Below, piece by piece: positions 1-64,000 of a stretch of DNA of 64,000 bases (the first letter of the stretch is position 1; every line of letters starts with the position of its first letter). A program made the translations under genes and the position numbers. The notes below the pieces were generated by a model, which was not told the origin of the DNA, made no database searches, and worked only from the letters and a program-made list of their open reading frames with translations. Source of the DNA: Nocardioides kongjuensis (GTDB lineage: Bacteria; Actinomycetota; Actinomycetes; Propionibacteriales; Nocardioidaceae); the NCBI RefSeq assembly GCF_013409625.1, contig NZ_JACCBF010000001.1, positions 3,475,001 through 3,539,000 of the forward strand, given 5' to 3'.

Positions 1-194
1 AGCCCGATCAGCCCGCGGGCCGCCTCGTCCACCGCGTGGTCGAACTCGCGCCAGGTCCACCGCCGACCGCTCGCCACCTCGACCAGCGCCTCCCGGTCGG
101 GCCACCGGGCCACCGTGCGCTCGAGGTTGGCCCCGATGGTCTCGTAGAGGAGGGGTGTGGTGGTCTCGCCGGCGGCGTACGACAGCTCGGTCAT
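1..194 (-). CDS. acyl-CoA synthetase (AMP-binding), N-terminal part
   Basis: An ATG read on the minus strand at 194 opens a frame that runs off the window edge at position 1, so only about 64 residues are visible. They begin MTELSYAAGETTTPLLYETI and continue with NLERTVARWPDREALVEV and RRWTWREFD. This is the typical N-terminal start of long-chain or medium-chain acyl-CoA synthetases of the ANL superfamily, which activate a fatty acid with ATP to an acyl adenylate and then to acyl-CoA. The catalytic P-loop and adenylation motifs lie outside the window, so chain-length specificity cannot be judged. It is divergent from the gene at 329. Confidence 0.8.
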   Translation of the reverse strand, partial: MTELSYAAGETTTPLLYETIGANLERTVARWPDREALVEVASGRRWTWREFDHAVDEAARGLIG

Positions 195-328
195 GCCCCC
201 ATGGTGACGCGCCGGTGACCGCCGTCACACCCCTCGAAAGGAGGTGCGTGTCGGCGACGCCGTGGATCCTGTCCACAGGCCGCCGAGGCCGCTGCGTGCG
301 ATCGAGGCGAGGGGGGAACCCGTGCTCC

Positions 329-1318
329 ATGACGCTGTCGCCACGGTCGGTGCCCACACAGGTCCAGGCGCTGCTCGACCTGCAGGGCGGCGTGGTCTCC
401 CGGAGCCAGGCCCTCGATGCCGGCCTGAGCCGTCACGACATCGATCGCATGCTCCGTCGACATGAGTGGTCCGTCGTTCACCCGTGCGTCTACGTCGAGC
501 ACACCGGTCCGCTCACCTGGCAGCAACGCGCATGGGCGGCCGTGCTCGCCTGCTGGCCGGCGGCTCTCGAGGGCCGGTCCGCGATCCGTGCGCACGAGGG
601 CCCCGGCCGGCACGGCGCGCAGACACACCCGATCGAGGTCGTCGTGGCCCGCAACCGACGGATCCGTTCGCCGGCGGGCGTCGTCGTGCATCGCTCAGCA
701 AGCTTCGAGTCGGCGGTGCAATGGAACCTGTCGCCTCCACGGCGGAGGTACGACGACGCCGTGATCCGCGTGGCCGACGCAGCCGGGCGCGACCTCGATG
801 CCATCGCGGTGCTGTCCGATGCCTGCGGGGCGCGCCGGACGACCGCGATGCGGCTCCGCGCCCGGCTCGACCAACTGCCTCGACTGCACCGCCGCGCATG
901 GCTTGCTCAGGTCCTTGACGACGTCGCGACGGGCACGTGCTCCGCCCTCGAGCACGGCTACCTCACCCTGGTCGAACGGCCGCATGGGCTGCCCGCGGCG
1001 CTACGCCAGGTTGAGGTGTCGAGCGCGGACGGTCGGCGCATGTTCCGCGACGTCGTCTACCGCGGCCGCCGCCCGGAGTGGACCCAGATCGTCGAACTCG
1101 ACGGACGCCTGGGGCACGACGGGACCACTGCCCGGGACCGTGACCTCGAGCGCGACCTCGACGCGGCGCTCGTCCGCGAGCACACGGTGCGGATCGGCGA
1201 CGGCCAGGTCTTCAAGCGCGGCTGCGCGACCGCGGCGAAGGTTGCCCGCCTGCTGCAGGCACGCGGCTGGCTGGGCGAGGCTCACGCCTGTCCGCGCTGT
1301 GCCGAGAGCCCGGAATGA
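329..1318 (+). CDS. AbiEi-type winged-helix / DUF559-like nuclease-fold protein
   Basis: A protein of 329 residues. The N-terminal ~60 residues (QALLDLQGGVVSRSQALDAG) resemble the AbiEi antitoxin winged-helix domain. The C-terminal ~90 residues (IVELDGRLGH, then RDRDLERD and a terminal VARLLQARGW) resemble the DUF559/Vsr-like endonuclease fold that commonly follows it in actinobacteria. Many such proteins are annotated as type IV antitoxin-domain proteins, but no partner AbiEii nucleotidyltransferase toxin is next to it, so a toxin-antitoxin role is not supported here. The ATG at 329 was chosen because the upstream in-frame extension is arginine-rich and non-conserved in character, and because AGGGGGGAA lies upstream. 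A strong hairpin follows the stop. Confidence 0.7.
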   Translation: MTLSPRSVPTQVQALLDLQGGVVSRSQALDAGLSRHDIDRMLRRHEWSVVHPCVYVEHTGPLTWQQRAWAAVLACWPAALEGRSAIRAHEGPGRHGAQTHPIEVVVARNRRIRSPAGVVVHRSASFESAVQWNLSPPRRRYDDAVIRVADAAGRDLDAIAVLSDACGARRTTAMRLRARLDQLPRLHRRAWLAQVLDDVATGTCSALEHGYLTLVERPHGLPAALRQVEVSSADGRRMFRDVVYRGRRPEWTQIVELDGRLGHDGTTARDRDLERDLDAALVREHTVRIGDGQVFKRGCATAAKVARLLQARGWLGEAHACPRCAESPE

Positions 1319-1369
1319 CGAAGTGTGGAGCGAGGTGCGCGCTGTCGCGGCACCACGCTCCACACTTCG
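1319..1369. terminator. bidirectional hairpin between convergent genes
   Basis: Arms CGAAGTGTGGAGCG (1319-1332) and CGCTCCACACTTCG (1356-1369) are perfectly complementary over 14 bp. Pairing continues inward with GGTGC/GCACC after one mismatch. The element sits exactly between the stop of the plus-strand gene (1318) and the stop of the minus-strand gene (1375). There is no U-tract, as is usual for actinobacterial terminators. Confidence 0.75.
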
Positions 1370-1374
1370 CGACC

Positions 1375-4692
<3,318 letters not shown>

Positions 4693-4775
4693 CAGCTCCT
4701 CATCCGGCAGGGAGTCAAGGGGCGCGCACAGGAGTGCGCCCGACGAGCCTAGTGCCGACGGGCGGTCCCGATCGT

Positions 4776-4793
4776 GATAGGCAAGCCTTACCC
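4776..4793. promoter_or_regulatory. possible iron-box-like palindrome upstream of etfD
   Basis: On the minus strand this reads GGGTAAGGCTTGCCTATC, about 84 nt before the etfD ATG. It contains the short palindrome AGGC-AA-GCCT. I count 12 of 19 matches to the DtxR/IdeR consensus, which is weak. Iron control would make sense for a protein with several Fe-S clusters, but this is a suggestion only. Confidence 0.28.
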
Positions 4794-4862
4794 ACGTGCG
4801 CGGACGCAGTGAGCACCGCGGATACTACCGGCAGGTAACTTCCCGGCGCCGTGACGCTTGCC

Positions 4863-7430
4863 TCACCGGTGGTACTTGACCTTCCTCACGGTCCCGTCGG
4901 CCCTGAGCTTCACCGCGACGCTCACCTTGACCATCTTCTTGGTCCTGGTGCCGTCCTTCCTCACCTTCCGGGCCTGGGCACAGAAGGTGAACTGCCTGTC
5001 GAGGCGAAGGTACGGCTGGCCGACGGCGGCGATCACTTGGTCGGTCGTCAGGTGCTTGCGCACCATCCGCTTGCCGAGCTTCCTCGCCTTCGCGAGAGAC
5101 ATCCGCAGGTTCGGGTTGCGGCACGAGTCGGGCCGCACGCCGTACGCGCGCTCCCACATCTGCAGGTACGCCTCGGCACCGCGGGCCATGTCGTCGACGA
5201 TCTTCGCGCCGTCGCCGGGGTGCTGGGCGTCGGCGACCCGGCGCAGGTCCTCGACCCAGTCCGGGTAGAGGCCGTACTGCGCGACGCCGTCCTTGTTGAT
5301 GTCCCACACCCGCTCCCCGGCGCGCTGCCTGTCGATCGTCACGCCACCGAGGCCGGTGAACGGGTACCGCACCGGGTTGGGTACGTCGGCGCCACGCGGG
5401 TTGCCCTGCGCGCCGAGGCCGTTGATGTCGGCGCCGAAGCCGAAGCCGAAGTAGTAGCGCGGGTCGGCCCAGCCGAGGTGGCGGCGCCACTTGGCGACGA
5501 AGCCGGTCGAGTCGCCGGCGTACGGCGTGATGAACCCGCCGGCCCGGTAGATGCGCGGGTAGGTGTCGGGCGTCGACCACGAGTGGCTGGAGATCACACC
5601 GGCGTACCGCAGGTCCTCGATGACGTCCATCGAGGCGGAGCGCGCCTTGACCGAGAGGTGGTCGGGGTCGAAGACCATCTTGCGCTTCGCGAGCCCCTCG
5701 ATCGTGTGCACGCCGAGCTCGGTGAGGCCGCGCTTGTTGCAGTGCGCGGGCTGCGGGTAGAGCGGCAGCGCAGGGAGCAGGCCGAGCACCTTGCCGAGCG
5801 CACCGAAGAGCGCGTCCTGCTGACCCGCGGTGATGTCGGGGATCGTGATCTGCGCGTTGTCGGCCGACTCGCCGTCGGCCGGCTCGCAGTGCTCCATCGC
5901 CCAGAACGTGCCGGTCTCGAGGAAGTTCGCGGCGTTGACCAGCGGCCCGATCGCGCCCGCGTCGCCGGCGACACCCGCCAACGCGTTGTCGAACTTGTTG
6001 ACGAGCTCCATCTGGCGAACGCCGAGCGCCTGCATCTCGTCGAGGTTGGCGTCGATCTCCTGCGGCGTGCAGGCCGGGAAGTCGCGCCCGAGCAGGGTCT
6101 TGTAGGTGCAGCCGAACGGGATCGACGTCTCGATGCCCATGACGACGGCCATCTTGCCGGCGTTGATCACGCGCCGCGCCTCGAACGGGTCCTTCACGAT
6201 CCGGTAGAAGCCCTTGCCCGGACCACCGAACTGGGCGTCGATGTAGTCCTGCATCGTGTGCATGTCCTTGGCCTGGAGCCGGATCGAGGTCATGTCGTCG
6301 CAGGAGTTCTTCTTCAGCGGGTACAGCTGGCAGAGCTTGTTGTTCTCGACGAGCAGGTTGACGAACAGCCGCTCGCCACCCCGCCAGGCCCGCTCGAGCC
6401 AGCGGTAGTAGGTGCCCTCGTGGGTCAGCGACTCGGGCGCCGGCCAGTCCTTGAACGTCGGCCAGCCGACCGGGTCGTGGGACGGCTTGCCGGAGAGCAC
6501 GGACTCGAGCAGCGCGCCCTTGCCGCCGGTGATCTTGTGGTCGGCGCAGTCGTCGAGGGCGTACGGCGCGCCGTACTCGTGCCACGGGCGGCCACAGTGC
6601 ACCTTGCCGCCGAGGAACTCGAAGGCCATGCCGTGGGTGTGGGCGTCGACGAAACCGCGCACCTCCTGGTACGGCGTGGCGCCGCCGAACGGCTCGCCGG
6701 AGACGTTGACGTCGGCCTCGGGGTACTCCGGGCAGCCGCCGGCGAGCGCGACCTGGAAGGTGGTGCCGGACGCACCGCTGGTGAGCGCGCCACCCTGGGC
6801 GACGAGCGCACCGGCGCCGTCGATCTGGAAGGTGAAGGCGCCGTTGCCGCCGGCGACGGTCCAGTCGGCCTGCGGGCTGGGCTTCGCCGCGACCGCGACC
6901 GCACCGGTGCCGCCGCGCGTCAGCTCACCGGTCGGGGTGTGCAGCAGGTAGCCGCCGAGGCGGGTGGCCTTGAAGTAGTAGGGGCCGAAGGAGGCGCCGC
7001 CCGCGGAGAGCGTGTAGCAGCCGCCGGCCATCGCGTAGCGGTCGGCGGGCACGGCGGTGCGGGGCGGGTAGGCGGCGGTGGGGACCAGCTTCGGGTCGGG
7101 CAGGGCGCGCTCGGTGTCGACGTACGACGCCGCCGCCTTGCGCTCGCGCGCCGTGGTGGGGTCGACGACGTCCTCGCCGACCGCGAGGCCGCGGGCGACC
7201 TCGTTCTTGGTCCTCGGGTCGTTGTGGTCGTGGGGAGGGAGCAGGGCGTCGTCGTGCGGGACGCCGAGGTCGGACTTCTGCTGCTCGGCGGCGGAGGCGA
7301 GCGTCGTCGTGCCGTCGCCCGATCCCGACGCCGGCACCGCGAGCGCGACCCCGACCACGGACAGCGCGACGAGCGCGGCCAGCCCGACCCGCTGCCACCC
7401 CTGGGGGCGTGCGACCTGTGCTTCGTCCAC
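4863..7430 (-). CDS. secreted amidohydrolase-superfamily (membrane dipeptidase-like) protein
   Basis: An 855-residue protein with a Sec-type signal: a short basic N-region, a hydrophobic stretch GLAALVALSVVGVALA, and a likely cleavage near AVPASG. After ~250 residues of secreted beta-rich sequence comes VDAHTHG, whose H264-x-H266 is the metal-ligand motif of the amidohydrolase superfamily. Later DPDHLSVKAR and GVISSHSWS look like further metal-site segments, as in M19 membrane dipeptidases and their large secreted relatives. The substrate is unknown. The C-terminus ends in a very basic stretch (RKVRKDGTRTKKMVKVSVAV and beyond). The GTG at 7430 was chosen because GGAGG lies 7 nt upstream; an adjacent GTG at 7433 is an alternative. 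It precedes etfD by 170 bp. Confidence 0.7.
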   Translation of the reverse strand: MDEAQVARPQGWQRVGLAALVALSVVGVALAVPASGSGDGTTTLASAAEQQKSDLGVPHDDALLPPHDHNDPRTKNEVARGLAVGEDVVDPTTARERKAAASYVDTERALPDPKLVPTAAYPPRTAVPADRYAMAGGCYTLSAGGASFGPYYFKATRLGGYLLHTPTGELTRGGTGAVAVAAKPSPQADWTVAGGNGAFTFQIDGAGALVAQGGALTSGASGTTFQVALAGGCPEYPEADVNVSGEPFGGATPYQEVRGFVDAHTHGMAFEFLGGKVHCGRPWHEYGAPYALDDCADHKITGGKGALLESVLSGKPSHDPVGWPTFKDWPAPESLTHEGTYYRWLERAWRGGERLFVNLLVENNKLCQLYPLKKNSCDDMTSIRLQAKDMHTMQDYIDAQFGGPGKGFYRIVKDPFEARRVINAGKMAVVMGIETSIPFGCTYKTLLGRDFPACTPQEIDANLDEMQALGVRQMELVNKFDNALAGVAGDAGAIGPLVNAANFLETGTFWAMEHCEPADGESADNAQITIPDITAGQQDALFGALGKVLGLLPALPLYPQPAHCNKRGLTELGVHTIEGLAKRKMVFDPDHLSVKARSASMDVIEDLRYAGVISSHSWSTPDTYPRIYRAGGFITPYAGDSTGFVAKWRRHLGWADPRYYFGFGFGADINGLGAQGNPRGADVPNPVRYPFTGLGGVTIDRQRAGERVWDINKDGVAQYGLYPDWVEDLRRVADAQHPGDGAKIVDDMARGAEAYLQMWERAYGVRPDSCRNPNLRMSLAKARKLGKRMVRKHLTTDQVIAAVGQPYLRLDRQFTFCAQARKVRKDGTRTKKMVKVSVAVKLRADGTVRKVKYHR

Positions 7431-7554
7431 CACTTCACCTCCCGGTCCCGGGCACACCTCAGTGACCCCGATCACTGCTCCAACGACGGTCCGGCGCGGA
7501 GGTGACGGGAAAGGTGAATCCCTGTCAGATTCCGGGAGGCGGCATGATGCGTCC

Positions 7555-9024
7555 ATGACGCGGAGCGCTGGTCTGGCCGCCGCAGCTGCGTGCTGCCTGG
7601 CGCTCGCGGCCTGCGCAGGCCAGGCCTCCGGAGGCGCCGCAGTCCCCGGAGGGGCGTCGTCGGCCGCACCGACCAGCTCCCCCAGCAACACGGCGGCAGC
7701 CGGCGACCTCGCGATCGCGCGCAGCGACACCCGGGCGGACTCGGTCTACCCCGAGCTCGGCAACCCGCTGGTCGACGCACTGCACTACGGCCTCGACCTG
7801 ACCTGGGCACCCGACGCCGATCGCCTCACCGCGCGCGAGACGCTCACCTTCCGCGCGACCGGCGACGCACCGCAGATCCCCCTCGACTTCAACGAGCAGC
7901 TGGCGATCTCGTCCGCCACCGTCGACGGCGCGGCCGCAGAGGTGAGCGTCGAGGGCAACGACCTCACGATCGCGCACCCCCTGGTCGCCGAGCAGCAGTA
8001 CGAGCTGGTGCTGGAGTACGCCGGCTCGCCCGCCTCGGCACCCGCCCCCAGCCAGCGCGCCGACTTCGCGCAGGGCGTCGGGTGGAGCACCACGCCCGAG
8101 CACGAGACCTGGACGCTGCAGGAGCCCTACGGCGCCTTCACCTGGTACGCCGTCAACGACCAGCCCTCCGACAAGGCCCTCTACGACTTCACCCTCACCG
8201 CCCCGGCGCCGATGTCCGGCGTGGCCAACGGCGTGCTCGTCTCCTCGACCACCGAGGGCGGGCGCAGCGTGAACACTTGGCACCTCGCGGAGCCGGCGGC
8301 GTCGTACCTCGTCACGGTGGCGTTCGGCCGCTACCAGCACACGGACCTGACCTCGGCGAGCGGCGTGCCGATCCAGGTGTGGGCGGACGCCGACGGCGAC
8401 CCCCTCCCCGGCGACACCGCGAAGACCCCCGACGCGATCGACTGGCTGGAGAAGCGGCTCGGCCCGTACCCGTTCGACAGCTTCGGGGTGCTCGTCGTCG
8501 ACAACGACAGCGGCATGGAGACCCAGACCATGGTCACGCTGGGCGACTCGCCGTACAGCCTCTCCGAGGCGGTGCTCGTGCACGAGGCCGCGCACCACTG
8601 GTACGGCGACACGGTGACGCCCGCGGACTGGTCGGACGTGTGGATGAACGAGGGCATGGCGATGTACCTGCAGGGCATGTGGGAGGCCGAGCAGGAGGGC
8701 ACCACGATGGTGCGCAAGACGGACGAGTGGGCGGCCTTCGAGTCCGACCTGCGCGCCGAGTCCGGGCCGCCCGGCGCCTTCGACCCCACGCGGTTCGGCG
8801 ACGGCAACATCTACTACGGGCCGGCGCTGATGTGGCAGGAGCTGCGGGAGCGGGTCGGCGAGAGGAAGTTCTTCGAGGTGCTGCGCGAGTGGCCCGCGCG
8901 GGAGGCCAACGGCACGGCCGACCGGCGCGAGTACGTCGACTGGATCGAGCAGACGACGGGCGAGGAGCTCTCGGACTTCTTCGACGCGTGGCTGCTCGAT
9001 CCCGACACCCCGTCGCGCGACTAG
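7555..9024 (+). CDS. M1-family zinc metallopeptidase, lipoprotein
   Basis: A 489-residue protein. The N-terminus is a lipoprotein signal with lipobox LALAAC (C20), so the enzyme is predicted to be anchored outside the membrane. The zinc site is clear: HEAAHHW puts the HExxH ligands at H343 and H347 with catalytic E344, and NEG at 365-367 supplies the third ligand E366, 18 residues after the HExxH motif. That is diagnostic of gluzincin family M1 aminopeptidases. The N-terminal beta-sandwich domain typical of M1 precedes it. At under 500 residues it is a short M1 form lacking the long C-terminal helical domain of PepN. It is divergent from the secreted amidohydrolase, and both act outside the cell. 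Confidence 0.88.
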   Translation: MTRSAGLAAAAACCLALAACAGQASGGAAVPGGASSAAPTSSPSNTAAAGDLAIARSDTRADSVYPELGNPLVDALHYGLDLTWAPDADRLTARETLTFRATGDAPQIPLDFNEQLAISSATVDGAAAEVSVEGNDLTIAHPLVAEQQYELVLEYAGSPASAPAPSQRADFAQGVGWSTTPEHETWTLQEPYGAFTWYAVNDQPSDKALYDFTLTAPAPMSGVANGVLVSSTTEGGRSVNTWHLAEPAASYLVTVAFGRYQHTDLTSASGVPIQVWADADGDPLPGDTAKTPDAIDWLEKRLGPYPFDSFGVLVVDNDSGMETQTMVTLGDSPYSLSEAVLVHEAAHHWYGDTVTPADWSDVWMNEGMAMYLQGMWEAEQEGTTMVRKTDEWAAFESDLRAESGPPGAFDPTRFGDGNIYYGPALMWQELRERVGERKFFEVLREWPAREANGTADRREYVDWIEQTTGEELSDFFDAWLLDPDTPSRD

Positions 9025-9073
9025 GTGGCGCAGGTCATGGCGTGCGCCGGGATCCGTCGTCTTGAAAAATATG

Positions 9074-9085
9074 TAGACCGGTCTA
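9074..9085. promoter_or_regulatory. LmrA/YxaF-type operator over the tetR promoter
   Basis: A perfect 12-bp palindrome TAGACCGGTCTA. It matches the LmrA/YxaF operator core (AGACC-purine-GTCT) known for this TetR branch. It overlaps the -10 box TATTCT (9084-9089), which lies exactly 6 nt before the ATG at 9096. That geometry indicates a leaderless, autorepressed promoter. Confidence 0.78.
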
Positions 9086-9095
9086 TTCTTAAGCC

Positions 9096-9695
9096 ATGGC
9101 ATCCAAGGGAGACCTGACGAAGGCGCGCCTCGCAGAGTCCATGCTCGAGCTCATCCAGACCAGCGGCTACAGCGGCACGGGGCTCAACGCCGTGATCGAG
9201 CACGCCGAAGCGCCCCGGGGGTCGATCTACTTCCACTTCCCCGAGGGCAAGGAGGGCCTGGGCGTCGCGGCGGTCGAGCTCGCGGCCCAGCGGTTCGAGG
9301 CGCTGATCGTCGAGGCGGCCGCCGACGCCGGCGGCCCGGCCGAGGCCGTCCGCCATGCGATCGAGGCCCTGACGACCATCGTCGCCGAGAGCGACTTCCG
9401 GCTGGGGTGCCCGGTCTCGGTGGTCACCTTGGAGATGGGCGCGGAGAGCGAGCGGCTGCGGCAGGCCTGCGCGACCGCGTTCGAGTCGTGGATCTCCCCC
9501 ACCGCCGCGTTCCTCGAGGCCAGCGGGGTCGCCCCCGACGAGGCCCACTCCCTCGCGACCGTCGTCGTCTCGACGATCGAGGGCGCGGTCATCGTCTCGC
9601 GCGCCCTGCGCAGCACCCAGCCCCTGGAGTCCGCCGCCGACGTCGTGGCGGAGCTCATCGACCAGCGCTGCCAGACCCCCGGAGGGACGCGATGA
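9096..9695 (+). CDS. TetR-family regulator, LmrA/YxaF type
   Basis: A 199-residue regulator. The N-terminal helix-turn-helix reads TSGYSGTGLNAVIEHAEAPR followed by GSIYFHFPEGKEGL, the signature of the LmrA/YxaF branch. The C-terminal ligand domain contains the stretch FRLGCPVSVVTLE typical of the same group. It is predicted to repress its own operon from the palindrome at 9074-9085. Its stop codon overlaps the start of the next gene (ATGA), so the regulator and the SDR-hydrolase fusion are translationally coupled. LmrA/YxaF members usually respond to flavonoids or other hydrophobic compounds; the ligand here is unknown. Confidence 0.88.
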   Translation: MASKGDLTKARLAESMLELIQTSGYSGTGLNAVIEHAEAPRGSIYFHFPEGKEGLGVAAVELAAQRFEALIVEAAADAGGPAEAVRHAIEALTTIVAESDFRLGCPVSVVTLEMGAESERLRQACATAFESWISPTAAFLEASGVAPDEAHSLATVVVSTIEGAVIVSRALRSTQPLESAADVVAELIDQRCQTPGGTR

Positions 9696-11470
9696 CCACC
9701 CACGACGCCACACGCCACGCGCTGGTCTTCGGTGCCTCGGGCCTGATCGGCCGGCACCTGGTCCTCACGCTCGCCAACGCCGGCGCCGAGGTGACCGCGG
9801 CGGTCCGCTCGCCCGAGTCCGGAGCCCGTGTCCAGGAGTGGCTCCGCGACCACGGACTCATGCGCAGCATCAGGACGACGACCGTCGACTTCGACGCCGC
9901 CGAGATCGTGCCCGGGGGCGCCGCAGCCTTCGCCGACGTCACCGAGATCCACAACTGCGCGGGTGCCTTCCGGTTCGGCATGAGCGCCGAGGAGGCTCGC
10001 AGCGCCAACGTGGGCCTCGTCGAGAAGGTGCTCGACCTCGCCGCCGGGATCCCCGACCTGCAGCGGGTCGTGTACGTCTCGGGCTACCGCGTCGGCGGGC
10101 AGGACCCGGCGGCGGTGCCGTGGTCCGAGGAGCGCCGGGCCGCGACCTACGCCGAGCTCGGCGCGTACGAGGCGTCGAAGATGGAGTCCGACGCGATCTT
10201 CCAGGCCCGCGCCGTCGAGCGCGGAGTCGCGTGGACCATCGTCAACCCGGCCACCGTCATCGGCGACAGCGTGACGGGCGAGACCGACCAGCAGATCGGC
10301 CTGGCCACCTCCGTCGAGCAGGTCTGGGACGGCGCCCTGACAGCGCTGCCCGGCAACGACTCCACCTTCCTGCCCGTCCTCACCGTCGACTACCTGGCGG
10401 CATTCATGGTGGCCGCAGCGACGGATCCCGCGGCCGCCGGCCAGGCCTACTGGGTCCTCGACGACGACACCCCGCCGCTGGCCGACCTGCTCACGCACGT
10501 CGGCCGCCATCTCGGCGCGAAGGTGCCGCGCCTGCGGATACCGGTCGGTGCGGTCAAGCGGCTCCCCCGCTGGCTCACCAAGGCCGATCCCGAGACGCTC
10601 GGCTTCCTGTCCGCGGACCGCTACCCGACGAGGTCCGCCCTCGAGCTCGCCGAGCGGCACGGGATCGAGATGCCCGACGTCATGGTGTCCCTCGAACGAT
10701 GGGCCGACCACCTCGCCGCGCATCGCTTCGGCGCCGCCACGGGAGCTGGCCGTCGATTCGTCTCGGCCGGCGGCCTGCGGACGTTCGAGCTCGGCGCCCC
10801 CGGGTCCCGCCGGTTGATCCTTCCGGGCCTGCCGGTCAACGCGGACACCTGGGCCGACGTCGCGTCGGGCATCGGCGCGCGCGTCGTCGACCTGCCCGGA
10901 CTCGGGCTCAGCGGCGGGACCGGCGTCCGGGACTGGGCGCAGTGGCTGCCGGCCGTGCTCGAGGAGCCGACCGACCTCATCGGCCACTCCATCGGCGCGG
11001 CTGCGGCGGTGGTCGCCGCCGACCGGTACCCGGCGAAGGTGGAGTCGCTCACGCTGGTCGCACCGTTCTTCCTCCAGGCCCCCATGGGCGCCACATCCCG
11101 GCTGCGGCCGCTCGTGCGTACCTACCTGCGACGCACGGACCCCGCGCGACTCGCACGCCAGCTGGGCGGCACGGACGCGGGCGCCGGCGCTCTCGAGTCC
11201 AGCGTCAGCGACCTGCGACGGAGCAGCGCCGCGAGGGTGGCCGAGCAGCTCGCACTCGCGGGATCGGAGCAGTGGCGAGCCGAGCTGCGCGAGGCACTCG
11301 GGCGATTCGGCGGACCTGTCCGCATCGTCACGGGGAGCGACGACCCGCTCTGCGCCGGTGCGCTCGAGGAGCTGGCGTCACGTCCGAACGTGGAGCTGGT
11401 CTCGGTGCCGGGCGCCGGGCACCATCCGCAGCTGACCCACGGCGACGCGCTCGTCGACCTGCTCAGGTGA
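9692..11470 (+). CDS. SDR oxidoreductase / alpha-beta hydrolase fusion protein
   Basis: A 592-residue two-domain protein. Residues 1 to ~340 form an extended SDR: the Rossmann motif G14-x2-G17-x2-G20 and the catalytic pair Y159/K163 in YEASK are intact, and the layout resembles thioester-reductase or fatty-acyl reductase-like SDRs. Residues ~350-592 are an alpha/beta hydrolase with nucleophile elbow G431-H-S433-I-G435, a late acid (GSDDPL) and catalytic His in GAGHH (577-578). Both domains look active, so one polypeptide may reduce or epimerise a substrate and then hydrolyse an ester, lactone or thioester. The ATG overlaps the tetR stop by 4 bp, and control by that regulator is inferred. The natural substrate is unknown. 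Confidence 0.82.
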   Translation: MTTHDATRHALVFGASGLIGRHLVLTLANAGAEVTAAVRSPESGARVQEWLRDHGLMRSIRTTTVDFDAAEIVPGGAAAFADVTEIHNCAGAFRFGMSAEEARSANVGLVEKVLDLAAGIPDLQRVVYVSGYRVGGQDPAAVPWSEERRAATYAELGAYEASKMESDAIFQARAVERGVAWTIVNPATVIGDSVTGETDQQIGLATSVEQVWDGALTALPGNDSTFLPVLTVDYLAAFMVAAATDPAAAGQAYWVLDDDTPPLADLLTHVGRHLGAKVPRLRIPVGAVKRLPRWLTKADPETLGFLSADRYPTRSALELAERHGIEMPDVMVSLERWADHLAAHRFGAATGAGRRFVSAGGLRTFELGAPGSRRLILPGLPVNADTWADVASGIGARVVDLPGLGLSGGTGVRDWAQWLPAVLEEPTDLIGHSIGAAAAVVAADRYPAKVESLTLVAPFFLQAPMGATSRLRPLVRTYLRRTDPARLARQLGGTDAGAGALESSVSDLRRSSAARVAEQLALAGSEQWRAELREALGRFGGPVRIVTGSDDPLCAGALEELASRPNVELVSVPGAGHHPQLTHGDALVDLLR

Positions 11471-11537
11471 TCGAGCGGGCGAACGGGGCGGCGGGGGCTG
11501 CCACAGCCTCGGGGAGCACCAGCCCTTCCCAAGAAAC

Positions 11538-11551
11538 TGGAACGCGTTCTA
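11538..11551. promoter_or_regulatory. KstR-type operator
   Basis: The site TGGAACGCGTTCTA fits the KstR consensus TNNAACNNGTTNNA at all eight defined positions. It overlaps the -10 box TACTCT (11550-11555) located 6 nt before the ATG at 11562. A second perfect site lies at 53887. KstR is the TetR repressor of the actinobacterial cholesterol regulon; its gene is not in this window. Confidence 0.75.
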
Positions 11552-11561
11552 CTCTCCCGGG

Positions 11562-13088
11562 ATGCGCATGCTCCGCGTCGCGGCCGAGGTGATCGCCGCA
11601 GCCCTCGCCCTGTCCCTCGGCGTCCTGCCGGCGGCACCGGCCCACGCCGATCTCGGGCTGCCGGGCCTGCCGGCCCTGCCGACGATCCCCGGCCTGCCGA
11701 TCCCCTCCCTGCCGACCGACCTGCTCGCCCCCCGTTTCACGGGCGCCCCGGTCACCGCGCAGCCGCTCGACGCTCCGCCGATCCCGCAGAACCCGTACCT
11801 CGCGCCCAACGGGCGCAGCAGCATGCACAACGACCCCTACAGCTCCGACGCGTACGCCGTCTCCGGGCCGCTCGGCCGCAACCTGCAGGTGAGCACCGCG
11901 TCGTACGGCGTCCGGGAGTGCGCCACGATGGCGTTCGACTCGCACGACCGGATCGTCGGGCTCTGCGGCGGGCTCGAGGGCTTCACGCTGATGGTGATCG
12001 ACCCCGTCACGCTGCGCGCCGTCTCGCAGCTCCAGCTCTCGCAGCGCGACCTGCTGTCCGGCGCGAACCCGCTGACCGACATCTGCGGCGGCACCTACTT
12101 CTTCCTCGACGGCCAGGACCGCGCGTACGCGACGACGACCGACTCGTCGATCGCCGAGGTCACCGTCAACGCCGATGGGTCACTCACCCGGGGGCGGACC
12201 TGGCTGCTCGCCACGCACCTCGGCGCCGACGACTGCCTGGTCGCGACCGGCGTCGACTGGGCCGGCCGGGTGTGGTGGTTCAGCCAGCAGGGCACCGTCG
12301 GCACCCTCGACCGCACGACCGGCCTGGTCAGGGCGCTGGAGCTGCCCGAGGGCGAGGGGATCTTCAACTCCGTCTCCACCGACGAGACCGGTGGCGTCTA
12401 CTTCGTGTCGACCCACCGGTCGTACCGCCTCGACGCTGCCGACGACGGCACCCCGCAGATCACCTGGGCGATCCCCTACGACCGCGGCAGCGTGAAGAAG
12501 CCCGGCATGCTCTCGCAGGGCTCCGGCACGTCGCCGACCCTGATCGGCGAACGGTGGATCGCGATCGCCGACAACGCCGAGCCGCGCAGCCACGTCATCG
12601 TCTACGACCGCCGCAAGGGCGTCGCCGACCGCGAGCACTGCTCGATCCCCGTACTGGCACCGGGCGCGAGCACGACCGAGAACAGCCTGGTCGCCGCCGG
12701 GGAGTCGCTGATCATCGAGAACAACTACGGGTACGCCGGCGTGCAGTCCACGCTCCTCGGCAAGACCACGACCCCCGGAGTCTCGCGGGTGATGATCGAC
12801 CCCGAGGGCTGCCACGTCGCCTGGACCAACCCGACCAGCGCACCGACGTCGGTGCCGAAGGCCTCGCTCGGCAACGGGCTCGTCTACGTCTACTCCAAGC
12901 CCAAGGGCAACCTCGTCGACCCGTGGTACGTCACCGCGATCGACATCCGCACCGGCGAGACCCGCTGGAGCCGGCTGACGGGCACGGGCATCCAGTGGAA
13001 CAACCATTACGCGTCGATCTACCTGGGTCCGGACGGCGCGCTGTACGTCGCCACGATCGTCGGGCTGATCCGGGTCACCGACGGCTGA
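11562..13088 (+). CDS. secreted beta-propeller-like protein (KstR-box gene)
   Basis: A 508-residue exported protein. The signal peptide ends at PAAPAHA, followed by a short Leu/Pro repeat (GLPGLPALPTIPGLPIPSLP). The mature part consists of repeated beta-strand blocks with Asp/Gly turns (for example WAGRVWWFSQQGTVGTLDR and GPDGALYVATIVGLIRVTDG). This suggests a beta-propeller of the SMP-30/NHL/PQQ-like kind. No catalytic residues can be assigned with confidence. The perfect KstR box over its leaderless promoter implies induction during steroid catabolism, so the protein could bind or process a sterol-related ligand outside the cell. That role is inferred from the operator only. Confidence 0.7.
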   Translation: MRMLRVAAEVIAAALALSLGVLPAAPAHADLGLPGLPALPTIPGLPIPSLPTDLLAPRFTGAPVTAQPLDAPPIPQNPYLAPNGRSSMHNDPYSSDAYAVSGPLGRNLQVSTASYGVRECATMAFDSHDRIVGLCGGLEGFTLMVIDPVTLRAVSQLQLSQRDLLSGANPLTDICGGTYFFLDGQDRAYATTTDSSIAEVTVNADGSLTRGRTWLLATHLGADDCLVATGVDWAGRVWWFSQQGTVGTLDRTTGLVRALELPEGEGIFNSVSTDETGGVYFVSTHRSYRLDAADDGTPQITWAIPYDRGSVKKPGMLSQGSGTSPTLIGERWIAIADNAEPRSHVIVYDRRKGVADREHCSIPVLAPGASTTENSLVAAGESLIIENNYGYAGVQSTLLGKTTTPGVSRVMIDPEGCHVAWTNPTSAPTSVPKASLGNGLVYVYSKPKGNLVDPWYVTAIDIRTGETRWSRLTGTGIQWNNHYASIYLGPDGALYVATIVGLIRVTDG

Positions 13089-13107
13089 GCCTGCGCAATG
13101 GGCTCAG
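13085..13107 (+). terminator. short hairpin overlapping a stop codon
   Basis: Arms CTGAGCC (13085-13091) and GGCTCAG (13101-13107) pair perfectly over 7 bp and include the TGA stop of the propeller gene. It is a modest stem without a U-tract, a weak terminator candidate. Confidence 0.4.
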
Positions 13108-13168
13108 GTCGTCGTCTCCGCTGCCGATCAAGGGGCTTCCAGGACTCTGCGGCAGATCGGAGGCGGCC

Positions 13169-14104
13169 ATGACGTCCGACGTGCCCGCACCTGACAGCTT
13201 CACCGAGGCTGCCCGGCGCGTCGTCGGCTACCTGGCCCGGCGCACCCCGCTGACGAACTGGTCGGTGTCGCGGGTGGCCGGCGGCGAGCAGGTCCACGTC
13301 CACGTGCACGGGCACGGCCTGATCGGCACCGGCGACCGCGTGCGGTGGGACGACACCTTCTGCCGCCAGATGACCCTCGGCGCCGGGCACGTCGTACCCG
13401 ACTCGACCCTCGATGCGTCGTACGCCGGGCTGCCGGACTCGCCGGCCGTCCGGGCCTACGTCGGGTACCCGATCCGCGACGACCACGGCGACCTGTTCGG
13501 CATCCTGTGCGGGGTCGGGGACAGTCCGCTGCCCGACCCGGCCGCGGTCGACGACGACCTGGTCGAGACGCTCAGCCACCTGCTGGCCAGCCACCTCGCC
13601 GCCGCCCGCGCGGCGGACAGGGGCCGGCGCGCGGAGCTGCTGGCGACCGCGCTCGCCGACACCGACGCACTGACCGGACTGATGAACCGCCGCGGCTGGG
13701 ACGGCCTGGTCGCGGACGCCCAGGAGCGCGTCGACGCCTTCGGCGACCCGGTGGCCGTCGCGGTGCTCGACATCGACGGCCTCAAGGAGGTCAACGACAC
13801 CGCGGGCCACGAGGCCGGCGACGAGCTGCTCCGCCGTGCGGCCGACGCCCTGCGGCTCGCCGCGACCGACCGGGACCGGGTCGCACGCTACGGCGGTGAC
13901 GAGTTCGTCGTCCTCTCCAACAACGTGCCTGTCACCGAGCTGACCGCGCACTACGCGCGGTTCGTGCACGCCCTCAACCAGCACGGCGTCGAGGCCTCCC
14001 TCGGCCACGCGTTCACGGGTCCGGGCGAGCGCACCGTCCGGGAGGCGTTCCGGCAGGCCGACGCGGCGATGTACGCCGTCAAGCGGGCCCGTCGCGCGGG
14101 TTGA
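13169..14104 (+). CDS. GAF-type sensor diguanylate cyclase (GGDEF)
   Basis: A 311-residue cytosolic protein. Residues ~10-150 look like a GAF sensor domain (YVGYPIRDDHGDLFGILCGV is a typical GAF strand pair). Residues ~165-311 are a GGDEF domain beginning DALTGLMNRRGW, with the intact signature GGDEF at 242-246 and the metal/GTP residues of VLDIDGLKEVND. Active c-di-GMP synthesis from two GTP is therefore expected. The usual inhibitory RxxD site just before GGDEF is absent (the sequence there is TDRDRVARY), so feedback inhibition may be missing. GGAGG precedes the ATG. The 3' end overlaps the convergent kinase gene by 26 bp. Confidence 0.88.
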   Translation: MTSDVPAPDSFTEAARRVVGYLARRTPLTNWSVSRVAGGEQVHVHVHGHGLIGTGDRVRWDDTFCRQMTLGAGHVVPDSTLDASYAGLPDSPAVRAYVGYPIRDDHGDLFGILCGVGDSPLPDPAAVDDDLVETLSHLLASHLAAARAADRGRRAELLATALADTDALTGLMNRRGWDGLVADAQERVDAFGDPVAVAVLDIDGLKEVNDTAGHEAGDELLRRAADALRLAATDRDRVARYGGDEFVVLSNNVPVTELTAHYARFVHALNQHGVEASLGHAFTGPGERTVREAFRQADAAMYAVKRARRAG

Positions 14105-15029
14105 CCCGACGCGGGTCGGCCCACAGGCAGCCCGCCGCCGCGGTGAGGGCTTCGTCGACCGGGACGTCCCGCAGACCAGCGGTGCCGTGGGTGGCGACGA
14201 GGGCGCGGGCGGTGCAGCGCGCCGTCGTCCGGTCGAGGCCGGCGTCGCGCTCGAGGCTGCGGGCGAGCCTCGCCACGGCGTCCGGCTCCGGGTCGTGCCT
14301 GCGAGGCACGCCGAACGCCGCCGCGGCGCTCAGGGCCAGCACGGCAGCGACGACGATCGCGACCCAGCGCCGGCGCGACCGCCGGCTGGGCGCGGCCCGG
14401 AGCGCGTCGCGCAGCCCGGCAGCCGTGGCGGGCGGCTCGGCGAGGACTCCCGCGAGCGCCTGGGTCGGCGTGTCGGCGAGGAGCTCGCGCAGCAGCCGCA
14501 CCAGCGCCCGGACGTCGTCGACGGCGGCGTCTGCCTGCGCAGGGACGGCGATCCCGAAGTCCGCGAGGTAGGCGACGGTGTGGGTGCCCCGTCGGCGCAG
14601 CAGCACGTTGGACGCCTTGACGTCGCGGTGCGCCATGCCCGCTCGGTGGGCCTCGGCGAGCCCGTCGGCGACCTGCGCGACGAGGTCGACCGCCTCGCGC
14701 TCGGGCAGCGGGCCGTGCCGTCGCAGCGCCGCCCCCAGGTCGCCGTCGGGCACCAGCTGGCTGGCGAGGAAGAGCCGGCCGTCGATCTCGCCGTGGGCGA
14801 AGACCTGCACCACGTGGGGCGAGTCGAGCGACGCCTGGGCCCGGGCCTCGCGGACGAACCGGGCACGGAGGTCCGGGTCGTCGGCGAGCTCCGGGAGGAT
14901 CAGCTTGAGCGCGACGTGGCGGCCCAGCGCCGTGTCGACGGCCTCGTGCACCGTGCCCATGCCGCCACGCCCGAGGTGCCGCAGGATCCGGTAGGGACCG
15001 AGCGTCTCAGGCGGGTCGGGTGCGGACAT
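14079..15029 (-). CDS. minimal Ser/Thr protein kinase with one membrane helix
   Basis: A 316-residue protein. The N-lobe is complete: glycine loop GRGGMG at 20-25 and the VALK lysine at 42. The catalytic loop HRDVKASN (H134-D136) and DFG (157-159) are intact. After DFG only about 60 residues remain before a basic stretch and a transmembrane helix (~222-240). The activation segment threonines, the APE motif and most C-lobe helices of a standard Hanks-type kinase are therefore missing or much reduced. The ~75-residue extracellular end contains two cysteines. It resembles bacterial PknB-like kinases but is either a divergent minimal kinase or one that has lost regulation by activation-loop phosphorylation. 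It is convergent with the diguanylate cyclase. Confidence 0.8.
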   Translation of the reverse strand: MSAPDPPETLGPYRILRHLGRGGMGTVHEAVDTALGRHVALKLILPELADDPDLRARFVREARAQASLDSPHVVQVFAHGEIDGRLFLASQLVPDGDLGAALRRHGPLPEREAVDLVAQVADGLAEAHRAGMAHRDVKASNVLLRRRGTHTVAYLADFGIAVPAQADAAVDDVRALVRLLRELLADTPTQALAGVLAEPPATAAGLRDALRAAPSRRSRRRWVAIVVAAVLALSAAAAFGVPRRHDPEPDAVARLARSLERDAGLDRTTARCTARALVATHGTAGLRDVPVDEALTAAAGCLWADPRRVNPRDGPA

Positions 15030-15092
15030 GCCGCCGTTCTACCGGCCCGGTCCGGCACGGGCGAACGCTCGTCCACAGCTCTCGTCGTCGAG

Positions 15093-16430
15093 TCAGAACA
15101 GGAGCGCCGTGGCGGGGTCGCTCACCAGGTCGGCGACGTCGGCGAGGAACTGCGAGCCGGTGGCGCCGTCGACGTGGCGGTGGTCGAAGGACAGCGACAG
15201 GGTCATCACCTGGCGCGGCACGACCTGGTCGCCCACGACCCACGGCTGCGGCTTGATGGCGCCCAGGCACAGGATCGCGGACTCGCCGGGGTTGATGATC
15301 GGGGTGCCGCCATCGACGCCGAACACGCCGACGTTGGTGATCGTGAACGACCCGCCGGCCAGGTCGGTCGGCTGGGTGCGGCCCTCTCGAGCGGTGGCGG
15401 TGAGCGTCTCGAGGGCCTGGGCGAGCTCGACCAGGCTGAGGGCGTGGGCGTCCTTGATGTTGGGCACGACCAGGCCACGCGGGGTGGCGGCGGCGATGCC
15501 GAGGTTGACGTAGTGCTTGACCACGACCTCCTGGGCGGCCTCGTCCCAGGTGGAGTTGATGAGCGGCGTACGACGCATCGCGAGCAGGCAGGCCCGCGCG
15601 ACGACGAGCAGCGGGCTGACCTTCACGCCCGCGAGCTCCCGGCGCTCGCGCAGCCGGGCGACCAGCTCGACGGTGGCCGTCGCGTCGACGGTGACCCACT
15701 CGGTGACGTGGGGTGCGGTGTAGGCGGAGGCGACCATGGCAGCGGCCATGTTCTTGCGGACGCCCTTGATCGGCTCGCGGGTCTCACGGCCGGCGGGGTC
15801 GACGGCCACGGGCGCCGCAGCGCGGGTGGCAGGAGGGGCGGTCGGCGTGGCGGAGCCGGCGGCGGCGAGCACGTCCTCCTTGCTGACGGTGCCCTTCTGG
15901 CCCGTCGGCACCAGCGAGGACAGGTCGACGCCGAGGTCGCGCGCCAGGCGCCGGACCAGCGGCTTGGCGAGGGCGCGGATCGGACGGGCCGGCTCGTCGA
16001 CCGGCCCGGGTACGACGACGGCCGGGACCTCGTCGGGCATCGCCTTGCGGGCCCGTCGCTTGAGCGCGCGCTGCTTGGGGCCGTAGCCGACCAGGGTGGC
16101 GTTCCCCTCCGGCGGGATGTTGGTGTCGATGGGCTCGCTCGCCCGGGGCGCGGACGGCACCTCGGAGGCCGGGGGCGGCGGGACCGCGCCGGGCTCGCCG
16201 ATCCGGATGATCGGCGTACCGACCTCGACGGTGTCGCCCTCGCCGACGAGCAGCGCCAGCACGTGGCCGGCGTACGGCGAGGGCAGCTCGACGATCGACT
16301 TGGCGGTCTCGATCTCCACGACGATGTCGTTGATCGCGACGACGTCGCCCTCCTTGACCCGCCAGGCCACGATCTCGGCCTCGGTGAGGCCTTCGCCGAC
16401 GTCGGGGAGCTTGAACTCGTTCACGGCCAT
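15093..16430 (-). CDS. bkdC: dihydrolipoamide acyltransferase (E2) of a 2-oxoacid dehydrogenase
   Basis: A 445-residue E2 subunit. The lipoyl domain occupies residues ~1-80 with the lipoylation motif EIETAKSIVEL. A peripheral-subunit-binding domain follows near 155-190 (ALAKPLVRRLARDLGVDLSS). The C-terminal catalytic domain ends with FDHRHVDGATG, containing the active-site His and Asp. The enzyme transfers the acyl group from lipoate to CoA. Together with the two E1 genes immediately upstream it forms an operon. The heterodimeric E1 and E2 sequence favour a branched-chain keto acid dehydrogenase over pyruvate dehydrogenase. E3 is not in the window. The start is preceded by GGAGAG. Confidence 0.9.
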   Translation of the reverse strand: MAVNEFKLPDVGEGLTEAEIVAWRVKEGDVVAINDIVVEIETAKSIVELPSPYAGHVLALLVGEGDTVEVGTPIIRIGEPGAVPPPPASEVPSAPRASEPIDTNIPPEGNATLVGYGPKQRALKRRARKAMPDEVPAVVVPGPVDEPARPIRALAKPLVRRLARDLGVDLSSLVPTGQKGTVSKEDVLAAAGSATPTAPPATRAAAPVAVDPAGRETREPIKGVRKNMAAAMVASAYTAPHVTEWVTVDATATVELVARLRERRELAGVKVSPLLVVARACLLAMRRTPLINSTWDEAAQEVVVKHYVNLGIAAATPRGLVVPNIKDAHALSLVELAQALETLTATAREGRTQPTDLAGGSFTITNVGVFGVDGGTPIINPGESAILCLGAIKPQPWVVGDQVVPRQVMTLSLSFDHRHVDGATGSQFLADVADLVSDPATALLF

Positions 16431-16441
16431 GGCAGCTCTCC

Positions 16442-17419
16442 TCAGAACCCGAAGGTCCGGTCGACGGCGTCGAGGACCCGGTCGAGGTCGGGCAGGAACG
16501 CCTCCTCGATGCGGGCGGGTGGGTAGGGGGTGTCGAAGCCGCCGACGCGCAGCACCGGCGCCTCCAGCGAGTGGAAGCACTCCTCGGTGACCCGCGCGGC
16601 GATCTCGGCCCCGACCCCGAGGGTCACGTGGGCCTCGTGGACGACCACCAGGCGTCCGGTACGACGCACGGACTCGTGCACCGGGACGAGGTCGAGCGGG
16701 GAGAGGGTGCGCAGGTCGATGACCTCGAGCGAGCGGCCCTCCTCGGCGGCGACGGTCGCCGCGTCGAGGCAGGTCGACACGGTCGGGCCGTAGGCGACGA
16801 GCGTCGCGTCGGATCCGGGGCGGACCACCCGGGACTGCCACAGCGGCGCGGGCGGCGCCGACTCGTCGACGTCGGCCTTCGCGGAGTGGTAGAGCCGCTT
16901 GGGCTCCAGGAAGACGACCGGGTCGTCGGCGTGGATCGCCTGCTGGATCATCGCGTACGCGTCGGCCGGGTTGGAGCAGGCGACCACCTTGAGCCCGGGC
17001 GTGTGCACGAACTGCGCCTCGGGCGACTCGCTGTGGTGCTCGACCGCCCCGATGCCGCCACCGAACGGGATCCGGATGACCATCGGGACCTTCACCCGCC
17101 CCTGGCTGCGGAAGTGCAGCTTGGCGACCTGGCACACGATCTGGTCGTAGGCCGGGTAGACGAAGCCGTCGAACTGGATCTCCACCACGGGCCGGTAGCC
17201 GCGCATCGCCAGGCCGACCGCGGTGCCGACGATGCCGGACTCGGCCAGCGGCGTGTCGATCACCCGGGCGTCGCCGAAGTCCTTCTGCAGGCCGTCGGTG
17301 ATCCGGAAGACGCCGCCGAGCCGGCCGACGTCCTCGCCCATGACGACGACCTTGTCGTCGTCCTCCATCGCCTTGCGCAGGCCGGCGTTGAGCGCCTTGG
17401 CCAGGGTCATCGTGGTCAT
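16442..17419 (-). CDS. bkdB: 2-oxoacid dehydrogenase E1 beta subunit
   Basis: A 325-residue transketolase-like beta subunit. Characteristic segments are GEDVGRLGGVFRITDGL near the N-terminus, the glycine-rich RIPFGGGIGAVEHHSESPEA, and the C-terminal transketolase domain (VIDLRTLSPLD). It completes the thiamine diphosphate active site with the alpha subunit and decarboxylates branched-chain 2-oxoacids. Its ATG shares one base with the stop of the alpha gene (TGATG), and GGAGG lies upstream, so the two are translationally coupled. The E2 gene follows after 11 bp. Confidence 0.92.
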   Translation of the reverse strand: MTTMTLAKALNAGLRKAMEDDDKVVVMGEDVGRLGGVFRITDGLQKDFGDARVIDTPLAESGIVGTAVGLAMRGYRPVVEIQFDGFVYPAYDQIVCQVAKLHFRSQGRVKVPMVIRIPFGGGIGAVEHHSESPEAQFVHTPGLKVVACSNPADAYAMIQQAIHADDPVVFLEPKRLYHSAKADVDESAPPAPLWQSRVVRPGSDATLVAYGPTVSTCLDAATVAAEEGRSLEVIDLRTLSPLDLVPVHESVRRTGRLVVVHEAHVTLGVGAEIAARVTEECFHSLEAPVLRVGGFDTPYPPARIEEAFLPDLDRVLDAVDRTFGF

Positions 17420-18549
17420 CACGACACCTCCTCGTACGACGCGGCGTGCGCGTCGTACTCCGCCTGCTGGGCCGCCAGCTCGACCGTCTTCTCGGCGTGC
17501 ACCAGGTCCCACAGGTCGTGGGGCGAGGGATCCGGGAGCGCGTGGCACTCACGGCGCATCCGCTCGCCGAGCGCGTCGGCCTCGGCCGCGACCTCGGCCA
17601 TGAACGCGTCGTCGGCCATGCCGTTGCGGCGCAGGTAGACCTCGAGCCGGGCGATCGGGTCCTTGAGCTTCCAGTGCTCGACGTCGTCGCTGAGCCGGTA
17701 GCGGGTCGGGTCGTCGGTGGTGGTGTGGGCGCCCATCCGGTACGTGTAGGCCTCGATCAGGATCGGCCCCTGGCCCTCGCGCGCCCGCTGCAGCGCGGCC
17801 TTCGTGACGGCGTACGTCGCCAGCACGTCGTTGCCGTCGACCCGGATGCCCGGGAAGCCGAAGCCGTGGGAGCGGCGGTAGAGCGGGATCCGGGACTGCC
17901 GCTCGAACGGCTCGGAGATCGCCCACTGGTTGTTCTGGCAGAAGAACACGACCGGCGCGTTGAACGAGGCGGCGAAGACGAACGCCTCGTTGACGTCGCC
18001 CTGCGAGGAGGCGCCGTCACCGAAGTGGGCGACCACGGCGGTGTCGCGCTCGGGGTCGCCGGTGCCGACCAGCCCGTCGCGCTGCACGCCCATGGCGTAG
18101 CCGGTGGCGTGAAGTGTCTGCGCGCCGATGACGATCGTGTAGAGGCCGAAGTTGTGCTCGGCCGGGTCCCAGCTGCCCTGGTCGACGCCGCGGAACAGCG
18201 CGAGCAGCCGGACCGGGTCGACCCCGCGGCACCAGGCGACGCCGTGCTCGCGGTAGGTCGGGAAGACGAAGTCCTGGGGGGCCAGGGCGCGGCCGGCTCC
18301 GATCTGCGCGGCCTCCTGTCCCAGCAGCTGGGCCCACAGGCCGAGCTCGCCGTGGCGCTGCAACGCGGTCGCCTCGACGTCGAGGCGGCGCACGAGGACC
18401 ATGTCGCGGTAGAACCCGCGCAGCTCGTCGGCGCTGAAGTCGACGTCGAAGCCGGGGTGGTGGACCCGCTCGCCCTCAGGTGTGAGCAGCTGGACGAGCT
18501 CGGGATCGGGCGCGCGTTCGGGTGCCGGTCCGAAGACGGGGTCGGTCAT
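17419..18549 (-). CDS. bkdA: 2-oxoacid dehydrogenase E1 alpha subunit
   Basis: A 376-residue subunit with the thiamine diphosphate and magnesium binding motif GDGASSQGDVNEA ending in CQNNQWAIS. The phosphorylation-loop region YRMGAHTTTDDPTRYR is typical of branched-chain keto acid dehydrogenase E1 alpha proteins (compare YRIGHHSTSDD in other members). It is the first gene of the bkd operon and starts about 255 bp after a region without genes. Branched-chain acyl-CoA products would feed the IcmF and acyl-CoA enzymes encoded elsewhere in the window. Confidence 0.92.
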   Translation of the reverse strand: MTDPVFGPAPERAPDPELVQLLTPEGERVHHPGFDVDFSADELRGFYRDMVLVRRLDVEATALQRHGELGLWAQLLGQEAAQIGAGRALAPQDFVFPTYREHGVAWCRGVDPVRLLALFRGVDQGSWDPAEHNFGLYTIVIGAQTLHATGYAMGVQRDGLVGTGDPERDTAVVAHFGDGASSQGDVNEAFVFAASFNAPVVFFCQNNQWAISEPFERQSRIPLYRRSHGFGFPGIRVDGNDVLATYAVTKAALQRAREGQGPILIEAYTYRMGAHTTTDDPTRYRLSDDVEHWKLKDPIARLEVYLRRNGMADDAFMAEVAAEADALGERMRRECHALPDPSPHDLWDLVHAEKTVELAAQQAEYDAHAASYEEVS

Positions 18550-18768
18550 TCGCCACTCCTTGCATCCGCCGCCTGCGGGGTCGCCGCGGCACGGGTCGGG
18601 TTGGTCAGTGGTCCGGGTCCGTCACAGGGGTGGCGCGACGTGTGATCCGGAGCACACCGTCACTCGCCACGATACTTCGTCCCCATGATCGGCTCGTGAA
18701 CCCAACGCCGGCCGGCGTTGGGGGCGACGCGGGAAGCGCTCCCGGCGTCCTGTCCCCCCAGGGCGGCA

Positions 18769-18794
18769 CGACGGCGCGGGGAGCCGCGCCGTCG
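18769..18794 (-). terminator. strong hairpin after the membrane-protein cluster
   Basis: Arms CGACGGCGCGG (18769-18779) and CCGCGCCGTCG (18784-18794) pair perfectly over 11 bp around a 4-nt loop. It begins 11 bp past the stop of the last gene in the 18.8-23.6 kb minus-strand cluster. There is no U-tract. Confidence 0.75.
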
Positions 18795-18805
18795 CGCCGG
18801 ATGCA

Positions 18806-19654
18806 TCACTTCTCGACGTAGCTGTAGCCGCTGACCAGCCAGCTGCCGGTGCTGCCGTCGAGGGCCCAGGTCGAGTCGAGCGTCTTGCCCGTGTTGGGCG
18901 CGTAGACGTCGCCGTAGACGTTGACGACATAGGCGTCGAGCGTCGGCTCCGGGTCCTTGAAGGTGTATTCCGCGTTGGACATCTCGAGGTTGCCCGCGAC
19001 CGCCTTGCAGCCGGCCTGGTCGGTGAACTCCGAGGCGAAGTACTCCGGCGTGGTCAGGCCCTCGACCGCCAGGCAGTCGCCCTCGAGGAGCGAGTCGAGG
19101 AAGGCCCGCGCCGTGATCGTCGGGTCGTCGGTCGGCACGTCGGCGCCGTCGGTGCTCTCCGTCTCCGTCGGCTCGTCGGTGGGCTCGTCGGTCTCGGTCG
19201 CGTCGTCGGTCGGCTCCGCGGTCTTCGACGTGTCGTCCTTGGCCGCGGGCTTGTCGTCGTCACCCTTGAACACGGTGAAGGCGAGCACCGCCACGATCCC
19301 GAGGACGAGCACGACGGCACCGGCCACGATCGCGATGACCAGGCCCTTCTTGCCGCCGCCACCGGCCGGGGGCGCCGGGAAGCCGGGGCCCCCCGGGCCG
19401 CCGGGGTAGCCGCCACCCGGGTAGCCGGGAGCGGCGGGCTGCTGGGGGTAGCCGGGTTGGGGGTAGCCGGGCTGCTGCGGCTGCTGGTAGGCCGGCGCGG
19501 CGGGCTGCGGGGGCTGCGGCGGGTAGCCCGGCTGCTGCGGCGGCTGCTGGCCCGGGGCGCCGTACGGCGGGACAGGGGCGCCACCCGCAGGCGGCGCCAT
19601 CTGGGTCGGGGGCTGTTCGCCCGGCTGCCCAGGTGGGGGGAACTGGTCGCTCAC
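18806..19654 (-). CDS. proline-rich single-pass membrane protein with two-Cys exterior domain
   Basis: A 282-residue protein of unknown function. Residues 1-100 are cytosolic and dominated by Pro, Gln, Gly and Tyr. A single transmembrane helix follows (LVIAIVAGAVVLVLGIVAVL). Next is an Asp/Thr/Glu-rich linker (TEPTDEPTETESTDG-like), then an exterior domain of ~110 residues with FLDSLLEGDCLAVEGL and a second Cys in DQAGCKAV. The domain looks like the NTF2-like/DUF4878 fold seen in many actinobacterial surface proteins. The GTG start has no Shine-Dalgarno but has TAGGCT 7 nt upstream, so leaderless initiation is possible. It is the last of seven consecutive membrane genes. Confidence 0.72.
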   Translation of the reverse strand: MSDQFPPPGQPGEQPPTQMAPPAGGAPVPPYGAPGQQPPQQPGYPPQPPQPAAPAYQQPQQPGYPQPGYPQQPAAPGYPGGGYPGGPGGPGFPAPPAGGGGKKGLVIAIVAGAVVLVLGIVAVLAFTVFKGDDDKPAAKDDTSKTAEPTDDATETDEPTDEPTETESTDGADVPTDDPTITARAFLDSLLEGDCLAVEGLTTPEYFASEFTDQAGCKAVAGNLEMSNAEYTFKDPEPTLDAYVVNVYGDVYAPNTGKTLDSTWALDGSTGSWLVSGYSYVEK

Positions 19655-19664
19655 GCGCGTGAGC

Positions 19665-20543
19665 CTAGTGGTACTCGGGCTCCGGGACCGGCGATTCGTC
19701 CCGGCGCCGCGGCCAGAGGCTGACGAGCAGCAGGGCCAGGCCGACCGGAGCAGCGACCAGGAAGCCGCGCGCGTACGGCTCCAGCGAGCCGATCACGGTG
19801 TCGAGCAGGACACCCGCGAGCTCGCGGCGCTCCACCGCGACCCGGTCGAGCGCGGCGGCTGCGAGCGGGTCGGCCACGAGCAGCAGGCCGACGGCGCCGA
19901 GCGCGACACCGAGCAGGGCGAAGCCGAGCGCACGCACCTCGGCCCGCCAGCCGCGCGCCACGATCAGGACGAGCGCGGCCAGGCCGAGCCAGACGAACGG
20001 CAGCAGCCGGCTGACGCCGTCGACGGCGCGGTACGCCGGCCCCGACCCTGCGACCTTCGACTCCTTCACCACGGGGACCCGCAGCGCGACGTCGGGCAGC
20101 AGCCCGACCGGGATCCCCCGGTCCTCGAGCCGTCCCAGCACCAGGTGGACCAACGGCCCGGCATCGACGGTGATCGAGCCGTCCGCGGGCGCGTCGGGAT
20201 CCTGGAGCACGGCGAGCACCTGGTCGTGGACGTCGGCGTTCGCATCGCGCCAGAACGCCGGGAACTCCGGGCTCTCCACCACCATCGTCGCGGCCTTGTC
20301 GGCCCACTCCCGCACGGCCTCGGGCAGCCCGACCGGGATGTGCTCCTGCAGCGCACGGACCGCACCGTCCGCCGCGGCGTCGGCGAGCACCCGGCGCACC
20401 GTCGGGTCGTGCGCGAGTCCGGCGACCGTGTCGACGTACTCGCCGCGGTCGTCGACCCGCGCGGTCAGCCAGCTGCCGGCGATCGCGAAGGGGGCGACCA
20501 GGGTCGCGAGGAGGACCGTGACGGTCGCGGTGAAGGTGCGCAT
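19665..20543 (-). CDS. multi-pass membrane protein, unknown function
   Basis: A 292-residue protein. A hydrophobic N-terminal helix is followed by an exterior domain of ~150 residues rich in Asp and Val (for example YVDTVAGLAHDPTVRRVLAD). Then come about three membrane helices (LLPFVWLGLAALVLIVARGW, then LGFALLGVALGAVGLLLVA, then GFLVAAPVGLALLLVSLW) and a charged cytosolic end. The architecture is common in uncharacterised actinobacterial proteins. I do not recognise a catalytic motif. It lies 10-12 bp from both neighbours and is likely co-transcribed with them. Confidence 0.65.
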   Translation of the reverse strand: MRTFTATVTVLLATLVAPFAIAGSWLTARVDDRGEYVDTVAGLAHDPTVRRVLADAAADGAVRALQEHIPVGLPEAVREWADKAATMVVESPEFPAFWRDANADVHDQVLAVLQDPDAPADGSITVDAGPLVHLVLGRLEDRGIPVGLLPDVALRVPVVKESKVAGSGPAYRAVDGVSRLLPFVWLGLAALVLIVARGWRAEVRALGFALLGVALGAVGLLLVADPLAAAALDRVAVERRELAGVLLDTVIGSLEPYARGFLVAAPVGLALLLVSLWPRRRDESPVPEPEYH

Positions 20544-20555
20544 GGGAACGTGGGA

Positions 20556-21383
20556 TCAGTCCGAGTCCGCGTCCGCGACCTTCCAGTCGCCGTCCTCCTT
20601 GACCAGCTTCACCGTCAGGGTCCGCTCGTCCGTGCGGTCACCGTCGAGCACGTCGTCGACGAACTCCTGGTCGCCGGTGAACTCGGCCGTCTGCCGCACC
20701 TCGACGCTCGCCTCGTCGCCGTCCTCCTCGACGTCCTTGACCTCGTACTCGTAGTCGAAGTCTGCGCGGATGTCGTCGAGCGAGAGGCCGTACTCCTCCT
20801 CGTACTGCTTGGTCGCGTCCTCCTCGTCCTTCGCCTGGGCGTCGGCGAAACCACCGCAGTCGCTGGCGTCCGCGGCGTCGATCAGGGACTGGCGCTCGTC
20901 CTCGGACGACAGCTCGCAGTACTCCTCGTGGTCGCCGTCGGCCCTCGCCTCGAGGTAGTCGGTCGCGACGCCCTCGGGCCCTCCGCCGCCGACCGCCTTG
21001 ACCAGGACCACGACGACGAGGAGGAGCACGACGAACGCGGCCGCGACGCCGCCGAGGACCAGGCCCAGCTTCTTGCCACCACCGCCGCGGCTCGGTGGCG
21101 GGGTCCAGCCGAGCTGCTGCGGCTGGCCGAACTGCTGGGGCTGGCCGAACTGCTGGGGCTGGCCGAACTGCTGCGGCTGGCCGAACTGCTGCGGCTGGCC
21201 GAACTGCTGCGGCTGGCCGAACTGCTGCGGCGGGCGGGGGGCGATGACGGTGGCGTCAGCAGCCGGTCCGGCGGCCGGCGGCTGCGTGTGCTCGGTCCAC
21301 TGGGTGCCGTCCCACCAGCGCTGCCCACCCTGGCCGTCGGGGTACCAACCGGCAGGGACGGTGGGCTGGTTCGGGTCGGACAT
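20556..21383 (-). CDS. DUF2510 membrane protein with FGQPQQ repeats
   Basis: A 275-residue protein. The first ~30 residues form a DUF2510 domain (AGWYPDGQGGQRWWDGTQW). A tandem repeat of FGQPQQ (six F-type units, then an LG variant) precedes a transmembrane helix (LGLVLGGVAAAFVVLLLVVVVLV). The exterior domain starts VATDYLEARADGD and contains CELSSEDERQS and a second Cys (DASDCGGF), matching the two-cysteine domain of its neighbours. The end is very acidic. The function is unknown; a surface or septal structural role is a guess. The ATG is preceded by GGAGAGTG. Confidence 0.72.
   Translation of the reverse strand: MSDPNQPTVPAGWYPDGQGGQRWWDGTQWTEHTQPPAAGPAADATVIAPRPPQQFGQPQQFGQPQQFGQPQQFGQPQQFGQPQQFGQPQQLGWTPPPSRGGGGKKLGLVLGGVAAAFVVLLLVVVVLVKAVGGGGPEGVATDYLEARADGDHEEYCELSSEDERQSLIDAADASDCGGFADAQAKDEEDATKQYEEEYGLSLDDIRADFDYEYEVKDVEEDGDEASVEVRQTAEFTGDQEFVDDVLDGDRTDERTLTVKLVKEDGDWKVADADSD
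21112..21230 (-). repeat. 18-bp in-frame tandem repeat (codes QQFGQP)
   Basis: About six and a half copies of an 18-bp unit, each reading CTGCTGCGGCTGGCCGAA or one-base variants on the plus strand. The unit is in frame, so copy-number change would lengthen or shorten the repeat without breaking the gene. Wobble differences (ctgggg or ctgcgg) separate the copies into two sub-blocks. Confidence 0.85.
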
Positions 21384-21469
21384 CACACTCTCCTGGGCGG
21401 CGCGGGCAGGTCGCCGGGCATCATGCCACGCAGGCGCAGGGCTCAACCCCGCTGCGACCGTGGTGTGAC

Positions 21470-21961
21470 TCAGCCCGCGTCGACGCCGGCCACGCGCCAC
21501 TCGCCGTCGACCTCGACGAGCTCGACCGTGCCGCGGTCGTGGGGGCCGGCGCCCTGCCAGATCGCGTCGAACCCGGCGTGGTCGTCGCCGTGATAGCGCA
21601 GCTCGACGTCGTAGGTGACCCGGGCCCGTCCGTCGCCCTCGCTGAACGGCTCGACGGTGACGACGACGTCGGTGTCGCCACGGTACGGCGCGAGGGCTGA
21701 CGTCTCGGCCCTGGCGGCGGCCGCCTCGGCGTAGGCCGCACAGTCGGCGTACGGCTCACCCTCGTAGAGGTAGTCGCGCCACTGCTCGGTGGCCAGCGAG
21801 CACTCGGTGCGCCAGGCGCCGTCCCAGCTCGCGCGCAGGTAGTCCTCCGCGACGTCCTCGGGCGCCGGGCCGCGCAGCAGCACCACGACCGAGGCCACCA
21901 CGGCCACGACCACGGGCAGTGCGGCCAGGGCGAGGAGGGTGCGGCGTCCGGGGCGTCGCAC
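21470..21961 (-). CDS. signal-anchored two-Cys domain protein
   Basis: A 163-residue protein starting with GTG at 21961, five bases after the stop of the upstream small gene. Residues 1-30 form a basic N-region and a single membrane helix (LLALAALPVVVAVVASVVVLL). The exterior part begins EDVAEDYLRASWDGAWRTEC and contains a second Cys in YADCAAYAE. It then ends with strands typical of NTF2-like domains (VELVEVDGEWRVAGVD). It is a clear structural relative of the exterior domains in neighbouring genes but lacks their proline-rich N-terminus. Its function is unknown. Confidence 0.68.
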   Translation of the reverse strand: MRRPGRRTLLALAALPVVVAVVASVVVLLRGPAPEDVAEDYLRASWDGAWRTECSLATEQWRDYLYEGEPYADCAAYAEAAAARAETSALAPYRGDTDVVVTVEPFSEGDGRARVTYDVELRYHGDDHAGFDAIWQGAGPHDRGTVELVEVDGEWRVAGVDAG

Positions 21962-21966
21962 CCGGC

Positions 21967-22179
21967 TCAGTTGGTGGTGGTGATGATCGCGACCAGCACC
22001 ACGAACAGCACCAGCGCGATCGTGGTCAGCAGACCCACCGTGAAGCCGATGGTCCGCCTGGTCGAGACCGGCGGGGGCGGCAGCGCGGGACCGCCGTAGG
22101 AGGCGGGTGCGCCGCCGAGGTACGGCGGGGGCGGCGGGCCCGGGGGCGGCGGCGGAGCACCGTACGGCGGCTGGCTCAT
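21967..22179 (-). CDS. small proline-rich single-pass membrane protein
   Basis: A 70-residue protein. The first ~38 residues are mostly Pro, Gly and Tyr (MSQPPYGAPPPPPG at the start), followed by STRRT and one membrane helix (IGFTVGLLTTIALVLFVVLV), ending at ITTTN. It has the same N-terminal design as its larger neighbours without their exterior domain. TAACCT lies 6 nt before the ATG with no Shine-Dalgarno, suggesting a leaderless internal promoter. Confidence 0.65.
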   Translation of the reverse strand: MSQPPYGAPPPPPGPPPPPYLGGAPASYGGPALPPPPVSTRRTIGFTVGLLTTIALVLFVVLVAIITTTN

Positions 22180-22218
22180 GCGGTCAGGTTAGTAGGGATC
22201 GGGCCGTCGCGGGGCCGG

Positions 22219-23190
22219 TCAGCCCGCGTCGCTGATCTTCCACCGGCCGCCTTCGCGGACCAGCTCGAAGTCGGACTTCTGGCTCGAGCCGTAGATCGTG
22301 ATCTCGACCGGCACGGTCGCCGTACCGGCGGCGGCGTCGACCGTCGCGTCGCCGACGTCCCACTTCACCGAGTCACCCAGCTCGGTCGGGATCTCGGCGG
22401 CGTCGCAGCTGCCCTCGTCGGCGAGGTACGCCGAGGTGACCAGGTCCTCCGCGGTCGCGCAGTCGCCGGCGAACGCGGAGTCGAGGAAGGCCTCGACCAC
22501 GGCGGTCGGCTCGTCGGGAACGGCACCGGCCGTGCTGGACCCGCCCGCGGAGGGGCTGCCGGAGGGGCTCGGGCCGTCGGTGGGCGCCGTGACGGACGGG
22601 CCCTCGGAGCTCGCGCTGCGGGCGACGTCGTAGGACGCCACCAGCCACTCGCCGTCGACCTTCTCGAGCACGAAGGTGTACGTCGAGCTGCCGGCCTGGC
22701 TGGTGAAGTCGGCGGGCACGCTCGCGGTGGAGCCGTCGATGCTGGCGTCGTGGACGTCGGACTCGACGTCCTCGGTCGCGAGCAGCCGGAAGTCCTCGGA
22801 CTCGCACGGATCGCTCGCCCTGGCGTCCTCGGTCAGCAGCTTCTCGGCGGCCGCGCAGTCGCCGTCCTCGGCGGCGGCGACCAGCCTCTCGACGACGTCC
22901 TCGGGTGTGGCGGCGGCACTGTCGCCCCCGCGGTCGCCGTCACCGTCGCTGTCGTCGTCGCCGGTGAGGGCGACGACCAGGCCGATGGCGATGCCGATGA
23001 GGAGGAGCACGCCGACGACGCCGAGCACGATCCACAGTCCCTTGCCCTTGTCGCCCGACGGCGGGGGGAAGCCGGGCGGCCCGGACGGGGGCGGACCCCA
23101 CGCCGGCGGGCCCGCCGGGGGCGGGCCTGCGGGGGGCGGGCCTGCCGGGGGCGGCGGGAAGGACGGCGGCGGCGGGGGGTGCTGGCTCAT
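22219..23190 (-). CDS. proline-rich membrane protein with duplicated two-Cys exterior domain
   Basis: A 323-residue protein. A strongly proline-rich cytosolic N-terminus (PPPAGPPPAGPP repeats) leads to a membrane helix (LWIVLGVVGVLLLIGIAIGL) and an acidic exterior linker. Two copies of the exterior domain follow. The first reads VVERLVAAAEDGDCAAAEKL with its second Cys at SDPCES. The second, after a Ser/Gly/Pro linker, reads VVEAFLDSAFAGDCATAEDL with its second Cys at GSCDAA. Each ends in a strand pair with WLVASYDV or WKISDAG. The ATG at 23190 shares a base with the stop of the gene upstream (TGATG). Its function is unknown. Confidence 0.72.
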   Translation of the reverse strand: MSQHPPPPPSFPPPPAGPPPAGPPPAGPPAWGPPPSGPPGFPPPSGDKGKGLWIVLGVVGVLLLIGIAIGLVVALTGDDDSDGDGDRGGDSAAATPEDVVERLVAAAEDGDCAAAEKLLTEDARASDPCESEDFRLLATEDVESDVHDASIDGSTASVPADFTSQAGSSTYTFVLEKVDGEWLVASYDVARSASSEGPSVTAPTDGPSPSGSPSAGGSSTAGAVPDEPTAVVEAFLDSAFAGDCATAEDLVTSAYLADEGSCDAAEIPTELGDSVKWDVGDATVDAAAGTATVPVEITIYGSSQKSDFELVREGGRWKISDAG

Positions 23191-23624
23191 CAGGGGTTCA
23201 CCTGCTCGAGGTAGTCGGAGAACCACGACTCCAGGTCAGCGGGGTCGGTGGGGAACGGCGGGATGTCGTCCGGGATACCCGACGGCACCCCACTCGGAAC
23301 CTTCGTCGGCAGGTCCGGGACGCTCGGCGCGCCGCTCGGCAGGTCGGGCAGGGGCTCGGTCGGCAGGTCGCTGGGGAAGTCCGACGCGTCGATCGTGGGC
23401 AGGTCGAGGGTCGGCTTCGTGGCGGGCGCCCCGGGTGTCGTGCTGCTGCTGGTGTCGTCGCCGGCCGGGGCGGCGTCGCCGTCGTCGCGACCGACGAGCA
23501 GGAAGGCGGCGAGCGCCACGATCGCGAGGACCAGCACGACACCGCCGACGGCGACGGCCGCCCGCAGGCCGCGGCCTCCGCCGACCTCGAGGGACGGGCC
23601 ATCGGTCGGGAGCTCGGGGGGCAC
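23190..23624 (-). CDS. single-pass membrane protein with Pro/Asp-rich exterior tail
   Basis: A 144-residue protein starting at GTG 23624, with TAGGGT exactly 6 nt upstream and no Shine-Dalgarno. This is the likely leaderless promoter of the whole minus-strand cluster. After a short cytosolic part comes a membrane helix (AAVAVGGVVLVLAIVALAAFLLV), then a low-complexity exterior tail of Ser/Thr/Pro/Asp repeats (LPTEPLPDLPSGAPSVPDLP) ending DLESWFSDYLEQVNP. No domain is recognised. It overlaps the next gene by one base. Confidence 0.65.
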   Translation of the reverse strand: MPPELPTDGPSLEVGGGRGLRAAVAVGGVVLVLAIVALAAFLLVGRDDGDAAPAGDDTSSSTTPGAPATKPTLDLPTIDASDFPSDLPTEPLPDLPSGAPSVPDLPTKVPSGVPSGIPDDIPPFPTDPADLESWFSDYLEQVNP

Positions 23625-23663
23625 GGCCTCACCCTAGACGAGCCGGGCTTGCAGAATGGGGGG

Positions 23664-24368
23664 ATGGCCGGAGCGTCCACGCCACCGAGGAACCCCTTCA
23701 CGCCCCTCAGCGTGGAGAGCGAGTCGACGGTGTCCCGGGTCGCGGCGGAGGTACGCCGGGCGATCTTCGAGGGCGACCTGGAGAGCGGCACGCCACTGCG
23801 GGAGGTGGCGCTCGCCGAGTCCCTCGGCGTCTCGCGGCCGACCGTGCGGGAGGCGCTGACGGTGCTCGTGACCGAAGGGCTGGCGACCCGGGAGCCGCAC
23901 CGCGGCGTGATGGTCGCGACGCCGCGGGCCGAGTCGGTGCGCGACGTGTGCCGGGCGCGGTGGGTGCTCGAGGGCGCGGGCGTGCAGGCGTGGCCGGCCG
24001 CGGACGCCGTACGGCGAGCGAGGGTGCGCACCACCCTGGACGCCTACACGGCGGCGGTGCGCAGCGGCGAGGCGTCGTACGAGGAGCTCAACGAGCGCCA
24101 CCTGTCCTTCCACGTCTCGCTCGTGGAGCTGACCGGCAGCCCGCGGCTGGTGCAGATGGCCGAGGCGCTGATGGACGAGCTCAGGCTGGCGCTGGCCCAG
24201 GTCGAGCGGATCAACCGCAACGCGCACGACGAGGCCGGCTCGCACGAGGGCCTGGTCGAGCTGCTGGAGGCCGACCGGATCGACGGCCCGGACGGGGCGC
24301 ACGCCTTCCTGCGCAAGCACATCGACGACGCCGAGGTGGAGATCATCGAGGCGCTCGGCCTGGAATGA
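23664..24368 (+). CDS. GntR-family transcriptional regulator (FCD type)
   Basis: A 234-residue regulator. The winged helix-turn-helix covers ~20-85 (LRE-VALAESLGVSRPTVREAL is the recognition helix region). The all-helical C-terminal FCD domain covers ~95-230, with conserved His/Asp/Glu metal or ligand positions (ELNERHLSFHVSLVEL). FadR/FCD regulators usually sense organic or fatty acids. It is divergent from the membrane cluster and 13 bp upstream of the PF04020 gene; its target is unknown. The ATG at 23664 has CAGAAT 6 nt upstream. An in-frame TTG at 23649 is less likely. Confidence 0.88.
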   Translation: MAGASTPPRNPFTPLSVESESTVSRVAAEVRRAIFEGDLESGTPLREVALAESLGVSRPTVREALTVLVTEGLATREPHRGVMVATPRAESVRDVCRARWVLEGAGVQAWPAADAVRRARVRTTLDAYTAAVRSGEASYEELNERHLSFHVSLVELTGSPRLVQMAEALMDELRLALAQVERINRNAHDEAGSHEGLVELLEADRIDGPDGAHAFLRKHIDDAEVEIIEALGLE

Positions 24369-24380
24369 CACACTGGCCGC

Positions 24381-24773
24381 ATGCTGGCCTTCCTGTCCCG
24401 TTGGGCGATCACGGCCGCCGCGCTCGCCGTGGCCGCGCAGCTGATCGACGGCATCTGGTTCGAGGGTGCGAGCGAGGGCCGCGCCGAGCTCGACGACAAG
24501 ATCCTGCCGCTGCTGCTGGTCGCGCTGATCTCGTGCGCGGTCACCGCGTGGGTCAAGCCACTGCTGACCCTGCTGTCGATCCCGTTCATCCTGGTGACGC
24601 TGGGCCTGTTCCTCATCGTGCTCAACGCGCTGCTCCTGCGGTTCACCGCCTGGCTGGCCGACGTGGTCGACATCGGGTTCCACGTCGACGGGTTCTGGCC
24701 GGCGGTGTGGGGCTCGATCATCATCAGCGTCACCACCTGGTTCCTCGACGCGGTCCTCGGCTTCGACGACTGA
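24381..24773 (+). CDS. PF04020 family four-helix membrane protein
   Basis: A 130-residue integral membrane protein with four helices (AITAAALAVAAQLIDGIWF, LPLLLVALISCAVTAWVKPL, LLSIPFILVTLGLFLIVLNA, and a last one around WPAVWGSIIISVTTWFLDAV). The pattern, with K-P-L-L-x-L-x-S-I-P and L-x-L-x-x-x-N-A-x-x-L, is the mycobacterial four-TMS PF04020 family. That family is named holin superfamily IV but is normally chromosomal and of unknown function. It shares TGATG with the phosphatase downstream, so the two are coupled. Confidence 0.85.
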   Translation: MLAFLSRWAITAAALAVAAQLIDGIWFEGASEGRAELDDKILPLLLVALISCAVTAWVKPLLTLLSIPFILVTLGLFLIVLNALLLRFTAWLADVVDIGFHVDGFWPAVWGSIIISVTTWFLDAVLGFDD

Positions 24774-25276
24774 TGACCACCGCTCCCCCACCCCGCACCC
24801 CGGGGCGGTACCGCGTCGCCCTCGTCTGCCTCGGCAACATCTGCCGCTCGCCGATGGCCGACGTCGTGCTCGCCGCCCGGGTCGCCGACGCCGGCCTCGA
24901 CGACCGGGTCGAGGTGATCAGCGCCGGCACCGGCACGTGGCACGTCGGCGAGCCGATGGACCGCAGGGCCGCCGCCCTGCTCACGACCGAGGGGTACGAC
25001 GCCAGCCGGCACCGCGCCCAGCAGGTGCTCGCCTCCTGGCTGGACGAGCAGGACCTGGTCCTGGCGATGGACCACGACAACCTGCGCGACCTGCGCGCCC
25101 TGGGTGACGCCGACCCCGCTCGGGTGCGGCTGTTCCGCGACTTCGACCCGCTGGAGCCAGGCGGGGAGGTGCCGGACCCCTTCTTCGGCGGCGACGAGGG
25201 GTTCGGCACCGTGCTGGCGATGGTGGAGCGGACCTCGGCCGCGCTCGTGGCCGAGGTCGCCGCCGTACTGGCCTGA
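24773..25276 (+). CDS. low-molecular-weight protein-tyrosine phosphatase
   Basis: A 167-residue enzyme. The P-loop CLGNICRS supplies nucleophile C19 and R25 (C-x5-R), and the general acid is in VPDPFFGG near residue 125. This is the PtpA/Wzb class, which removes phosphate from protein tyrosines, or occasionally arginines, in the cytosol. The length is normal. The start overlaps the stop of the PF04020 membrane gene, which may point to a shared role. A minimal kinase is encoded at 14079, but no bacterial tyrosine kinase is seen. Confidence 0.9.
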   Translation: MTTAPPPRTPGRYRVALVCLGNICRSPMADVVLAARVADAGLDDRVEVISAGTGTWHVGEPMDRRAAALLTTEGYDASRHRAQQVLASWLDEQDLVLAMDHDNLRDLRALGDADPARVRLFRDFDPLEPGGEVPDPFFGGDEGFGTVLAMVERTSAALVAEVAAVLA

Positions 25277-25307
25277 ACTGGTCCTACTCACCGGTCACCC
25301 TTACGTT

Positions 25308-25325
25308 TACTAGGACGTCCTAGTA
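25308..25325. promoter_or_regulatory. 18-bp palindromic operator upstream of hydroxyacyl-CoA dehydrogenase
   Basis: TACTAGGACGTCCTAGTA is a perfect 18-bp palindrome 19 nt before the ATG at 25345. A copy with 15 of 18 identical bases lies between the MarR gene and icmF (30373-30390). The size and symmetry fit a MarR or TetR dimer site. Confidence 0.75.
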
Positions 25326-25344
25326 ATCGAGCGAGGGGAACCTG

Positions 25345-26196
25345 ATGACGAGCATCGAGCGTGTGGGAGTGGTCGGCGGCGGCCTGATGGGATCGGGCAT
25401 CGCGGAGGTCAACGCCCGCGCCGGCAAGGACGTGGTCGTCGTCGAGTCCACCGCCGAGGCGGTCGAGGCCGCCCACCAGCGCCTCGAGAACTCCCTCAAG
25501 CGCGCCGAGAGCCGCGGCAAGATCGACTCGGCGGCCGCCGTCCTCGAGCGGATCCGGGTCGTCGACGACCTCACCGCCCTCGCCGACCGCGACATCGTCA
25601 TCGAGGCCATCGTCGAGGACGAGCAGGCCAAGACCGACCTGTTCCGCCGCCTCGACGAGATCGTCACCAGCCCCGACGCGATCCTCGCCTCGAACACCTC
25701 CTCCATCCCGATCATGAAGCTGGCCGTCGCCACGAAGCGCCCCAGCCACGTGCTGGGCGTGCACTTCTTCAACCCGGTCCCGGTCCTCAAGCTGGTCGAG
25801 CTGGTCCCGTCCCTGATGACCGACACCGACACCACCGAGCGCGCCCGCGCCTTCGTGCAGGACGACCTCGGCAAGACCGCCATCGACTGCCAGGACCGCG
25901 CCGGCTTCGTCGTCAACGCCCTGCTGATCCCGTTCATCCTCTCCGCGATCCGGATGTTCGAGTCCGGGTTCGCCTCCGCGGAGGACATCGACCACGGCCT
26001 GGTCCTCGGCGCCGCCCACCCCCAGGGCCCGCTCGCCCTGGCCGACCTGATCGGCCTCGACACCGTCAAGGCCGTCGCCGAGTCGCTGTACGAGGAGTTC
26101 AAGGAGCCCCTGTACGCCGCCCCGCCGCTGCTCGCCCGGATGGTCGAGGCGCGGCTGCTGGGCCGCAAGACCGGGCGGGGCTTCTACACGTACTAG
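25345..26196 (+). CDS. 3-hydroxyacyl-CoA (3-hydroxybutyryl-CoA) dehydrogenase
   Basis: A 283-residue NAD-dependent enzyme. The Rossmann motif is VGVVGGGLMGSGIAE. The catalytic His sits in VLGVHFFNPVPVLKLVEL and the following helix domain has GRGFYTY at the very end, as in FadB2/HbdA stand-alone dehydrogenases. The enzyme oxidises 3-hydroxyacyl-CoA to 3-ketoacyl-CoA in beta-oxidation or short-chain acyl-CoA turnover. AGGGGA precedes the ATG. The palindrome at 25308-25325 should control it. It is monocistronic, followed by a 515-bp repeat-rich space. Confidence 0.92.
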   Translation: MTSIERVGVVGGGLMGSGIAEVNARAGKDVVVVESTAEAVEAAHQRLENSLKRAESRGKIDSAAAVLERIRVVDDLTALADRDIVIEAIVEDEQAKTDLFRRLDEIVTSPDAILASNTSSIPIMKLAVATKRPSHVLGVHFFNPVPVLKLVELVPSLMTDTDTTERARAFVQDDLGKTAIDCQDRAGFVVNALLIPFILSAIRMFESGFASAEDIDHGLVLGAAHPQGPLALADLIGLDTVKAVAESLYEEFKEPLYAAPPLLARMVEARLLGRKTGRGFYTY

Positions 26197-26217
26197 TCCG
26201 GCCGTCGCCTCGCTCCG

Positions 26218-26285
26218 GCATGTCGTGTGGGCGCGTACGACATTCGGCTGAGTCTCGTCGTGCCGCCCGCCGTTCCTGGACGACC
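26218..26285. repeat. degenerate copy of extragenic repeat family B
   Basis: CGACATTCGGCTGAGT (26238-26253) is identical to 45473-45488, and the flanks are similar, ending in CCTGGACG in both. Here the second arm has decayed to GTCGT/ACGAC, so the hairpin is weaker than the copy at 45447. Confidence 0.6.
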
Positions 26286-26361
26286 CGACCGGCGGGCGGT
26301 GGCCACGTGGTCGGCGAGCTCGGGGAGCGGAGGGTGTGGCGGGGGCGGGTGGTGGCTCCGG

Positions 26362-26479
26362 GCGCTGTAACACGTGGTTCGCCCGCCTACCATCCGCCTG
26401 ACCACGCAAATGGGGGACTGTGCGGGTCCGCTACAGGTGACATGGGGCTGGTAGGACGGCGAACGACGTGTTACAGCGC
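26362..26479. repeat. palindromic repeat family A, copy 1
   Basis: A 118-bp element. The outer arms (26362-26382 and 26459-26479) are 21 bp long with one mismatch and contain GCTGTAACACGTGGTTCGC. An inner stem CCTACCA/TGGTAGG is nested inside. It is repeated almost unchanged at 26517. It contains no gene. Confidence 0.9.
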
Positions 26480-26516
26480 GGGCGGTCGGTGCGCGCCATC
26501 GCGCGCGGTGTCCCGG

Positions 26517-26634
26517 GCGCTGTAACACGTGGTCCGCCCGCCTACCATCCGCCTGACCACCCGAATGGGGGGCTGTACGGGTCCGCTACAGGTGACATGG
26601 GGCTGGTAGGACAGCGAACCACGTGTTACAGCGC
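26517..26634. repeat. palindromic repeat family A, copy 2
   Basis: Also 118 bp long. The outer arms (26517-26537 and 26614-26634) are 21 bp with one mismatch, and the inner sequence differs from copy 1 at only a few bases. The same inner stem CCTACCA/TGGTAGG is present. The two copies are separated by 37 bp. The remaining bases from 26635 to 26711 show no recognisable signal. Confidence 0.9.
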
Positions 26635-26711
26635 CGGCGGTCGATGAACGCCGGACGAGCGAGCCGCGGGCGGAAGAAACGGCGTCGGCAAGCGGCGCGG
26701 CGCCAGACGGC

Positions 26712-28412
26712 TCAGCCCTTGAGCCCCGGGAAGTCGTCGTCGCGGAACTCGCCGGCCGGCCGAGTCCCCTCGACCTCGTTCTCCCGCTGCCGCAGCTCGA
26801 CCCGCCGGATCTTGCCGGAGATCGTCTTGGGCAGCTCGAAGAACTCGAGCCGGCGTACCCGCAGGAACGGGGCGAGGTGCTCGCGGGCGTAGCGGAGGAT
26901 CGACTCGGCCGTCTCGGCGCTCGGCTCGTGACCGGGCACCAGCGCCACGTAGGCCTTCGGCACTGCCAGCCGCACCGCATCGGGTGCGGGCACCACGGCA
27001 GCCTCCGCGACCGCCGGGTGCTCGATCAGGACCGACTCGAGCTCGAACGGGCTGATCTTGTAGTCCGAGGCCTTGAAGACGTCGTCGGTGCGGCCGATGT
27101 AGGTGATGTAGCCGTTCTCGTCGCGGGCCGCGACGTCACCGGTGTGGTAGAAGCCGCCGGCCATGGCCTCGGCGTTCTTCTGCGGGTCGCCCTGGTATCC
27201 GGTCATCAGCGTCAACGGCCCACCACTGCCGGCCGACAGGTCCAGGCAGATCTCGCCCTCGCCGACCCCGTCGACGACGACACCCGTGAGCGGGTCGACC
27301 AGCACCACGGGTACGCCGGGAAGCGGCCGGCCCATCGAGCCCGCGACCACGGGCTGGCCGGGGGTGTTGGCGATGGCGGCGGTCATCTCGGTCTGGCCGA
27401 AGCCGTCACGGATGGTGCGGCCCCAGTGCTTCTCGACCTGGCTGATCACCTCGGGGTTGAGCGGCTCGCCGGCGGCGATCGCCTCCCGCAGCGCGCCGGG
27501 TCCACCGGACAGGTCGGCATTGATCAGCATCCGCCACACGGTCGGAGGCGCGCAGAACGTGGTCACGCCCTCCGCCCGCAGCTGCCCCAGCAGGGCGGCG
27601 GCGTCGAAGCGCGCGTAGTTGTAGACGAACACCGTGGCCTCGGCGAGCCACGGGGCGAAGAAGTTCGACCAGGCGTGCTTCGCCCAGCCGGGGCTGGAGA
27701 TGTTGAGGTGCACGTCGCCCGGCTGCAGGCCGAGCCAGTACATCGTGGACAGGTGGCCGACCGGGTACGACACGTGGGTGTGCTCGACCAGCTTGGGCCG
27801 CGAGGTGGTGCCGGAGGTGAAGTAGAGGAGCAGCCGGTCGGTGCTCGCGTTCCCCGGGTGCGGGACGGGTGTGGCGACCGACTCGTACGCCGTCGCGTAG
27901 GACGACCAGCCGTCGGCGGAGCCCACGGCGATCCGCACGTACGAACCGGGGACCTCGTCGAACTTGGCCGTGTCGGCGGCGTTGCAGATCACCGCGCGGG
28001 CGTTCCCGCGGCCGAGCCGGTCGACGAGCTCGGCCGGGCCGACGGCGGTGGTCGTCGGCATGATCACCGCGCCCAGTCGGATCAGCGCGAGCATCGACTC
28101 CCACAGCTCGACCTGGTTGCCGAGCATCACGACGACGCTGTCGCCCCGGCCGATCCCCTGCTCGGTGAGGAGCGCGGCGACCTGCTCGGAACGGGTGACC
28201 AGCTCACCGAAGGAGTACGACGCCCGTCGGCCGTCCTCCTCGACGATCACCAGCCCGGGCTGGTCGTTGTCGCGCGCGAACGAGTCGAACCAGTCGTGGA
28301 CGAAGTTGAAGGTGGGACCCACGTCGGGCCACTGGAAGCGGGCGACGGCCTCGGCGTGATCGGCGCGGAGGTCGCGCAGCAGGTCACGGGCGGTACGCAG
28401 GGTGGTGCTCAT
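26712..28412 (-). CDS. AMP-binding acyl-CoA synthetase (medium/short-chain type)
   Basis: A 566-residue ANL-superfamily ligase. The P-loop-like motif is LLYFTSGTTSRPK, the adenine-binding region DGFGQTEMT, the hinge YHTGDVAARDENGYITYIGR, and the terminal catalytic lysine region ELPKTISGKIRR. The sequence resembles acetyl/medium-chain acyl-CoA synthetases of the MACS kind, which convert a carboxylic acid to acyl-CoA via an acyl adenylate. The substrate is not predictable. The ATG at 28412 was chosen over a GTG at 28421 because AGGAGAG lies 8 nt upstream of the ATG. It is alone, flanked by repeats and by a secreted VWA gene. Confidence 0.9.
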   Translation of the reverse strand: MSTTLRTARDLLRDLRADHAEAVARFQWPDVGPTFNFVHDWFDSFARDNDQPGLVIVEEDGRRASYSFGELVTRSEQVAALLTEQGIGRGDSVVVMLGNQVELWESMLALIRLGAVIMPTTTAVGPAELVDRLGRGNARAVICNAADTAKFDEVPGSYVRIAVGSADGWSSYATAYESVATPVPHPGNASTDRLLLYFTSGTTSRPKLVEHTHVSYPVGHLSTMYWLGLQPGDVHLNISSPGWAKHAWSNFFAPWLAEATVFVYNYARFDAAALLGQLRAEGVTTFCAPPTVWRMLINADLSGGPGALREAIAAGEPLNPEVISQVEKHWGRTIRDGFGQTEMTAAIANTPGQPVVAGSMGRPLPGVPVVLVDPLTGVVVDGVGEGEICLDLSAGSGGPLTLMTGYQGDPQKNAEAMAGGFYHTGDVAARDENGYITYIGRTDDVFKASDYKISPFELESVLIEHPAVAEAAVVPAPDAVRLAVPKAYVALVPGHEPSAETAESILRYAREHLAPFLRVRRLEFFELPKTISGKIRRVELRQRENEVEGTRPAGEFRDDDFPGLKG

Positions 28413-28768
28413 GGTGCTCACTCTCCTCGCCGCCGTGGCGACGCGGCACCCTCGAAAGGGGGCGCCGCGCCGCCACGGGGCGCACGACGGGTCGGTGCGG
28501 TTCAGCTGCTGGCGAGCAGATCGCCGAACGGCGGGGCATCACCGACCCGGCTCACTTCAGCAGGATGTCCAAGAAGCGGTTCGGGAGCTCGCCGGCCGAG
28601 CTGCGCCGTCGCTGGCGCGTGGAGAGCGTGGTCGAGGGCGCGGCCGCGACCTGAGTCCGGCGGCCCGACGACGCCGGACACCCGACATGCCGGATACCCA
28701 AAATGGGGTATGCCCGGCGCAGGCGTCCCGATGGACGATGCCCAGACGGTCGAGAGAAGGGGACGGAC
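28413..28768. other. 356-bp intergenic space with a possible small ORF and a small inverted repeat
   Basis: This is the divergent control region of the acyl-CoA synthetase and VWA genes. It holds a 29-codon frame (28565-28654, plus) starting MSKKRFGSSPAELRRRWR. It is basic and has no clear ribosome binding site, so its status is doubtful. Further on, ATACCC (28694-28699) and GGGTAT (28706-28711) form a 6-bp inverted repeat around AAAATG, about 60 nt before the VWA start, and could be an operator. Nothing else is recognisable. Confidence 0.35.
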
Positions 28769-29773
28769 ATGGGCATTCCCACCTCAGGTGTGGCATGGGC
28801 ACTGGCAGGAGGGCTCGTCGCGACGAGCCTCGTCGGCGCGGCGACAGCAACCGCTGCGCCAGCGGCAAGAGCCGCGGCGTGCGCACCGGCCGCCAACATC
28901 CAGGCCATCATCGATGACTCCGGGTCCATGTCGGGGACCGACCCGGACCGGCTCCGGGTCCAGGCGATGAACCTGCTCATCGACGCACTGGCGCCCTCGC
29001 GGATCCTCGGGGCGACCGAGTTCGGGTCGGTCGAGGACAACGTCTTCGCCCCGGCGGCCGTCGGGCCGAACGCGGCGGCGATGAAGGCCTCGCTCGACAC
29101 GCTGGTCCAGGCCGACAACGGCGGCACGGACTACAACCTCGCCTTCGACTCGGCACGTGCGGTCAACCCGGGCGCCTCGGTCCGGATCTTCCTGACCGAC
29201 GGCGGCCACAACAGCGGGGACTACCTCAACACCCACCTCAACCCCGCCCCGCAGGCCCAGACGCCGACGTACGTCATCGGCTTCAGCCCCGGACTCGCTG
29301 CGGCCGAGGACCAGGCCCGGCTCCAGCAGATCGCCGCCGACACCGGAGGCCAGTACTTCGCCCTCCCGGACGCGCAGGCCCTGCAGCCGGTGATGAACGA
29401 GATCCAGACGCGGCTGACCTGCCAGTCACCGCCGAAGACGTTCGTCGACACCGTCGCGGCGGGTGGCACGAAGCACCACGGCGTGAAGATCAAGCGGAAG
29501 TCGCGCTCCGCGCAGCTGACCCTGACCTGGACCAGCCCGCTCGACGCGTTCCAGGTCAAGAAGGTCAAGATCAAGCGCCACGGCCGGGTCGTCGCGACCA
29601 AGGGCCACCCGCTCAAGATCAAGACCAAGCGCGGCTCGACCTACCTGGTCATCAAGGTGACCAAGCTGGTGCCGGGCAAGATGACCTTCGTCGTGAAGAA
29701 CACGGCAGCCGGATCGGGCGCACCGCAGGTCACCGTGACCACCCAGGTGAGCCAGAGCAGGTCGAAGAAGTAG
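28769..29773 (+). CDS. secreted von Willebrand factor A protein with basic C-terminal domain
   Basis: A 334-residue exported protein. The signal peptide ends around ATATAAPAARA. A VWA domain follows at ~43-220 with MIDAS residues D49-x-S51-x-S53 in IDDSGSMSG, a Thr in NGGTDYN and Asp in FLTDGGHN. Metal-dependent ligand binding is therefore likely intact. Residues ~225-334 are a beta-rich domain very rich in Lys (GVKIKRKSRS, VKKVKIKRHGR, LKIKTKRGS), which could bind acidic cell-wall polymers or extracellular DNA. AAGGGGA precedes the ATG. The gene ends one base before the convergent MarR gene. Its function is unknown. Confidence 0.8.
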   Translation: MGIPTSGVAWALAGGLVATSLVGAATATAAPAARAAACAPAANIQAIIDDSGSMSGTDPDRLRVQAMNLLIDALAPSRILGATEFGSVEDNVFAPAAVGPNAAAMKASLDTLVQADNGGTDYNLAFDSARAVNPGASVRIFLTDGGHNSGDYLNTHLNPAPQAQTPTYVIGFSPGLAAAEDQARLQQIAADTGGQYFALPDAQALQPVMNEIQTRLTCQSPPKTFVDTVAAGGTKHHGVKIKRKSRSAQLTLTWTSPLDAFQVKKVKIKRHGRVVATKGHPLKIKTKRGSTYLVIKVTKLVPGKMTFVVKNTAAGSGAPQVTVTTQVSQSRSKK

Positions 29774-29774
29774 G

Positions 29775-30278
29775 TCAGCCGGCGAAGTCGCCCGAGGCCT
29801 GCCGGACCTGGCGCAGCAGGTCGTAGGCATCGGCCTGCTGGTCACCACTGAGGCCGGTCACCGCGAAGTCGATCGCGGTGACCGCCTTGGTGGCCCGGCG
29901 CACGGTGGAGCGGCCCTCGGGGGTCAGCCGGGCGAGGGTACGGCGACGGTCGGCCTCGTCGGGCACGCGGACGACGTACCCCTGGGCCTCGAGGCGGTCG
30001 ATCGCGCTGGTGACCGACGTGGGGTGGACCATCAGCCGCTCGCCGATCTTGCTCAGCGGCAGCGAGCCGTGCTGGCTGAACAGCAGCAGCACGAGGACCT
30101 CGTAGCGGGAGAAGGTCAGCCCGAACGGCTTCAGCGCGGCGTCGAGCGCACCGATCATCAGCTGCTGGACCCGCATCACCGAGGTGGCCAGCCGCATCGC
30201 CGTCGCGTCGCCGAAGTGCTCCTCCCAGAGGTCGCCGGCACGGTCGATCGGGTCGAACGGCAGGCGGGACTCAGGCAT
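29775..30278 (-). CDS. MarR-family transcriptional regulator
   Basis: A 167-residue regulator with the winged-helix core FSRYEVLVLLLFSQHGSLPL, the recognition helix MVHPTSVTSAIDRLEAQGYV and the wing VPDEADRRRTLARLTPEG. It is divergent from icmF across 140 bp that contain the GGACGTCC-centred palindrome. It is the obvious candidate to bind that site and the matching site at 25308. MarR proteins near acyl-CoA genes often sense acyl-CoA or aromatic acid ligands. TAAGGT lies 7 nt before the start, so its own message may be leaderless. Confidence 0.88.
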   Translation of the reverse strand: MPESRLPFDPIDRAGDLWEEHFGDATAMRLATSVMRVQQLMIGALDAALKPFGLTFSRYEVLVLLLFSQHGSLPLSKIGERLMVHPTSVTSAIDRLEAQGYVVRVPDEADRRRTLARLTPEGRSTVRRATKAVTAIDFAVTGLSGDQQADAYDLLRQVRQASGDFAG

Positions 30279-30372
30279 GCGCCAGACCTTAGCCTCGATC
30301 CGCCGGTGGCTGGCTACTACGCGCCACCCACCGGCGGATCGAGTCCGAGGGCAGGCCGGGACTTTTCCAGAT

Positions 30373-30390
30373 TGCTTGGACGTCCTACTA
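30373..30390. promoter_or_regulatory. palindromic operator between marR and icmF
   Basis: TGCTTGGACGTCCTACTA keeps the exact core GGACGTCC of the 25308 palindrome and matches it at 15 of 18 positions. It lies 29-46 nt before the icmF ATG, inside the divergent MarR/icmF promoter region. Confidence 0.7.
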
Positions 30391-30418
30391 TCGGAGATCC
30401 AAGGAGTTTGGAGGATCG

Positions 30419-33400
30419 ATGCCCGAGCACGCCCTGCACGTCCCGCAGCACCCCGTCCGCCTGGTGACGGCGTCCAGCCTGTTCGACGGCCACGACGCCT
30501 CGATCAACATCATGCGGCGGATCTTCCAGAGCCAGGGCTGCGAGGTGATCCACCTCGGGCACAACCGCTCGGTCGCCGAGGTGATCGAGGCCGCGATCGA
30601 GGAGGACGTGCAGGGCATCGCCGTGTCGTCGTACCAGGGCGGCCACGTCGAGTACTTCGAGTACCTCACCCAGCTGCTCCGCGAGCGCGGTGCGGGCCAC
30701 ATCAAGGTCGTCGGCGGCGGTGGCGGCGTCATCGTCCACGACGAGATCAACCGGCTGCGCGAGTCGGGCGTCACCATCTTCTCCCCCGAGGACGGCCAGC
30801 GGCTCGGCCTGCCGGGCATGGTCAACACCGTCGTCGAGGCGTGCGACACCGACCTGTGGGAGACCGGCAGCGTCACCGCCGAGCAGGTCCTCAGCGGCGA
30901 CCGCGCGGCCCTCGCGCGCGCCATCACCGGCGCCGAGCTCGGCCGGCTCGACCGGGCGCTGCTCGACCAGCTCTCCGCGGCGGCGGCCGCGCACGCCGTA
31001 CCCGTCCTCGGGATCACCGGCACCGGCGGCTCCGGCAAGTCCAGCCTCACCGACGAGCTGGTCCGACGTCTGCGCGTCGACCAGCAGGACAAGGTCCGGG
31101 TCGCGGTGCTCGCCGTCGACCCGACCCGGCGCAAGGGCGGCGGCGCGCTGCTCGGCGACCGGATCCGGATGAACAGCCTCGACCTGACCGGCCACGGCCT
31201 GGACCGCAACCAGGTCTACTTCCGCAGCCTCGCCACCCGCGGCGCGCACGAGGTGCCCGAGCACCTCGACGACGTGCTCACGGTCATCAAGTCCGCCGGC
31301 TTCGACCTCGTCGTCGTCGAGACCCCCGGCATCGGCCAGGGCGACGCGGCGATCGTGCCCTTCGTCGACACCTCGCTGTACGTGATGACGCCCGAGTTCG
31401 GTGCCGCGTCGCAGCTGGAGAAGATCGACATGCTCGACTTCGCCGACGCGGTCGCGATCAACAAGTTCGAGCGCCGGGGCGCCGAGGACGCGCTGCGCGA
31501 CGTGGGTCGCCAGATGGTCCGCAACCGCGAGGCGTTCGGCAAGCAGCCCGCCGACATGCCCGTCTTCGGCACGTCGGCCGCCACCTTCGACGACGACGGC
31601 GTCACCGCGCTCTACCAGTACCTGCGCGGCCTGCTCGCCGGCCAGGGCCTGACGGTCGGCGAGGGCCTGCTCGCGCCGGTCGAGGGCAAGAGGTCGACCC
31701 GGATCCAGACCGTGCTGCCCGCCGACCGGGTGCGCTACCTCGCCGAGATCGCCGAGACCGTGCGCAGCTACCACGCCGACACCGAGGTGCTCGTCGAGAA
31801 GGCCCGCCGCGCGCAGCGCTTCGCCGCGGTCGCCGAGGAGCTCGCCGAGATCGAGGACCTCGCGGCCGCCGCGGCCCGCGCCAACGACGACCTGCCGCTC
31901 GACGTGCGCGACCAGCTGGCGGCGTGGCCGGCGACCGTGGCGCAGTACGACGAGGACACCGCGACCAAGGGCCGCGAGTCCCTGTCCGGCAACCGGGTGC
32001 CGCGGGTCGCCGTACCCCGCTTCGCCGACCACGGCGAGCTGGTCCGCTACTGGCGCCGGGAGAACCTCCCGGGCCACTTCCCCTTCACCGCCGGGGTCTT
32101 CCCGTTCAAGCGCGCCGACGAGGACCCGGCCCGCATGTTCGCCGGCGAGGGCGACCCGTTCCGCACCAACAAGCGCTTCCGGATGCTCTCCGAGGGCCAG
32201 CCGGCGACCCGCCTGTCGACCGCCTTCGACTCGGTGACGCTCTACGGCCGCGACCCCGACGAGCGTCCCGACATCTACGGCAAGGTCGGCACGTCCGGCG
32301 TCTCCGTCGCGACGCTCGAGGACATGAAGGCGCTCTACGACGGCTTCGACCTGCTCTCGCCGACGACCTCGGTGTCGATGACGATCAACGGCCCCGCCCC
32401 GACGGTGCTGGCGTTCTACCTCAACACCGCGATGGACCAGGCCCGCGAGCGGGGCATCGACCCGTACGAGGCGATCAAGTCGATCCGCGGCACCGTCCAG
32501 GCCGACATCCTCAAGGAGGACCAGGGGCAGAACACCTGCCTGTTCTCCACGGAGTTCTCGCTGCGCTGCATGGCGGACATCCAGGAGTGGTTCATCCAGC
32601 AGCAGGTCCGCAACTTCTACTCGGTCTCGATCTCCGGCTACCACATCGCCGAGGCCGGGGCGAACCCGATCAGCCAGCTCGCGTTCACCCTCGCCAACGG
32701 CTTCACGTACGTCGAGTCGTACCTCGCCCGCGGCATGGACATCGACGACTTCGCGCCCAACCTGTCGTTCTTCTTCTCCAACGGCATGGACCCCGAGTAC
32801 ACCGTGATCGGCCGGGTGGCCCGTCGGATCTGGGCGATCGCGATGCGCGACCGGTACGGCGCCAACGAGCGCTCCCAGAAGCTGAAGTACCACGTGCAGA
32901 CCTCCGGCCGCTCGCTGCACGCGCAGGAGATGGACTTCAACGACATCCGCACCACGCTGCAGGCGCTGATCGCGATCTACGACAACGCGAACTCGCTGCA
33001 CACCAACGCCTACGACGAGGCGGTCACCACCCCGTCGACCGAGTCGGTGCGCCGGGCGCTGGCCATCCAGCTGATCATCAACCGCGAGTGGGGCCTGGCC
33101 TCCAACGAGAACCCGCTCCAGGGCTCGTACGTCGTCGACGAGCTCACCGACCTGGTCGAGACCGCCGTCCTCGCCGAGTTCGACCGGATCTCCGAGCGCG
33201 GCGGCGTCCTCGGCGCGATGGAGACCGGCTACCAGCGCGGCCGGATCCAGGACGAGTCGATGCTCTACGAGCACCGCAAGCACGACGGCACGCTGCCGAT
33301 CATCGGGGTCAACACCTTCCGCGCCCCCGACGCCGGCGACGGCACTCCCGACGAGATCGAGCTGGCCCGCGCCACCACGGAGGAGAAGGAGTCCCAGCTG

Positions 33401-33589
33401 ACCCGGCTCCGCGACTTCCAGTCCCGCCACGCCGACGACGCCACCGCCGCGCTCGCCCGCCTGCGCGAGGCCGCCACGAGCGGCGAGAACATCTTCGCCG
33501 TACTCATGGACGCTGCCCGGGTGTGCTCGCTCGGTCAGGTCACCGAGGCGTTCTTCGAGGTGGGTGGGCAGTACCGGCGCAACGTGTAG
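30419..33589 (+). CDS. icmF: fused isobutyryl-CoA mutase with G-protein chaperone (IcmF)
   Basis: A 1056-residue fusion with three parts in the order known for IcmF. An N-terminal cobalamin-binding domain carries D23-x-H25 as base-off B12 ligand motif. A MeaB-like GTPase has Walker [10 protein letters not shown] at ~201-209. The C-terminal acyl-CoA mutase TIM barrel covers ~540-1056. In the substrate pocket the segment [12 protein letters not shown] has Phe where methylmalonyl-CoA mutase has Tyr, and [11 protein letters not shown] also matches IcmF. The enzyme should therefore interconvert isobutyryl-CoA and n-butyryl-CoA, linking valine or branched-acid breakdown to beta-oxidation. A related pivalyl-CoA activity cannot be excluded. 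GGAGG precedes the ATG. Confidence 0.93.
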
Positions 33590-33597
33590 CCCGGTCC

Positions 33598-33793
33598 GGC
33601 TGTAACACGTGGTTCGCTGCTGTGGCCGCCGGGTCTCCGCTGTAACACGTGGTCCGCTGCTCTAGCAGCCCCATGTCACCTGTACCAGCCCCGTGCAGGC
33701 CCCGATCCGGGTGGTCTTCGGGCTGGTAGGTGAGCGGACCACGTGTTACAGCGGCCCGAGGGCTGCCACAGCGGCCACCAACGTGTTACAGCG
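33598..33793. repeat. palindromic repeat family A, nested double copy
   Basis: Two left arms (33598-33617 and 33638-33657) and two right arms (33734-33753 and 33771-33793) carry the family core CTGTAACACGTGG. The inner pair matches perfectly over 20 bp. The outer pair is more diverged. The loop shares GCCCCATGTCACCTGTA with the inverse of the 26.4-kb copies, so the element has inserted in, or been inverted to, the opposite orientation. Confidence 0.85.
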
Positions 33794-33831
33794 CCCTCGG
33801 ACCACCCCGCAGAAAAATTCCTCGACACCCA

Positions 33832-33858
33832 TGTCGAAGCCGCGGCCGTCCGTTCGAC
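33832..33858 (+). promoter_or_regulatory. predicted ECF42 promoter for the DGPF gene
   Basis: TGTCGA (33832-33837) and CGAC (33855-33858) are spaced by 17 bp, 45 nt before the DGPF-protein ATG. This fits the -35 TGTCGA and -10 CG[AT]C pattern described for ECF42 sigma factors, whose gene follows directly downstream. Confidence 0.65.
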
Positions 33859-33902
33859 GTAGGTTCGGAAGTCACCACCAACGAACCGAAGGACTGATCA
33901 AG

Positions 33903-34280
33903 ATGCCGCGTTTCATGGGACTCGTGCGGATGGAAGAGGGACAGGGCAACCCGCCGCAGGCGCTGTTCGACGCGATGGACGCCTACATCGGGGAGCAGGC
34001 CCAGAAGGGTCACTTCCTCGACGGCGGCGGGCTGTTCGGGCTCGAGGACGCGATCAACTTCGTGGTCCGCACCGGCGAGGTCACCCGGGTCGACGGCCCG
34101 TACGCCGAGGCTCGCGAGGCCGTGGGCGGCTGGGCGCTGCTGCAGTACGACAGCCTCGAGCAGGCGATCGAGAAGCAGCAGGAGTTCGCCGACCTGCACG
34201 CCAAGTACTGGCCCGAGTGCAAGATGGTCGCGACCCTGCGGCAGATCTCGGACGCGCCGCCCGAGGCCGCCGACGCCTGA
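33903..34280 (+). CDS. YCII/DGPF-domain protein (ECF42 partner)
   Basis: A 125-residue soluble protein with the YCII-related alpha/beta fold. The family signature DGPF appears here as VDGPYAEAREAVGGW. DGPF proteins are the standard genomic partners and targets of ECF42 sigma factors; their biochemical role is unknown. The ATG at 33903 has GAAGGACTGATCAAG upstream, with AAGGA as ribosome binding site. A predicted ECF42 promoter lies just upstream and the sigma gene follows after 52 bp. Confidence 0.88.
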   Translation: MPRFMGLVRMEEGQGNPPQALFDAMDAYIGEQAQKGHFLDGGGLFGLEDAINFVVRTGEVTRVDGPYAEAREAVGGWALLQYDSLEQAIEKQQEFADLHAKYWPECKMVATLRQISDAPPEAADA

Positions 34281-34332
34281 GCACCACCCCGCACCGACGT
34301 CGCTGCCGTGCGGCCGGCCCTAGGCTGGCCGC

Positions 34333-35598
34333 ATGGCCGACGCCACCACCGCCGACACGATCACCGCCACCTGGCGGCAGGAGTCGGCCCGGCTGGTCGG
34401 CGCGCTCGCCCGGATGACCCGGGACGTCGACCTGGCCGAGGACCTCGCGCAGGACGCGCTGGTCGCCGCCCTCGAGCAGTGGCCGTCGACCGGCGTACCC
34501 GACAACCCCGGCGCCTGGCTGATGACCACCGCCAAGCGCCGCGGCATCGACCACATCCGGCGGGCCGAGACGCTGCGCCGCAAGACCGAGGAGCTCGGCC
34601 ATGCCGCGGAGGAGGTGAGCCCGATGCCCGACCTGGAGTCCCAGGTCGACCACATCGAGGACGACGTCCTGCGACTGGTCTTCCTGTGCTGCCACCCGGC
34701 GCTGACCCCCGAGTCCCGTGCCGCGCTCACCCTGCGGCTGGTCGGTGGCCTCACCACCGACGAGATCGCCCGCGGCTTCCTCGTGCCGAGCACGACGATG
34801 GGCCAGCGGATCTCACGGGCGAAGAAGACGCTCACCGAGGCCGGCGCCGAGCTCGAGCTGCCGACCGGCGCCGAGCGCACCCAGCGCCTCGACGACGTGA
34901 TGGCGGTGGTCTACCTCGTCTTCACGGAGGGGTACGTCGCCACGGCGGGTGACGACTGGACCCGCCCCGACCTGGCCCAGGAGGGCATCCGGCTGGCCCG
35001 GCTGCTCGCGGGCATCGCGCCCGACGAGCCCGAGGTCCACGGGCTGCAGGCCCTGCTCGAGCTGCAGGGCTCGCGGCTCCCGGCGCGCACCGACGCCGAC
35101 GGCGCCCCGGTGCTCCTCGACGACCAGGACCGCACCCGCTGGGACGCGCTGCTGGTCCGTCGCGGCCTCGCCGCGCTGCGCCGGGCCGAGGAGATCGCCG
35201 CACGCGGGGTGCCGATCGGCCGCTACTACCTGCAGGCCGCGATCGCCGCCGAGCACGCGAAGGCCACCACCGCTGCCGCCACCGACTGGCCCCGCATCGC
35301 CCGTCTGTACGACGTCCTGGCCGCCGCCGCTCCCGGCCCGGTCGTCGAGGTCAACCGCGCCGTGGCCCACGGCCGCGCAGCCGGGCCGGACGCCGGCCTC
35401 GCCGTCCTCGCGGCGCTCCCGGCCGACGTGCTGCGCGACTCGCCGCTGCTGCCGAGCGTGCGCGGCGACCTGCTCGAGCGGGCCGGCCGGCACGCGGAGG
35501 CCGCCGAGGAGTTCGAGGAGGCGGCCCGTCGTACCCGCAACGGCGACGAGCGGACCCTGCTCGAGCGCCGCGCGGCCAAGGCCCGCAGCACGACCTGA
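34333..35598 (+). CDS. ECF42-type RNA polymerase sigma factor with C-terminal TPR-like domain
   Basis: A 421-residue sigma factor. Region 2 (DVDLAEDLAQDALVAALEQW, then RGIDHIRR) and region 4 (ITDEIAR-like TTDEIARGFLVPSTTMGQRI) occupy the first ~170 residues. The long remainder is the helical TPR-like extension (DUF6596) that replaces an anti-sigma factor in ECF42 proteins. Together with the adjacent DGPF gene this assignment is secure. It probably activates its own locus through TGTCGA-type promoters. TAGGCT lies exactly 6 nt before the ATG, so basal expression is likely leaderless. Confidence 0.92.
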   Translation: MADATTADTITATWRQESARLVGALARMTRDVDLAEDLAQDALVAALEQWPSTGVPDNPGAWLMTTAKRRGIDHIRRAETLRRKTEELGHAAEEVSPMPDLESQVDHIEDDVLRLVFLCCHPALTPESRAALTLRLVGGLTTDEIARGFLVPSTTMGQRISRAKKTLTEAGAELELPTGAERTQRLDDVMAVVYLVFTEGYVATAGDDWTRPDLAQEGIRLARLLAGIAPDEPEVHGLQALLELQGSRLPARTDADGAPVLLDDQDRTRWDALLVRRGLAALRRAEEIAARGVPIGRYYLQAAIAAEHAKATTAAATDWPRIARLYDVLAAAAPGPVVEVNRAVAHGRAAGPDAGLAVLAALPADVLRDSPLLPSVRGDLLERAGRHAEAAEEFEEAARRTRNGDERTLLERRAAKARSTT

Positions 35599-35664
35599 CC
35601 CACTCCGGTCCCGCCCGGTGGAAGTGGACGGGGAGCCGGACCGACGGGCTGGGACCATCACAGC

Positions 35665-37053
35665 GTGCCGACCACGACCACCACCGAGGGGACCCGCGCA
35701 CAGTTCGCGACCCTGGCCGCGATCACCGTGGTCACCGGCGTGGTCAGCAGCCTCGGCGCTCCGCTCGTGCCGGTGGTCGCCGCGGAGCAGCACGTGCCGC
35801 TGTCCACCGCCCAATGGGTGCTCACGGCCGCCCTGCTCGCCGGCGCCGTCGTGACGCCCGTGCTCGGCCGGTTGGGGACCGGGCGGTGGCGCCGTCCCGT
35901 CCTGCTCGCGGGACTGGGTGTCGTGCTCACCGGGACGGTGCTGAGCGCCCTCCCCCTCGGCATCGGACCGATGATCGCGGGCCGGGCGCTGCAGGGCGTC
36001 GGCATGGCCCTGGCCCCGCTCGCCTTCGCCGTCGCGAGGGACCTGTGGTCCGGTCCGGACCTCCTGTCCCGGCTGGCACTGCTGTCGGTGGCGACCGTGA
36101 GCGGCGCGGGTCTCGGCTACCCGGTGTCCTCGCTCGTCGCCGACCGCCTCGGGATCGGCGGCGCCTACGCGTTCGGTGCCGTCCTGATCGGCACCGCGAC
36201 CCTCCTCGCGCTGCGCCACCTGCCGTCCGCGCCGGACGACGCACGTCAGCCGGTGGACGTCGTCGGCGCGACGCTGCTGTGCACCGGCACGCTCGGCGTG
36301 CTGCTGGCCGTGAGCCAGGGCGAGCGGTGGGGCTGGACGGCCTCGCCGACCCTGCTCGCCGGCGGCGGAGGAGTTCTGCTCGTGCTGGCCTGGGTCAGGT
36401 GGAGCGTCGAGCGGACCCGGCGCGGCCGCCCCTCGCTCGTGGACCTGCGGATCGCGACACGCCGTGGCGTCCGGGCCCCGAACGCCGTCACGGTCGCGAT
36501 CAGCATCAGCCTCTACGGGCTGTTCACCCTGGTCGTCGTCGTGATCCAGGCCGACGGGTCCGCCGGGTTCGGCCTGCACGCCGGTGTCGCGGTGAGCGGT
36601 CTGGCCCTGGTCCCGTACGCCGTCGCCAGCATCGCGTCCAACCGGGTCGCGCTCGTCATGGCCCGCGGGGTCGGGACCCGGCTGCTGCTCCCCGTCGGCT
36701 GCCTGGTGTTCGGCTCGTCCCTGCTGATCCTCCTCGCCTGGCACGACGCGGTGTGGCAGACCTTCCTCGCCATGGCCGTCGGCGGCCTGGGTGGCGGCCT
36801 CACCTTCTCCTCGATGGCGATGCTGATCGTGCCGAACGTCGCCGCCGAGGAGACGAGCAGCGCGATGGCGTTCAACCAGCTGCTGCGCTACCTCGGGTTC
36901 TCGGTCGGCTCCGCCGTCACCGTCGCCCTGCTGGAGACGTACGGCGGCGACGCGGCCGCCTTCCGCGCCACCGGCTTGACGATGGCGGTGATCTGCGTGG
37001 TGGCGGGCGCCCTCGCGGCCCTCGAGCGCAGCCCTACCGCCCGCGCAGGGTGA
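35665..37053 (+). CDS. MFS drug-efflux-type transporter
   Basis: A 462-residue major facilitator protein with about 13-14 membrane helices, resembling the DHA2 drug:proton antiporters. Motif A-like GRLGTGRWRRPVLLAG and motif C-like GAGLGYPVSSLVA segments are visible. The substrate is unknown. It starts with GTG at 35665, preceded by GACCAT 6 nt upstream. Its last 20 bases overlap the convergent AraC gene. Confidence 0.85.
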   Translation: MPTTTTTEGTRAQFATLAAITVVTGVVSSLGAPLVPVVAAEQHVPLSTAQWVLTAALLAGAVVTPVLGRLGTGRWRRPVLLAGLGVVLTGTVLSALPLGIGPMIAGRALQGVGMALAPLAFAVARDLWSGPDLLSRLALLSVATVSGAGLGYPVSSLVADRLGIGGAYAFGAVLIGTATLLALRHLPSAPDDARQPVDVVGATLLCTGTLGVLLAVSQGERWGWTASPTLLAGGGGVLLVLAWVRWSVERTRRGRPSLVDLRIATRRGVRAPNAVTVAISISLYGLFTLVVVVIQADGSAGFGLHAGVAVSGLALVPYAVASIASNRVALVMARGVGTRLLLPVGCLVFGSSLLILLAWHDAVWQTFLAMAVGGLGGGLTFSSMAMLIVPNVAAEETSSAMAFNQLLRYLGFSVGSAVTVALLETYGGDAAAFRATGLTMAVICVVAGALAALERSPTARAG

Positions 37054-37993
37054 CGGACGGCGCCACGCCGTAGCGCTCCCGGTAGGAGGCCGCGAACCGG
37101 CCGAGGTGGGCGAACCCCCAGCGGGTGGCGACGTCGGAGACGCTGTCGGCGCCGCCCGCGAGCAGGTCGGCATGCACCCGCTCGAGGCGGATGGCGAGCA
37201 GCTGCTGGGTCGGCGTGCGGCCGAGGTAGCGCTGGAAGCCCTGCTGCAGCCGGCGGATCCCGACCCCGGACGCGGCGGCGAGCTCGGCGGCGGTCCAGTC
37301 GCGCGCCGGGTCGGCCTCCATCGCCTCGACCACGCGCGAGACGATCCGCGGCCGGATGGTGCCGCAGCCCGGCTCCTCGGGGAAGCAGGCGGCGACGAAG
37401 GCGGCGGTGAGGGTGCCGGCGAGGCGCCGCCCGACCCGTGCATCGCGGACGAGGACCGGGTTGCGCAGCGCCTCGGTGCCGATCGAGCCGAGCAGCCCGA
37501 TCCAGGCCCGGCCGCCGTCGGTGCGCAGGTCGACCTGGGCGGGCAGCCGATCGGTGGTGAGCCCGACGAGGGCGGTGACCTCCTCGGCGAGGTAGGCCCG
37601 CTCGACCCGCATCCCGACGATCGAGCAGTCGGCCGACCAGCGGGTCATCCGGGTGTGCTCGTCGGGCGGGCAGACCGTCGCCTGCCCGTCGAGGGACAGC
37701 ACGTGGTGGCCGCCGACGGTGGCCTCGAGCACGCCGCTGCGCGGGACGTTGACCGCCCACGCCCCCGGGTGGTCGGACTCGACGGCGACCTCCGAGCCCC
37801 AGCCGATCCGGGCCAGGCGCACGGGCCCGAGGTCGACGGCGCGCAGGTCGGCGGGACCGGCCGGGCTCCGCTTGATCGCCAGCTCGTGGGGGAAGTAGGC
37901 GCGTGCGACGGCGTCGGAGAAGTCGCCCAGCTCGTGGGACGACGCGGTCAGGGTGCCGGTCACGCTGCTCACCCCCTTCTCGGTGACGCCCAT
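37034..37993 (-). CDS. AraC-family regulator of the aromatic hydroxylase operon
   Basis: A 319-residue regulator with an N-terminal AraC-binding-like cupin/sensor domain (~25-190). Two helix-turn-helix motifs occupy the C-terminal ~100 residues (WTAAELAAASGVGIRRLQQG and SVSDVATRWGFAHLGRFAAS). It is divergent from the flavin reductase/hydroxylase pair and the most likely activator of that pair. The ATG at 37993 is used here. A GTG a few codons in, preceded by GGGGG at good spacing, is a realistic alternative. It overlaps the MFS gene at its 3' end. Confidence 0.85.
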   Translation of the reverse strand: MGVTEKGVSSVTGTLTASSHELGDFSDAVARAYFPHELAIKRSPAGPADLRAVDLGPVRLARIGWGSEVAVESDHPGAWAVNVPRSGVLEATVGGHHVLSLDGQATVCPPDEHTRMTRWSADCSIVGMRVERAYLAEEVTALVGLTTDRLPAQVDLRTDGGRAWIGLLGSIGTEALRNPVLVRDARVGRRLAGTLTAAFVAACFPEEPGCGTIRPRIVSRVVEAMEADPARDWTAAELAAASGVGIRRLQQGFQRYLGRTPTQQLLAIRLERVHADLLAGGADSVSDVATRWGFAHLGRFAASYRERYGVAPSVTLRGR

Positions 37994-38012
37994 CACAGTA
38001 CCTGCGCAACCT

Positions 38013-38057
38013 TGTCCGCAAAACGCACCCGATCCACCCCGCTGCGCATTGCGGACA
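38013..38057. promoter_or_regulatory. inverted repeat in the AraC/hydroxylase divergent promoter
   Basis: TGTCCGCAA (38013-38021) and TTGCGGACA (38049-38057) are perfect 9-bp inverted repeats 27 bp apart. CTGCGCA also occurs beside both. They are the best candidates for AraC binding sites. Confidence 0.5.
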
Positions 38058-38161
38058 GTCCCTTCGCGCAGCGGATCGCCCCGGACGTCGCACCGGCCTA
38101 GCGTCCCCGTCCACCCGACCCACCCCGGACGACGGGAGGTCTCGAACGACGAGGAGGAGTC

Positions 38162-38707
38162 ATGGACCCGCGCACGCTGCGCTCGACCTTCGGTCGCTTC
38201 GCGACCGGCGTCACCGTCATCACCTGCCGTACCCCCGACGGCACCCACCACGGCGCGACCGTCACCGCCTTCACCCCGATCTCCCTGGACCCGCCGCTGG
38301 TCCAGGTGGCGCTGACCCGGACGTCGAGGGCGGCCGCCTACCTCGACGGCGCGTCCTTCGCCGTCAACGTGCTCGCCGCCGACCAGGTCGACGTGGCGAT
38401 GCACTTCGCGGGCCGCCCGAGCGCGGACCCGCTGCCCTGGTGCGACGGCTCGGTCGCACCGTCCCTGCGCGGCACGGCGGCCACCATCACCTGCCGCGCG
38501 CACCGCACCGACGACGGCGGCGACCACCTGCTGTTCCTCGGCGAGGTGGTCGACGTCGTGAGCACCGACCGTCGCCCGCTGCTCTTCCACGACAGCGCCT
38601 TCCACCAGATCGGCCGCCGCTCGTCCGACGTCGTCTGGCTCGGCTGCCAGGACGACCCCCACACCAGCTGGTTCGGCGCGCTCGTGCCGGCCGACACCCA
38701 CTACTGA
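38162..38707 (+). CDS. flavin reductase component of a two-component monooxygenase (HpaC-like)
   Basis: A 181-residue protein of the flavin reductase-like FMN-binding split-barrel family. It begins [17 protein letters not shown] and has [13 protein letters not shown] followed by [10 protein letters not shown], the usual family landmarks. It supplies reduced FAD or FMN, using NAD(P)H, to the hydroxylase encoded 13 bp downstream. GAGGAG lies before the ATG. Gene order reductase-hydroxylase with a divergent AraC regulator is typical for aromatic (4-hydroxyphenylacetate or phenol-type) hydroxylation. Confidence 0.88.
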
Positions 38708-38720
38708 GGAGAACCCCGAG

Positions 38721-40310
38721 ATGACCGACACCCTCGCCCCCGAGACCACCTCCCACGACGACGGACCGCCGACCGTCAACCCCGCCGCGGGCTCCCCCGC
38801 CAACCAGCAGACCAACTTCGCCTCCCGGCCGATGACCGGCGACGAGTACGTCGAGAGCCTGCGCGACGGCCGCGAGATCTACCTCAACGGCGAGCGGGTC
38901 GAGGACGTCACGACGCACACGGCGTTCCGCAACCCGATCCGGATGACCGCCCGCCTGTACGACGCCCTCCACACCGGCCCGCACGTCGACGAGCTCACCG
39001 TGCCCACGGACACCGGCAACGGCGGCGTGACGATGCCGTTCTTCAAGACGCCGACGTCGTCGGCCGACCTGCTCAAGGAGCGCGACGCGATCGCGCGCTG
39101 GGCGAAGATGACGTGGGGGTGGATGGGCCGCAGCCCCGACTACAAGGCGTCGTTCCTCGGCACCCTGCACGCCAACAAGGAGCTCTACGCCCCCTTCGAG
39201 GCCAACGCCGAGCGGTGGTACCGCGAGTCCCAGGAGAAGGTCCTCTACTGGAACCACGCGATCATCAACCCGCCGGTCGACCGCAACCTGCCGCCCGACG
39301 AGGTCGGCGACGTCTACATGAAGGTCGAGAAGGAGACCGACGCCGGACTGGTCGTCTCCGGCGCGAAGGTCGTCGCGACGGGATCGGCGATCACCAACTA
39401 CAACTTCATCGCCCACTACGGCCTGCCGATCCGCAAGAAGCAGTTCGCACTGATCTGCACGGTCCCGATGGACGCGCCCGGTGTGAAGCTGATCTGCCGG
39501 ACGTCGTACACCCAGCAGGCGGCCCAGAACGGCACGCCGTTCGACTACCCGCTATCGAGCCGGATGGACGAGAACGACACCATCTTCGTCTTCGACAAGG
39601 TGCTGGTGCCCTGGGAGAACGTCTTCATGTACGGCGACGTCGACCGCATCAACGCGTTCTTCCCGCAGTCCGGCTTCCTGCCCCGCTTCACCTTCCAGGG
39701 CTGCACCCGCCTCGCCGTGAAGCTCGACTTCATCGCCGGCCTGCTGATGAAGGCCCTCGAGACCACCGGCTCCGGCGACTTCCGCGGTGTGCAGACCCGG
39801 GTCGGCGAGGTCATCGGCTGGCGCAACCTGTTCTGGTCGCTCACCGAGTCGATGGCCCGCGACCCCGAGCCGTGGGTCGGCGACGCGGTGATCCCGAAGC
39901 TGGAGTACGGCCTGACGTACCGGATGTTCATGATCCACGGCTATCCGCGGGTCAAGGAGATCATCGAGCAGGACGTCGCCTCCGGCCTGATCTACCTGCC
40001 GTCCGGTGCCGCCGACTTCAAGTCCGCCGAGGTGCGCCCGTACCTGGACAAGTACGTCCGCGGCTCCAACGGCATCACGGCGGTCGACCGGGTCAAGGTG
40101 ATGAAGGCGCTGTGGGACTCGATCGGCACCGAGTTCGGCGGCCGGCACGAGCTGTACGAGCGCAACTACTCCGGCAACCACGAGAACGTGAAGGCCGAGC
40201 TGCTCTTCGCCGCCCAGAACCGCGGCATCGTCGACCAGATGAAGGGCTTCGCCGACGAGTTCCTCGGTGAGTACGACCTCGACGGCTGGACGGTCCCCGA
40301 CCTGTTCTGA
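38721..40310 (+). CDS. FADH2-dependent aromatic hydroxylase, HpaB family
   Basis: A 529-residue oxygenase of the 4-hydroxyphenylacetate 3-hydroxylase/chlorophenol monooxygenase family. The central segment [20 protein letters not shown] and the flavin-cavity region [17 protein letters not shown] are characteristic. [14 protein letters not shown] is another family hallmark, and [19 protein letters not shown] follows. With reduced flavin from the upstream reductase it ortho-hydroxylates a phenolic ring. The exact substrate (4-hydroxyphenylacetate, phenol or another phenol) cannot be told from sequence. The family also includes steroid-ring hydroxylase relatives, but nothing here specifically supports that. 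A hairpin follows. Confidence 0.88.
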
Positions 40311-40319
40311 CGCCGGCGG

Positions 40320-40355
40320 CCGCGGTCCTGCCACCTCCGGGTCGCAGGACCGCGG
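40320..40355. terminator. bidirectional hairpin
   Basis: CCGCGGTCCTG (40320-40330) and CAGGACCGCGG (40345-40355) pair perfectly over 11 bp around a 14-nt loop. The hairpin ends directly at the stop codon of the minus-strand gene and lies 10 bp past the hydroxylase stop. Confidence 0.75.
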
Positions 40356-40721
40356 TCAGGCCTCCTGGGACAGCAGGTAGATGAACCCGGCGCACAGCCC
40401 GCCGAACACGATCATCGTGATCGCCGCTCCGGCGAGCATGCCCACGCCCCAGGGCCGGGTGCGCGCACTCGTGAGGAACGGGACCGGAACCAGCAGCGGG
40501 AGCAGGATCCCGCCGATGATCCCGATCGCGACCGGAGTCCCGTCGTAGTCGTTGGCCTGCGTCGAGAACGAGCTGCCGATCGCCAGTCCCAGCAGGGGAC
40601 ACACCACGGCGAGGATCGGCCCGATCAGGAGCCCGCCGAGCAGGTAGCCGAGAAGCTTGTTGGTCGTGTCCGGCGGCCGCTGCGGCGGCGGGAAGGACCC
40701 GGGCGGGAACTGCTGGCTCAT
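40356..40721 (-). CDS. small multi-pass membrane protein, unknown
   Basis: A 121-residue protein. A short proline-rich N-terminus (QQFPPGSFPPPQRPPDTTNK) precedes three or four membrane helices (LLGYLLGGLLIGPILAVVCP, then PVAIGIIGGILLPLLVPVPF, then GVGMLAGAAITMIVFGGLCA). No family motif is recognised. It lies 10 bp downstream of the next membrane gene and may belong to the radical SAM transcription unit. The ATG is preceded by GGAG. Confidence 0.6.
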   Translation of the reverse strand: MSQQFPPGSFPPPQRPPDTTNKLLGYLLGGLLIGPILAVVCPLLGLAIGSSFSTQANDYDGTPVAIGIIGGILLPLLVPVPFLTSARTRPWGVGMLAGAAITMIVFGGLCAGFIYLLSQEA

Positions 40722-40731
40722 CTCGACTCCT

Positions 40732-41046
40732 TCACCTGATCCACCACCACACGCCGACCCCGCCCGCGACGACGAGCGCGCCGAGGTAAGCCAGCACCAG
40801 CCGGGTGTCGCCCAGCAGGCACCGCGACCGGAGCAGCCCGGCCCTGCGGGCCCGGGCGTAGCCGACGAAGCCCAGGGCCGCGAAGCCCAGGAGCGCGACC
40901 GGGCCGAGCAGCCAGCCGAGCAGCGCGACCGTCGCGAACACGCACAGCCGCAGGGGGTCCGGCAGCTCGCTGTCGGCGCCGGCCCGGTCCGTCGGCTCGA
41001 CCCGGGGCGGCGTCACCAGCCGCGGGTCCTGGTCCGCGGCGCTCAC
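40732..41046 (-). CDS. small two-helix membrane protein coupled to the radical SAM gene
   Basis: A 104-residue protein starting at a GTG that overlaps the radical SAM stop codon (GTGA). After a ~30-residue cytosolic part come a long hydrophobic pair of helices (LCVFATVALLGWLLGPVALL, then GFAALGFVGYARARR) and a final helix (LVLAYLGALVVAGGVGVWWW). No domain is recognised. Its tight coupling with the radical SAM and Lgt-like genes suggests it belongs to the same membrane-associated process. Confidence 0.6.
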   Translation of the reverse strand: MSAADQDPRLVTPPRVEPTDRAGADSELPDPLRLCVFATVALLGWLLGPVALLGFAALGFVGYARARRAGLLRSRCLLGDTRLVLAYLGALVVAGGVGVWWWIR

Positions 41047-42617
41047 GGGGCGGTCCGCCCTGTCGCGGTCGAGAGCCTCGTGCGCGCCAACGGCTCCCAC
41101 GCCTGCAGGGCGCAGAAGGGAGCGCACTGGTGCCCGCCGGTCGTCTCGTTGACGGTGGCCACGTGCACGCAGCACTGGGTGAGCCGCTCCTCGATCATCG
41201 TGTTCATGTCCATGAACGGCTTGACCGTCACCCGCAGGACCCGTTCCCCGAGCAGGCGACGCAGCCTCTGCTGCTGACCCGGCAGCCGGGCCGCGGCCAG
41301 GGTGGCAAGGGTGCCGATGCCGAGGTCGCAGGTCTGGCAGATGTCGCGCCAGATGTTCGCCATCGAGGGATGGCTGAGGCTGGACTGCTCCGAGAGCAGG
41401 TCGAGCAGCGAGTCCTTCACGACCCGCCGCAGGTCGGCGGGGATGGCGTCGTCGGCGATCCGGTTGGCCAGCAGGTCGGGCTCCAGGTCGAGCCACTGCT
41501 TGAGCCGCTCCGGGCCGATCAGCGACACCAGCGAGCGCCAGGTGCCGGCGTCGTCGCGGAGCAGGTAGCCGACCGAGCAGCAGTGCGGGTGGCTGCACGG
41601 CAGCGCGGTGAGGTCACGCCAGCCGACGGTGCCGCCGGTCTGCGGACCGAGCCGGGCCAGCACCCCGGTGTGGGTGAGCCGGTCCAGCGGGTCGATGCCG
41701 CTCGAGCGACCACTGCCGAAGACCGGCTGGATCGTCACGCCACCGACGTACGGCGTGTCGAGGGCACGCTTGACCACGAACCCGATCTCGTCGTCGTTGA
41801 CGCCGAGCGCGGCGGTCATGGTCAGCGTCGTGAAGATGCCCCGGCTCGACAGGCGCTCGATCGCGTCCTCCTTGAAGCGCCGGATGTCGGCCCCGCGGTG
41901 GTGGGTCGACGCCTCGGCGCTCTGGCCGTCGTACTGCAGGTAGACCTCGACCCGCTCGCGGTGCCGGGTGAGCAGGTCGAGCAGCTCGTCGTCGCGGGCG
42001 ACCAGCAGGCCGTTGGTGTTGACCAGGATCCGCACGACCGGGCGCCGCGCCACCTCGTCGAGCAGCTCGGCCAGGTGGGGGTAGAGCGTCGGCTCCCCGC
42101 CCGAGAGCATGAGGACGTCGATGCGCCCGTTCTCCCGGGAGATCCGGGTGTCGATCGAGGCGAGCACCTCGGCCAGCGGGGCGACGCTCGCCAGGGCCGG
42201 GGAGGACTCGGCGAAGCAGGTCGGGCACTTCAGGTTGCAGTGGTCGAGCAGGTCGGCCAGCAGGATGCAGGTGTGCTGGGTCTGCATCTCGGGAAGCCCG
42301 TCGGCGTACGCCGCCGGCACGGGAGCGAAGTTGCCGAGCAGGTCGGGGGTGTGGACCTTCGTCGGTGCGGTCCACTGCTCGAGCCAGGTGAGGATCTCGG
42401 GCGACTCGTCGTAGAGCGTGCGGACCAGTCCGTGCCGCGCGCAGCCGCGTTCGAGCCACACCCGGTCGTCACGGACGGCCAGCCACCCGCTGAGGCGCGC
42501 CACCTGGTCGAGGGGCCGGCTCGGCTCCTCCTCGTGGCACAACGGGCAGAACGCGTTGACGTAGCGGTGGATCCGGTCGCCACGCAGCGGCATGCCCGCC
42601 CCGCGGGGCGCCTTCAC
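41043..42617 (-). CDS. radical SAM protein of the MJ0619/Tes-like type
   Basis: A 524-residue protein. The radical SAM cluster motif is CNLKCPTC (C127, C131, C134), followed by LMLSGGEPTLYP. An N-terminal metal-binding module has CPLC (C24/C27) and CARHG (C59, H62). The C-terminal third has further Cys groups (CSHPHCC, CQTCDLG, CCVH, CAPFC) suitable for auxiliary Fe-S clusters. This layout is that of the MJ0619 family. The family includes archaeal tetraether synthase Tes, which joins lipid chains, and was earlier labelled a pterin methyltransferase. GTG 42617 overlaps the upstream stop with GGAG at good spacing; an ATG at 42593 is the alternative. The substrate is unknown, but the membrane-protein context points to a lipid. 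Confidence 0.82.
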   Translation of the reverse strand: MKAPRGAGMPLRGDRIHRYVNAFCPLCHEEEPSRPLDQVARLSGWLAVRDDRVWLERGCARHGLVRTLYDESPEILTWLEQWTAPTKVHTPDLLGNFAPVPAAYADGLPEMQTQHTCILLADLLDHCNLKCPTCFAESSPALASVAPLAEVLASIDTRISRENGRIDVLMLSGGEPTLYPHLAELLDEVARRPVVRILVNTNGLLVARDDELLDLLTRHRERVEVYLQYDGQSAEASTHHRGADIRRFKEDAIERLSSRGIFTTLTMTAALGVNDDEIGFVVKRALDTPYVGGVTIQPVFGSGRSSGIDPLDRLTHTGVLARLGPQTGGTVGWRDLTALPCSHPHCCSVGYLLRDDAGTWRSLVSLIGPERLKQWLDLEPDLLANRIADDAIPADLRRVVKDSLLDLLSEQSSLSHPSMANIWRDICQTCDLGIGTLATLAAARLPGQQQRLRRLLGERVLRVTVKPFMDMNTMIEERLTQCCVHVATVNETTGGHQCAPFCALQAWEPLARTRLSTATGRTAP

Positions 42618-43402
42618 GCGGCCGCTCCGGCCGGCGTCCGGCGCAGCCCGCGATACGCACCGCGTCGCCACTGCCAGCCGATCCGCGCCAGCACCAGCGG
42701 CACCGTCGCGAGCAGGAACAGCTGGGGCCGGGTCAGACCGGCCCAGACCACCTCGTTGCCGCGCACCAGCTCGACCAGGAACCGGAAGACGCCGTAGGCC
42801 GCGACGTACCAGACGAACGTCGTGCCGGGCGGCAGGTCGGCGCGACGCAGCCACCACCACAGCACTGCGAACGCCGCCAGGTGGAAGGCGATCTCGTAGG
42901 CGAACGACGGGTGCAGGGGTACGCCGGCGGCGAGACCGAAGCGGTCGGCGTCGGCCTGGTCGAGCCGCACTCCCCAACCGTGACCGGTGGGGGTTCCCGG
43001 CTTCTCGGTGAGCAGGCAGCCGACGCGGCCCACGGCCATGCCGAGGGCGACGGCCGGCGCGAACAGGTCGCCGGTGCGCACCCGGTAGCCGACGAGCCGC
43101 TTCGTGACGTGCACGCCCAGCCAGGCGCCCACCAGGCCCCCGAGGATCGACCGGTTGCCGTAGAGCCACTGCTCGGGCAGGGATGCGTTGGCCCGCAGGT
43201 CGAGGTGCTGGGCCCAGGTGCCCAGCCGCATCAGCAGCGCCCCGCCGACCAGCGCACCGGTGACGACGTAGACCAACCGCTCGTCGGTCTGCCCGCGGCG
43301 TCGCGCCTCCAGCACGAACACCGTCGCAGCCACGGCCACGCCCAGCCCGACGAAGACCTCGTGGATCCAGGCCGGCCCGAGCGTCAGCTGCATGGGCGCC
43401 AT
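42614..43402 (-). CDS. Lgt-like (prolipoprotein diacylglyceryl transferase family) membrane protein
   Basis: A 262-residue protein with about seven membrane helices and the recognisable Lgt landmarks: ILGGLVGAWLG, GMAVGRVGCLLTE, HPSFAYE (H164) and FRFLVELVRGN (R207, E211, R214). In true Lgt the signature reads GRxGNFxN. Here the asparagine after GR-x-G is replaced by Cys129, and the segment after it differs (EKPGTPTGHGWGV). It is therefore a divergent Lgt relative, perhaps moving or binding a glycerolipid for another purpose. Its stop codon overlaps the start of the radical SAM gene. A housekeeping Lgt is expected elsewhere in the genome. Confidence 0.78.
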   Translation of the reverse strand: MAPMQLTLGPAWIHEVFVGLGVAVAATVFVLEARRRGQTDERLVYVVTGALVGGALLMRLGTWAQHLDLRANASLPEQWLYGNRSILGGLVGAWLGVHVTKRLVGYRVRTGDLFAPAVALGMAVGRVGCLLTEKPGTPTGHGWGVRLDQADADRFGLAAGVPLHPSFAYEIAFHLAAFAVLWWWLRRADLPPGTTFVWYVAAYGVFRFLVELVRGNEVVWAGLTRPQLFLLATVPLVLARIGWQWRRGAYRGLRRTPAGAAA

Positions 43403-43453
43403 CGTGCCACGGCTCGCCGCCGGCGCCGGGGCGGTGCGCGTTGGCCCAGCGCG

Positions 43454-44713
43454 TCAGCGCCCGGCGAGCTCCAGCTCGGGCGCGCCGGCCGCGAGGTCGG
43501 TGGGAGCCGGGCGCGGCGACAGGACGGCGTTCGCCACACCGGCCACCACGACCACGGCAGCGGCGACGATCGGCATGACCAACGCGGTCGAGGTGCCGAA
43601 CCGGTCGGCCAGGTTGCCGGTCACGGCGGAGGCGAGGGACTGCCCGACGATGACGGCCGAGCCGAGGATCGTCATCACGGTGGCGGACCGGCCGGCCGGG
43701 CTGCGCAGGGCGCCGAGGCTGTACTGGGTCACCATCGTCGGGCCGATGCCGCAACCGATGAGCAGCAGCACGGCGCACATCGCGCCGACCGAGGAGACGA
43801 ACGGCAGCAGCGCGGCGCCGGCGAGCATCGTGGCGCCGAAGACCAGCCAGCGGGCGCGCAGCGAGAAGGCGGCCGGGAACAGCGCCACGCCGAGAGCCAG
43901 GGCGGCGGAGCCGATGCCCATCACGCCGTACACCAGGCCGGCGGAGGCAGGCTCACCGTGGTCGGCCATGAACGAGGTCAGCGAGGTCAGCATCGAGCCG
44001 AAGAACAGGCCGACGCCGAAGATGCCGGCGACCACGGCCAGCAGCGCCGGCCGCGCGATCTCGCGTGCCGGCGCGGGCGGGGCGGCCTGCACGTCGGCAC
44101 CGGCCGCGGCGAGGGCCGAGGGGTGCAACGCGAAGGCGGTCACGAACACCAGCGTGAGCAGGGCCGCGCCGGCGACGGGCGCCCACGGGTCGAGCGTCGT
44201 ACCGAGGATGCCGACCACGAACGGTCCGACGATGAAGACGACCTCGTCGGCCGCCGACTCGTAGGCCATGGTCGCGTCGAAGGTGCGCGAACGACGGCCG
44301 GGCGCGATCCGGGCGCCGATGATCTGGACCAGGCGACTGCGCGACATCGGCGCGATCTGCGGGGCACTGGCCCCGACCAGGTACGCCACCGCGAGCACGA
44401 CCGCCGCAGGCAGCGGGCTGTAGACCACCCACGCCATCAGGCCGAGCGCGCTCGTCGACGCGACGCCACTGACCAGCAGCACCCGGCGCTGGCCGAACCG
44501 GTCGGCAGCCGCACCGAGCAGCGGGCCGACGGTCGCGGCACCGAGCCCGACGACCGCGGAGTTGAGCCCGCCGAAGGCGAGCGAGTCACGCCCGGCGACG
44601 ACCAGGGTCAGCACGCCGACGACCATCATCGCGTAGGGCAGGCGCGCGACGAGCGCGATCGGGAAGTACGACGCACCGGCAGCACGCACCAGTGTCGGGG
44701 AGTGATCAGGCAT
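43454..44713 (-). CDS. MFS transporter, unknown substrate
   Basis: A 419-residue protein with 12 predicted membrane helices. Motif A appears as GAAADRFGQRRVLLVSG, and the central cytosolic loop is short and Ala/Pro-rich. It resembles the YbjJ-like or Bcr-like efflux and sugar permeases of unknown specificity. The ATG at 44713 has GAAGGAC upstream. It lies upstream of the Lgt-like gene on the same strand with a 51-bp gap, so co-transcription is possible. Confidence 0.82.
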   Translation of the reverse strand: MPDHSPTLVRAAGASYFPIALVARLPYAMMVVGVLTLVVAGRDSLAFGGLNSAVVGLGAATVGPLLGAAADRFGQRRVLLVSGVASTSALGLMAWVVYSPLPAAVVLAVAYLVGASAPQIAPMSRSRLVQIIGARIAPGRRSRTFDATMAYESAADEVVFIVGPFVVGILGTTLDPWAPVAGAALLTLVFVTAFALHPSALAAAGADVQAAPPAPAREIARPALLAVVAGIFGVGLFFGSMLTSLTSFMADHGEPASAGLVYGVMGIGSAALALGVALFPAAFSLRARWLVFGATMLAGAALLPFVSSVGAMCAVLLLIGCGIGPTMVTQYSLGALRSPAGRSATVMTILGSAVIVGQSLASAVTGNLADRFGTSTALVMPIVAAAVVVVAGVANAVLSPRPAPTDLAAGAPELELAGR

Positions 44714-44903
44714 GTCCTTCGTCCAAGGGGTCGGGTGCCGCCTTGGACCGCCGGTCGAGCCGACGCGAGGTAGATACACGCAGTGGATCCGTCACCTCAG
44801 GATACGCCCGCGTGTCGGGCGCCGCCCAATCATCGGGTGGGAGTCGCCAGCACGCGGCGCGTAGCGGGTGAGGGGCGGACGGCCATGCCCTAGGGTCCGG
44901 AGC

Positions 44904-45401
44904 ATGAGCACGCAGCCGACCTACGACCAGCTCGTCACCCTGCCCGCCTTCGCGGTCCAGCCGGTCCCCAGTGCGTTCGAGGACAGCAACGGCTTCCTCA
45001 ACGTGCGCCACTACCTCGGCATCGGCAGCGAGGGCCTCGACGAGTCGCTCTACGACATCGGGATCCCGTTCAACTGGCCCGTGCTCAGCGGCTTCGCCTG
45101 CCTGTCGGCCGAGCACCACCTCACCTACCTGCACGAGCTGAGGACCGGCGACGACATGTCGGTCCGGGTGCGCCTGCTCGGCCGCTCCGAGCGAGCCGCG
45201 CACGCACTGGTCTTCGTGCTCGACGACACCAACAAGCGGGTCGCCTGCGTGTTCGAGGAGATCTTCCTCTGCGTCGAGATCGCCGACCGCAAGACCGCGC
45301 CCTGGCCCGCCGACATCGCCGCCGGCCTCGACAAGCGCGTCGCCGAGCACGCCGACATCGAGTGGGAGCCGGTCACCTCCGGGTGCCTGAAGCTGCGCTG
45401 A
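44904..45401 (+). CDS. hotdog-fold acyl-CoA thioesterase
   Basis: A 165-residue protein with the 4HBT-type thioesterase pattern: DSNGFLNVRHYLGIGSEG (the N-terminal Asn/His motif), then HLTYLHELRTGDDMSVRVRL and ALVFVLDDTNKRVACVFEE. It probably hydrolyses an acyl-CoA or serves as a fluoroacetyl-CoA/4-hydroxybenzoyl-CoA-type thioesterase; the substrate is unknown. TAGGGT is located 7 nt before the ATG and no Shine-Dalgarno is present, indicating leaderless initiation. Confidence 0.82.
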   Translation: MSTQPTYDQLVTLPAFAVQPVPSAFEDSNGFLNVRHYLGIGSEGLDESLYDIGIPFNWPVLSGFACLSAEHHLTYLHELRTGDDMSVRVRLLGRSERAAHALVFVLDDTNKRVACVFEEIFLCVEIADRKTAPWPADIAAGLDKRVAEHADIEWEPVTSGCLKLR

Positions 45402-45433
45402 GCCATTTGGCTCGCTCCGCTCGCATGTCGCGC

Positions 45434-45505
45434 CGCCCGACGAGGATCAGCCGAATGTCGTGCGCGACCGCACGACATTCGGCTGAGTGCTTTCCGTCGG
45501 GCGCG
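45434..45505. repeat. extragenic palindromic repeat family B
   Basis: TCAGCCGAATGTCGTGCG (45447-45464) and its exact complement (45469-45486) form an 18-bp perfect stem with loop CGAC. A second stem, CGCCCGACG against CGTCGGGCG, encloses it. A degenerate relative occurs at 26218. It separates the thioesterase from the DUF480 gene and could end transcription. GGAGCGAGCG-type short repeats follow to about 45602. Confidence 0.85.
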
Positions 45506-45622
45506 CCGCGTTGCCTGGACGGAGCGGAGCGAGCGCCAGCGAGCGGAGCGGAGGAAGGCGACGCGCCAAAGCGCGCCCGACATGCGCGAGCGGAGCGAGC
45601 GCCCAAGAGATACCGCCCCATC

Positions 45623-45628
45623 GATACT
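45623..45628 (+). promoter_or_regulatory. -10 box of a leaderless promoter
   Basis: GATACT ends 8 nt before the GTG start at 45637 and no Shine-Dalgarno is present. This is consistent with transcription starting at or next to the start codon. Confidence 0.5.
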
Positions 45629-45636
45629 CTCTCCAC

Positions 45637-46854
45637 GTGAGCGACCTGCCCGTCCTGACGGCCGAGGAGCAGCGCGTGCTGGGGAGCCTCCTGGAGAAGG
45701 AGGTCACGGTGCCGGCGTCGTACCCGATGACGGTCACCGCCGTGCGCACCGCCTGCAACCAGCAGAGCAGCCGCGAGCCGGTCGTGGACTACGACGACGA
45801 CGTCGTGCACCACACGCTGCGCGAGCTCAAGCGACGCGACCTGGTCGGGGTCACGTGGGACGACCGTGGTCGACGCACGCTCAAGTACGTCCAGACGCTG
45901 GTGCCACGACTCGGCCTGGCCGAGGACGAGCGAGCACTGGTCACCGTGCTGCTGCTGCGCGGCCCGCAGCCGCCCGGCGCCCTCCGCACCCGCACCGAGC
46001 GGCTGCACGCGTTCCCCGACCGCGATGCTGTCGAGGCGTGCCTGCGGCGCCTCGCCGAGCGCGAGCAGCCGCTCGTCCGGGTGCTGCCCAAGCAGCCTCG
46101 TGAGCAGGACGCCCGCTGGATCCACCTCCTCGGGCCGGTCGACCTGCCGGCGGCGGCACCGGGTGCGGCGGCCCCCGCGGTCGACCGCGATGCGGTGCTC
46201 GCCGGCGGCGCCGACTCCCGGGACGCGAAGGTGCGCTCGGCGTACGCCGCCGTCGCGACGTCGTACGCCGACGCCCTGACCGGCGAGCTCGACGACCTGC
46301 CGTTCGAGCGGTGGCTGCTCGACCGGGTCGCCGCCCACGCCGGCACCGACCCTGTCGTCGAGGTCGGCTGCGGGCCCGGCCACGTGACGGCGTACCTCGC
46401 GGAGGCCGGTGCCGACGCGACGGGCCTCGACCTCGTCCCCGAGATGGTCGCGCAGGCGCGGGAGCGCTATCCCGACGGCGTCTACGAGGTCGGGGACCTG
46501 CGCACCCTCATGCGCCCGGTCAACGGCGCGGGGTGGTCGGCCGTCCTGGCCTGGTACTCGCTGATCCACCTCGCCGCCTCCGAGCTGCCCGGGGCGGTCG
46601 AGGCGCTCACCCGGCCGATGAGCCCCGGCGGTCTGCTGGTGCTCGCCCTGCACGCCGGGGCGGAGGTGCGCCACGTCGACACCTGGTTCGGCGAGGAGGT
46701 CGACCTCGACGTGGTCCTCCACGAGCCGGCCGACGTCGTGTCGCTCGTCGAGCGGGCCGGACTCGTCGACGTCGAGTGGTACCGCCGCGGACCGGTCGTC
46801 GCCCGCGGCGAGACCACCGAGCGGCTGTACGTCGTGGCCCGCACGCCGCGCTGA
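45637..46854 (+). CDS. DUF480 (YceH-like) / SAM methyltransferase fusion
   Basis: A 405-residue two-domain protein. Residues 1-~170 are a DUF480/YceH domain of two winged helices (LTAEEQRVLGSLLEKEVTVP, then YPMTVTAVRTACNQQSSREP). Residues ~195-405 form a class I methyltransferase with the SAM motif VVEVGCGPGHVTAYLAEAGA, acidic end-of-strand in GLDLVPEM, and later WYSLIHLAA. YceH is normally a stand-alone protein of unclear role, so the fusion suggests it may sense or recruit the methylation substrate. The target molecule is unknown. It starts with GTG 45637 from an apparently leaderless promoter. Confidence 0.85.
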   Translation: MSDLPVLTAEEQRVLGSLLEKEVTVPASYPMTVTAVRTACNQQSSREPVVDYDDDVVHHTLRELKRRDLVGVTWDDRGRRTLKYVQTLVPRLGLAEDERALVTVLLLRGPQPPGALRTRTERLHAFPDRDAVEACLRRLAEREQPLVRVLPKQPREQDARWIHLLGPVDLPAAAPGAAAPAVDRDAVLAGGADSRDAKVRSAYAAVATSYADALTGELDDLPFERWLLDRVAAHAGTDPVVEVGCGPGHVTAYLAEAGADATGLDLVPEMVAQARERYPDGVYEVGDLRTLMRPVNGAGWSAVLAWYSLIHLAASELPGAVEALTRPMSPGGLLVLALHAGAEVRHVDTWFGEEVDLDVVLHEPADVVSLVERAGLVDVEWYRRGPVVARGETTERLYVVARTPR

Positions 46855-46858
46855 GGCG

Positions 46859-47206
46859 CTACCCCTCCTCGACCAGCACCCGGATGCTCGGCAGCAGCGC
46901 GAGCCCGTTGACGACGACGGAGAACACGAGCAGCGCCACCGCCCAGCCCTCGTGACCGGCGTCCCAGAGGGCCAGGCTGGCCAGTCCGAAGACCACCACC
47001 TTGGCCAGCGGACGGACCACCGGGCCGCCGTACGGCGCCTTCGGCGAGGCCAGCAGGAACCAGACCGTCATGGCGGCGATCGGGAGCAGCCAGACCAGCA
47101 GCCACCGCGGGTCGCGGTCCCAGCCCCAGACCCCGAACGCGGCGACGGCCAACAGCTCGTCGAGGAACACCAGGGCCAGGACCGACCACCCGAAGATCGC
47201 GTTCAC
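46859..47206 (-). CDS. YrdB/DUF2568-family membrane protein
   Basis: A 115-residue protein with four membrane helices. The central pattern PYGGPVVRPLAKVVVFGLAS matches the DUF2568 (YrdB) family, whose function is unknown. It starts at GTG 47206. The stop lies 5 bp from the convergent methyltransferase stop. Confidence 0.78.
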   Translation of the reverse strand: MNAIFGWSVLALVFLDELLAVAAFGVWGWDRDPRWLLVWLLPIAAMTVWFLLASPKAPYGGPVVRPLAKVVVFGLASLALWDAGHEGWAVALLVFSVVVNGLALLPSIRVLVEEG

Positions 47207-47270
47207 GCGCCGATCATGGCACGCGGCGCGGGGGCTCGAGACGCGTCCGCGGGCTCACCCGCGGGCGGCC

Positions 47271-48164
47271 TCACTTCCAGGCGCGGACCCAGTCGACGGT
47301 CATCGTCGCCGACGTCGGGGTGTCGGGCGTGATCGAGTTCCAGCGGCCGCCGAACACCTGCGTGAGCACGAGGTAGAACGGCTGGTCGAAGGGCTGCGGG
47401 GCCACCAGCGGCGCCGACGGCGTCCAGGAGTGGGTGAAGCAGACCCGGTTGTCGTACAGGAAGCGCATCGAGGTCGGCGTCCACTCCACGGCGTAGCGGT
47501 GGAACTGGGTGCCCGAGCTGGCGACCGGGCAGTTGTACCCGGTGCTCAGCGCGGTGTTCTCGCCGGCGTAGTGGACCGAGGGGTAGACGTTCTTGGGCGC
47601 ACCGCTGAACCATTCGGCGACGTCGATCTCGCCGGAGTTCGGCCAGGCGCCGTAGGTGTGCTTCTGCGGGTAGAGCCACAGCGCCGAGTGGATGCCCTGG
47701 ATCGTGGTGTTGGGCATCTTGGCGCGGAACTCGAAGCGGCCGTAGGTCTGGGTGAACAGGCCGTAGCTGCCGATCGTGGCGGCGGTGCGGTCGGTGTTGT
47801 AGGAGCCGTAGGGGCTCGTGCACGCGAAGACCGCGTCCTCCTTGCGCGCCGTCAGGAACAGCTGGCCCGAGCCGACCCGGATGTTGTCGGGGTCGTCGAC
47901 GTAGCAGCCGGAGCCGAGGGCGCTGATGCCCGTGACGGCGGTCGACTGGACCACCCACTTCGACCGGTCGAGCGAGGTGCCGTTGAAGTCGTCCTCGAAC
48001 GAGCAGCTGTAGCGCCCGCCGCCCGGCTTGGCCGGCCGCTCACCACCACAGGCGGTGGACACCGCCGAAGCAGCCGCAGCGGTCGGGCTGGCGGTCACCG
48101 GCGCGAGGGCCGCAACGGCCGCCGTGGCCGCGCCCAGGGCGCACAGAAGTCGGAAACGGAGCAT
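47271..48164 (-). CDS. secreted glycoside hydrolase family 16 enzyme
   Basis: A 297-residue exported enzyme with a signal peptide (LCALGAATAAVAALAPVTAS). The catalytic signature of GH16 is SGEIDVAEWF, giving the nucleophile and acid glutamates in E-x-D-x-x-E. Other GH16 landmarks are FEDDFNGTSLDRSKW near the mature N-terminus and YGRFEFRAKMPNT. GH16 enzymes cut beta-1,3- or beta-1,3/1,4-glucans or related galactans; specificity is not clear here. Four cysteines may form disulfides. The ATG at 48164 has GAAAGG upstream. Confidence 0.9.
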   Translation of the reverse strand: MLRFRLLCALGAATAAVAALAPVTASPTAAAASAVSTACGGERPAKPGGGRYSCSFEDDFNGTSLDRSKWVVQSTAVTGISALGSGCYVDDPDNIRVGSGQLFLTARKEDAVFACTSPYGSYNTDRTAATIGSYGLFTQTYGRFEFRAKMPNTTIQGIHSALWLYPQKHTYGAWPNSGEIDVAEWFSGAPKNVYPSVHYAGENTALSTGYNCPVASSGTQFHRYAVEWTPTSMRFLYDNRVCFTHSWTPSAPLVAPQPFDQPFYLVLTQVFGGRWNSITPDTPTSATMTVDWVRAWK

Positions 48165-48355
48165 GGTGGACCTTTCTCTCCCCCCGTGCGATCCGGTCAG
48201 CCCCATCGGGCTTCCCCATGTCGGCCGGATCGCGAGGTCGGAGCCGATCCTTGCCTATGGAACGTGTTACTGGCTAGGGGCGAGGGCCCGGACGGGATGG
48301 TCCGAACGAGTCATCACCGGCCCGTCGTCTGGTCAGGGCGGACTACGGTGGCGCG

Positions 48356-49117
48356 GTGAGCACGAGCCACGTCGACGACCTCGGCGCCGAGGTCCCCCTG
48401 CGCGGACCGGCGACCCGCATCGTCTCCCTCGTCCCGTCGATCACCGAGGCCCTGGCGACCGACGTACCCGGTCGACTGGTCGGGGCCACCGACTGGTGCA
48501 CGCACCCGCCGGACCTGGCCGTCACCCGCGTGCGCGGTACCAAGAACCCCGATCTCGCCGCGGTCCGTGCGCTCGATCCCGACCTGGTGGTGGCCAACCA
48601 GGAGGAGAACCGGGAGCTCGACGTACGCCGTCTGCGCGCCGCCGGAGTGGCCGTGTGGGTGAGCGCCATCGAGACGGTGCCCCAGGCGCTGACCTCCCTC
48701 ACCCGGTTGTACGACGAGGCGCTCGGCCTGGCCGCTCCCCCGTGGCTGGTCCGGGCCCGCGAGCTGTGGTCCGGACCGCCGCCCGCGCGACGGGGCCGGG
48801 TCGCCGTCCCCGTGTGGCGGGACCCGTGGATGGTCGTGGGGCCGCGGACCTACACCAGCGACCTGCTGGCCCGGCTCGGCTGGAGCAATGCGTACGCCGG
48901 CCCGGACGCCGGCGCGGACCGTTACCCCAAGGTCGACCTGGCCGACCTCGACCGCGCCGACCTCGACCTGGTCCTCCTGCCCGACGAGCCCTACGTGTTC
49001 ACCCCCGAGGACGGGCCCGAGGCGTTCACTCGCGTGCCGACCCGGCTGGTGTCGGGGCGGCTGCTGACCTGGTACGGCCCGGCGATGGTCGAGGCGCACG
49101 AGGCTCTGTCACGCTGA
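48356..49117 (+). CDS. BtuF-like helical-backbone metal/cobalamin receptor without signal peptide
   Basis: A 253-residue protein of the periplasmic-binding class III fold (BtuF/FecB type). It starts RIVSLVPSITEALATDVPGR, continues LVGATDWCTHPP, and has LDPDLVVANQEENR followed by a second lobe with MVVGPRTYTSDLLARLG. Such proteins normally deliver cobalamin or siderophores to an ABC importer from outside the membrane. Here the start lacks any signal peptide or lipobox, and no permease is adjacent, so it may act in the cytosol. TACGGT lies exactly 6 nt before the GTG start, which argues against a missed upstream extension. Confidence 0.78.
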   Translation: MSTSHVDDLGAEVPLRGPATRIVSLVPSITEALATDVPGRLVGATDWCTHPPDLAVTRVRGTKNPDLAAVRALDPDLVVANQEENRELDVRRLRAAGVAVWVSAIETVPQALTSLTRLYDEALGLAAPPWLVRARELWSGPPPARRGRVAVPVWRDPWMVVGPRTYTSDLLARLGWSNAYAGPDAGADRYPKVDLADLDRADLDLVLLPDEPYVFTPEDGPEAFTRVPTRLVSGRLLTWYGPAMVEAHEALSR

Positions 49118-49121
49118 CCGC

Positions 49122-49403
49122 GTGCGGATCCTGCTGCTGCTCGTCGTCCTCGCCGTCGTCGGGTGCGTTGCGCTGCCCCTGAGCGCCCTCGTCCTCGACG
49201 GCACCGACACCGGGGAGGACCTGGTCGCGCCCGTCCAGGTGCTGGTGACCGCGGCCGTCGGCGCGGCACTCGGTCACCTCGTGCTCGACCGGTCGCGCCC
49301 CGGCCGACGCCGGGCGCTGGTGGGCGCTGGGGTGGGCGTGCTCGGCGCGGCGGTCGCGCTCGTCGTGTTCTTCCTGCTCCTCAACGGGCTCCACGGCGCC
49401 TGA
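49122..49403 (+). CDS. small membrane protein, unknown
   Basis: A 93-residue protein with three predicted helices (LLLLVVLAVVGCVALPLSAL, then APVQVLVTAAVGAALGHLVL, then ALVGAGVGVLGAAVALVVFF). It starts with GTG 4 bp after the BtuF-like gene, so co-transcription is likely. No family is recognised. Confidence 0.55.
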   Translation: MRILLLLVVLAVVGCVALPLSALVLDGTDTGEDLVAPVQVLVTAAVGAALGHLVLDRSRPGRRRALVGAGVGVLGAAVALVVFFLLLNGLHGA

Positions 49404-49497
49404 GCTCGGCCGCACTGTCGTGCGGATCACAAGCGGGGTCACCAATTCGTAACCGACGCGCGGCCGACCCGAAACGTCGGGCCAGCAGGCTGGGTGC

Positions 49498-49713
49498 ATG
49501 ACCAAGACGACCTCTCCTGAGACCCAGATCGCAGGGCGTCACCTCGAGTCCGTCGAGGACCTCGACGCCGTGGCCCGCTCCCTCGCCCGCCGCGCCGCGC
49601 TGCGGGACCGCCACGCCCAGGGCCTGGCGCGCCTGATGGACGAGCGCACCGACCTGCGCGGTGTGCACCCGCTCGCCGACTTCGTCGACGACGCCATCCG
49701 CTGGTCGGCCTGA
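49498..49713 (+). CDS. small hypothetical soluble protein
   Basis: A 71-residue helical protein (VEDLDAVARSLARRAALRDR, then GLARLMDERTDLRGVHPLAD). The codon usage is typical of the neighbourhood. No clear ribosome binding site is seen. A strong terminator follows. Its function is unknown. Confidence 0.5.
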   Translation: MTKTTSPETQIAGRHLESVEDLDAVARSLARRAALRDRHAQGLARLMDERTDLRGVHPLADFVDDAIRWSA

Positions 49714-49740
49714 CCGGCGCTCCTCGACCGCCTTCCCCGG

Positions 49741-49779
49741 ACCGCCGGGCGGCTCCTCACGCAGGAGCCGCCCGGCGGT
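49741..49779. terminator. strong bidirectional hairpin
   Basis: Arms of 17 bp (49741-49757 and 49763-49779) are perfectly complementary around the loop CACGC. CCCCGGACC and GGTCCGGGG extend the symmetry outward. It lies between the convergent ends at 49713 and 49794 and is the strongest terminator in the window. Confidence 0.9.
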
Positions 49780-49793
49780 GTTGGTCCGGGGCG

Positions 49794-51416
49794 TCAGCGG
49801 CGCCGGCGCGCCGTCCCGAACATGCCGCGGGCGATCTCCGCGGCGGCGGTGCGCATGAACTGCTTGAACGCCGAGGACTTCACGACGTCCTTGACGATCT
49901 CGCCGGCGGCGTTGCCGTCGTCCTTCTTCCTCGGCGCGGCCTTCTCCTTCGCCGCAGGCTTGCCGGCCTTCTCGTCGGCCTCGGCCTTCGCGCCCTCCTC
50001 GAGCTTCTTGGCGAGGATCTCGCGGGCCGACTCGCGGTCGACGACCTCGGCGTACTTCGCCTGCCGGGGACTGGCCTTGACGGTCGCCTCCATCGACGCA
50101 GCAGCGCTGGGCGCCATCAGCGACTCGGGCGCGCGCAGGCGGGTCCACGCGACCGGCGTCGGGGCGCCCTTCTCCCCCATGACCGTCACGATCGCCTCGC
50201 CGATGCCGAGCGTCGTGATGACCTCGCCGAGGTCGGCGTACGCGCTCTTGGGGTAGGTGTTGACGGTCGCCTTGAGCGCCTTCGCGTCGTTGGGCGTGTG
50301 GGCGCGCAGCTGGTGCTGGATGCGGGAGCCGAGCTGGGCGAGCACGTCGTCGGGTACGTCGGTCGGGCTCTGCGTCACGAAGAAGACACCGACGCCCTTC
50401 GACCGGATCAACCGCACCGTCTGGGCGATCGACTCCAGGAACGGCTTCGACGCGTCCTTGAACAGCAGGTGCGCCTCGTCGAAGAAGAACACCAGCTTGG
50501 GCTGGTCGACGTCGCCGACCTCGGGCAGGTCGTGGAACAGGTCGGCGAGCAGCCACATCAAGAAGGTGGAGAAGATCGCCGGCCGGTCCTGCAGGTTGGG
50601 CAGCTCGACCAGGTTGACCAGGCCGCGTCCGTCGGACGCCTGCTGCAGCAGGTCGGCGGAGTCGAACTCCGGCTCGCCGAAGAAGGCCTCGGCGCCCTGG
50701 TCGGCGAAGGCGATCAGCTCGCGCAGGATCACGCCGGCGGTGGCCGAGGAGAGTCCGCCGAGCTCCTTGAGGTCGGCCTTGCCCTCGTCGCTGGTGAGGT
50801 GCTGGACGACGGCGCGCAGGTCCTGCAGGTCGAGCAGCGGCAGGCCCTGCTTGTCGGCGTAGTGGAACACCAGGCCCAGGCTGGACTCCTGGGTGTCGTT
50901 GAGCCCGAGGACCCGGCTGAGCAGGATCGGGCCGAACGACGAGACGGTCACCCGGACCGGGATGCCGATGCCCTGGCCGCCGAGCGCGTAGTACTCCACC
51001 GGGAAGGCGGTCGCCTTCCAGTCCTGCCCGACCGACCGGGTGCGCGCGAGGAGCTTGTCGTTGGCCTCACCGGCAGTGGCGATGCCGGACAGGTCGCCCT
51101 TGATGTCCGCGGCGAAGACGGGCACGCCGGCGGCGCTCAGCTGCTCGGCGAGCAGCTGCAGCGTCTTGGTCTTGCCGGTGCCGGTCGCACCGGCCACCAG
51201 GCCGTGGCGGTTGAGCATCGCCAGCGGGATCCGGATGGTGCTGGCGGAGAGCTGGTCGGGGCCGGTCATCAGGCCGCCGAGCTCGAGTGCGGGCCCCTCG
51301 AAGGCGTAGCCGGGGGCGATCGCCTCCTCGATGGGGCTCTTCGGCTCGGGGGCGGGAGCCTCGGGGGCCGTGGTGTCAGGTGCTGCGTCGGGAGTGGGCG
51401 TCTGCTCCTGCGTCAT
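49794..51416 (-). CDS. HerA-like ATPase, DUF853 family
   Basis: A 540-residue ATPase. Walker A is GATGTGKTKT near residue 80 and Walker B is LVFFFDEAHLLF. Arginine and polar sensor motifs follow in VFFVTQSPTDVPDDVLAQLG. This is the DUF853 (YjgR) branch of HerA/FtsK-type motors, hexameric enzymes that presumably move DNA or other polymers; the cellular role is not established. The C-terminal ~100 residues are Lys/Ala/Glu-rich and probably flexible. TAGAGT lies exactly 6 nt before the ATG, suggesting a leaderless message. Confidence 0.88.
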   Translation of the reverse strand: MTQEQTPTPDAAPDTTAPEAPAPEPKSPIEEAIAPGYAFEGPALELGGLMTGPDQLSASTIRIPLAMLNRHGLVAGATGTGKTKTLQLLAEQLSAAGVPVFAADIKGDLSGIATAGEANDKLLARTRSVGQDWKATAFPVEYYALGGQGIGIPVRVTVSSFGPILLSRVLGLNDTQESSLGLVFHYADKQGLPLLDLQDLRAVVQHLTSDEGKADLKELGGLSSATAGVILRELIAFADQGAEAFFGEPEFDSADLLQQASDGRGLVNLVELPNLQDRPAIFSTFLMWLLADLFHDLPEVGDVDQPKLVFFFDEAHLLFKDASKPFLESIAQTVRLIRSKGVGVFFVTQSPTDVPDDVLAQLGSRIQHQLRAHTPNDAKALKATVNTYPKSAYADLGEVITTLGIGEAIVTVMGEKGAPTPVAWTRLRAPESLMAPSAAASMEATVKASPRQAKYAEVVDRESAREILAKKLEEGAKAEADEKAGKPAAKEKAAPRKKDDGNAAGEIVKDVVKSSAFKQFMRTAAAEIARGMFGTARRRR

Positions 51417-51492
51417 GCCGGAACTCTAAGCCCGGCTTGGCGGAACACGCCGTCGCAGTCAGGCGCGGACTCGCCCCGTAGACTCCGAAGCC

Positions 51493-51789
51493 GTGATCTT
51501 CAAGCGTGTGGGGGTCGGGCGTCCCTACCCCGACCACGGCCTCACCTCCAAGGGGTGGGCTGCCGTGCCCCCGCGCCAGGTCCGCCTCGACCAGCTGGTC
51601 ACGACCAAGGACACGCTGCAGCTCTCGTCCCTGCTCGACGAGGACTCCACCTTCTTCGGCGACCTGTTCGCCCACGTCGTGCTGTGGCGCGGCGACTACT
51701 ACCTCGAGGACGGGCTGCACCGCGCCCTGCGGGCAGCCCTGCAGCAGCGGAACGTCCTCCACGCGCGCGTGATCCGGATGGAAGGCTGA
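51493..51789 (+). CDS. small ParB/Srx-fold-like protein (often annotated VapB)
   Basis: A 98-residue protein. The stretch VRLDQLVTTKDTLQLSSLLD followed by YYLEDGLHRALRAALQQRNV looks like a ParB/sulfiredoxin-type fold, with the DG-x-HR motif of that superfamily. Homologues next to LytR_C genes in actinobacteria are often named VapB antitoxins, but no PIN-domain toxin is present and the sequence does not look like a ribbon-helix-helix or AbrB antitoxin. It starts with GTG, TAGACT is 8 nt upstream, and the LytR_C gene follows after 7 bp. Confidence 0.7.
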   Translation: MIFKRVGVGRPYPDHGLTSKGWAAVPPRQVRLDQLVTTKDTLQLSSLLDEDSTFFGDLFAHVVLWRGDYYLEDGLHRALRAALQQRNVLHARVIRMEG

Positions 51790-51796
51790 GACCCGA

Positions 51797-52339
51797 ATGG
51801 AAGGCCTCGACGTCAAGGCGGGCAGCCGCTCGGCGGTGACCCTGGGGGCACTGGCGGTGGTGTTCGTCGCGAGCGCCGCGTGGGGCTGGGCCAAGGTGAC
51901 GCAGCCGTTCCCGGAGAAGGTCGAGCCGGCGCCGTGCACCTCCACCCTGGTCGAGAAGGGCGACGACCTCGCGCCGCCGCAGGTGATGGTCACGGTGCTC
52001 AACGGCGGCGGCGCCAACGGCCTGGCCGGCAAGACGATGGACAAGCTGGTCAGCTTCGGCTTCGCCAAGGGCGACACCGGCAACGCCCCCGACACCGGCG
52101 GTGCGGTGGCCGCGCAGGTGTGGTCCGACGACCCGGGCGACCCGGCGGCGATCCTGCTGGCGTCCTACCTCGGCAGCGACGTCGACATCGTCGACCAGCC
52201 GTCCGGCTACCCGGGCGTCACCATCGTCGTCGGCAAGCGGTTCCAGGGCGTCGTCGAGGGGCACCCGACGGTGACCGCGAGCAAGGACGCCTACGTCTGC
52301 ACGCCGCCGCTCAGCAGCCAGCCCGAGAACCCGAGCTGA
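51797..52339 (+). CDS. LytR C-terminal-domain membrane-anchored protein
   Basis: A 180-residue protein. One N-terminal membrane helix (AVTLGALAVVFVASAAWGWA) is followed by an exterior domain with MVTVLNGGGANGLAGKTMDK, the LytR_C domain signature, in which a VLNG-turn-GLA segment leads into a helix. The domain is found attached to or near LytR-CpsA-Psr enzymes that attach polymers to peptidoglycan, though here it stands alone. Two cysteines flank the domain (PAPCTST and YVCTPP). It is convergent with the antiporter, 9 bp apart. Confidence 0.82.
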   Translation: MEGLDVKAGSRSAVTLGALAVVFVASAAWGWAKVTQPFPEKVEPAPCTSTLVEKGDDLAPPQVMVTVLNGGGANGLAGKTMDKLVSFGFAKGDTGNAPDTGGAVAAQVWSDDPGDPAAILLASYLGSDVDIVDQPSGYPGVTIVVGKRFQGVVEGHPTVTASKDAYVCTPPLSSQPENPS

Positions 52340-52348
52340 CCGCGCCGG

Positions 52349-53842
52349 TCAGTCCTCGAGCCACTGCGCGAGCCGGCCGCCCTGGCTGACCTGGCGCAGC
52401 CGCTGCTCGGTCGCCTCGCGCAGCTTGCGGGGCGTGACGACGATGAGGTCGTCGCCGTGGCGCAGGACGGTACGACGCTCGGGCACCATCGTCTGGCCGT
52501 CGCGGACGACCATCGAGACGTTGGCGCCCACCGGCAGGCGCAGCTCGCCGACCTCGACGCCGTGCAGCTTCGAGACGGGGCTGATCGTGACCTGGAGCAG
52601 GTCGGCCGCGACCCGGTCGAGCGGCGCCGCCTCGACCTCGATGCCGCGCGGCTCCGAGCGGCGGGCGACGCGCAGCAGCCGGGCGGTCAACGGCAGTGAG
52701 GGCGCGGTGATCAGGGTGTCGAGGACGACGAGCACGAAGACGATGTCGAACAACCGGGTCGCGCCGTCGACCCCCTCGGCGAGCGGGATCGTGGCGAGCA
52801 CGATGGGGACGGCGCCGCGCAGCCCGGCCCAGGAGATGAAGGCGAGCTCCGGCCACTTCATCGGCCGGGCGACCGCACTCACCACCACCGACACCGGTCG
52901 GGCCACGAACGTCAGGATGCTGCCGGCCACCACGGCCATCCCGATGACCTCCCACGTCAGCCGGGCCGGCGAGAGCAGCAGGCCGAGCATGACGAACAGC
53001 CCGATCTGGGCCAGCCAGGCCAGGCCCTCCACGAAGGAGCGGGTGGCCACGCGGTGCGGCAGCTCGGCGTTGCCGAGCACCAGCGCGGCGACGTAGACCG
53101 CGGCGAACCCGCTGGCGTGCGCGGCCGCGGCGCCGCCGTACCCGATGAGGGTCAGGCAGAGCACCGCGATCGGGTAGAGGCCGGACGAGGGCAGCGCCGC
53201 GCGCCGCATCACCCAGGCGCCACCGAACCCGGCGGCGAGGCCGAAGGCGACGCCGGCGACGAGCTCGTAGACGACGATGCCGGTGGTGCCGAGCAGGCCG
53301 TGCTCACCCACCGCCCCGGACGAGACGAGGGTGACGAGCACGACGGTCGGGGCGTCGTTGAGACCGGACTCGGCCTCGAGCGTGCCGGTGATCCGCTTGG
53401 GCAGGGGCACCACGCGCAGCACCGAGAACACCGCCGCCGCGTCGGTCGGCGAGCAGACCGCACCGAGCAGGATCGAGACCTGCCAGGACAGGCCGAGAAG
53501 CACGTGCACGCCCACCGCGACCACACCGATCGACACCAGCACGCCGAGCGTCGCCAGGGACAGGCCCATCCGCATCGCGGGGCGCGCGTCGCGCCAGCTC
53601 GTCGTGAGACCGCCCTCGGCGAGGATGACGGCCAGCGCGCCGAACCCGATCGCGTGCGCCACCCGCGCGTCGCTGAAGTCGATCCCGAGACCCGAGTCGC
53701 CCAGCGCGACGCCCATCAGCAGGTAGACGAGAAGACTCGGGAGGCCCACCCCGGACGACATCCGCACGGCCAGCACGGCCAGGAACGTGACTCCGGCGCC
53801 GATCAGCAGGAAGGTGTCGAGCTGGTGGACGTCGAAGGTCAA
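52349..53842 (-). CDS. CPA1-type K+/H+ antiporter with C-terminal RCK domain
   Basis: A 497-residue protein of the NhaP2/CvrA type. Twelve or more membrane helices include the conserved ion-binding segment GAVCSPTDAAAVFSVLR and ESGLNDAPTVVLV. The C-terminal ~100 residues form a TrkA_C/RCK_C regulatory domain (LHGVEVGELRLPVGANVSMV, then LRHGDDLIVV). It exchanges potassium or sodium for protons at the inner membrane. The only plausible start is TTG at 53842, which is unusual. It is divergent from the FAD dehydrogenase, sharing a 68-bp promoter region that holds the KstR box. Confidence 0.88.
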   Translation of the reverse strand: MTFDVHQLDTFLLIGAGVTFLAVLAVRMSSGVGLPSLLVYLLMGVALGDSGLGIDFSDARVAHAIGFGALAVILAEGGLTTSWRDARPAMRMGLSLATLGVLVSIGVVAVGVHVLLGLSWQVSILLGAVCSPTDAAAVFSVLRVVPLPKRITGTLEAESGLNDAPTVVLVTLVSSGAVGEHGLLGTTGIVVYELVAGVAFGLAAGFGGAWVMRRAALPSSGLYPIAVLCLTLIGYGGAAAAHASGFAAVYVAALVLGNAELPHRVATRSFVEGLAWLAQIGLFVMLGLLLSPARLTWEVIGMAVVAGSILTFVARPVSVVVSAVARPMKWPELAFISWAGLRGAVPIVLATIPLAEGVDGATRLFDIVFVLVVLDTLITAPSLPLTARLLRVARRSEPRGIEVEAAPLDRVAADLLQVTISPVSKLHGVEVGELRLPVGANVSMVVRDGQTMVPERRTVLRHGDDLIVVTPRKLREATEQRLRQVSQGGRLAQWLED

Positions 53843-53886
53843 GAGTCACTCGGCTTCCGTCGGGTGGCGGGGGCCTAGTCTATCGG

Positions 53887-53900
53887 TAGAACATGTTCTA
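53887..53900. promoter_or_regulatory. KstR-type operator, perfect palindrome
   Basis: TAGAACATGTTCTA is a fully symmetric 14-bp match to the KstR consensus TNNAACNNGTTNNA. It overlaps the -10 box TAGATT (53899-53904), 6 nt before the GTG at 53911. It lies 45 nt from the divergent antiporter start and could affect that gene too. Confidence 0.85.
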
Positions 53901-53910
53901 GATTTCAGCC

Positions 53911-55395
53911 GTGGCATCTGCAACCCCCAACGCCCCGGCCGGTCTGGCCATCCCCGAGGTCCTCCCGGCCCGCGTCCTCGACGGCGCCGAGCACTTCGAC
54001 GTGGTGGTGGTCGGCTTCGGCATCGCCGGTGGCTGCGCCGCCCTGGAGGCTGCCCGTGCCGGCGCCCGGGTGCTGCTGCTCGAGAAGGCCGCTGTCCACG
54101 GCGGCACGTCCTCCATGTCGGGCGGGCACTTCTACCTCGGTGGCGGTACGGCGGTCCAGCGGGCCACCGGCCACGAGGACTCGGTCGAGGCGATGGTCGG
54201 CTACCTGATGGCCTCGACCAAGGACCCCGACGAGGAGAAGATCCGCGCCTACTGCGAGGGATCGGTCGCCCACTTCGACTGGCTCGAGGACCTCGGCTTC
54301 GAGTTCGAGCGCTCCTACTTCCCCGGCAAGGCCGTGATCCAGCCCGGCACCCAGGGGCTGATGTTCACCGGCAACGAGAAGGTCTGGCCGTTCCGCGACC
54401 AGGTCACCCCGGCCCCGCGCGGCCACAAGGTGCCGGTCCCCGGGGACACCGAGGGCACCAGGATCGTGATGGACCTGCTGCGCACGCAGGTCGAGCAGGC
54501 GGGCGTCGAGGTCCGCTACGAGACCGGCGCGACCAACCTGGTCGTCGACGGCGACGCCGCGACCGGACGGGTCGTCGGCCTGGGCTGGCGCTCCTTCGAC
54601 GAGCACGGCGTGATCTCCGCCGGCGGGGTGGTCATCGCGGCCGGCGGCTTCGTGATGAACCCGGACATGGTCGCCCGCTACACCCCGGCCCTGGGCTCGA
54701 AGCTGTTCACGCTCGGCTCGACGTACGACGACGGCCTGGGCATCCGCCTCGGCGAGTCGGTCGGCGCGGCCCTGGAGAACATGGAGGAGCCGTTCATCAC
54801 CGCGCCCTTCTACCCGCCGTCGTCGCGGTGCAAGGGGATCATCGTCAACAAGGACGGCCAGCGGTTCGTGGCGGAGGACAGCTACCACGCGCGGACGTCG
54901 TACCACGTGATGCAGCAGCCCGACGCCGTCGCCTACCTCATCGTCGACAGCGAGCACCTCGGCGAGGACCACATGCCGCTGGTGCCGCTGAAGGACGGCT
55001 TCGAGACGCTCGAGGAGATGGAGGCCGGCCTCGGCATGCCCGCAGGCTCGCTGGTCAAGACGGTCGAGGCCTACAACGAGAACGCCGCGAACGGCGAGGA
55101 CCCCGACTTCCACAAGCACCCCGACTGGATCGCTCCCCAGACGGCGGCGCCGTGGGCCGTCCTCGACCTGTCGCTCGGCGTCGCGCTGTACGCCGGATTC
55201 ACGATCGGCGGGATGGCCACGACCGTCGACGGCGAGGTACGTCGTACCGACGGCTCGGTGGTCCCGGGCCTGTACGCCGCCGGCGCCTGCGCCTCCAACA
55301 TCGCCCAGGACGGCGCCGGCTACTGCTCCGGCACCCAGCTGGGCGAGGGCTCGTTCTTCGGGCGGCGGGCTGGGCGGCACGCCGCCACCCGCTGA
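53911..55395 (+). CDS. FAD-dependent 3-ketosteroid-dehydrogenase-like oxidoreductase
   Basis: A 494-residue flavoprotein of the FAD_binding_2 family. The FAD motif is VVVVGFGIAGGCAALEAARA, followed by GGTSSMSGGHFYLGGGT, the loop seen in 3-ketosteroid dehydrogenases and fumarate-reductase-like flavoproteins. The C-terminal FAD segment reads GLYAAGACASNIAQDGAGYC, which differs from classical KstD (GLYAAGN-type ends), so it is a KstD-like relative, not a certain KstD. The perfect KstR box on its leaderless promoter supports a role in steroid ring or side-chain oxidation. A long hairpin follows. Confidence 0.83.
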   Translation: MASATPNAPAGLAIPEVLPARVLDGAEHFDVVVVGFGIAGGCAALEAARAGARVLLLEKAAVHGGTSSMSGGHFYLGGGTAVQRATGHEDSVEAMVGYLMASTKDPDEEKIRAYCEGSVAHFDWLEDLGFEFERSYFPGKAVIQPGTQGLMFTGNEKVWPFRDQVTPAPRGHKVPVPGDTEGTRIVMDLLRTQVEQAGVEVRYETGATNLVVDGDAATGRVVGLGWRSFDEHGVISAGGVVIAAGGFVMNPDMVARYTPALGSKLFTLGSTYDDGLGIRLGESVGAALENMEEPFITAPFYPPSSRCKGIIVNKDGQRFVAEDSYHARTSYHVMQQPDAVAYLIVDSEHLGEDHMPLVPLKDGFETLEEMEAGLGMPAGSLVKTVEAYNENAANGEDPDFHKHPDWIAPQTAAPWAVLDLSLGVALYAGFTIGGMATTVDGEVRRTDGSVVPGLYAAGACASNIAQDGAGYCSGTQLGEGSFFGRRAGRHAATR

Positions 55396-55421
55396 CCCGG
55401 CCCGAACTGGCTCCCGAAGCC

Positions 55422-55536
55422 CGCCGACCCGGCAGAAGGTGGCACGCACGCAGGCCACCTTCTGCCGGGTCGGCGCATTCCGGGTGCCACTTCCTGCCGG
55501 GTCGGCGCAAAACCCGGACCAGTTCCTGCCGGGTCG
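55422..55536. repeat. palindromic repeat family C and terminator
   Basis: The first part is a perfect 22-bp hairpin: arms 55422-55443 and 55454-55475, loop 10 nt, core GACCCGGCAGAAGGTGGC. Two further direct copies of the arm core CCTGCCGGGTC follow near 55493 and 55526. The hairpin lies 27 bp past the FAD dehydrogenase stop and should terminate its transcript. The repeated half-arms show it is a repeat element as well. Confidence 0.85.
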
Positions 55537-55555
55537 CACGTGACAGGATCGGCGC

Positions 55556-56725
55556 GTGACCGACCGCTTCATCGCAGCCACTCGGGCGAACGTCCCGCCC
55601 TTCCACGTGATGGACCTGCTCGCCGCGGCGGCGGAGCGGCAGCGCACCCACGGCGACCTGGTCAACCTGGTCGCCGGGCAGCCGAGCACGGGGGCGCCGG
55701 CGACGGTCGGCGCCGCGGCGATCCGGCTGCTCAGCAGCGGCGACCCGCTCGGATACACCACCGCGACCGGCATCGTCGAGCTGCGCGCCGCGATCGCCGG
55801 CCACTACCGCCGCACGTACGACGTCGCCGTCGACCCCGTGGACGTGGTCGTCACGACCGGGTCGAGCGGCGGCTTCCTGCTGGCGTTCCTGGCTGCCTTC
55901 GACGCCGGCGCGCGGGTGGCGATCGCGCGGCCGGGCTACCCCTGCTACCGCAACGTGCTGGCGGCGCTCGGCTGCTCGGTGGTCGAGATCCCGACCGGCC
56001 CGGAGACCCGCTTCCAGCCGAGTGTCGAACAGCTCGCCGAGGCGCACGCACGCGAACCGCTCGACGGCCTCGTCGTGGCCAGCCCCGCGAACCCGACCGG
56101 CACCATGCTGCTGTCCGAGGAGCTCGCCGCGATCGCCCGCTGGTGCGAGGAGAACGGCGTGCAGCTGGTCTCCGACGAGATCTACCACGGCATCCAGTAC
56201 GCCGGCTCGCGCGCGGGCTGCGCGTGGGAGACCTCGCGCGAGGCGGTCGTGTTCGGCTCGTTCTCGAAGTACTTCTCGATGACCGGCTGGCGGCTCGGCT
56301 GGATGCTCGCCCCCGAACGCCTGCGCCGGCCGGTCGACGTGCTCACCGGCAACTTCTCGATCTGCCCGCCCGTGCTCGCCCAGCACGCGGCACTCGCCGC
56401 GTTCGAGGACACGGCGTACGCCGAGCTCGACGGGCACGTGCAGCGCTACGCCCACAACCGCGGCCTGCTCCTCGAGGGCCTGCAGCGGCTCGGGATCACC
56501 CGGTTGGCCCCTGCCGACGGCGCCTTCTACGCGTACGCCGACGTCGGGCACCTGACCACCGACTCGATGGCGTACTGCCGCGACCTGCTGGCCCGCACGG
56601 GCGTCGCCGTCGCCACCGGCATCGACTTCGACACCGTCGACGGCGGCCGGTTCCTGCGGTTCAGCTTCGCCGGCACCGCCGACGACATCACCACCGCTCT
56701 CGACCGGCTCGACGGCAACCTCTGA
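55556..56725 (+). CDS. class I/II PLP-dependent aminotransferase
   Basis: A 389-residue fold-type I aminotransferase. The PLP lysine lies in SFSKYFSMTGWRLGWM, the phosphate and ring contacts in TTGSSGGF, SPANPTGTM and VSDEIYHGI, and the C-terminal arginine near GGRFLRFSFA. It is close to aspartate/tyrosine-type aminotransferases. The specific amino acid is not predictable. It starts with GTG 55556 with CAGGAT 6 nt upstream and no Shine-Dalgarno. Confidence 0.88.
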   Translation: MTDRFIAATRANVPPFHVMDLLAAAAERQRTHGDLVNLVAGQPSTGAPATVGAAAIRLLSSGDPLGYTTATGIVELRAAIAGHYRRTYDVAVDPVDVVVTTGSSGGFLLAFLAAFDAGARVAIARPGYPCYRNVLAALGCSVVEIPTGPETRFQPSVEQLAEAHAREPLDGLVVASPANPTGTMLLSEELAAIARWCEENGVQLVSDEIYHGIQYAGSRAGCAWETSREAVVFGSFSKYFSMTGWRLGWMLAPERLRRPVDVLTGNFSICPPVLAQHAALAAFEDTAYAELDGHVQRYAHNRGLLLEGLQRLGITRLAPADGAFYAYADVGHLTTDSMAYCRDLLARTGVAVATGIDFDTVDGGRFLRFSFAGTADDITTALDRLDGNL

Positions 56726-56767
56726 CCGCAGTCCCGGCAGATCCTCACCGATCGTTAGGGTGGCGCG

Positions 56768-57436
56768 GTGACGGACCGTCGGGAGCTCGAGCAGCGCAAC
56801 GACGCGATCCACGCCGAGCACCGGGCGGCCGTCGCCCGCGGCGAGGAGCGGGTGCTGCGGACGACGCGGACCGGTCTGCTGCACAGCTACCGGACCGACG
56901 AGATCGGCCTCGGCCCGGCGACCACCACCCAGGCGACCAGCTGGTGGGGGCTGTCGATCATGACGGCGTTCTTCGTGGCGCTGTTCGCGGCGTCCTGGTT
57001 GATCATCCTCCTCCCGGCCCACCGCGGCGGGTCGCCGGCGTGGGCCGGCCTGTGGGTGACCGCGCTGAGCGGCCCCCTGGCCGTCTACACCGCCGGGCTC
57101 GCGCGGATGCAGCTCCGCGCCCGCCGCACGCGTCGCCGTCGCGGTGCCCCGGAGCCGAGCGACGCCCCGGTGCCGTACCGCTGGAGCGACCCCGCTCCCG
57201 AGCCGCGCCCCCGAGCACCGCACCCGCGAGCCGACCGCTGGCGCAAGCGGCCGTGGTGGTGGGTCATCGCACGCGGCCTGCTCGCGGGCTTCCTGGTCCT
57301 CGCCACGATCGGCACGCTGCTCGAACCCGACTCCGGCACGGCATCCGTGCTGGTCACCAGCGGCGTCGGGCTGGCGCTGAGCGTCGCGTTGCCGGTGGCG
57401 CTGGCATCGCGCCGCGTGCGGAACGCGGGGGTTTGA
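56768..57436 (+). CDS. membrane protein upstream of the WXG/EspG-like cassette
   Basis: A 222-residue protein with four membrane helices in two pairs (SIMTAFFVALFAASWLIILL; AGLWVTALSGPLAVYTAGLA; VIARGLLAGFLVLATIGTLL; VTSGVGLALSVALPVALASR). A basic, proline-rich cytosolic loop separates the pairs (RARRTRRRRGAPEPSDAPVP). It starts with GTG 56768, with TAGGGT exactly 6 nt upstream. The downstream WXG-like gene begins 30 bp later, so this may be the first gene of that operon. No family is recognised. Confidence 0.6.
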   Translation: MTDRRELEQRNDAIHAEHRAAVARGEERVLRTTRTGLLHSYRTDEIGLGPATTTQATSWWGLSIMTAFFVALFAASWLIILLPAHRGGSPAWAGLWVTALSGPLAVYTAGLARMQLRARRTRRRRGAPEPSDAPVPYRWSDPAPEPRPRAPHPRADRWRKRPWWWVIARGLLAGFLVLATIGTLLEPDSGTASVLVTSGVGLALSVALPVALASRRVRNAGV

Positions 57437-57466
57437 GCCGGGATGGAACAGGGAAGGGCGCGACTC

Positions 57467-57919
57467 ATGTACGGCGACAGCGAGATCATCCGGCGTCGTG
57501 CCACCCAGCTGCGTGACCAGGGGGCCGACGTACGCGCCCTCGCCGACGAGCTGGTCGCCCGGGTCGAGGGCCTGGGCTGGACCGGACGGGCGGCCGACGC
57601 GATGCGCGAGCGGGTCACCGACCGCGCCAGCCACCTGCGGGTGGCTGCCGAGCGGCACAGCGGCGCCGCGGACGCGCTCGCCGACCACGCCGAGAGCGTC
57701 GACGCCGTGCGCGAGGAGATCGCCGCGACCCAGGCCCGCGTGGACGCGCTGGTCGCCGACGCACGCGCCCGGATCGCCGCGATCGCCAGCCGCAACGAGG
57801 CCGGCGACGGGCTCCAGGTGACGCCCGACCCCCTCGACGAGGCACTCGCCGCGTTCACGCCGCCGCCTCCCGGGCATCGCGACTGGCTCACCGTCGACGT
57901 CCCCGGGCTGGAGCGCTGA
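57467..57919 (+). CDS. WXG100-like helical protein
   Basis: A 150-residue protein. The first ~95 residues form two long helices joined by a turn containing LGWTGRAADAM (W38-T-G40), the WXG signature of ESX/type VII secretion substrates, followed by amphipathic helix RERVTDRASHLRVAAERHSG. The C-terminal ~50 residues are an extra low-complexity tail (DEALAAFTPPPPGHRDW). ATG 57467 was chosen because GGGAAGGG lies 8 nt upstream; an earlier ATG at 57443 is possible. It is followed after 7 bp by the EspG-like gene. Confidence 0.72.
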   Translation: MYGDSEIIRRRATQLRDQGADVRALADELVARVEGLGWTGRAADAMRERVTDRASHLRVAAERHSGAADALADHAESVDAVREEIAATQARVDALVADARARIAAIASRNEAGDGLQVTPDPLDEALAAFTPPPPGHRDWLTVDVPGLER

Positions 57920-57926
57920 TCGCCCG

Positions 57927-58880
57927 ATGCCGACCATCGACCTCGCGTCCGTACCGGCGGCCGAGCCCGTTCCGCGTCACACGACCGCGGGTGACGGCGG
58001 AGCCCTCGCCGCTGCGCCGCGCCGGATCGGGCTGACCCTGGCCGAGCTGCAGCACGCCGCCCGCCTCGCCGGCGACGCACCGTTGCCGTTCGAGGTCGCC
58101 GCACCACCCACCGCCGACGCGATGCAGGCACGTCTCGGCCAGAGTCCCGCCTCGCTGGACGACGAGGCCTTCCGCACCGCCGTCCGCGCGCTCCACGACC
58201 CCGCCGACTCGCTCGAACGCCGCGGCCTGACGGTCGACGGCGTCCTGGAGCCCGGCCTGGCCGGCGCGATCGGACTGCTCGCCTCACCCCGGTTCGCCCT
58301 CGACGTCGACCTCACCATGGGCGGGGTGCAGGCGAAGGTCTGGCACCGCCAGGGCGGGAGCGCCGTCGCCTCGCTGGCCACCGTGGACGCGATCGTGTTC
58401 GAGCTGGGCTGGTTCGGCACCGACGCGTGGGCCGCCGAGCTGGCGCGCGTCGCCGCGATCTCCGAGGAGGTCGCGCTCGGGTCCTCCGACGTGCCGCCGT
58501 ACGTCGACCTTCCGTTCGAGCTCGCCGACGCCGCTGCCGAGGCCAGCGGCTCGGGCCGTGGCGACCTGCTGCCCGTGCTCGCGTCCCGGCACAGCAGGTC
58601 CGTGCGCGGAGCCGACGGCCCGGTGGACGACGCGACCGTCGTCGGCCTGCTCGCCGCACTGGCTGGCGAGGCCCGCGGGCGGTTGCGGGCCCTGGTCGCC
58701 GACGTGTCCGGCGGCGCGGTCGATACCGTCGGCGTCGTCTCCTGGACCCTCCTCGCCGACGGCTGGCGTTCGCTGCGCCCCCACCACGAGGACGGGGTGC
58801 TCCGACTCGAGGTGACGGCCGCCGCACCGGAGGACCTCGCCGCGCTGGTCGCGCCGGTGCTCGGGGAGGCTGCGCGATGA
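57927..58880 (+). CDS. EspG-like putative ESX chaperone
   Basis: A 317-residue cytosolic protein. The middle part (SLERRGLTVDGVLEPGLAGA, then FALDVDLTMGGVQAKVWHRQ, then ATVDAIVFELGWFGTDAWAA) has the alternating strand and helix layout of EspG proteins. In mycobacteria EspG binds PE/PPE or WXG substrates before type VII secretion. The similarity is judged by pattern only, so the assignment is tentative. Its position directly after a WXG-like gene strengthens it. The stop overlaps the next start (ATGA). Confidence 0.55.
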   Translation: MPTIDLASVPAAEPVPRHTTAGDGGALAAAPRRIGLTLAELQHAARLAGDAPLPFEVAAPPTADAMQARLGQSPASLDDEAFRTAVRALHDPADSLERRGLTVDGVLEPGLAGAIGLLASPRFALDVDLTMGGVQAKVWHRQGGSAVASLATVDAIVFELGWFGTDAWAAELARVAAISEEVALGSSDVPPYVDLPFELADAAAEASGSGRGDLLPVLASRHSRSVRGADGPVDDATVVGLLAALAGEARGRLRALVADVSGGAVDTVGVVSWTLLADGWRSLRPHHEDGVLRLEVTAAAPEDLAALVAPVLGEAAR

Positions 58881-60214
58881 GCACCGAGGAGCAGCCCCTC
58901 ACCGCGGTCGAGGCCGCCGACCTGGCCGACAAGTACGACCAGATGCTGCGGCTCGCCGACCTGTTCGACGACGCCGGCGCCCAGATGCGGGAGTGGTCGC
59001 AGCTCGGCGCCGACGTGCTGGTCGACCCCGAGGTCGCCGACTCCGCTCCCCTGTCGCCCACCACGTGGACCACGGCCGAGGAGGAGGTGCGCGCCGCGAC
59101 CACCGGCAAGGGCAGCCTGCTGAGCCGGTCCATCGAGCTCGACGCCGACGCGCTGGTGCTGCGGGCGACCGTGATGACCTACCGCTGGATCGACGAGCTC
59201 CAGGCGGCGGCGTACGAGACCCTCGGCTCGATCGCCGGCAAGGCGATCGGCTACCTGGCGCCCGAGGTCAACCTGGGCGGCGCGATCGTCGCGGCCGGTC
59301 TGATCGAGACCGACGCGCTCGACCGCGACGGCGTGGCGGCGTACCTCGGCGAGCTGGCCGAGGCCAACCCCGAGCTGATGGAGCACGTCACCACCGGTGG
59401 CGGCGTCCTCGACAGCCTGCAGATGCGTGGGCTCCTGACCGCCGGCGTCCTGGCCGGCGACGCCGGACGCTCCGCCCGCGTCGGCGGCCTGCGCGCCACC
59501 GGCATCGCACCGCTGCCCGACGACTGGGGCGCCGCGCTGCGCGACGTCGCCGTCGGCCTCACCGAGGGCACACAGCCGGTGCCCGGCGAGACGGCGACCG
59601 TGGACGGCACGCCCGCCGGGCTCGGCGACCTGATGACGATCCTCGCCGAGCAGGACGGCGCGGTCCGGGTGCTGCGTCCCGCGCCCGGTCGCCTGGTCGC
59701 CTTCCTGCCCGACACCGCCACTCCCGCGCCGGCCCCGGGACGGCTCCGGCTCGTCTCCGGCGATGCTTCCGGTGCGGCCTCGGCCGTCGTCCGCGCCCTC
59801 GCCGCCGCGCTCGACCCGGGCGGTCGGCCCGGCGACGAGCCGACCCGGGTGATGCTGGTCGGACGTGGCAGCGGCGGCGCGGCCGCGCTCGAGATCGCGA
59901 CCCGGACCGACCTGCCGGGCTTCGTCGTCGACCAGGTCGTCACCGCGGACGCCCCCGCGGCCCAGCTCGCCCACCTCCCGGGCGACGTCCAGGTGCTCTC
60001 CCTCGACGACCGCAACAACCCGGTCGCCCTGCTCGGCTCGCTGATCAACGCGGGCGCCAGCAACCGCCTGACCGTCGTGTACGACGCCGGCACCGACCCC
60101 AGCTCCCCCGCTCTCGTTGCCGGCGGTCGCGCCGCCGACCGCGCCGACCACCCGGACCTGGTCGCCGCCATCGCCCGCTGGCGCGCCCTGGGCTTCCTGC
60201 GCCCCGGCGCCTGA
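58877..60214 (+). CDS. putative ESX-associated alpha/beta-hydrolase-like protein
   Basis: A 445-residue protein. The N-terminal ~150 residues are helical and WXG-like in texture (EAADLADKYDQMLRLADLFD, and a later YRWIDELQAAAYETLGSIAG). The C-terminal ~180 residues resemble an alpha/beta hydrolase with an elbow-like VMLVGRGSGGAAALEIA. The usual G-x-S-x-G is altered to R-G-S-G-G, so activity is uncertain. Hydrolases of this kind often accompany actinobacterial type VII genes. It is translationally coupled to the EspG-like gene and ends the cassette. Confidence 0.6.
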   Translation: MSTEEQPLTAVEAADLADKYDQMLRLADLFDDAGAQMREWSQLGADVLVDPEVADSAPLSPTTWTTAEEEVRAATTGKGSLLSRSIELDADALVLRATVMTYRWIDELQAAAYETLGSIAGKAIGYLAPEVNLGGAIVAAGLIETDALDRDGVAAYLGELAEANPELMEHVTTGGGVLDSLQMRGLLTAGVLAGDAGRSARVGGLRATGIAPLPDDWGAALRDVAVGLTEGTQPVPGETATVDGTPAGLGDLMTILAEQDGAVRVLRPAPGRLVAFLPDTATPAPAPGRLRLVSGDASGAASAVVRALAAALDPGGRPGDEPTRVMLVGRGSGGAAALEIATRTDLPGFVVDQVVTADAPAAQLAHLPGDVQVLSLDDRNNPVALLGSLINAGASNRLTVVYDAGTDPSSPALVAGGRAADRADHPDLVAAIARWRALGFLRPGA

Positions 60215-60342
60215 GGAGCCACCGAGCGCCGTTCGTCGCGAACGAAGCGAGCGCCGGACCGACAGAGCGATCCCCGTCACACGCAGAGCGGGCGACGGTC
60301 CTGTTTCTCGCCGATTTCCTTGACAAAACCCGGTCCAATGTA

Positions 60343-60359
60343 CGCAACATGGTGTTGCG
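60343..60359. promoter_or_regulatory. palindrome upstream of the AurF-like operon
   Basis: CGCAACA and TGTTGCG are 7-bp perfect arms around TGG, about 52 nt before the ATG at 60411. TTGACA (60320-60325) upstream looks like a -35 box. The TetR gene at the end of this operon is the natural candidate to bind here. Confidence 0.6.
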
Positions 60360-60410
60360 CTAACAGCGAGCACGCTGCCGATTTCGATGATGAGAACGGA
60401 CCGAGGACCC

Positions 60411-61415
60411 ATGACTGCGACTGCCGACGCCCCGATCGACACCCCCACCACGCACGACCTGGCGGGCCTCAGCTACCAGGACACGCTGCGCGTGCTGTCC
60501 GAGGCGTCGGTCCACCAGCACTTCGACGCCTTCCTCGACATCGCCTGGGACAGCCCCGAGTTCGAGGTCGTCCCGAACGACCCGCGCTGGGTGCTGCCGG
60601 AGATCGACTCGCTGGGCGGCACCGACTGGTACAAGTCGCTGCCCCTGGAGCGGCAGATCGAGATCGGCCAGTACCGGCTCGCCAACATCATGAAGGTCGG
60701 CCTGCAGTTCGAGCAGGTGCTGATCGGCGGCATCATGAGCCACCTCATCCCGATGGGCAACAACCGTGCGGAGTTCCGCTACTCCACGCACGAGGTGACC
60801 GAGGAGTGCCACCACACCCAGATGTTCCAGGAGGGTGTGAACCGGATCGGCGTCGACGTGAAGGGCGGCCCGGGCTGGTTCATCAAGGTCGCGCCGTTCC
60901 TGTGCCTGGCGGGCGGCCCGCTGCCCAACATCTTCTTCTTCGGCATCCTCGCCGGCGAGGAGCCGATCGACTACCTGCAGAAGTCGGTGCTGCGCTCGGG
61001 TCACGAGCTGCACCCGATCGTCACCCGCGTGATGCAGATCCACGTCGCCGAGGAGGCGCGCCACATCGGGTTCGCGCACACCTACCTGGTCGAGCGCTCC
61101 AAGGACTACGGCCGCCTCCAGCGCTTCGGCCTCTCGCTGGCCTACCCGGTGATCATGCGCGTCCTGTGCGACGTGATCATGAAGCCGACCAAGCAGATGC
61201 AGAAGGACCTCGACATCCCCAAGGACGTCATGCGCGAGGTCTACTGGAACTCGGAGAAGTCCCAGAAGCTGCTGCGCGACACCTTCGGCGACGTGCGGAT
61301 GCTCGCCGAGGAGCTCGGCCTGATGAACCGGGTCTCCCGCCTCGTGTGGCGCGCGCTCGGCATCCACGGCAGCCCCTCGCGGTTCCGCAGCGAGCCCAAG
61401 TCCGCCGCGGTCTGA
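60411..61415 (+). CDS. AurF-like diiron oxygenase
   Basis: A 334-residue protein of the p-aminobenzoate N-oxygenase (AurF) family of non-haem diiron enzymes. Ligand motifs fit: an early Glu in FEQVLIGG, EECHHTQMF near 131-139, and EEARHIGFAH in the second half, the expected two E-x2-H pairs. AurF enzymes oxidise amines or C-H bonds with O2 and two electrons, here probably from the ferredoxin-reductase fusion just downstream (3-bp gap). The substrate is unknown. GAGGA precedes the ATG at 60411; a longer start at 60387 is less likely. Confidence 0.85.
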   Translation: MTATADAPIDTPTTHDLAGLSYQDTLRVLSEASVHQHFDAFLDIAWDSPEFEVVPNDPRWVLPEIDSLGGTDWYKSLPLERQIEIGQYRLANIMKVGLQFEQVLIGGIMSHLIPMGNNRAEFRYSTHEVTEECHHTQMFQEGVNRIGVDVKGGPGWFIKVAPFLCLAGGPLPNIFFFGILAGEEPIDYLQKSVLRSGHELHPIVTRVMQIHVAEEARHIGFAHTYLVERSKDYGRLQRFGLSLAYPVIMRVLCDVIMKPTKQMQKDLDIPKDVMREVYWNSEKSQKLLRDTFGDVRMLAEELGLMNRVSRLVWRALGIHGSPSRFRSEPKSAAV

Positions 61416-61418
61416 GCC

Positions 61419-63113
61419 ATGGCGTACGTCGTCACGCAGTCGTGCTGCGCCGACGCCTCGTGCGTCGTCGCCTGCCCGGTCAACTGCATCCACCCCGCGC
61501 CGGGTGAGCCCGGCTTCGGCACCACCGAGATGGTGTACGTCGACGCGACGGCCTGCGTCGGCTGCGGCGCCTGCGCGACCGCCTGCCCCGTCGGTGCGAT
61601 GGTGCCGGACGCCGCGCTGACGACGAAGCAGCTGCCCTTCCTCGAGCTCAACGCCGCCTACTACGACGCGTTCCCGCACGCCGACCGCACCCCGGTCGCG
61701 CTGGTGCCGCAGCAGCGCCGGCTCACCCGCCCCGGCCCGTTCCGGGTCGCGGTGATCGGCGCCGGCCCGGCCGGGCTCTACACGGCCGACGAGCTGCTCA
61801 AGCACCCCGAGATCGGTGGCGTCGACGTCTACGACCGGCTGCGCACGCCGTACGGCCTGGTCCGCCACGGCGTCGCCCCCGACCACGCGTCGACCAAGCT
61901 GGTGACCCGGCTGTTCGAGGCGATCGAGCGGCAGCCCCGGTTCCGCTACTTCCTCGACGTCGAGGTCGGCTCCGACGACGGCATCACGCTGGCCGACCTC
62001 AGGGCGCACTACGACGCGGTCGTGTACGCCGTCGGCGCCTCCGCCGACCGCAGCCTCGACATCCCCGGCGAGGACCTGGCCGGTTCGGTCCCGGCGACCG
62101 CCCTGGTCGGCTGGTACAACGGCCACCCCGAGCAGCAGGACCTCGACGTCCCGCTCGGCGCCGTCTCGAACCCGTCCGGGCGCGCGGTCGTCGTCGGCAA
62201 CGGCAACGTCGCGCTCGACGTGGCGCGCGTCCTGGCCCGCCCCGTCGAGGTCCTCGAGCGCACCGACCTGGCGCCCGGTCCGCTCGACCAGCTGCGTGCC
62301 AGCAACGTGCGCGAGGTGGTCGTCCTCGGTCGCCGCGGTCCTGCGCAGGCGGCGTTCACGGTGCCCGAGCTGATCGGCCTGGCCGCGCTCGACGACGTCG
62401 ACGTGGTCGTCGACGTGGATCCCGCGCTGCTCACCGGCGACGACCAGCGCAGCGCGCTGCTCCGCGACCTCGCCGAGCGCCCCGTCTGCGCCGACCCGAC
62501 CCGCCGCCGGATCGTGCTCAGCTTCGCGGTCTCCCCCGTCGAGGTGCTCGGCGCGGACGGCCGGGTCACCGGCGTCCGGGTCGCCCGCAACCGGCTGGTC
62601 GAGCAGCCCGACGGAACCGTGCGCGCCGAGACCACCGACGACACCTTCGTCCTCGACGCCGGACTGGTCGTCCGGTCGGTCGGCCACCGCGGCACCCCGG
62701 TCGCCGGGCTGCCGTTCGACGAGCGGACCGCCACGGTCCCCCACCACGAGGGCCGCGTCGAGCCGGGCGTCTACGTCGTCGGCTGGATCAAGCGCGGTCC
62801 GGTCGGCTTCATCGGCACCAACAAGACCGACGCCCAGGAGACCGTCGAGACCATCCTCGACGACCTCGACGCCGGCCTCCCCGCGCCCACCGGCACGGCC
62901 ACCGCGATCGCGGCGCTCGTCGCCGAGCGGCACACCGACGCCGCCGACCTCGCGGCCTGGCAGCGTCTCGACGCCGCCGAGCGCGAGCGCGGCGCACGGG
63001 ACGGCCGGCCTCGCGCCAAGATCACCGACGTCGCCGAGCAGCGCTCGGTCGCCGCGCCCCCGGCCGTCCGGCGCCGGGGACTGCTCCGGCGTACCGTGTC
63101 GCTCACGTCGTGA
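61419..63113 (+). CDS. fprB: ferredoxin / ferredoxin-NADP reductase fusion (FprB type)
   Basis: A 564-residue fusion. Residues 1-~75 form a bacterial ferredoxin with two cluster motifs (CCADASCVVACPVNC and CVGCGACATACPVGA), so a 7Fe or 2[4Fe-4S] domain. Residues ~105-560 form an adrenodoxin-reductase-like NADPH oxidoreductase with FAD motif VAVIGAGPAGLYTADEL and NADP motif VVVGNGNVALDVAR. The C-terminal FAD site reads GWIKRGPVGFIGTNK. The layout equals mycobacterial FprB. It should carry electrons from NADPH to the diiron oxygenase encoded upstream. Confidence 0.92.
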   Translation: MAYVVTQSCCADASCVVACPVNCIHPAPGEPGFGTTEMVYVDATACVGCGACATACPVGAMVPDAALTTKQLPFLELNAAYYDAFPHADRTPVALVPQQRRLTRPGPFRVAVIGAGPAGLYTADELLKHPEIGGVDVYDRLRTPYGLVRHGVAPDHASTKLVTRLFEAIERQPRFRYFLDVEVGSDDGITLADLRAHYDAVVYAVGASADRSLDIPGEDLAGSVPATALVGWYNGHPEQQDLDVPLGAVSNPSGRAVVVGNGNVALDVARVLARPVEVLERTDLAPGPLDQLRASNVREVVVLGRRGPAQAAFTVPELIGLAALDDVDVVVDVDPALLTGDDQRSALLRDLAERPVCADPTRRRIVLSFAVSPVEVLGADGRVTGVRVARNRLVEQPDGTVRAETTDDTFVLDAGLVVRSVGHRGTPVAGLPFDERTATVPHHEGRVEPGVYVVGWIKRGPVGFIGTNKTDAQETVETILDDLDAGLPAPTGTATAIAALVAERHTDAADLAAWQRLDAAERERGARDGRPRAKITDVAEQRSVAAPPAVRRRGLLRRTVSLTS

Positions 63114-63141
63114 CAGCGGCGTGACGATGCGAGGAGTGGTC

Positions 63142-63852
63142 GTGGGGACGGCGAGGCGCGAGGAGACCGACGGACGCAAGCGGCGCTGGCAGCAGCACAA
63201 CGCCGACCGTCGGCAGGCCGTGATCGAGGCTGCCCTGACCGTGCTGGCGCGTGACCTCGAGCCCGGCGCCGAGCTCAGCGTGCAGCAGATCGCCGACGAG
63301 GCGTCGGTCCACCGCACCGTCCTCTACCGCTACTTCGAGGACCGCACCGACCTCGACGTCGCCATCCAGCAGGAGATCTGCAACCGCGCCGGCGAGCTCC
63401 TGCTGGCCGCCGTCACCCTCGAGGGCACGCCCCGCGAGATCGTGCACCGCATCATCGCCGCGTACGTCGGCTGGGGCGCCGAGCACGTGGCGTGGATGCG
63501 CTTCGCCGAGCGTGACATCGCCGGTGCGACCTCGAAGCCGCTCGACGTCGCGATCGGCCAGATCGCCGAGCAGATCGAGCTGGTCATCGGCGGCTTCCTC
63601 GCGATCCTCGACGCCGAGGTCGGCGACGACGACCGCAACGCGCTGACCCCGTACGTCTTCCTGCTCGTCGGCGGCGTCATCGCCGCCGTGCGCAGCTGGA
63701 GCTCGCGCGAGGAGCTCCTCCCCCCGGCCCCCGCCTTCACCCGGCTGCTCGCCGACGTGACCTGGCTGCAGATCGAAGGACTCGCAGCCTCCCGCAGGAT
63801 CGAGGTGCCCGACCTCCCTGTCGAGCAGCTCCTCAACTTCAAGGAAGCCTGA
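63142..63852 (+). CDS. TetR-family regulator
   Basis: A 236-residue regulator. The helix-turn-helix is LSVQQIADEASVHRTVLYRY followed by FEDRTDLDVAI. The C-terminal ligand domain is typical of the AcrR/TetR group. GTG 63142 was preferred to an upstream GTG at 63121 because GAGGAG lies 5 nt before it. It follows fprB by 28 bp and runs directly into the monooxygenase gene. It is a likely local repressor, perhaps acting at the palindrome 60343-60359. Confidence 0.86.
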   Translation: MGTARREETDGRKRRWQQHNADRRQAVIEAALTVLARDLEPGAELSVQQIADEASVHRTVLYRYFEDRTDLDVAIQQEICNRAGELLLAAVTLEGTPREIVHRIIAAYVGWGAEHVAWMRFAERDIAGATSKPLDVAIGQIAEQIELVIGGFLAILDAEVGDDDRNALTPYVFLLVGGVIAAVRSWSSREELLPPAPAFTRLLADVTWLQIEGLAASRRIEVPDLPVEQLLNFKEA

Positions 63853-64000
63853 ATGAGCGACTCCACGCACCTGGACGTGCTGATCATCGGCGCCGGCCTG
63901 TCCGGCATCGACGCGGCGTACCACGTCACCAAGGCGTTCCCCGACAAGTCGTACGCCGTCCTCGAGATGCGCGACTCGCTCGGCGGCACGTGGGACCTGT
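63853..64000 (+). CDS. EthA/MymA-type flavin monooxygenase (Baeyer-Villiger), 5' part
   Basis: Only the first ~49 residues are inside the window: the FAD motif LDVLIIGAGLSGIDAAYHVT, then KSYAVLEMRDSLGGTWDL. This matches the N-terminus of actinobacterial Baeyer-Villiger monooxygenases such as EthA and MymA, which insert oxygen next to a ketone using NADPH and FAD. The ATG directly follows the TetR stop codon, so the two are co-translated. Similar TetR/BVMO pairs are known in mycobacteria. Confidence 0.85.
   Translation, partial: MSDSTHLDVLIIGAGLSGIDAAYHVTKAFPDKSYAVLEMRDSLGGTWDL

Follow-up and report, generated by a model that had tools for sequence, protein, structure and literature searches.

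The radical SAM enzyme GDGT-MAS (Tes; MJ0619; PDB 7tol and 7tom) binds two phospholipids and forms a carbon-carbon bond via a cluster-bound intermediate, according to the available passages of PMC9433317. The same passages describe a rubredoxin-like CX2C...CX2H motif, name Met439 and no other residue when they speak of ligands of the C-terminal auxiliary cluster of MJ0619, and flag bacterial Tes homologues without known products. Mss is reported, based on models, to have the same catalytic architecture as Tes (PMC13274423, available passages). The architecture of Gms contains a C-terminal SPASM domain and two four-Cys auxiliary clusters (PMC11186832, available passages).

Phosphatidylglycerol is bound by Lgt, which moves the diacylglyceryl part of this lipid onto a cysteine at the outer side (available passages of PMC4728403). 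Six residues are absolutely required in E. coli Lgt, including Y26, H103, N146, R143, G154, and R239, as given in the accessible part of PMC13251419. The second Lgt homologue of M. smegmatis, MSMEG_5408, is printed there with the replacements Y26H and N146C, and a homologue with these two replacements is presumed to have low Lgt activity. The term radical SAM is absent from that paper.

The locus described here is located in a window (the whole stretch of DNA that was analyzed, 64,000 nucleotides; contig NZ_JACCBF010000001.1, positions 3,475,001 to 3,539,000) of Nocardioides kongjuensis, whose genome is a single contig of 5.67 Mb. Four genes are encoded on the minus strand. The first, at 42614..43402, encodes an Lgt-like integral membrane protein (L; ATG start, 262 aa). 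It is followed by a Tes-like radical SAM enzyme (R; 41043..42617, GTG start, 524 aa) and a small membrane protein with two hydrophobic stretches (S; 40732..41046, GTG start, 104 aa). The start GTG of R and the stop TGA of L share 4 bp (GTGA), and the start GTG of S and the stop TGA of R share 4 bp in the same way. The place of these three genes and their overlaps were given in a preliminary description of this DNA, and they are confirmed from the sequence. Downstream of S, after a gap of 10 bp, lies a fourth gene that was missed in that description. It encodes a small membrane protein of 121 aa with a proline-rich N-terminus and three hydrophobic stretches (P; 40356..40721). The third codon position GC of the four genes is 0.93 to 0.98, and dN is lower than dS in all 12 comparisons (four genes against loci L021, L037, and L022). 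Convergent with these genes is an HpaB-type 4-hydroxyphenylacetate monooxygenase oxygenase gene (38721..40310), which adjoins a probable flavin reductase gene, named by eye (38162..38707).

R shares with Tes the predicted overall fold, the CX2C...CX2H site, and the CX3CX2C motif. The site (C24-x2-C27 ... C59-x2-H62) and the radical SAM motif (C127-x3-C131-x2-C134) are both kept in 84 of 84 aligned rows. Eight late cysteines (C341, C346, C427, C430, C482, C483, C498, and C502) are present in 81 to 84 of the 84 rows, and C347 is kept in 77. The N-terminal Cys/His module, the central motif, and the late cysteine groups noticed in the preliminary description are thus borne out. The predicted structure of R, modeled from alignment A3 (39 rows, eight of them non-module relatives), matches GDGT-MAS over the length of R; this match and that of L below are VIA-align comparisons, covering the families present there. 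Cysteines of R line up with HQHC, CC, and PFC of MJ0619. The labile Met439 ligand is not kept, and its place is taken by Lys466 in R, based on an alignment read by eye. The N-terminal cluster motif of Tes, GCPYDCGLC (C73, C77, and C80, with His), lacks its counterpart: no cysteine is found at these three places in R of the window or of loci L052 and L095, the three module rows aligned. In contrast to Tes, R comes from a bacterial operon that also encodes an Lgt-like protein and small membrane proteins, and it belongs to a separate deep clade. Its partners are L, S, and P, while those named for the Mss pathway are Ger and PlsA (PMC13274423, available passages).

The best NCBIfam match of R is the TrsS model NF045646 with 179.6 bits, far below the cut-off of 490, so that identity of R with TrsS is rejected. 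The Tes model NF045702 gives 131.5 bits against a cut-off of 450. This score, the missing N-terminal cluster cysteines, and the tree position all speak against R as a bacterial Tes, which is rejected as well. The membership in the Tes family proposed earlier is therefore retained only in part; R is nearest to TrsS and Tes by profile and fold scores, but it falls below both curated cut-offs and lacks the N-terminal cluster cysteines. A TrsS-like relative at locus L016 (469.7 bits) is also without the N-terminal cluster motif, as in R. In the tree, which contained neither Mss nor a characterized non-lipid radical SAM enzyme, R is set off by a very long branch; MJ0619 and loci L015 and L016 are long branches too, whose joins are unsure. 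The phylogenetic check suggested in the preliminary description is answered only partially by this tree, and it is the profile and fold scores that place R nearest to TrsS and Tes. PADLOC viperin models match only 87 residues of the R core with 37.2 bits, and R is not considered a viperin. Other actinobacterial Tes-like genes (L009, L010, L011, L012, L013, and L014) carry an N-terminal motif of the GCPxDCGxCPxHxQHAC type; five of them were scanned, and their scores of 302 to 331 bits stay under the 450-bit cut-off of the Tes model. JGI gives the name tetraether lipid synthase to one relative, P0136.

L is above the Pfam PF01790 cut-off, and its predicted structure matches Lgt. With the equivalog model TIGR00544, it reaches 60 bits and not the cut-off of 118.9. 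The equivalents of Lgt R143, E151, G154, R239, E243, and R246 are kept in L; R126, G136, and R207 of L, which align to R143, G154, and R239, are conserved in 97% or more of the 81 rows. The arginines described for Lgt in PMC4728403 are present, and the polar residues equivalent to Lgt cavity residues are invariant. Two other positions are replaced without exception in comparison with canonical Lgt (PDB 5azb). Asn146 of the GRxGN signature corresponds to C129, and Tyr26 corresponds to H14; Cys and His, respectively, are seen in 81 of 81 rows. The loss of the signature asparagine, pointed out in the preliminary description, is therefore real, but the fuller picture is an invariant pair of Asn-to-Cys and Tyr-to-His changes, and this pair is already printed for one mycobacterial protein, MSMEG_5408. 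The comparison of L with MSMEG_5408 is based on these printed residues (PMC13251419, accessible part). Leu occupies the place of H103 in the window, as it does in at least 90% of 37 rows. This change is weakened as a special mark, because Actinobacteria are reported to have Trp there anyway (PMC13251419, accessible part).

A canonical Lgt scoring better than L is present in all 10 module genomes tested and in the genome of the window, and L can accordingly be regarded as an extra copy. L as a spare lipoprotein Lgt is not favored, because the replacements are invariant and the canonical Lgt is retained. In one genome (G431, C13:214867-215591), two overlapping matches to the Lgt-like gene lie in different open frames, and this gene may be frameshifted or misassembled.

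R is 98% identical to its counterpart in Nocardioides sp. LHD-245 and 97% identical to that in Pimelobacter simplex 3E. In named genomes, 246 relatives were confirmed and the best 80 were kept, so that this set represents the closest relatives only. Within these best 80 of 246 loci are 23 named genera and five named orders, with 11 loci having no genus. The host genera are largely aerobes. In 78 of the 80, L is a neighbor of R and shares its strand; the two exceptions are locus L039, where the contig begins 14 bases before R, and locus L094, where the contig ends within R. Such same-strand neighborhood indicates a pairing beyond chance. The gene orders in the same best 80 of 246 are L-R-S (43 loci), R-S-L (24), and L-R without S (11). 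Conservation of the Lgt-like gene next to R had been set beforehand as a test, and it held. The tight coupling claimed for three parts likewise stands as a conserved coupled system, but the parts number four with the addition of P.

The co-occurrence extends to whole genomes. Among 198 genomes of the family Nocardioidaceae, 19 have R with at least 79% identity, and exactly these 19 also have L with at least 180 bits. Outside them, L scores reach 53.7 bits at best, and R is represented in two more genomes by relatives at 31% only. Among 296 genomes of the phylum, R with at least 60% identity and L with at least 180 bits are seen in the same six. Unlike canonical Lgt, L thus has strong matches in these 198 and 296 genomes only where R is present. 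One draft phylum genome (G203, locus L017) contains a broken piece of R with a stop, 46% identical over 133 residues, and no L was found in it. Another 18 phylum genomes lack this R but encode Lgt-like proteins sharing 29 to 36% identity with L. Over 81 rows, the pairwise distances of L correlate with those of R (r 0.89, reached by none of 500 label shuffles), although shared ancestry alone also raises r. R and L of Janibacter HTCC2649 are 92% and 87% identical to those of Knoellia, against 70% and 57% to those of J. limosus. R and L of a Mycobacterium MAG are both 78% identical to those of the window, against 70% and 56% to those of another Mycobacterium. Based on these identities, the two cases point to a putative joint transfer of L and R.

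In five Tes-like loci outside the module, neither L nor S was found within flanks of about 8 kb. A P-like match of 17.5 bits beside one non-module Tes-like gene (locus L117) was dropped as chance; only weak MerT-type matches were seen there. When ORFs of at least 70 aa were clustered across the best 80 of 246 loci, the clusters at or overlapping the module genes in some frame or strand comprised three seen in all 80 loci and one seen in 30. Every other cluster was seen in at most 13 of the 80, such as rlmN-like (13) and frr-like (12) ones. At locus L007 (genome G162), the C-terminal half of R contains an in-frame insertion that includes a short repeated stretch.

P was recognized from the gap between L and R. 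In 18 loci, this gap mostly contains one small gene; its start is proline-rich, and it has hydrophobic stretches and Gly-x-Cys near the end. Ten of these genes, together with the window ORF, seeded a profile that was then grown over rounds. Among 13,789 ORFs, it gives 86 matches near R in 67 loci (65 of the 80 named ones) and one elsewhere, although it was grown only from matches near R and so favors nearby ones. The single match not near R comes from the opposite strand of module locus L089. The window ORF that follows S by 10 bp is a member of this family and the fourth gene of the module. L, R, S, and P almost certainly constitute one dedicated module, carried by soil actinobacteria. P was not found in 15 of the best 80 of 246 loci, one of them being L094 where the contig ends in R. 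Genes with the Cys are arranged as L-R-S-P (17), L-P-R-S (13), R-S-L-P (12), L-P-R (11), P-L-R-S (9), L-R-P (1), and P-L-R (1), and nine loci have two or more such copies. At locus L082 (7295-7998), a direct repeat of about 30 codons lies ahead of P inside the L-to-R gap. None of seven P proteins scanned has a Pfam model above cut-off. In 3 of 3 comparisons, dN is higher for P than for L, R, and S.

The Gly-x-Cys motif of P is within its last hydrophobic stretch. The Cys is present in 68 of 76 aligned rows, and 64 of these 68 have Gly at -2. Judging by the charge pattern, with a positive loop before the third stretch, the last helix is predicted to run in-to-out and to have the Cys in its outer half. 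Of the eight P-like rows without Cys, seven lie directly before rlmN (loci L026, L029, L033, L034, L039, L040, and L043) and for the eighth, L041_6285, the distance to rlmN exceeds 3 kb. The genome of the window also has a Cys-less P-like copy just before rlmN (L108:5979-7608, C1 near 314 kb). rlmN is found within 8 kb of the module in 13 of the best 80 of 246 loci, and its neighborhood is likely an insertion spot.

S was detected in 68 of the best 80 of 246 loci and was not found in the other 12, again including L094 with its contig end in R; nor was it found in module locus L122. S of the window has no Pfam or NCBIfam model above cut-off. C35 and C76 are invariant in 71 of 71 aligned rows. 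The loop between the two hydrophobic stretches is positive, and for this reason the positive-inside rule puts C76 on the predicted cytosolic side.

A glycerolipid role can be proposed for the module because R has the predicted fold of Tes, which binds two phospholipids, and L has the predicted fold of Lgt, which binds phosphatidylglycerol. The predicted substrate is probably a glycerolipid or a lipid-bearing protein. On the outer side of the membrane, a glycerolipid would be held or presented by L, and S would perhaps bring R to the inner membrane face. Using 5'-deoxyadenosyl radicals, R would act on the lipid held by L and create a bond at an acyl chain. P would then be the acceptor or the carrier of the modified lipid on its cysteine, like an internal lipobox. 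Taken as a whole, a membrane-bound lipid-modification module, in which L and R modify a lipid and P accepts or carries the product, is put forward tentatively, with a chance approaching even. The absence of the three N-terminal Tes cysteines from R, and of Y26, N146, and H103 from L, counts against this reading, as do the very long branch of R, the presumed low Lgt activity of the homologue with Y26H and N146C, and the loci in which P or S was not found. That the P cysteine is the acceptor, a proposal drawn from the anatomy of the protein, is possible though somewhat doubtful, since the motif is not a classical lipobox, the last helix is internal, and eight of 76 rows have no Cys. A more elaborate version is decidedly improbable. 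Here the altered Lgt would attach a diacylglyceryl group to the internal transmembrane cysteine of P, or hold this group on its own C129, and R would then join or crosslink the tails into a joined or membrane-spanning lipid anchor on a protein.

R could instead couple or alter ordinary phospholipid tails like Tes and Mss, with L presenting or sensing phosphatidylglycerol and with S and P being structural. The tetraether enzyme is the closest solved relative of R in both sequence and predicted fold, and ester-linked phospholipids can fill the GDGT-MAS pocket (PMC9433317; PMC13274423, available passages of both). Such a synthase of free lipids is nevertheless rather unlikely, as its partner L resembles a protein-lipidating enzyme in fold and comes together with small proteins that carry Cys. 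A weak point on the same side is that Nocardioides and Microbacterium go unmentioned in the lipid literature matched.

Modification of a protein or peptide is unlikely too: R would introduce a radical cross-link such as a thioether on P or S, similar to a RiPP maturase, and L would lipidate or hold the substrate. A small soluble substrate is very unlikely. PF23545 (HMPTM zinc ribbon) matches R, and some R relatives are named 7,8-dihydro-6-hydroxymethylpterin dimethyltransferase in the sources. L would in that case be a catalytically dead membrane partner, which fits the loss of residues needed by E. coli Lgt, but a dead scaffold need not keep the polar cavity residues that are invariant in L. 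Besides, the pterin role could not be corroborated by the authors who solved MJ0619, in the available passages of PMC9433317.

The tentatively preferred reading thus remains the lipid-modification module with P as acceptor or carrier. In the full-text literature, as covered by titles, abstract starts, and passages and with subscription papers mostly outside, no such module is described. The terms radical SAM and diacylglyceryl transferase co-occur, as term matches only, in PMC3877243, PMC12010503, PMC7641849, and PMC8939145, for example. Both folds are known; the module itself, its families P and S, the R clade, and the use of the invariant Lgt changes to mark the module appear to be undescribed within this literature.

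Tes and Mss have raised the question of which bacteria make lipids with joined tails. In 23 named actinobacterial genera among the best 80 of 246 loci, the module links an altered lipid transferase with a distinct clade of the Tes fold. Its chemistry may prove to be tail-joining on a known scaffold. With four small genes and culturable hosts, this is directly testable. If the module acts on lipids or lipoproteins, it would represent a new envelope modification and would give a role to a second, non-canonical copy of Lgt.
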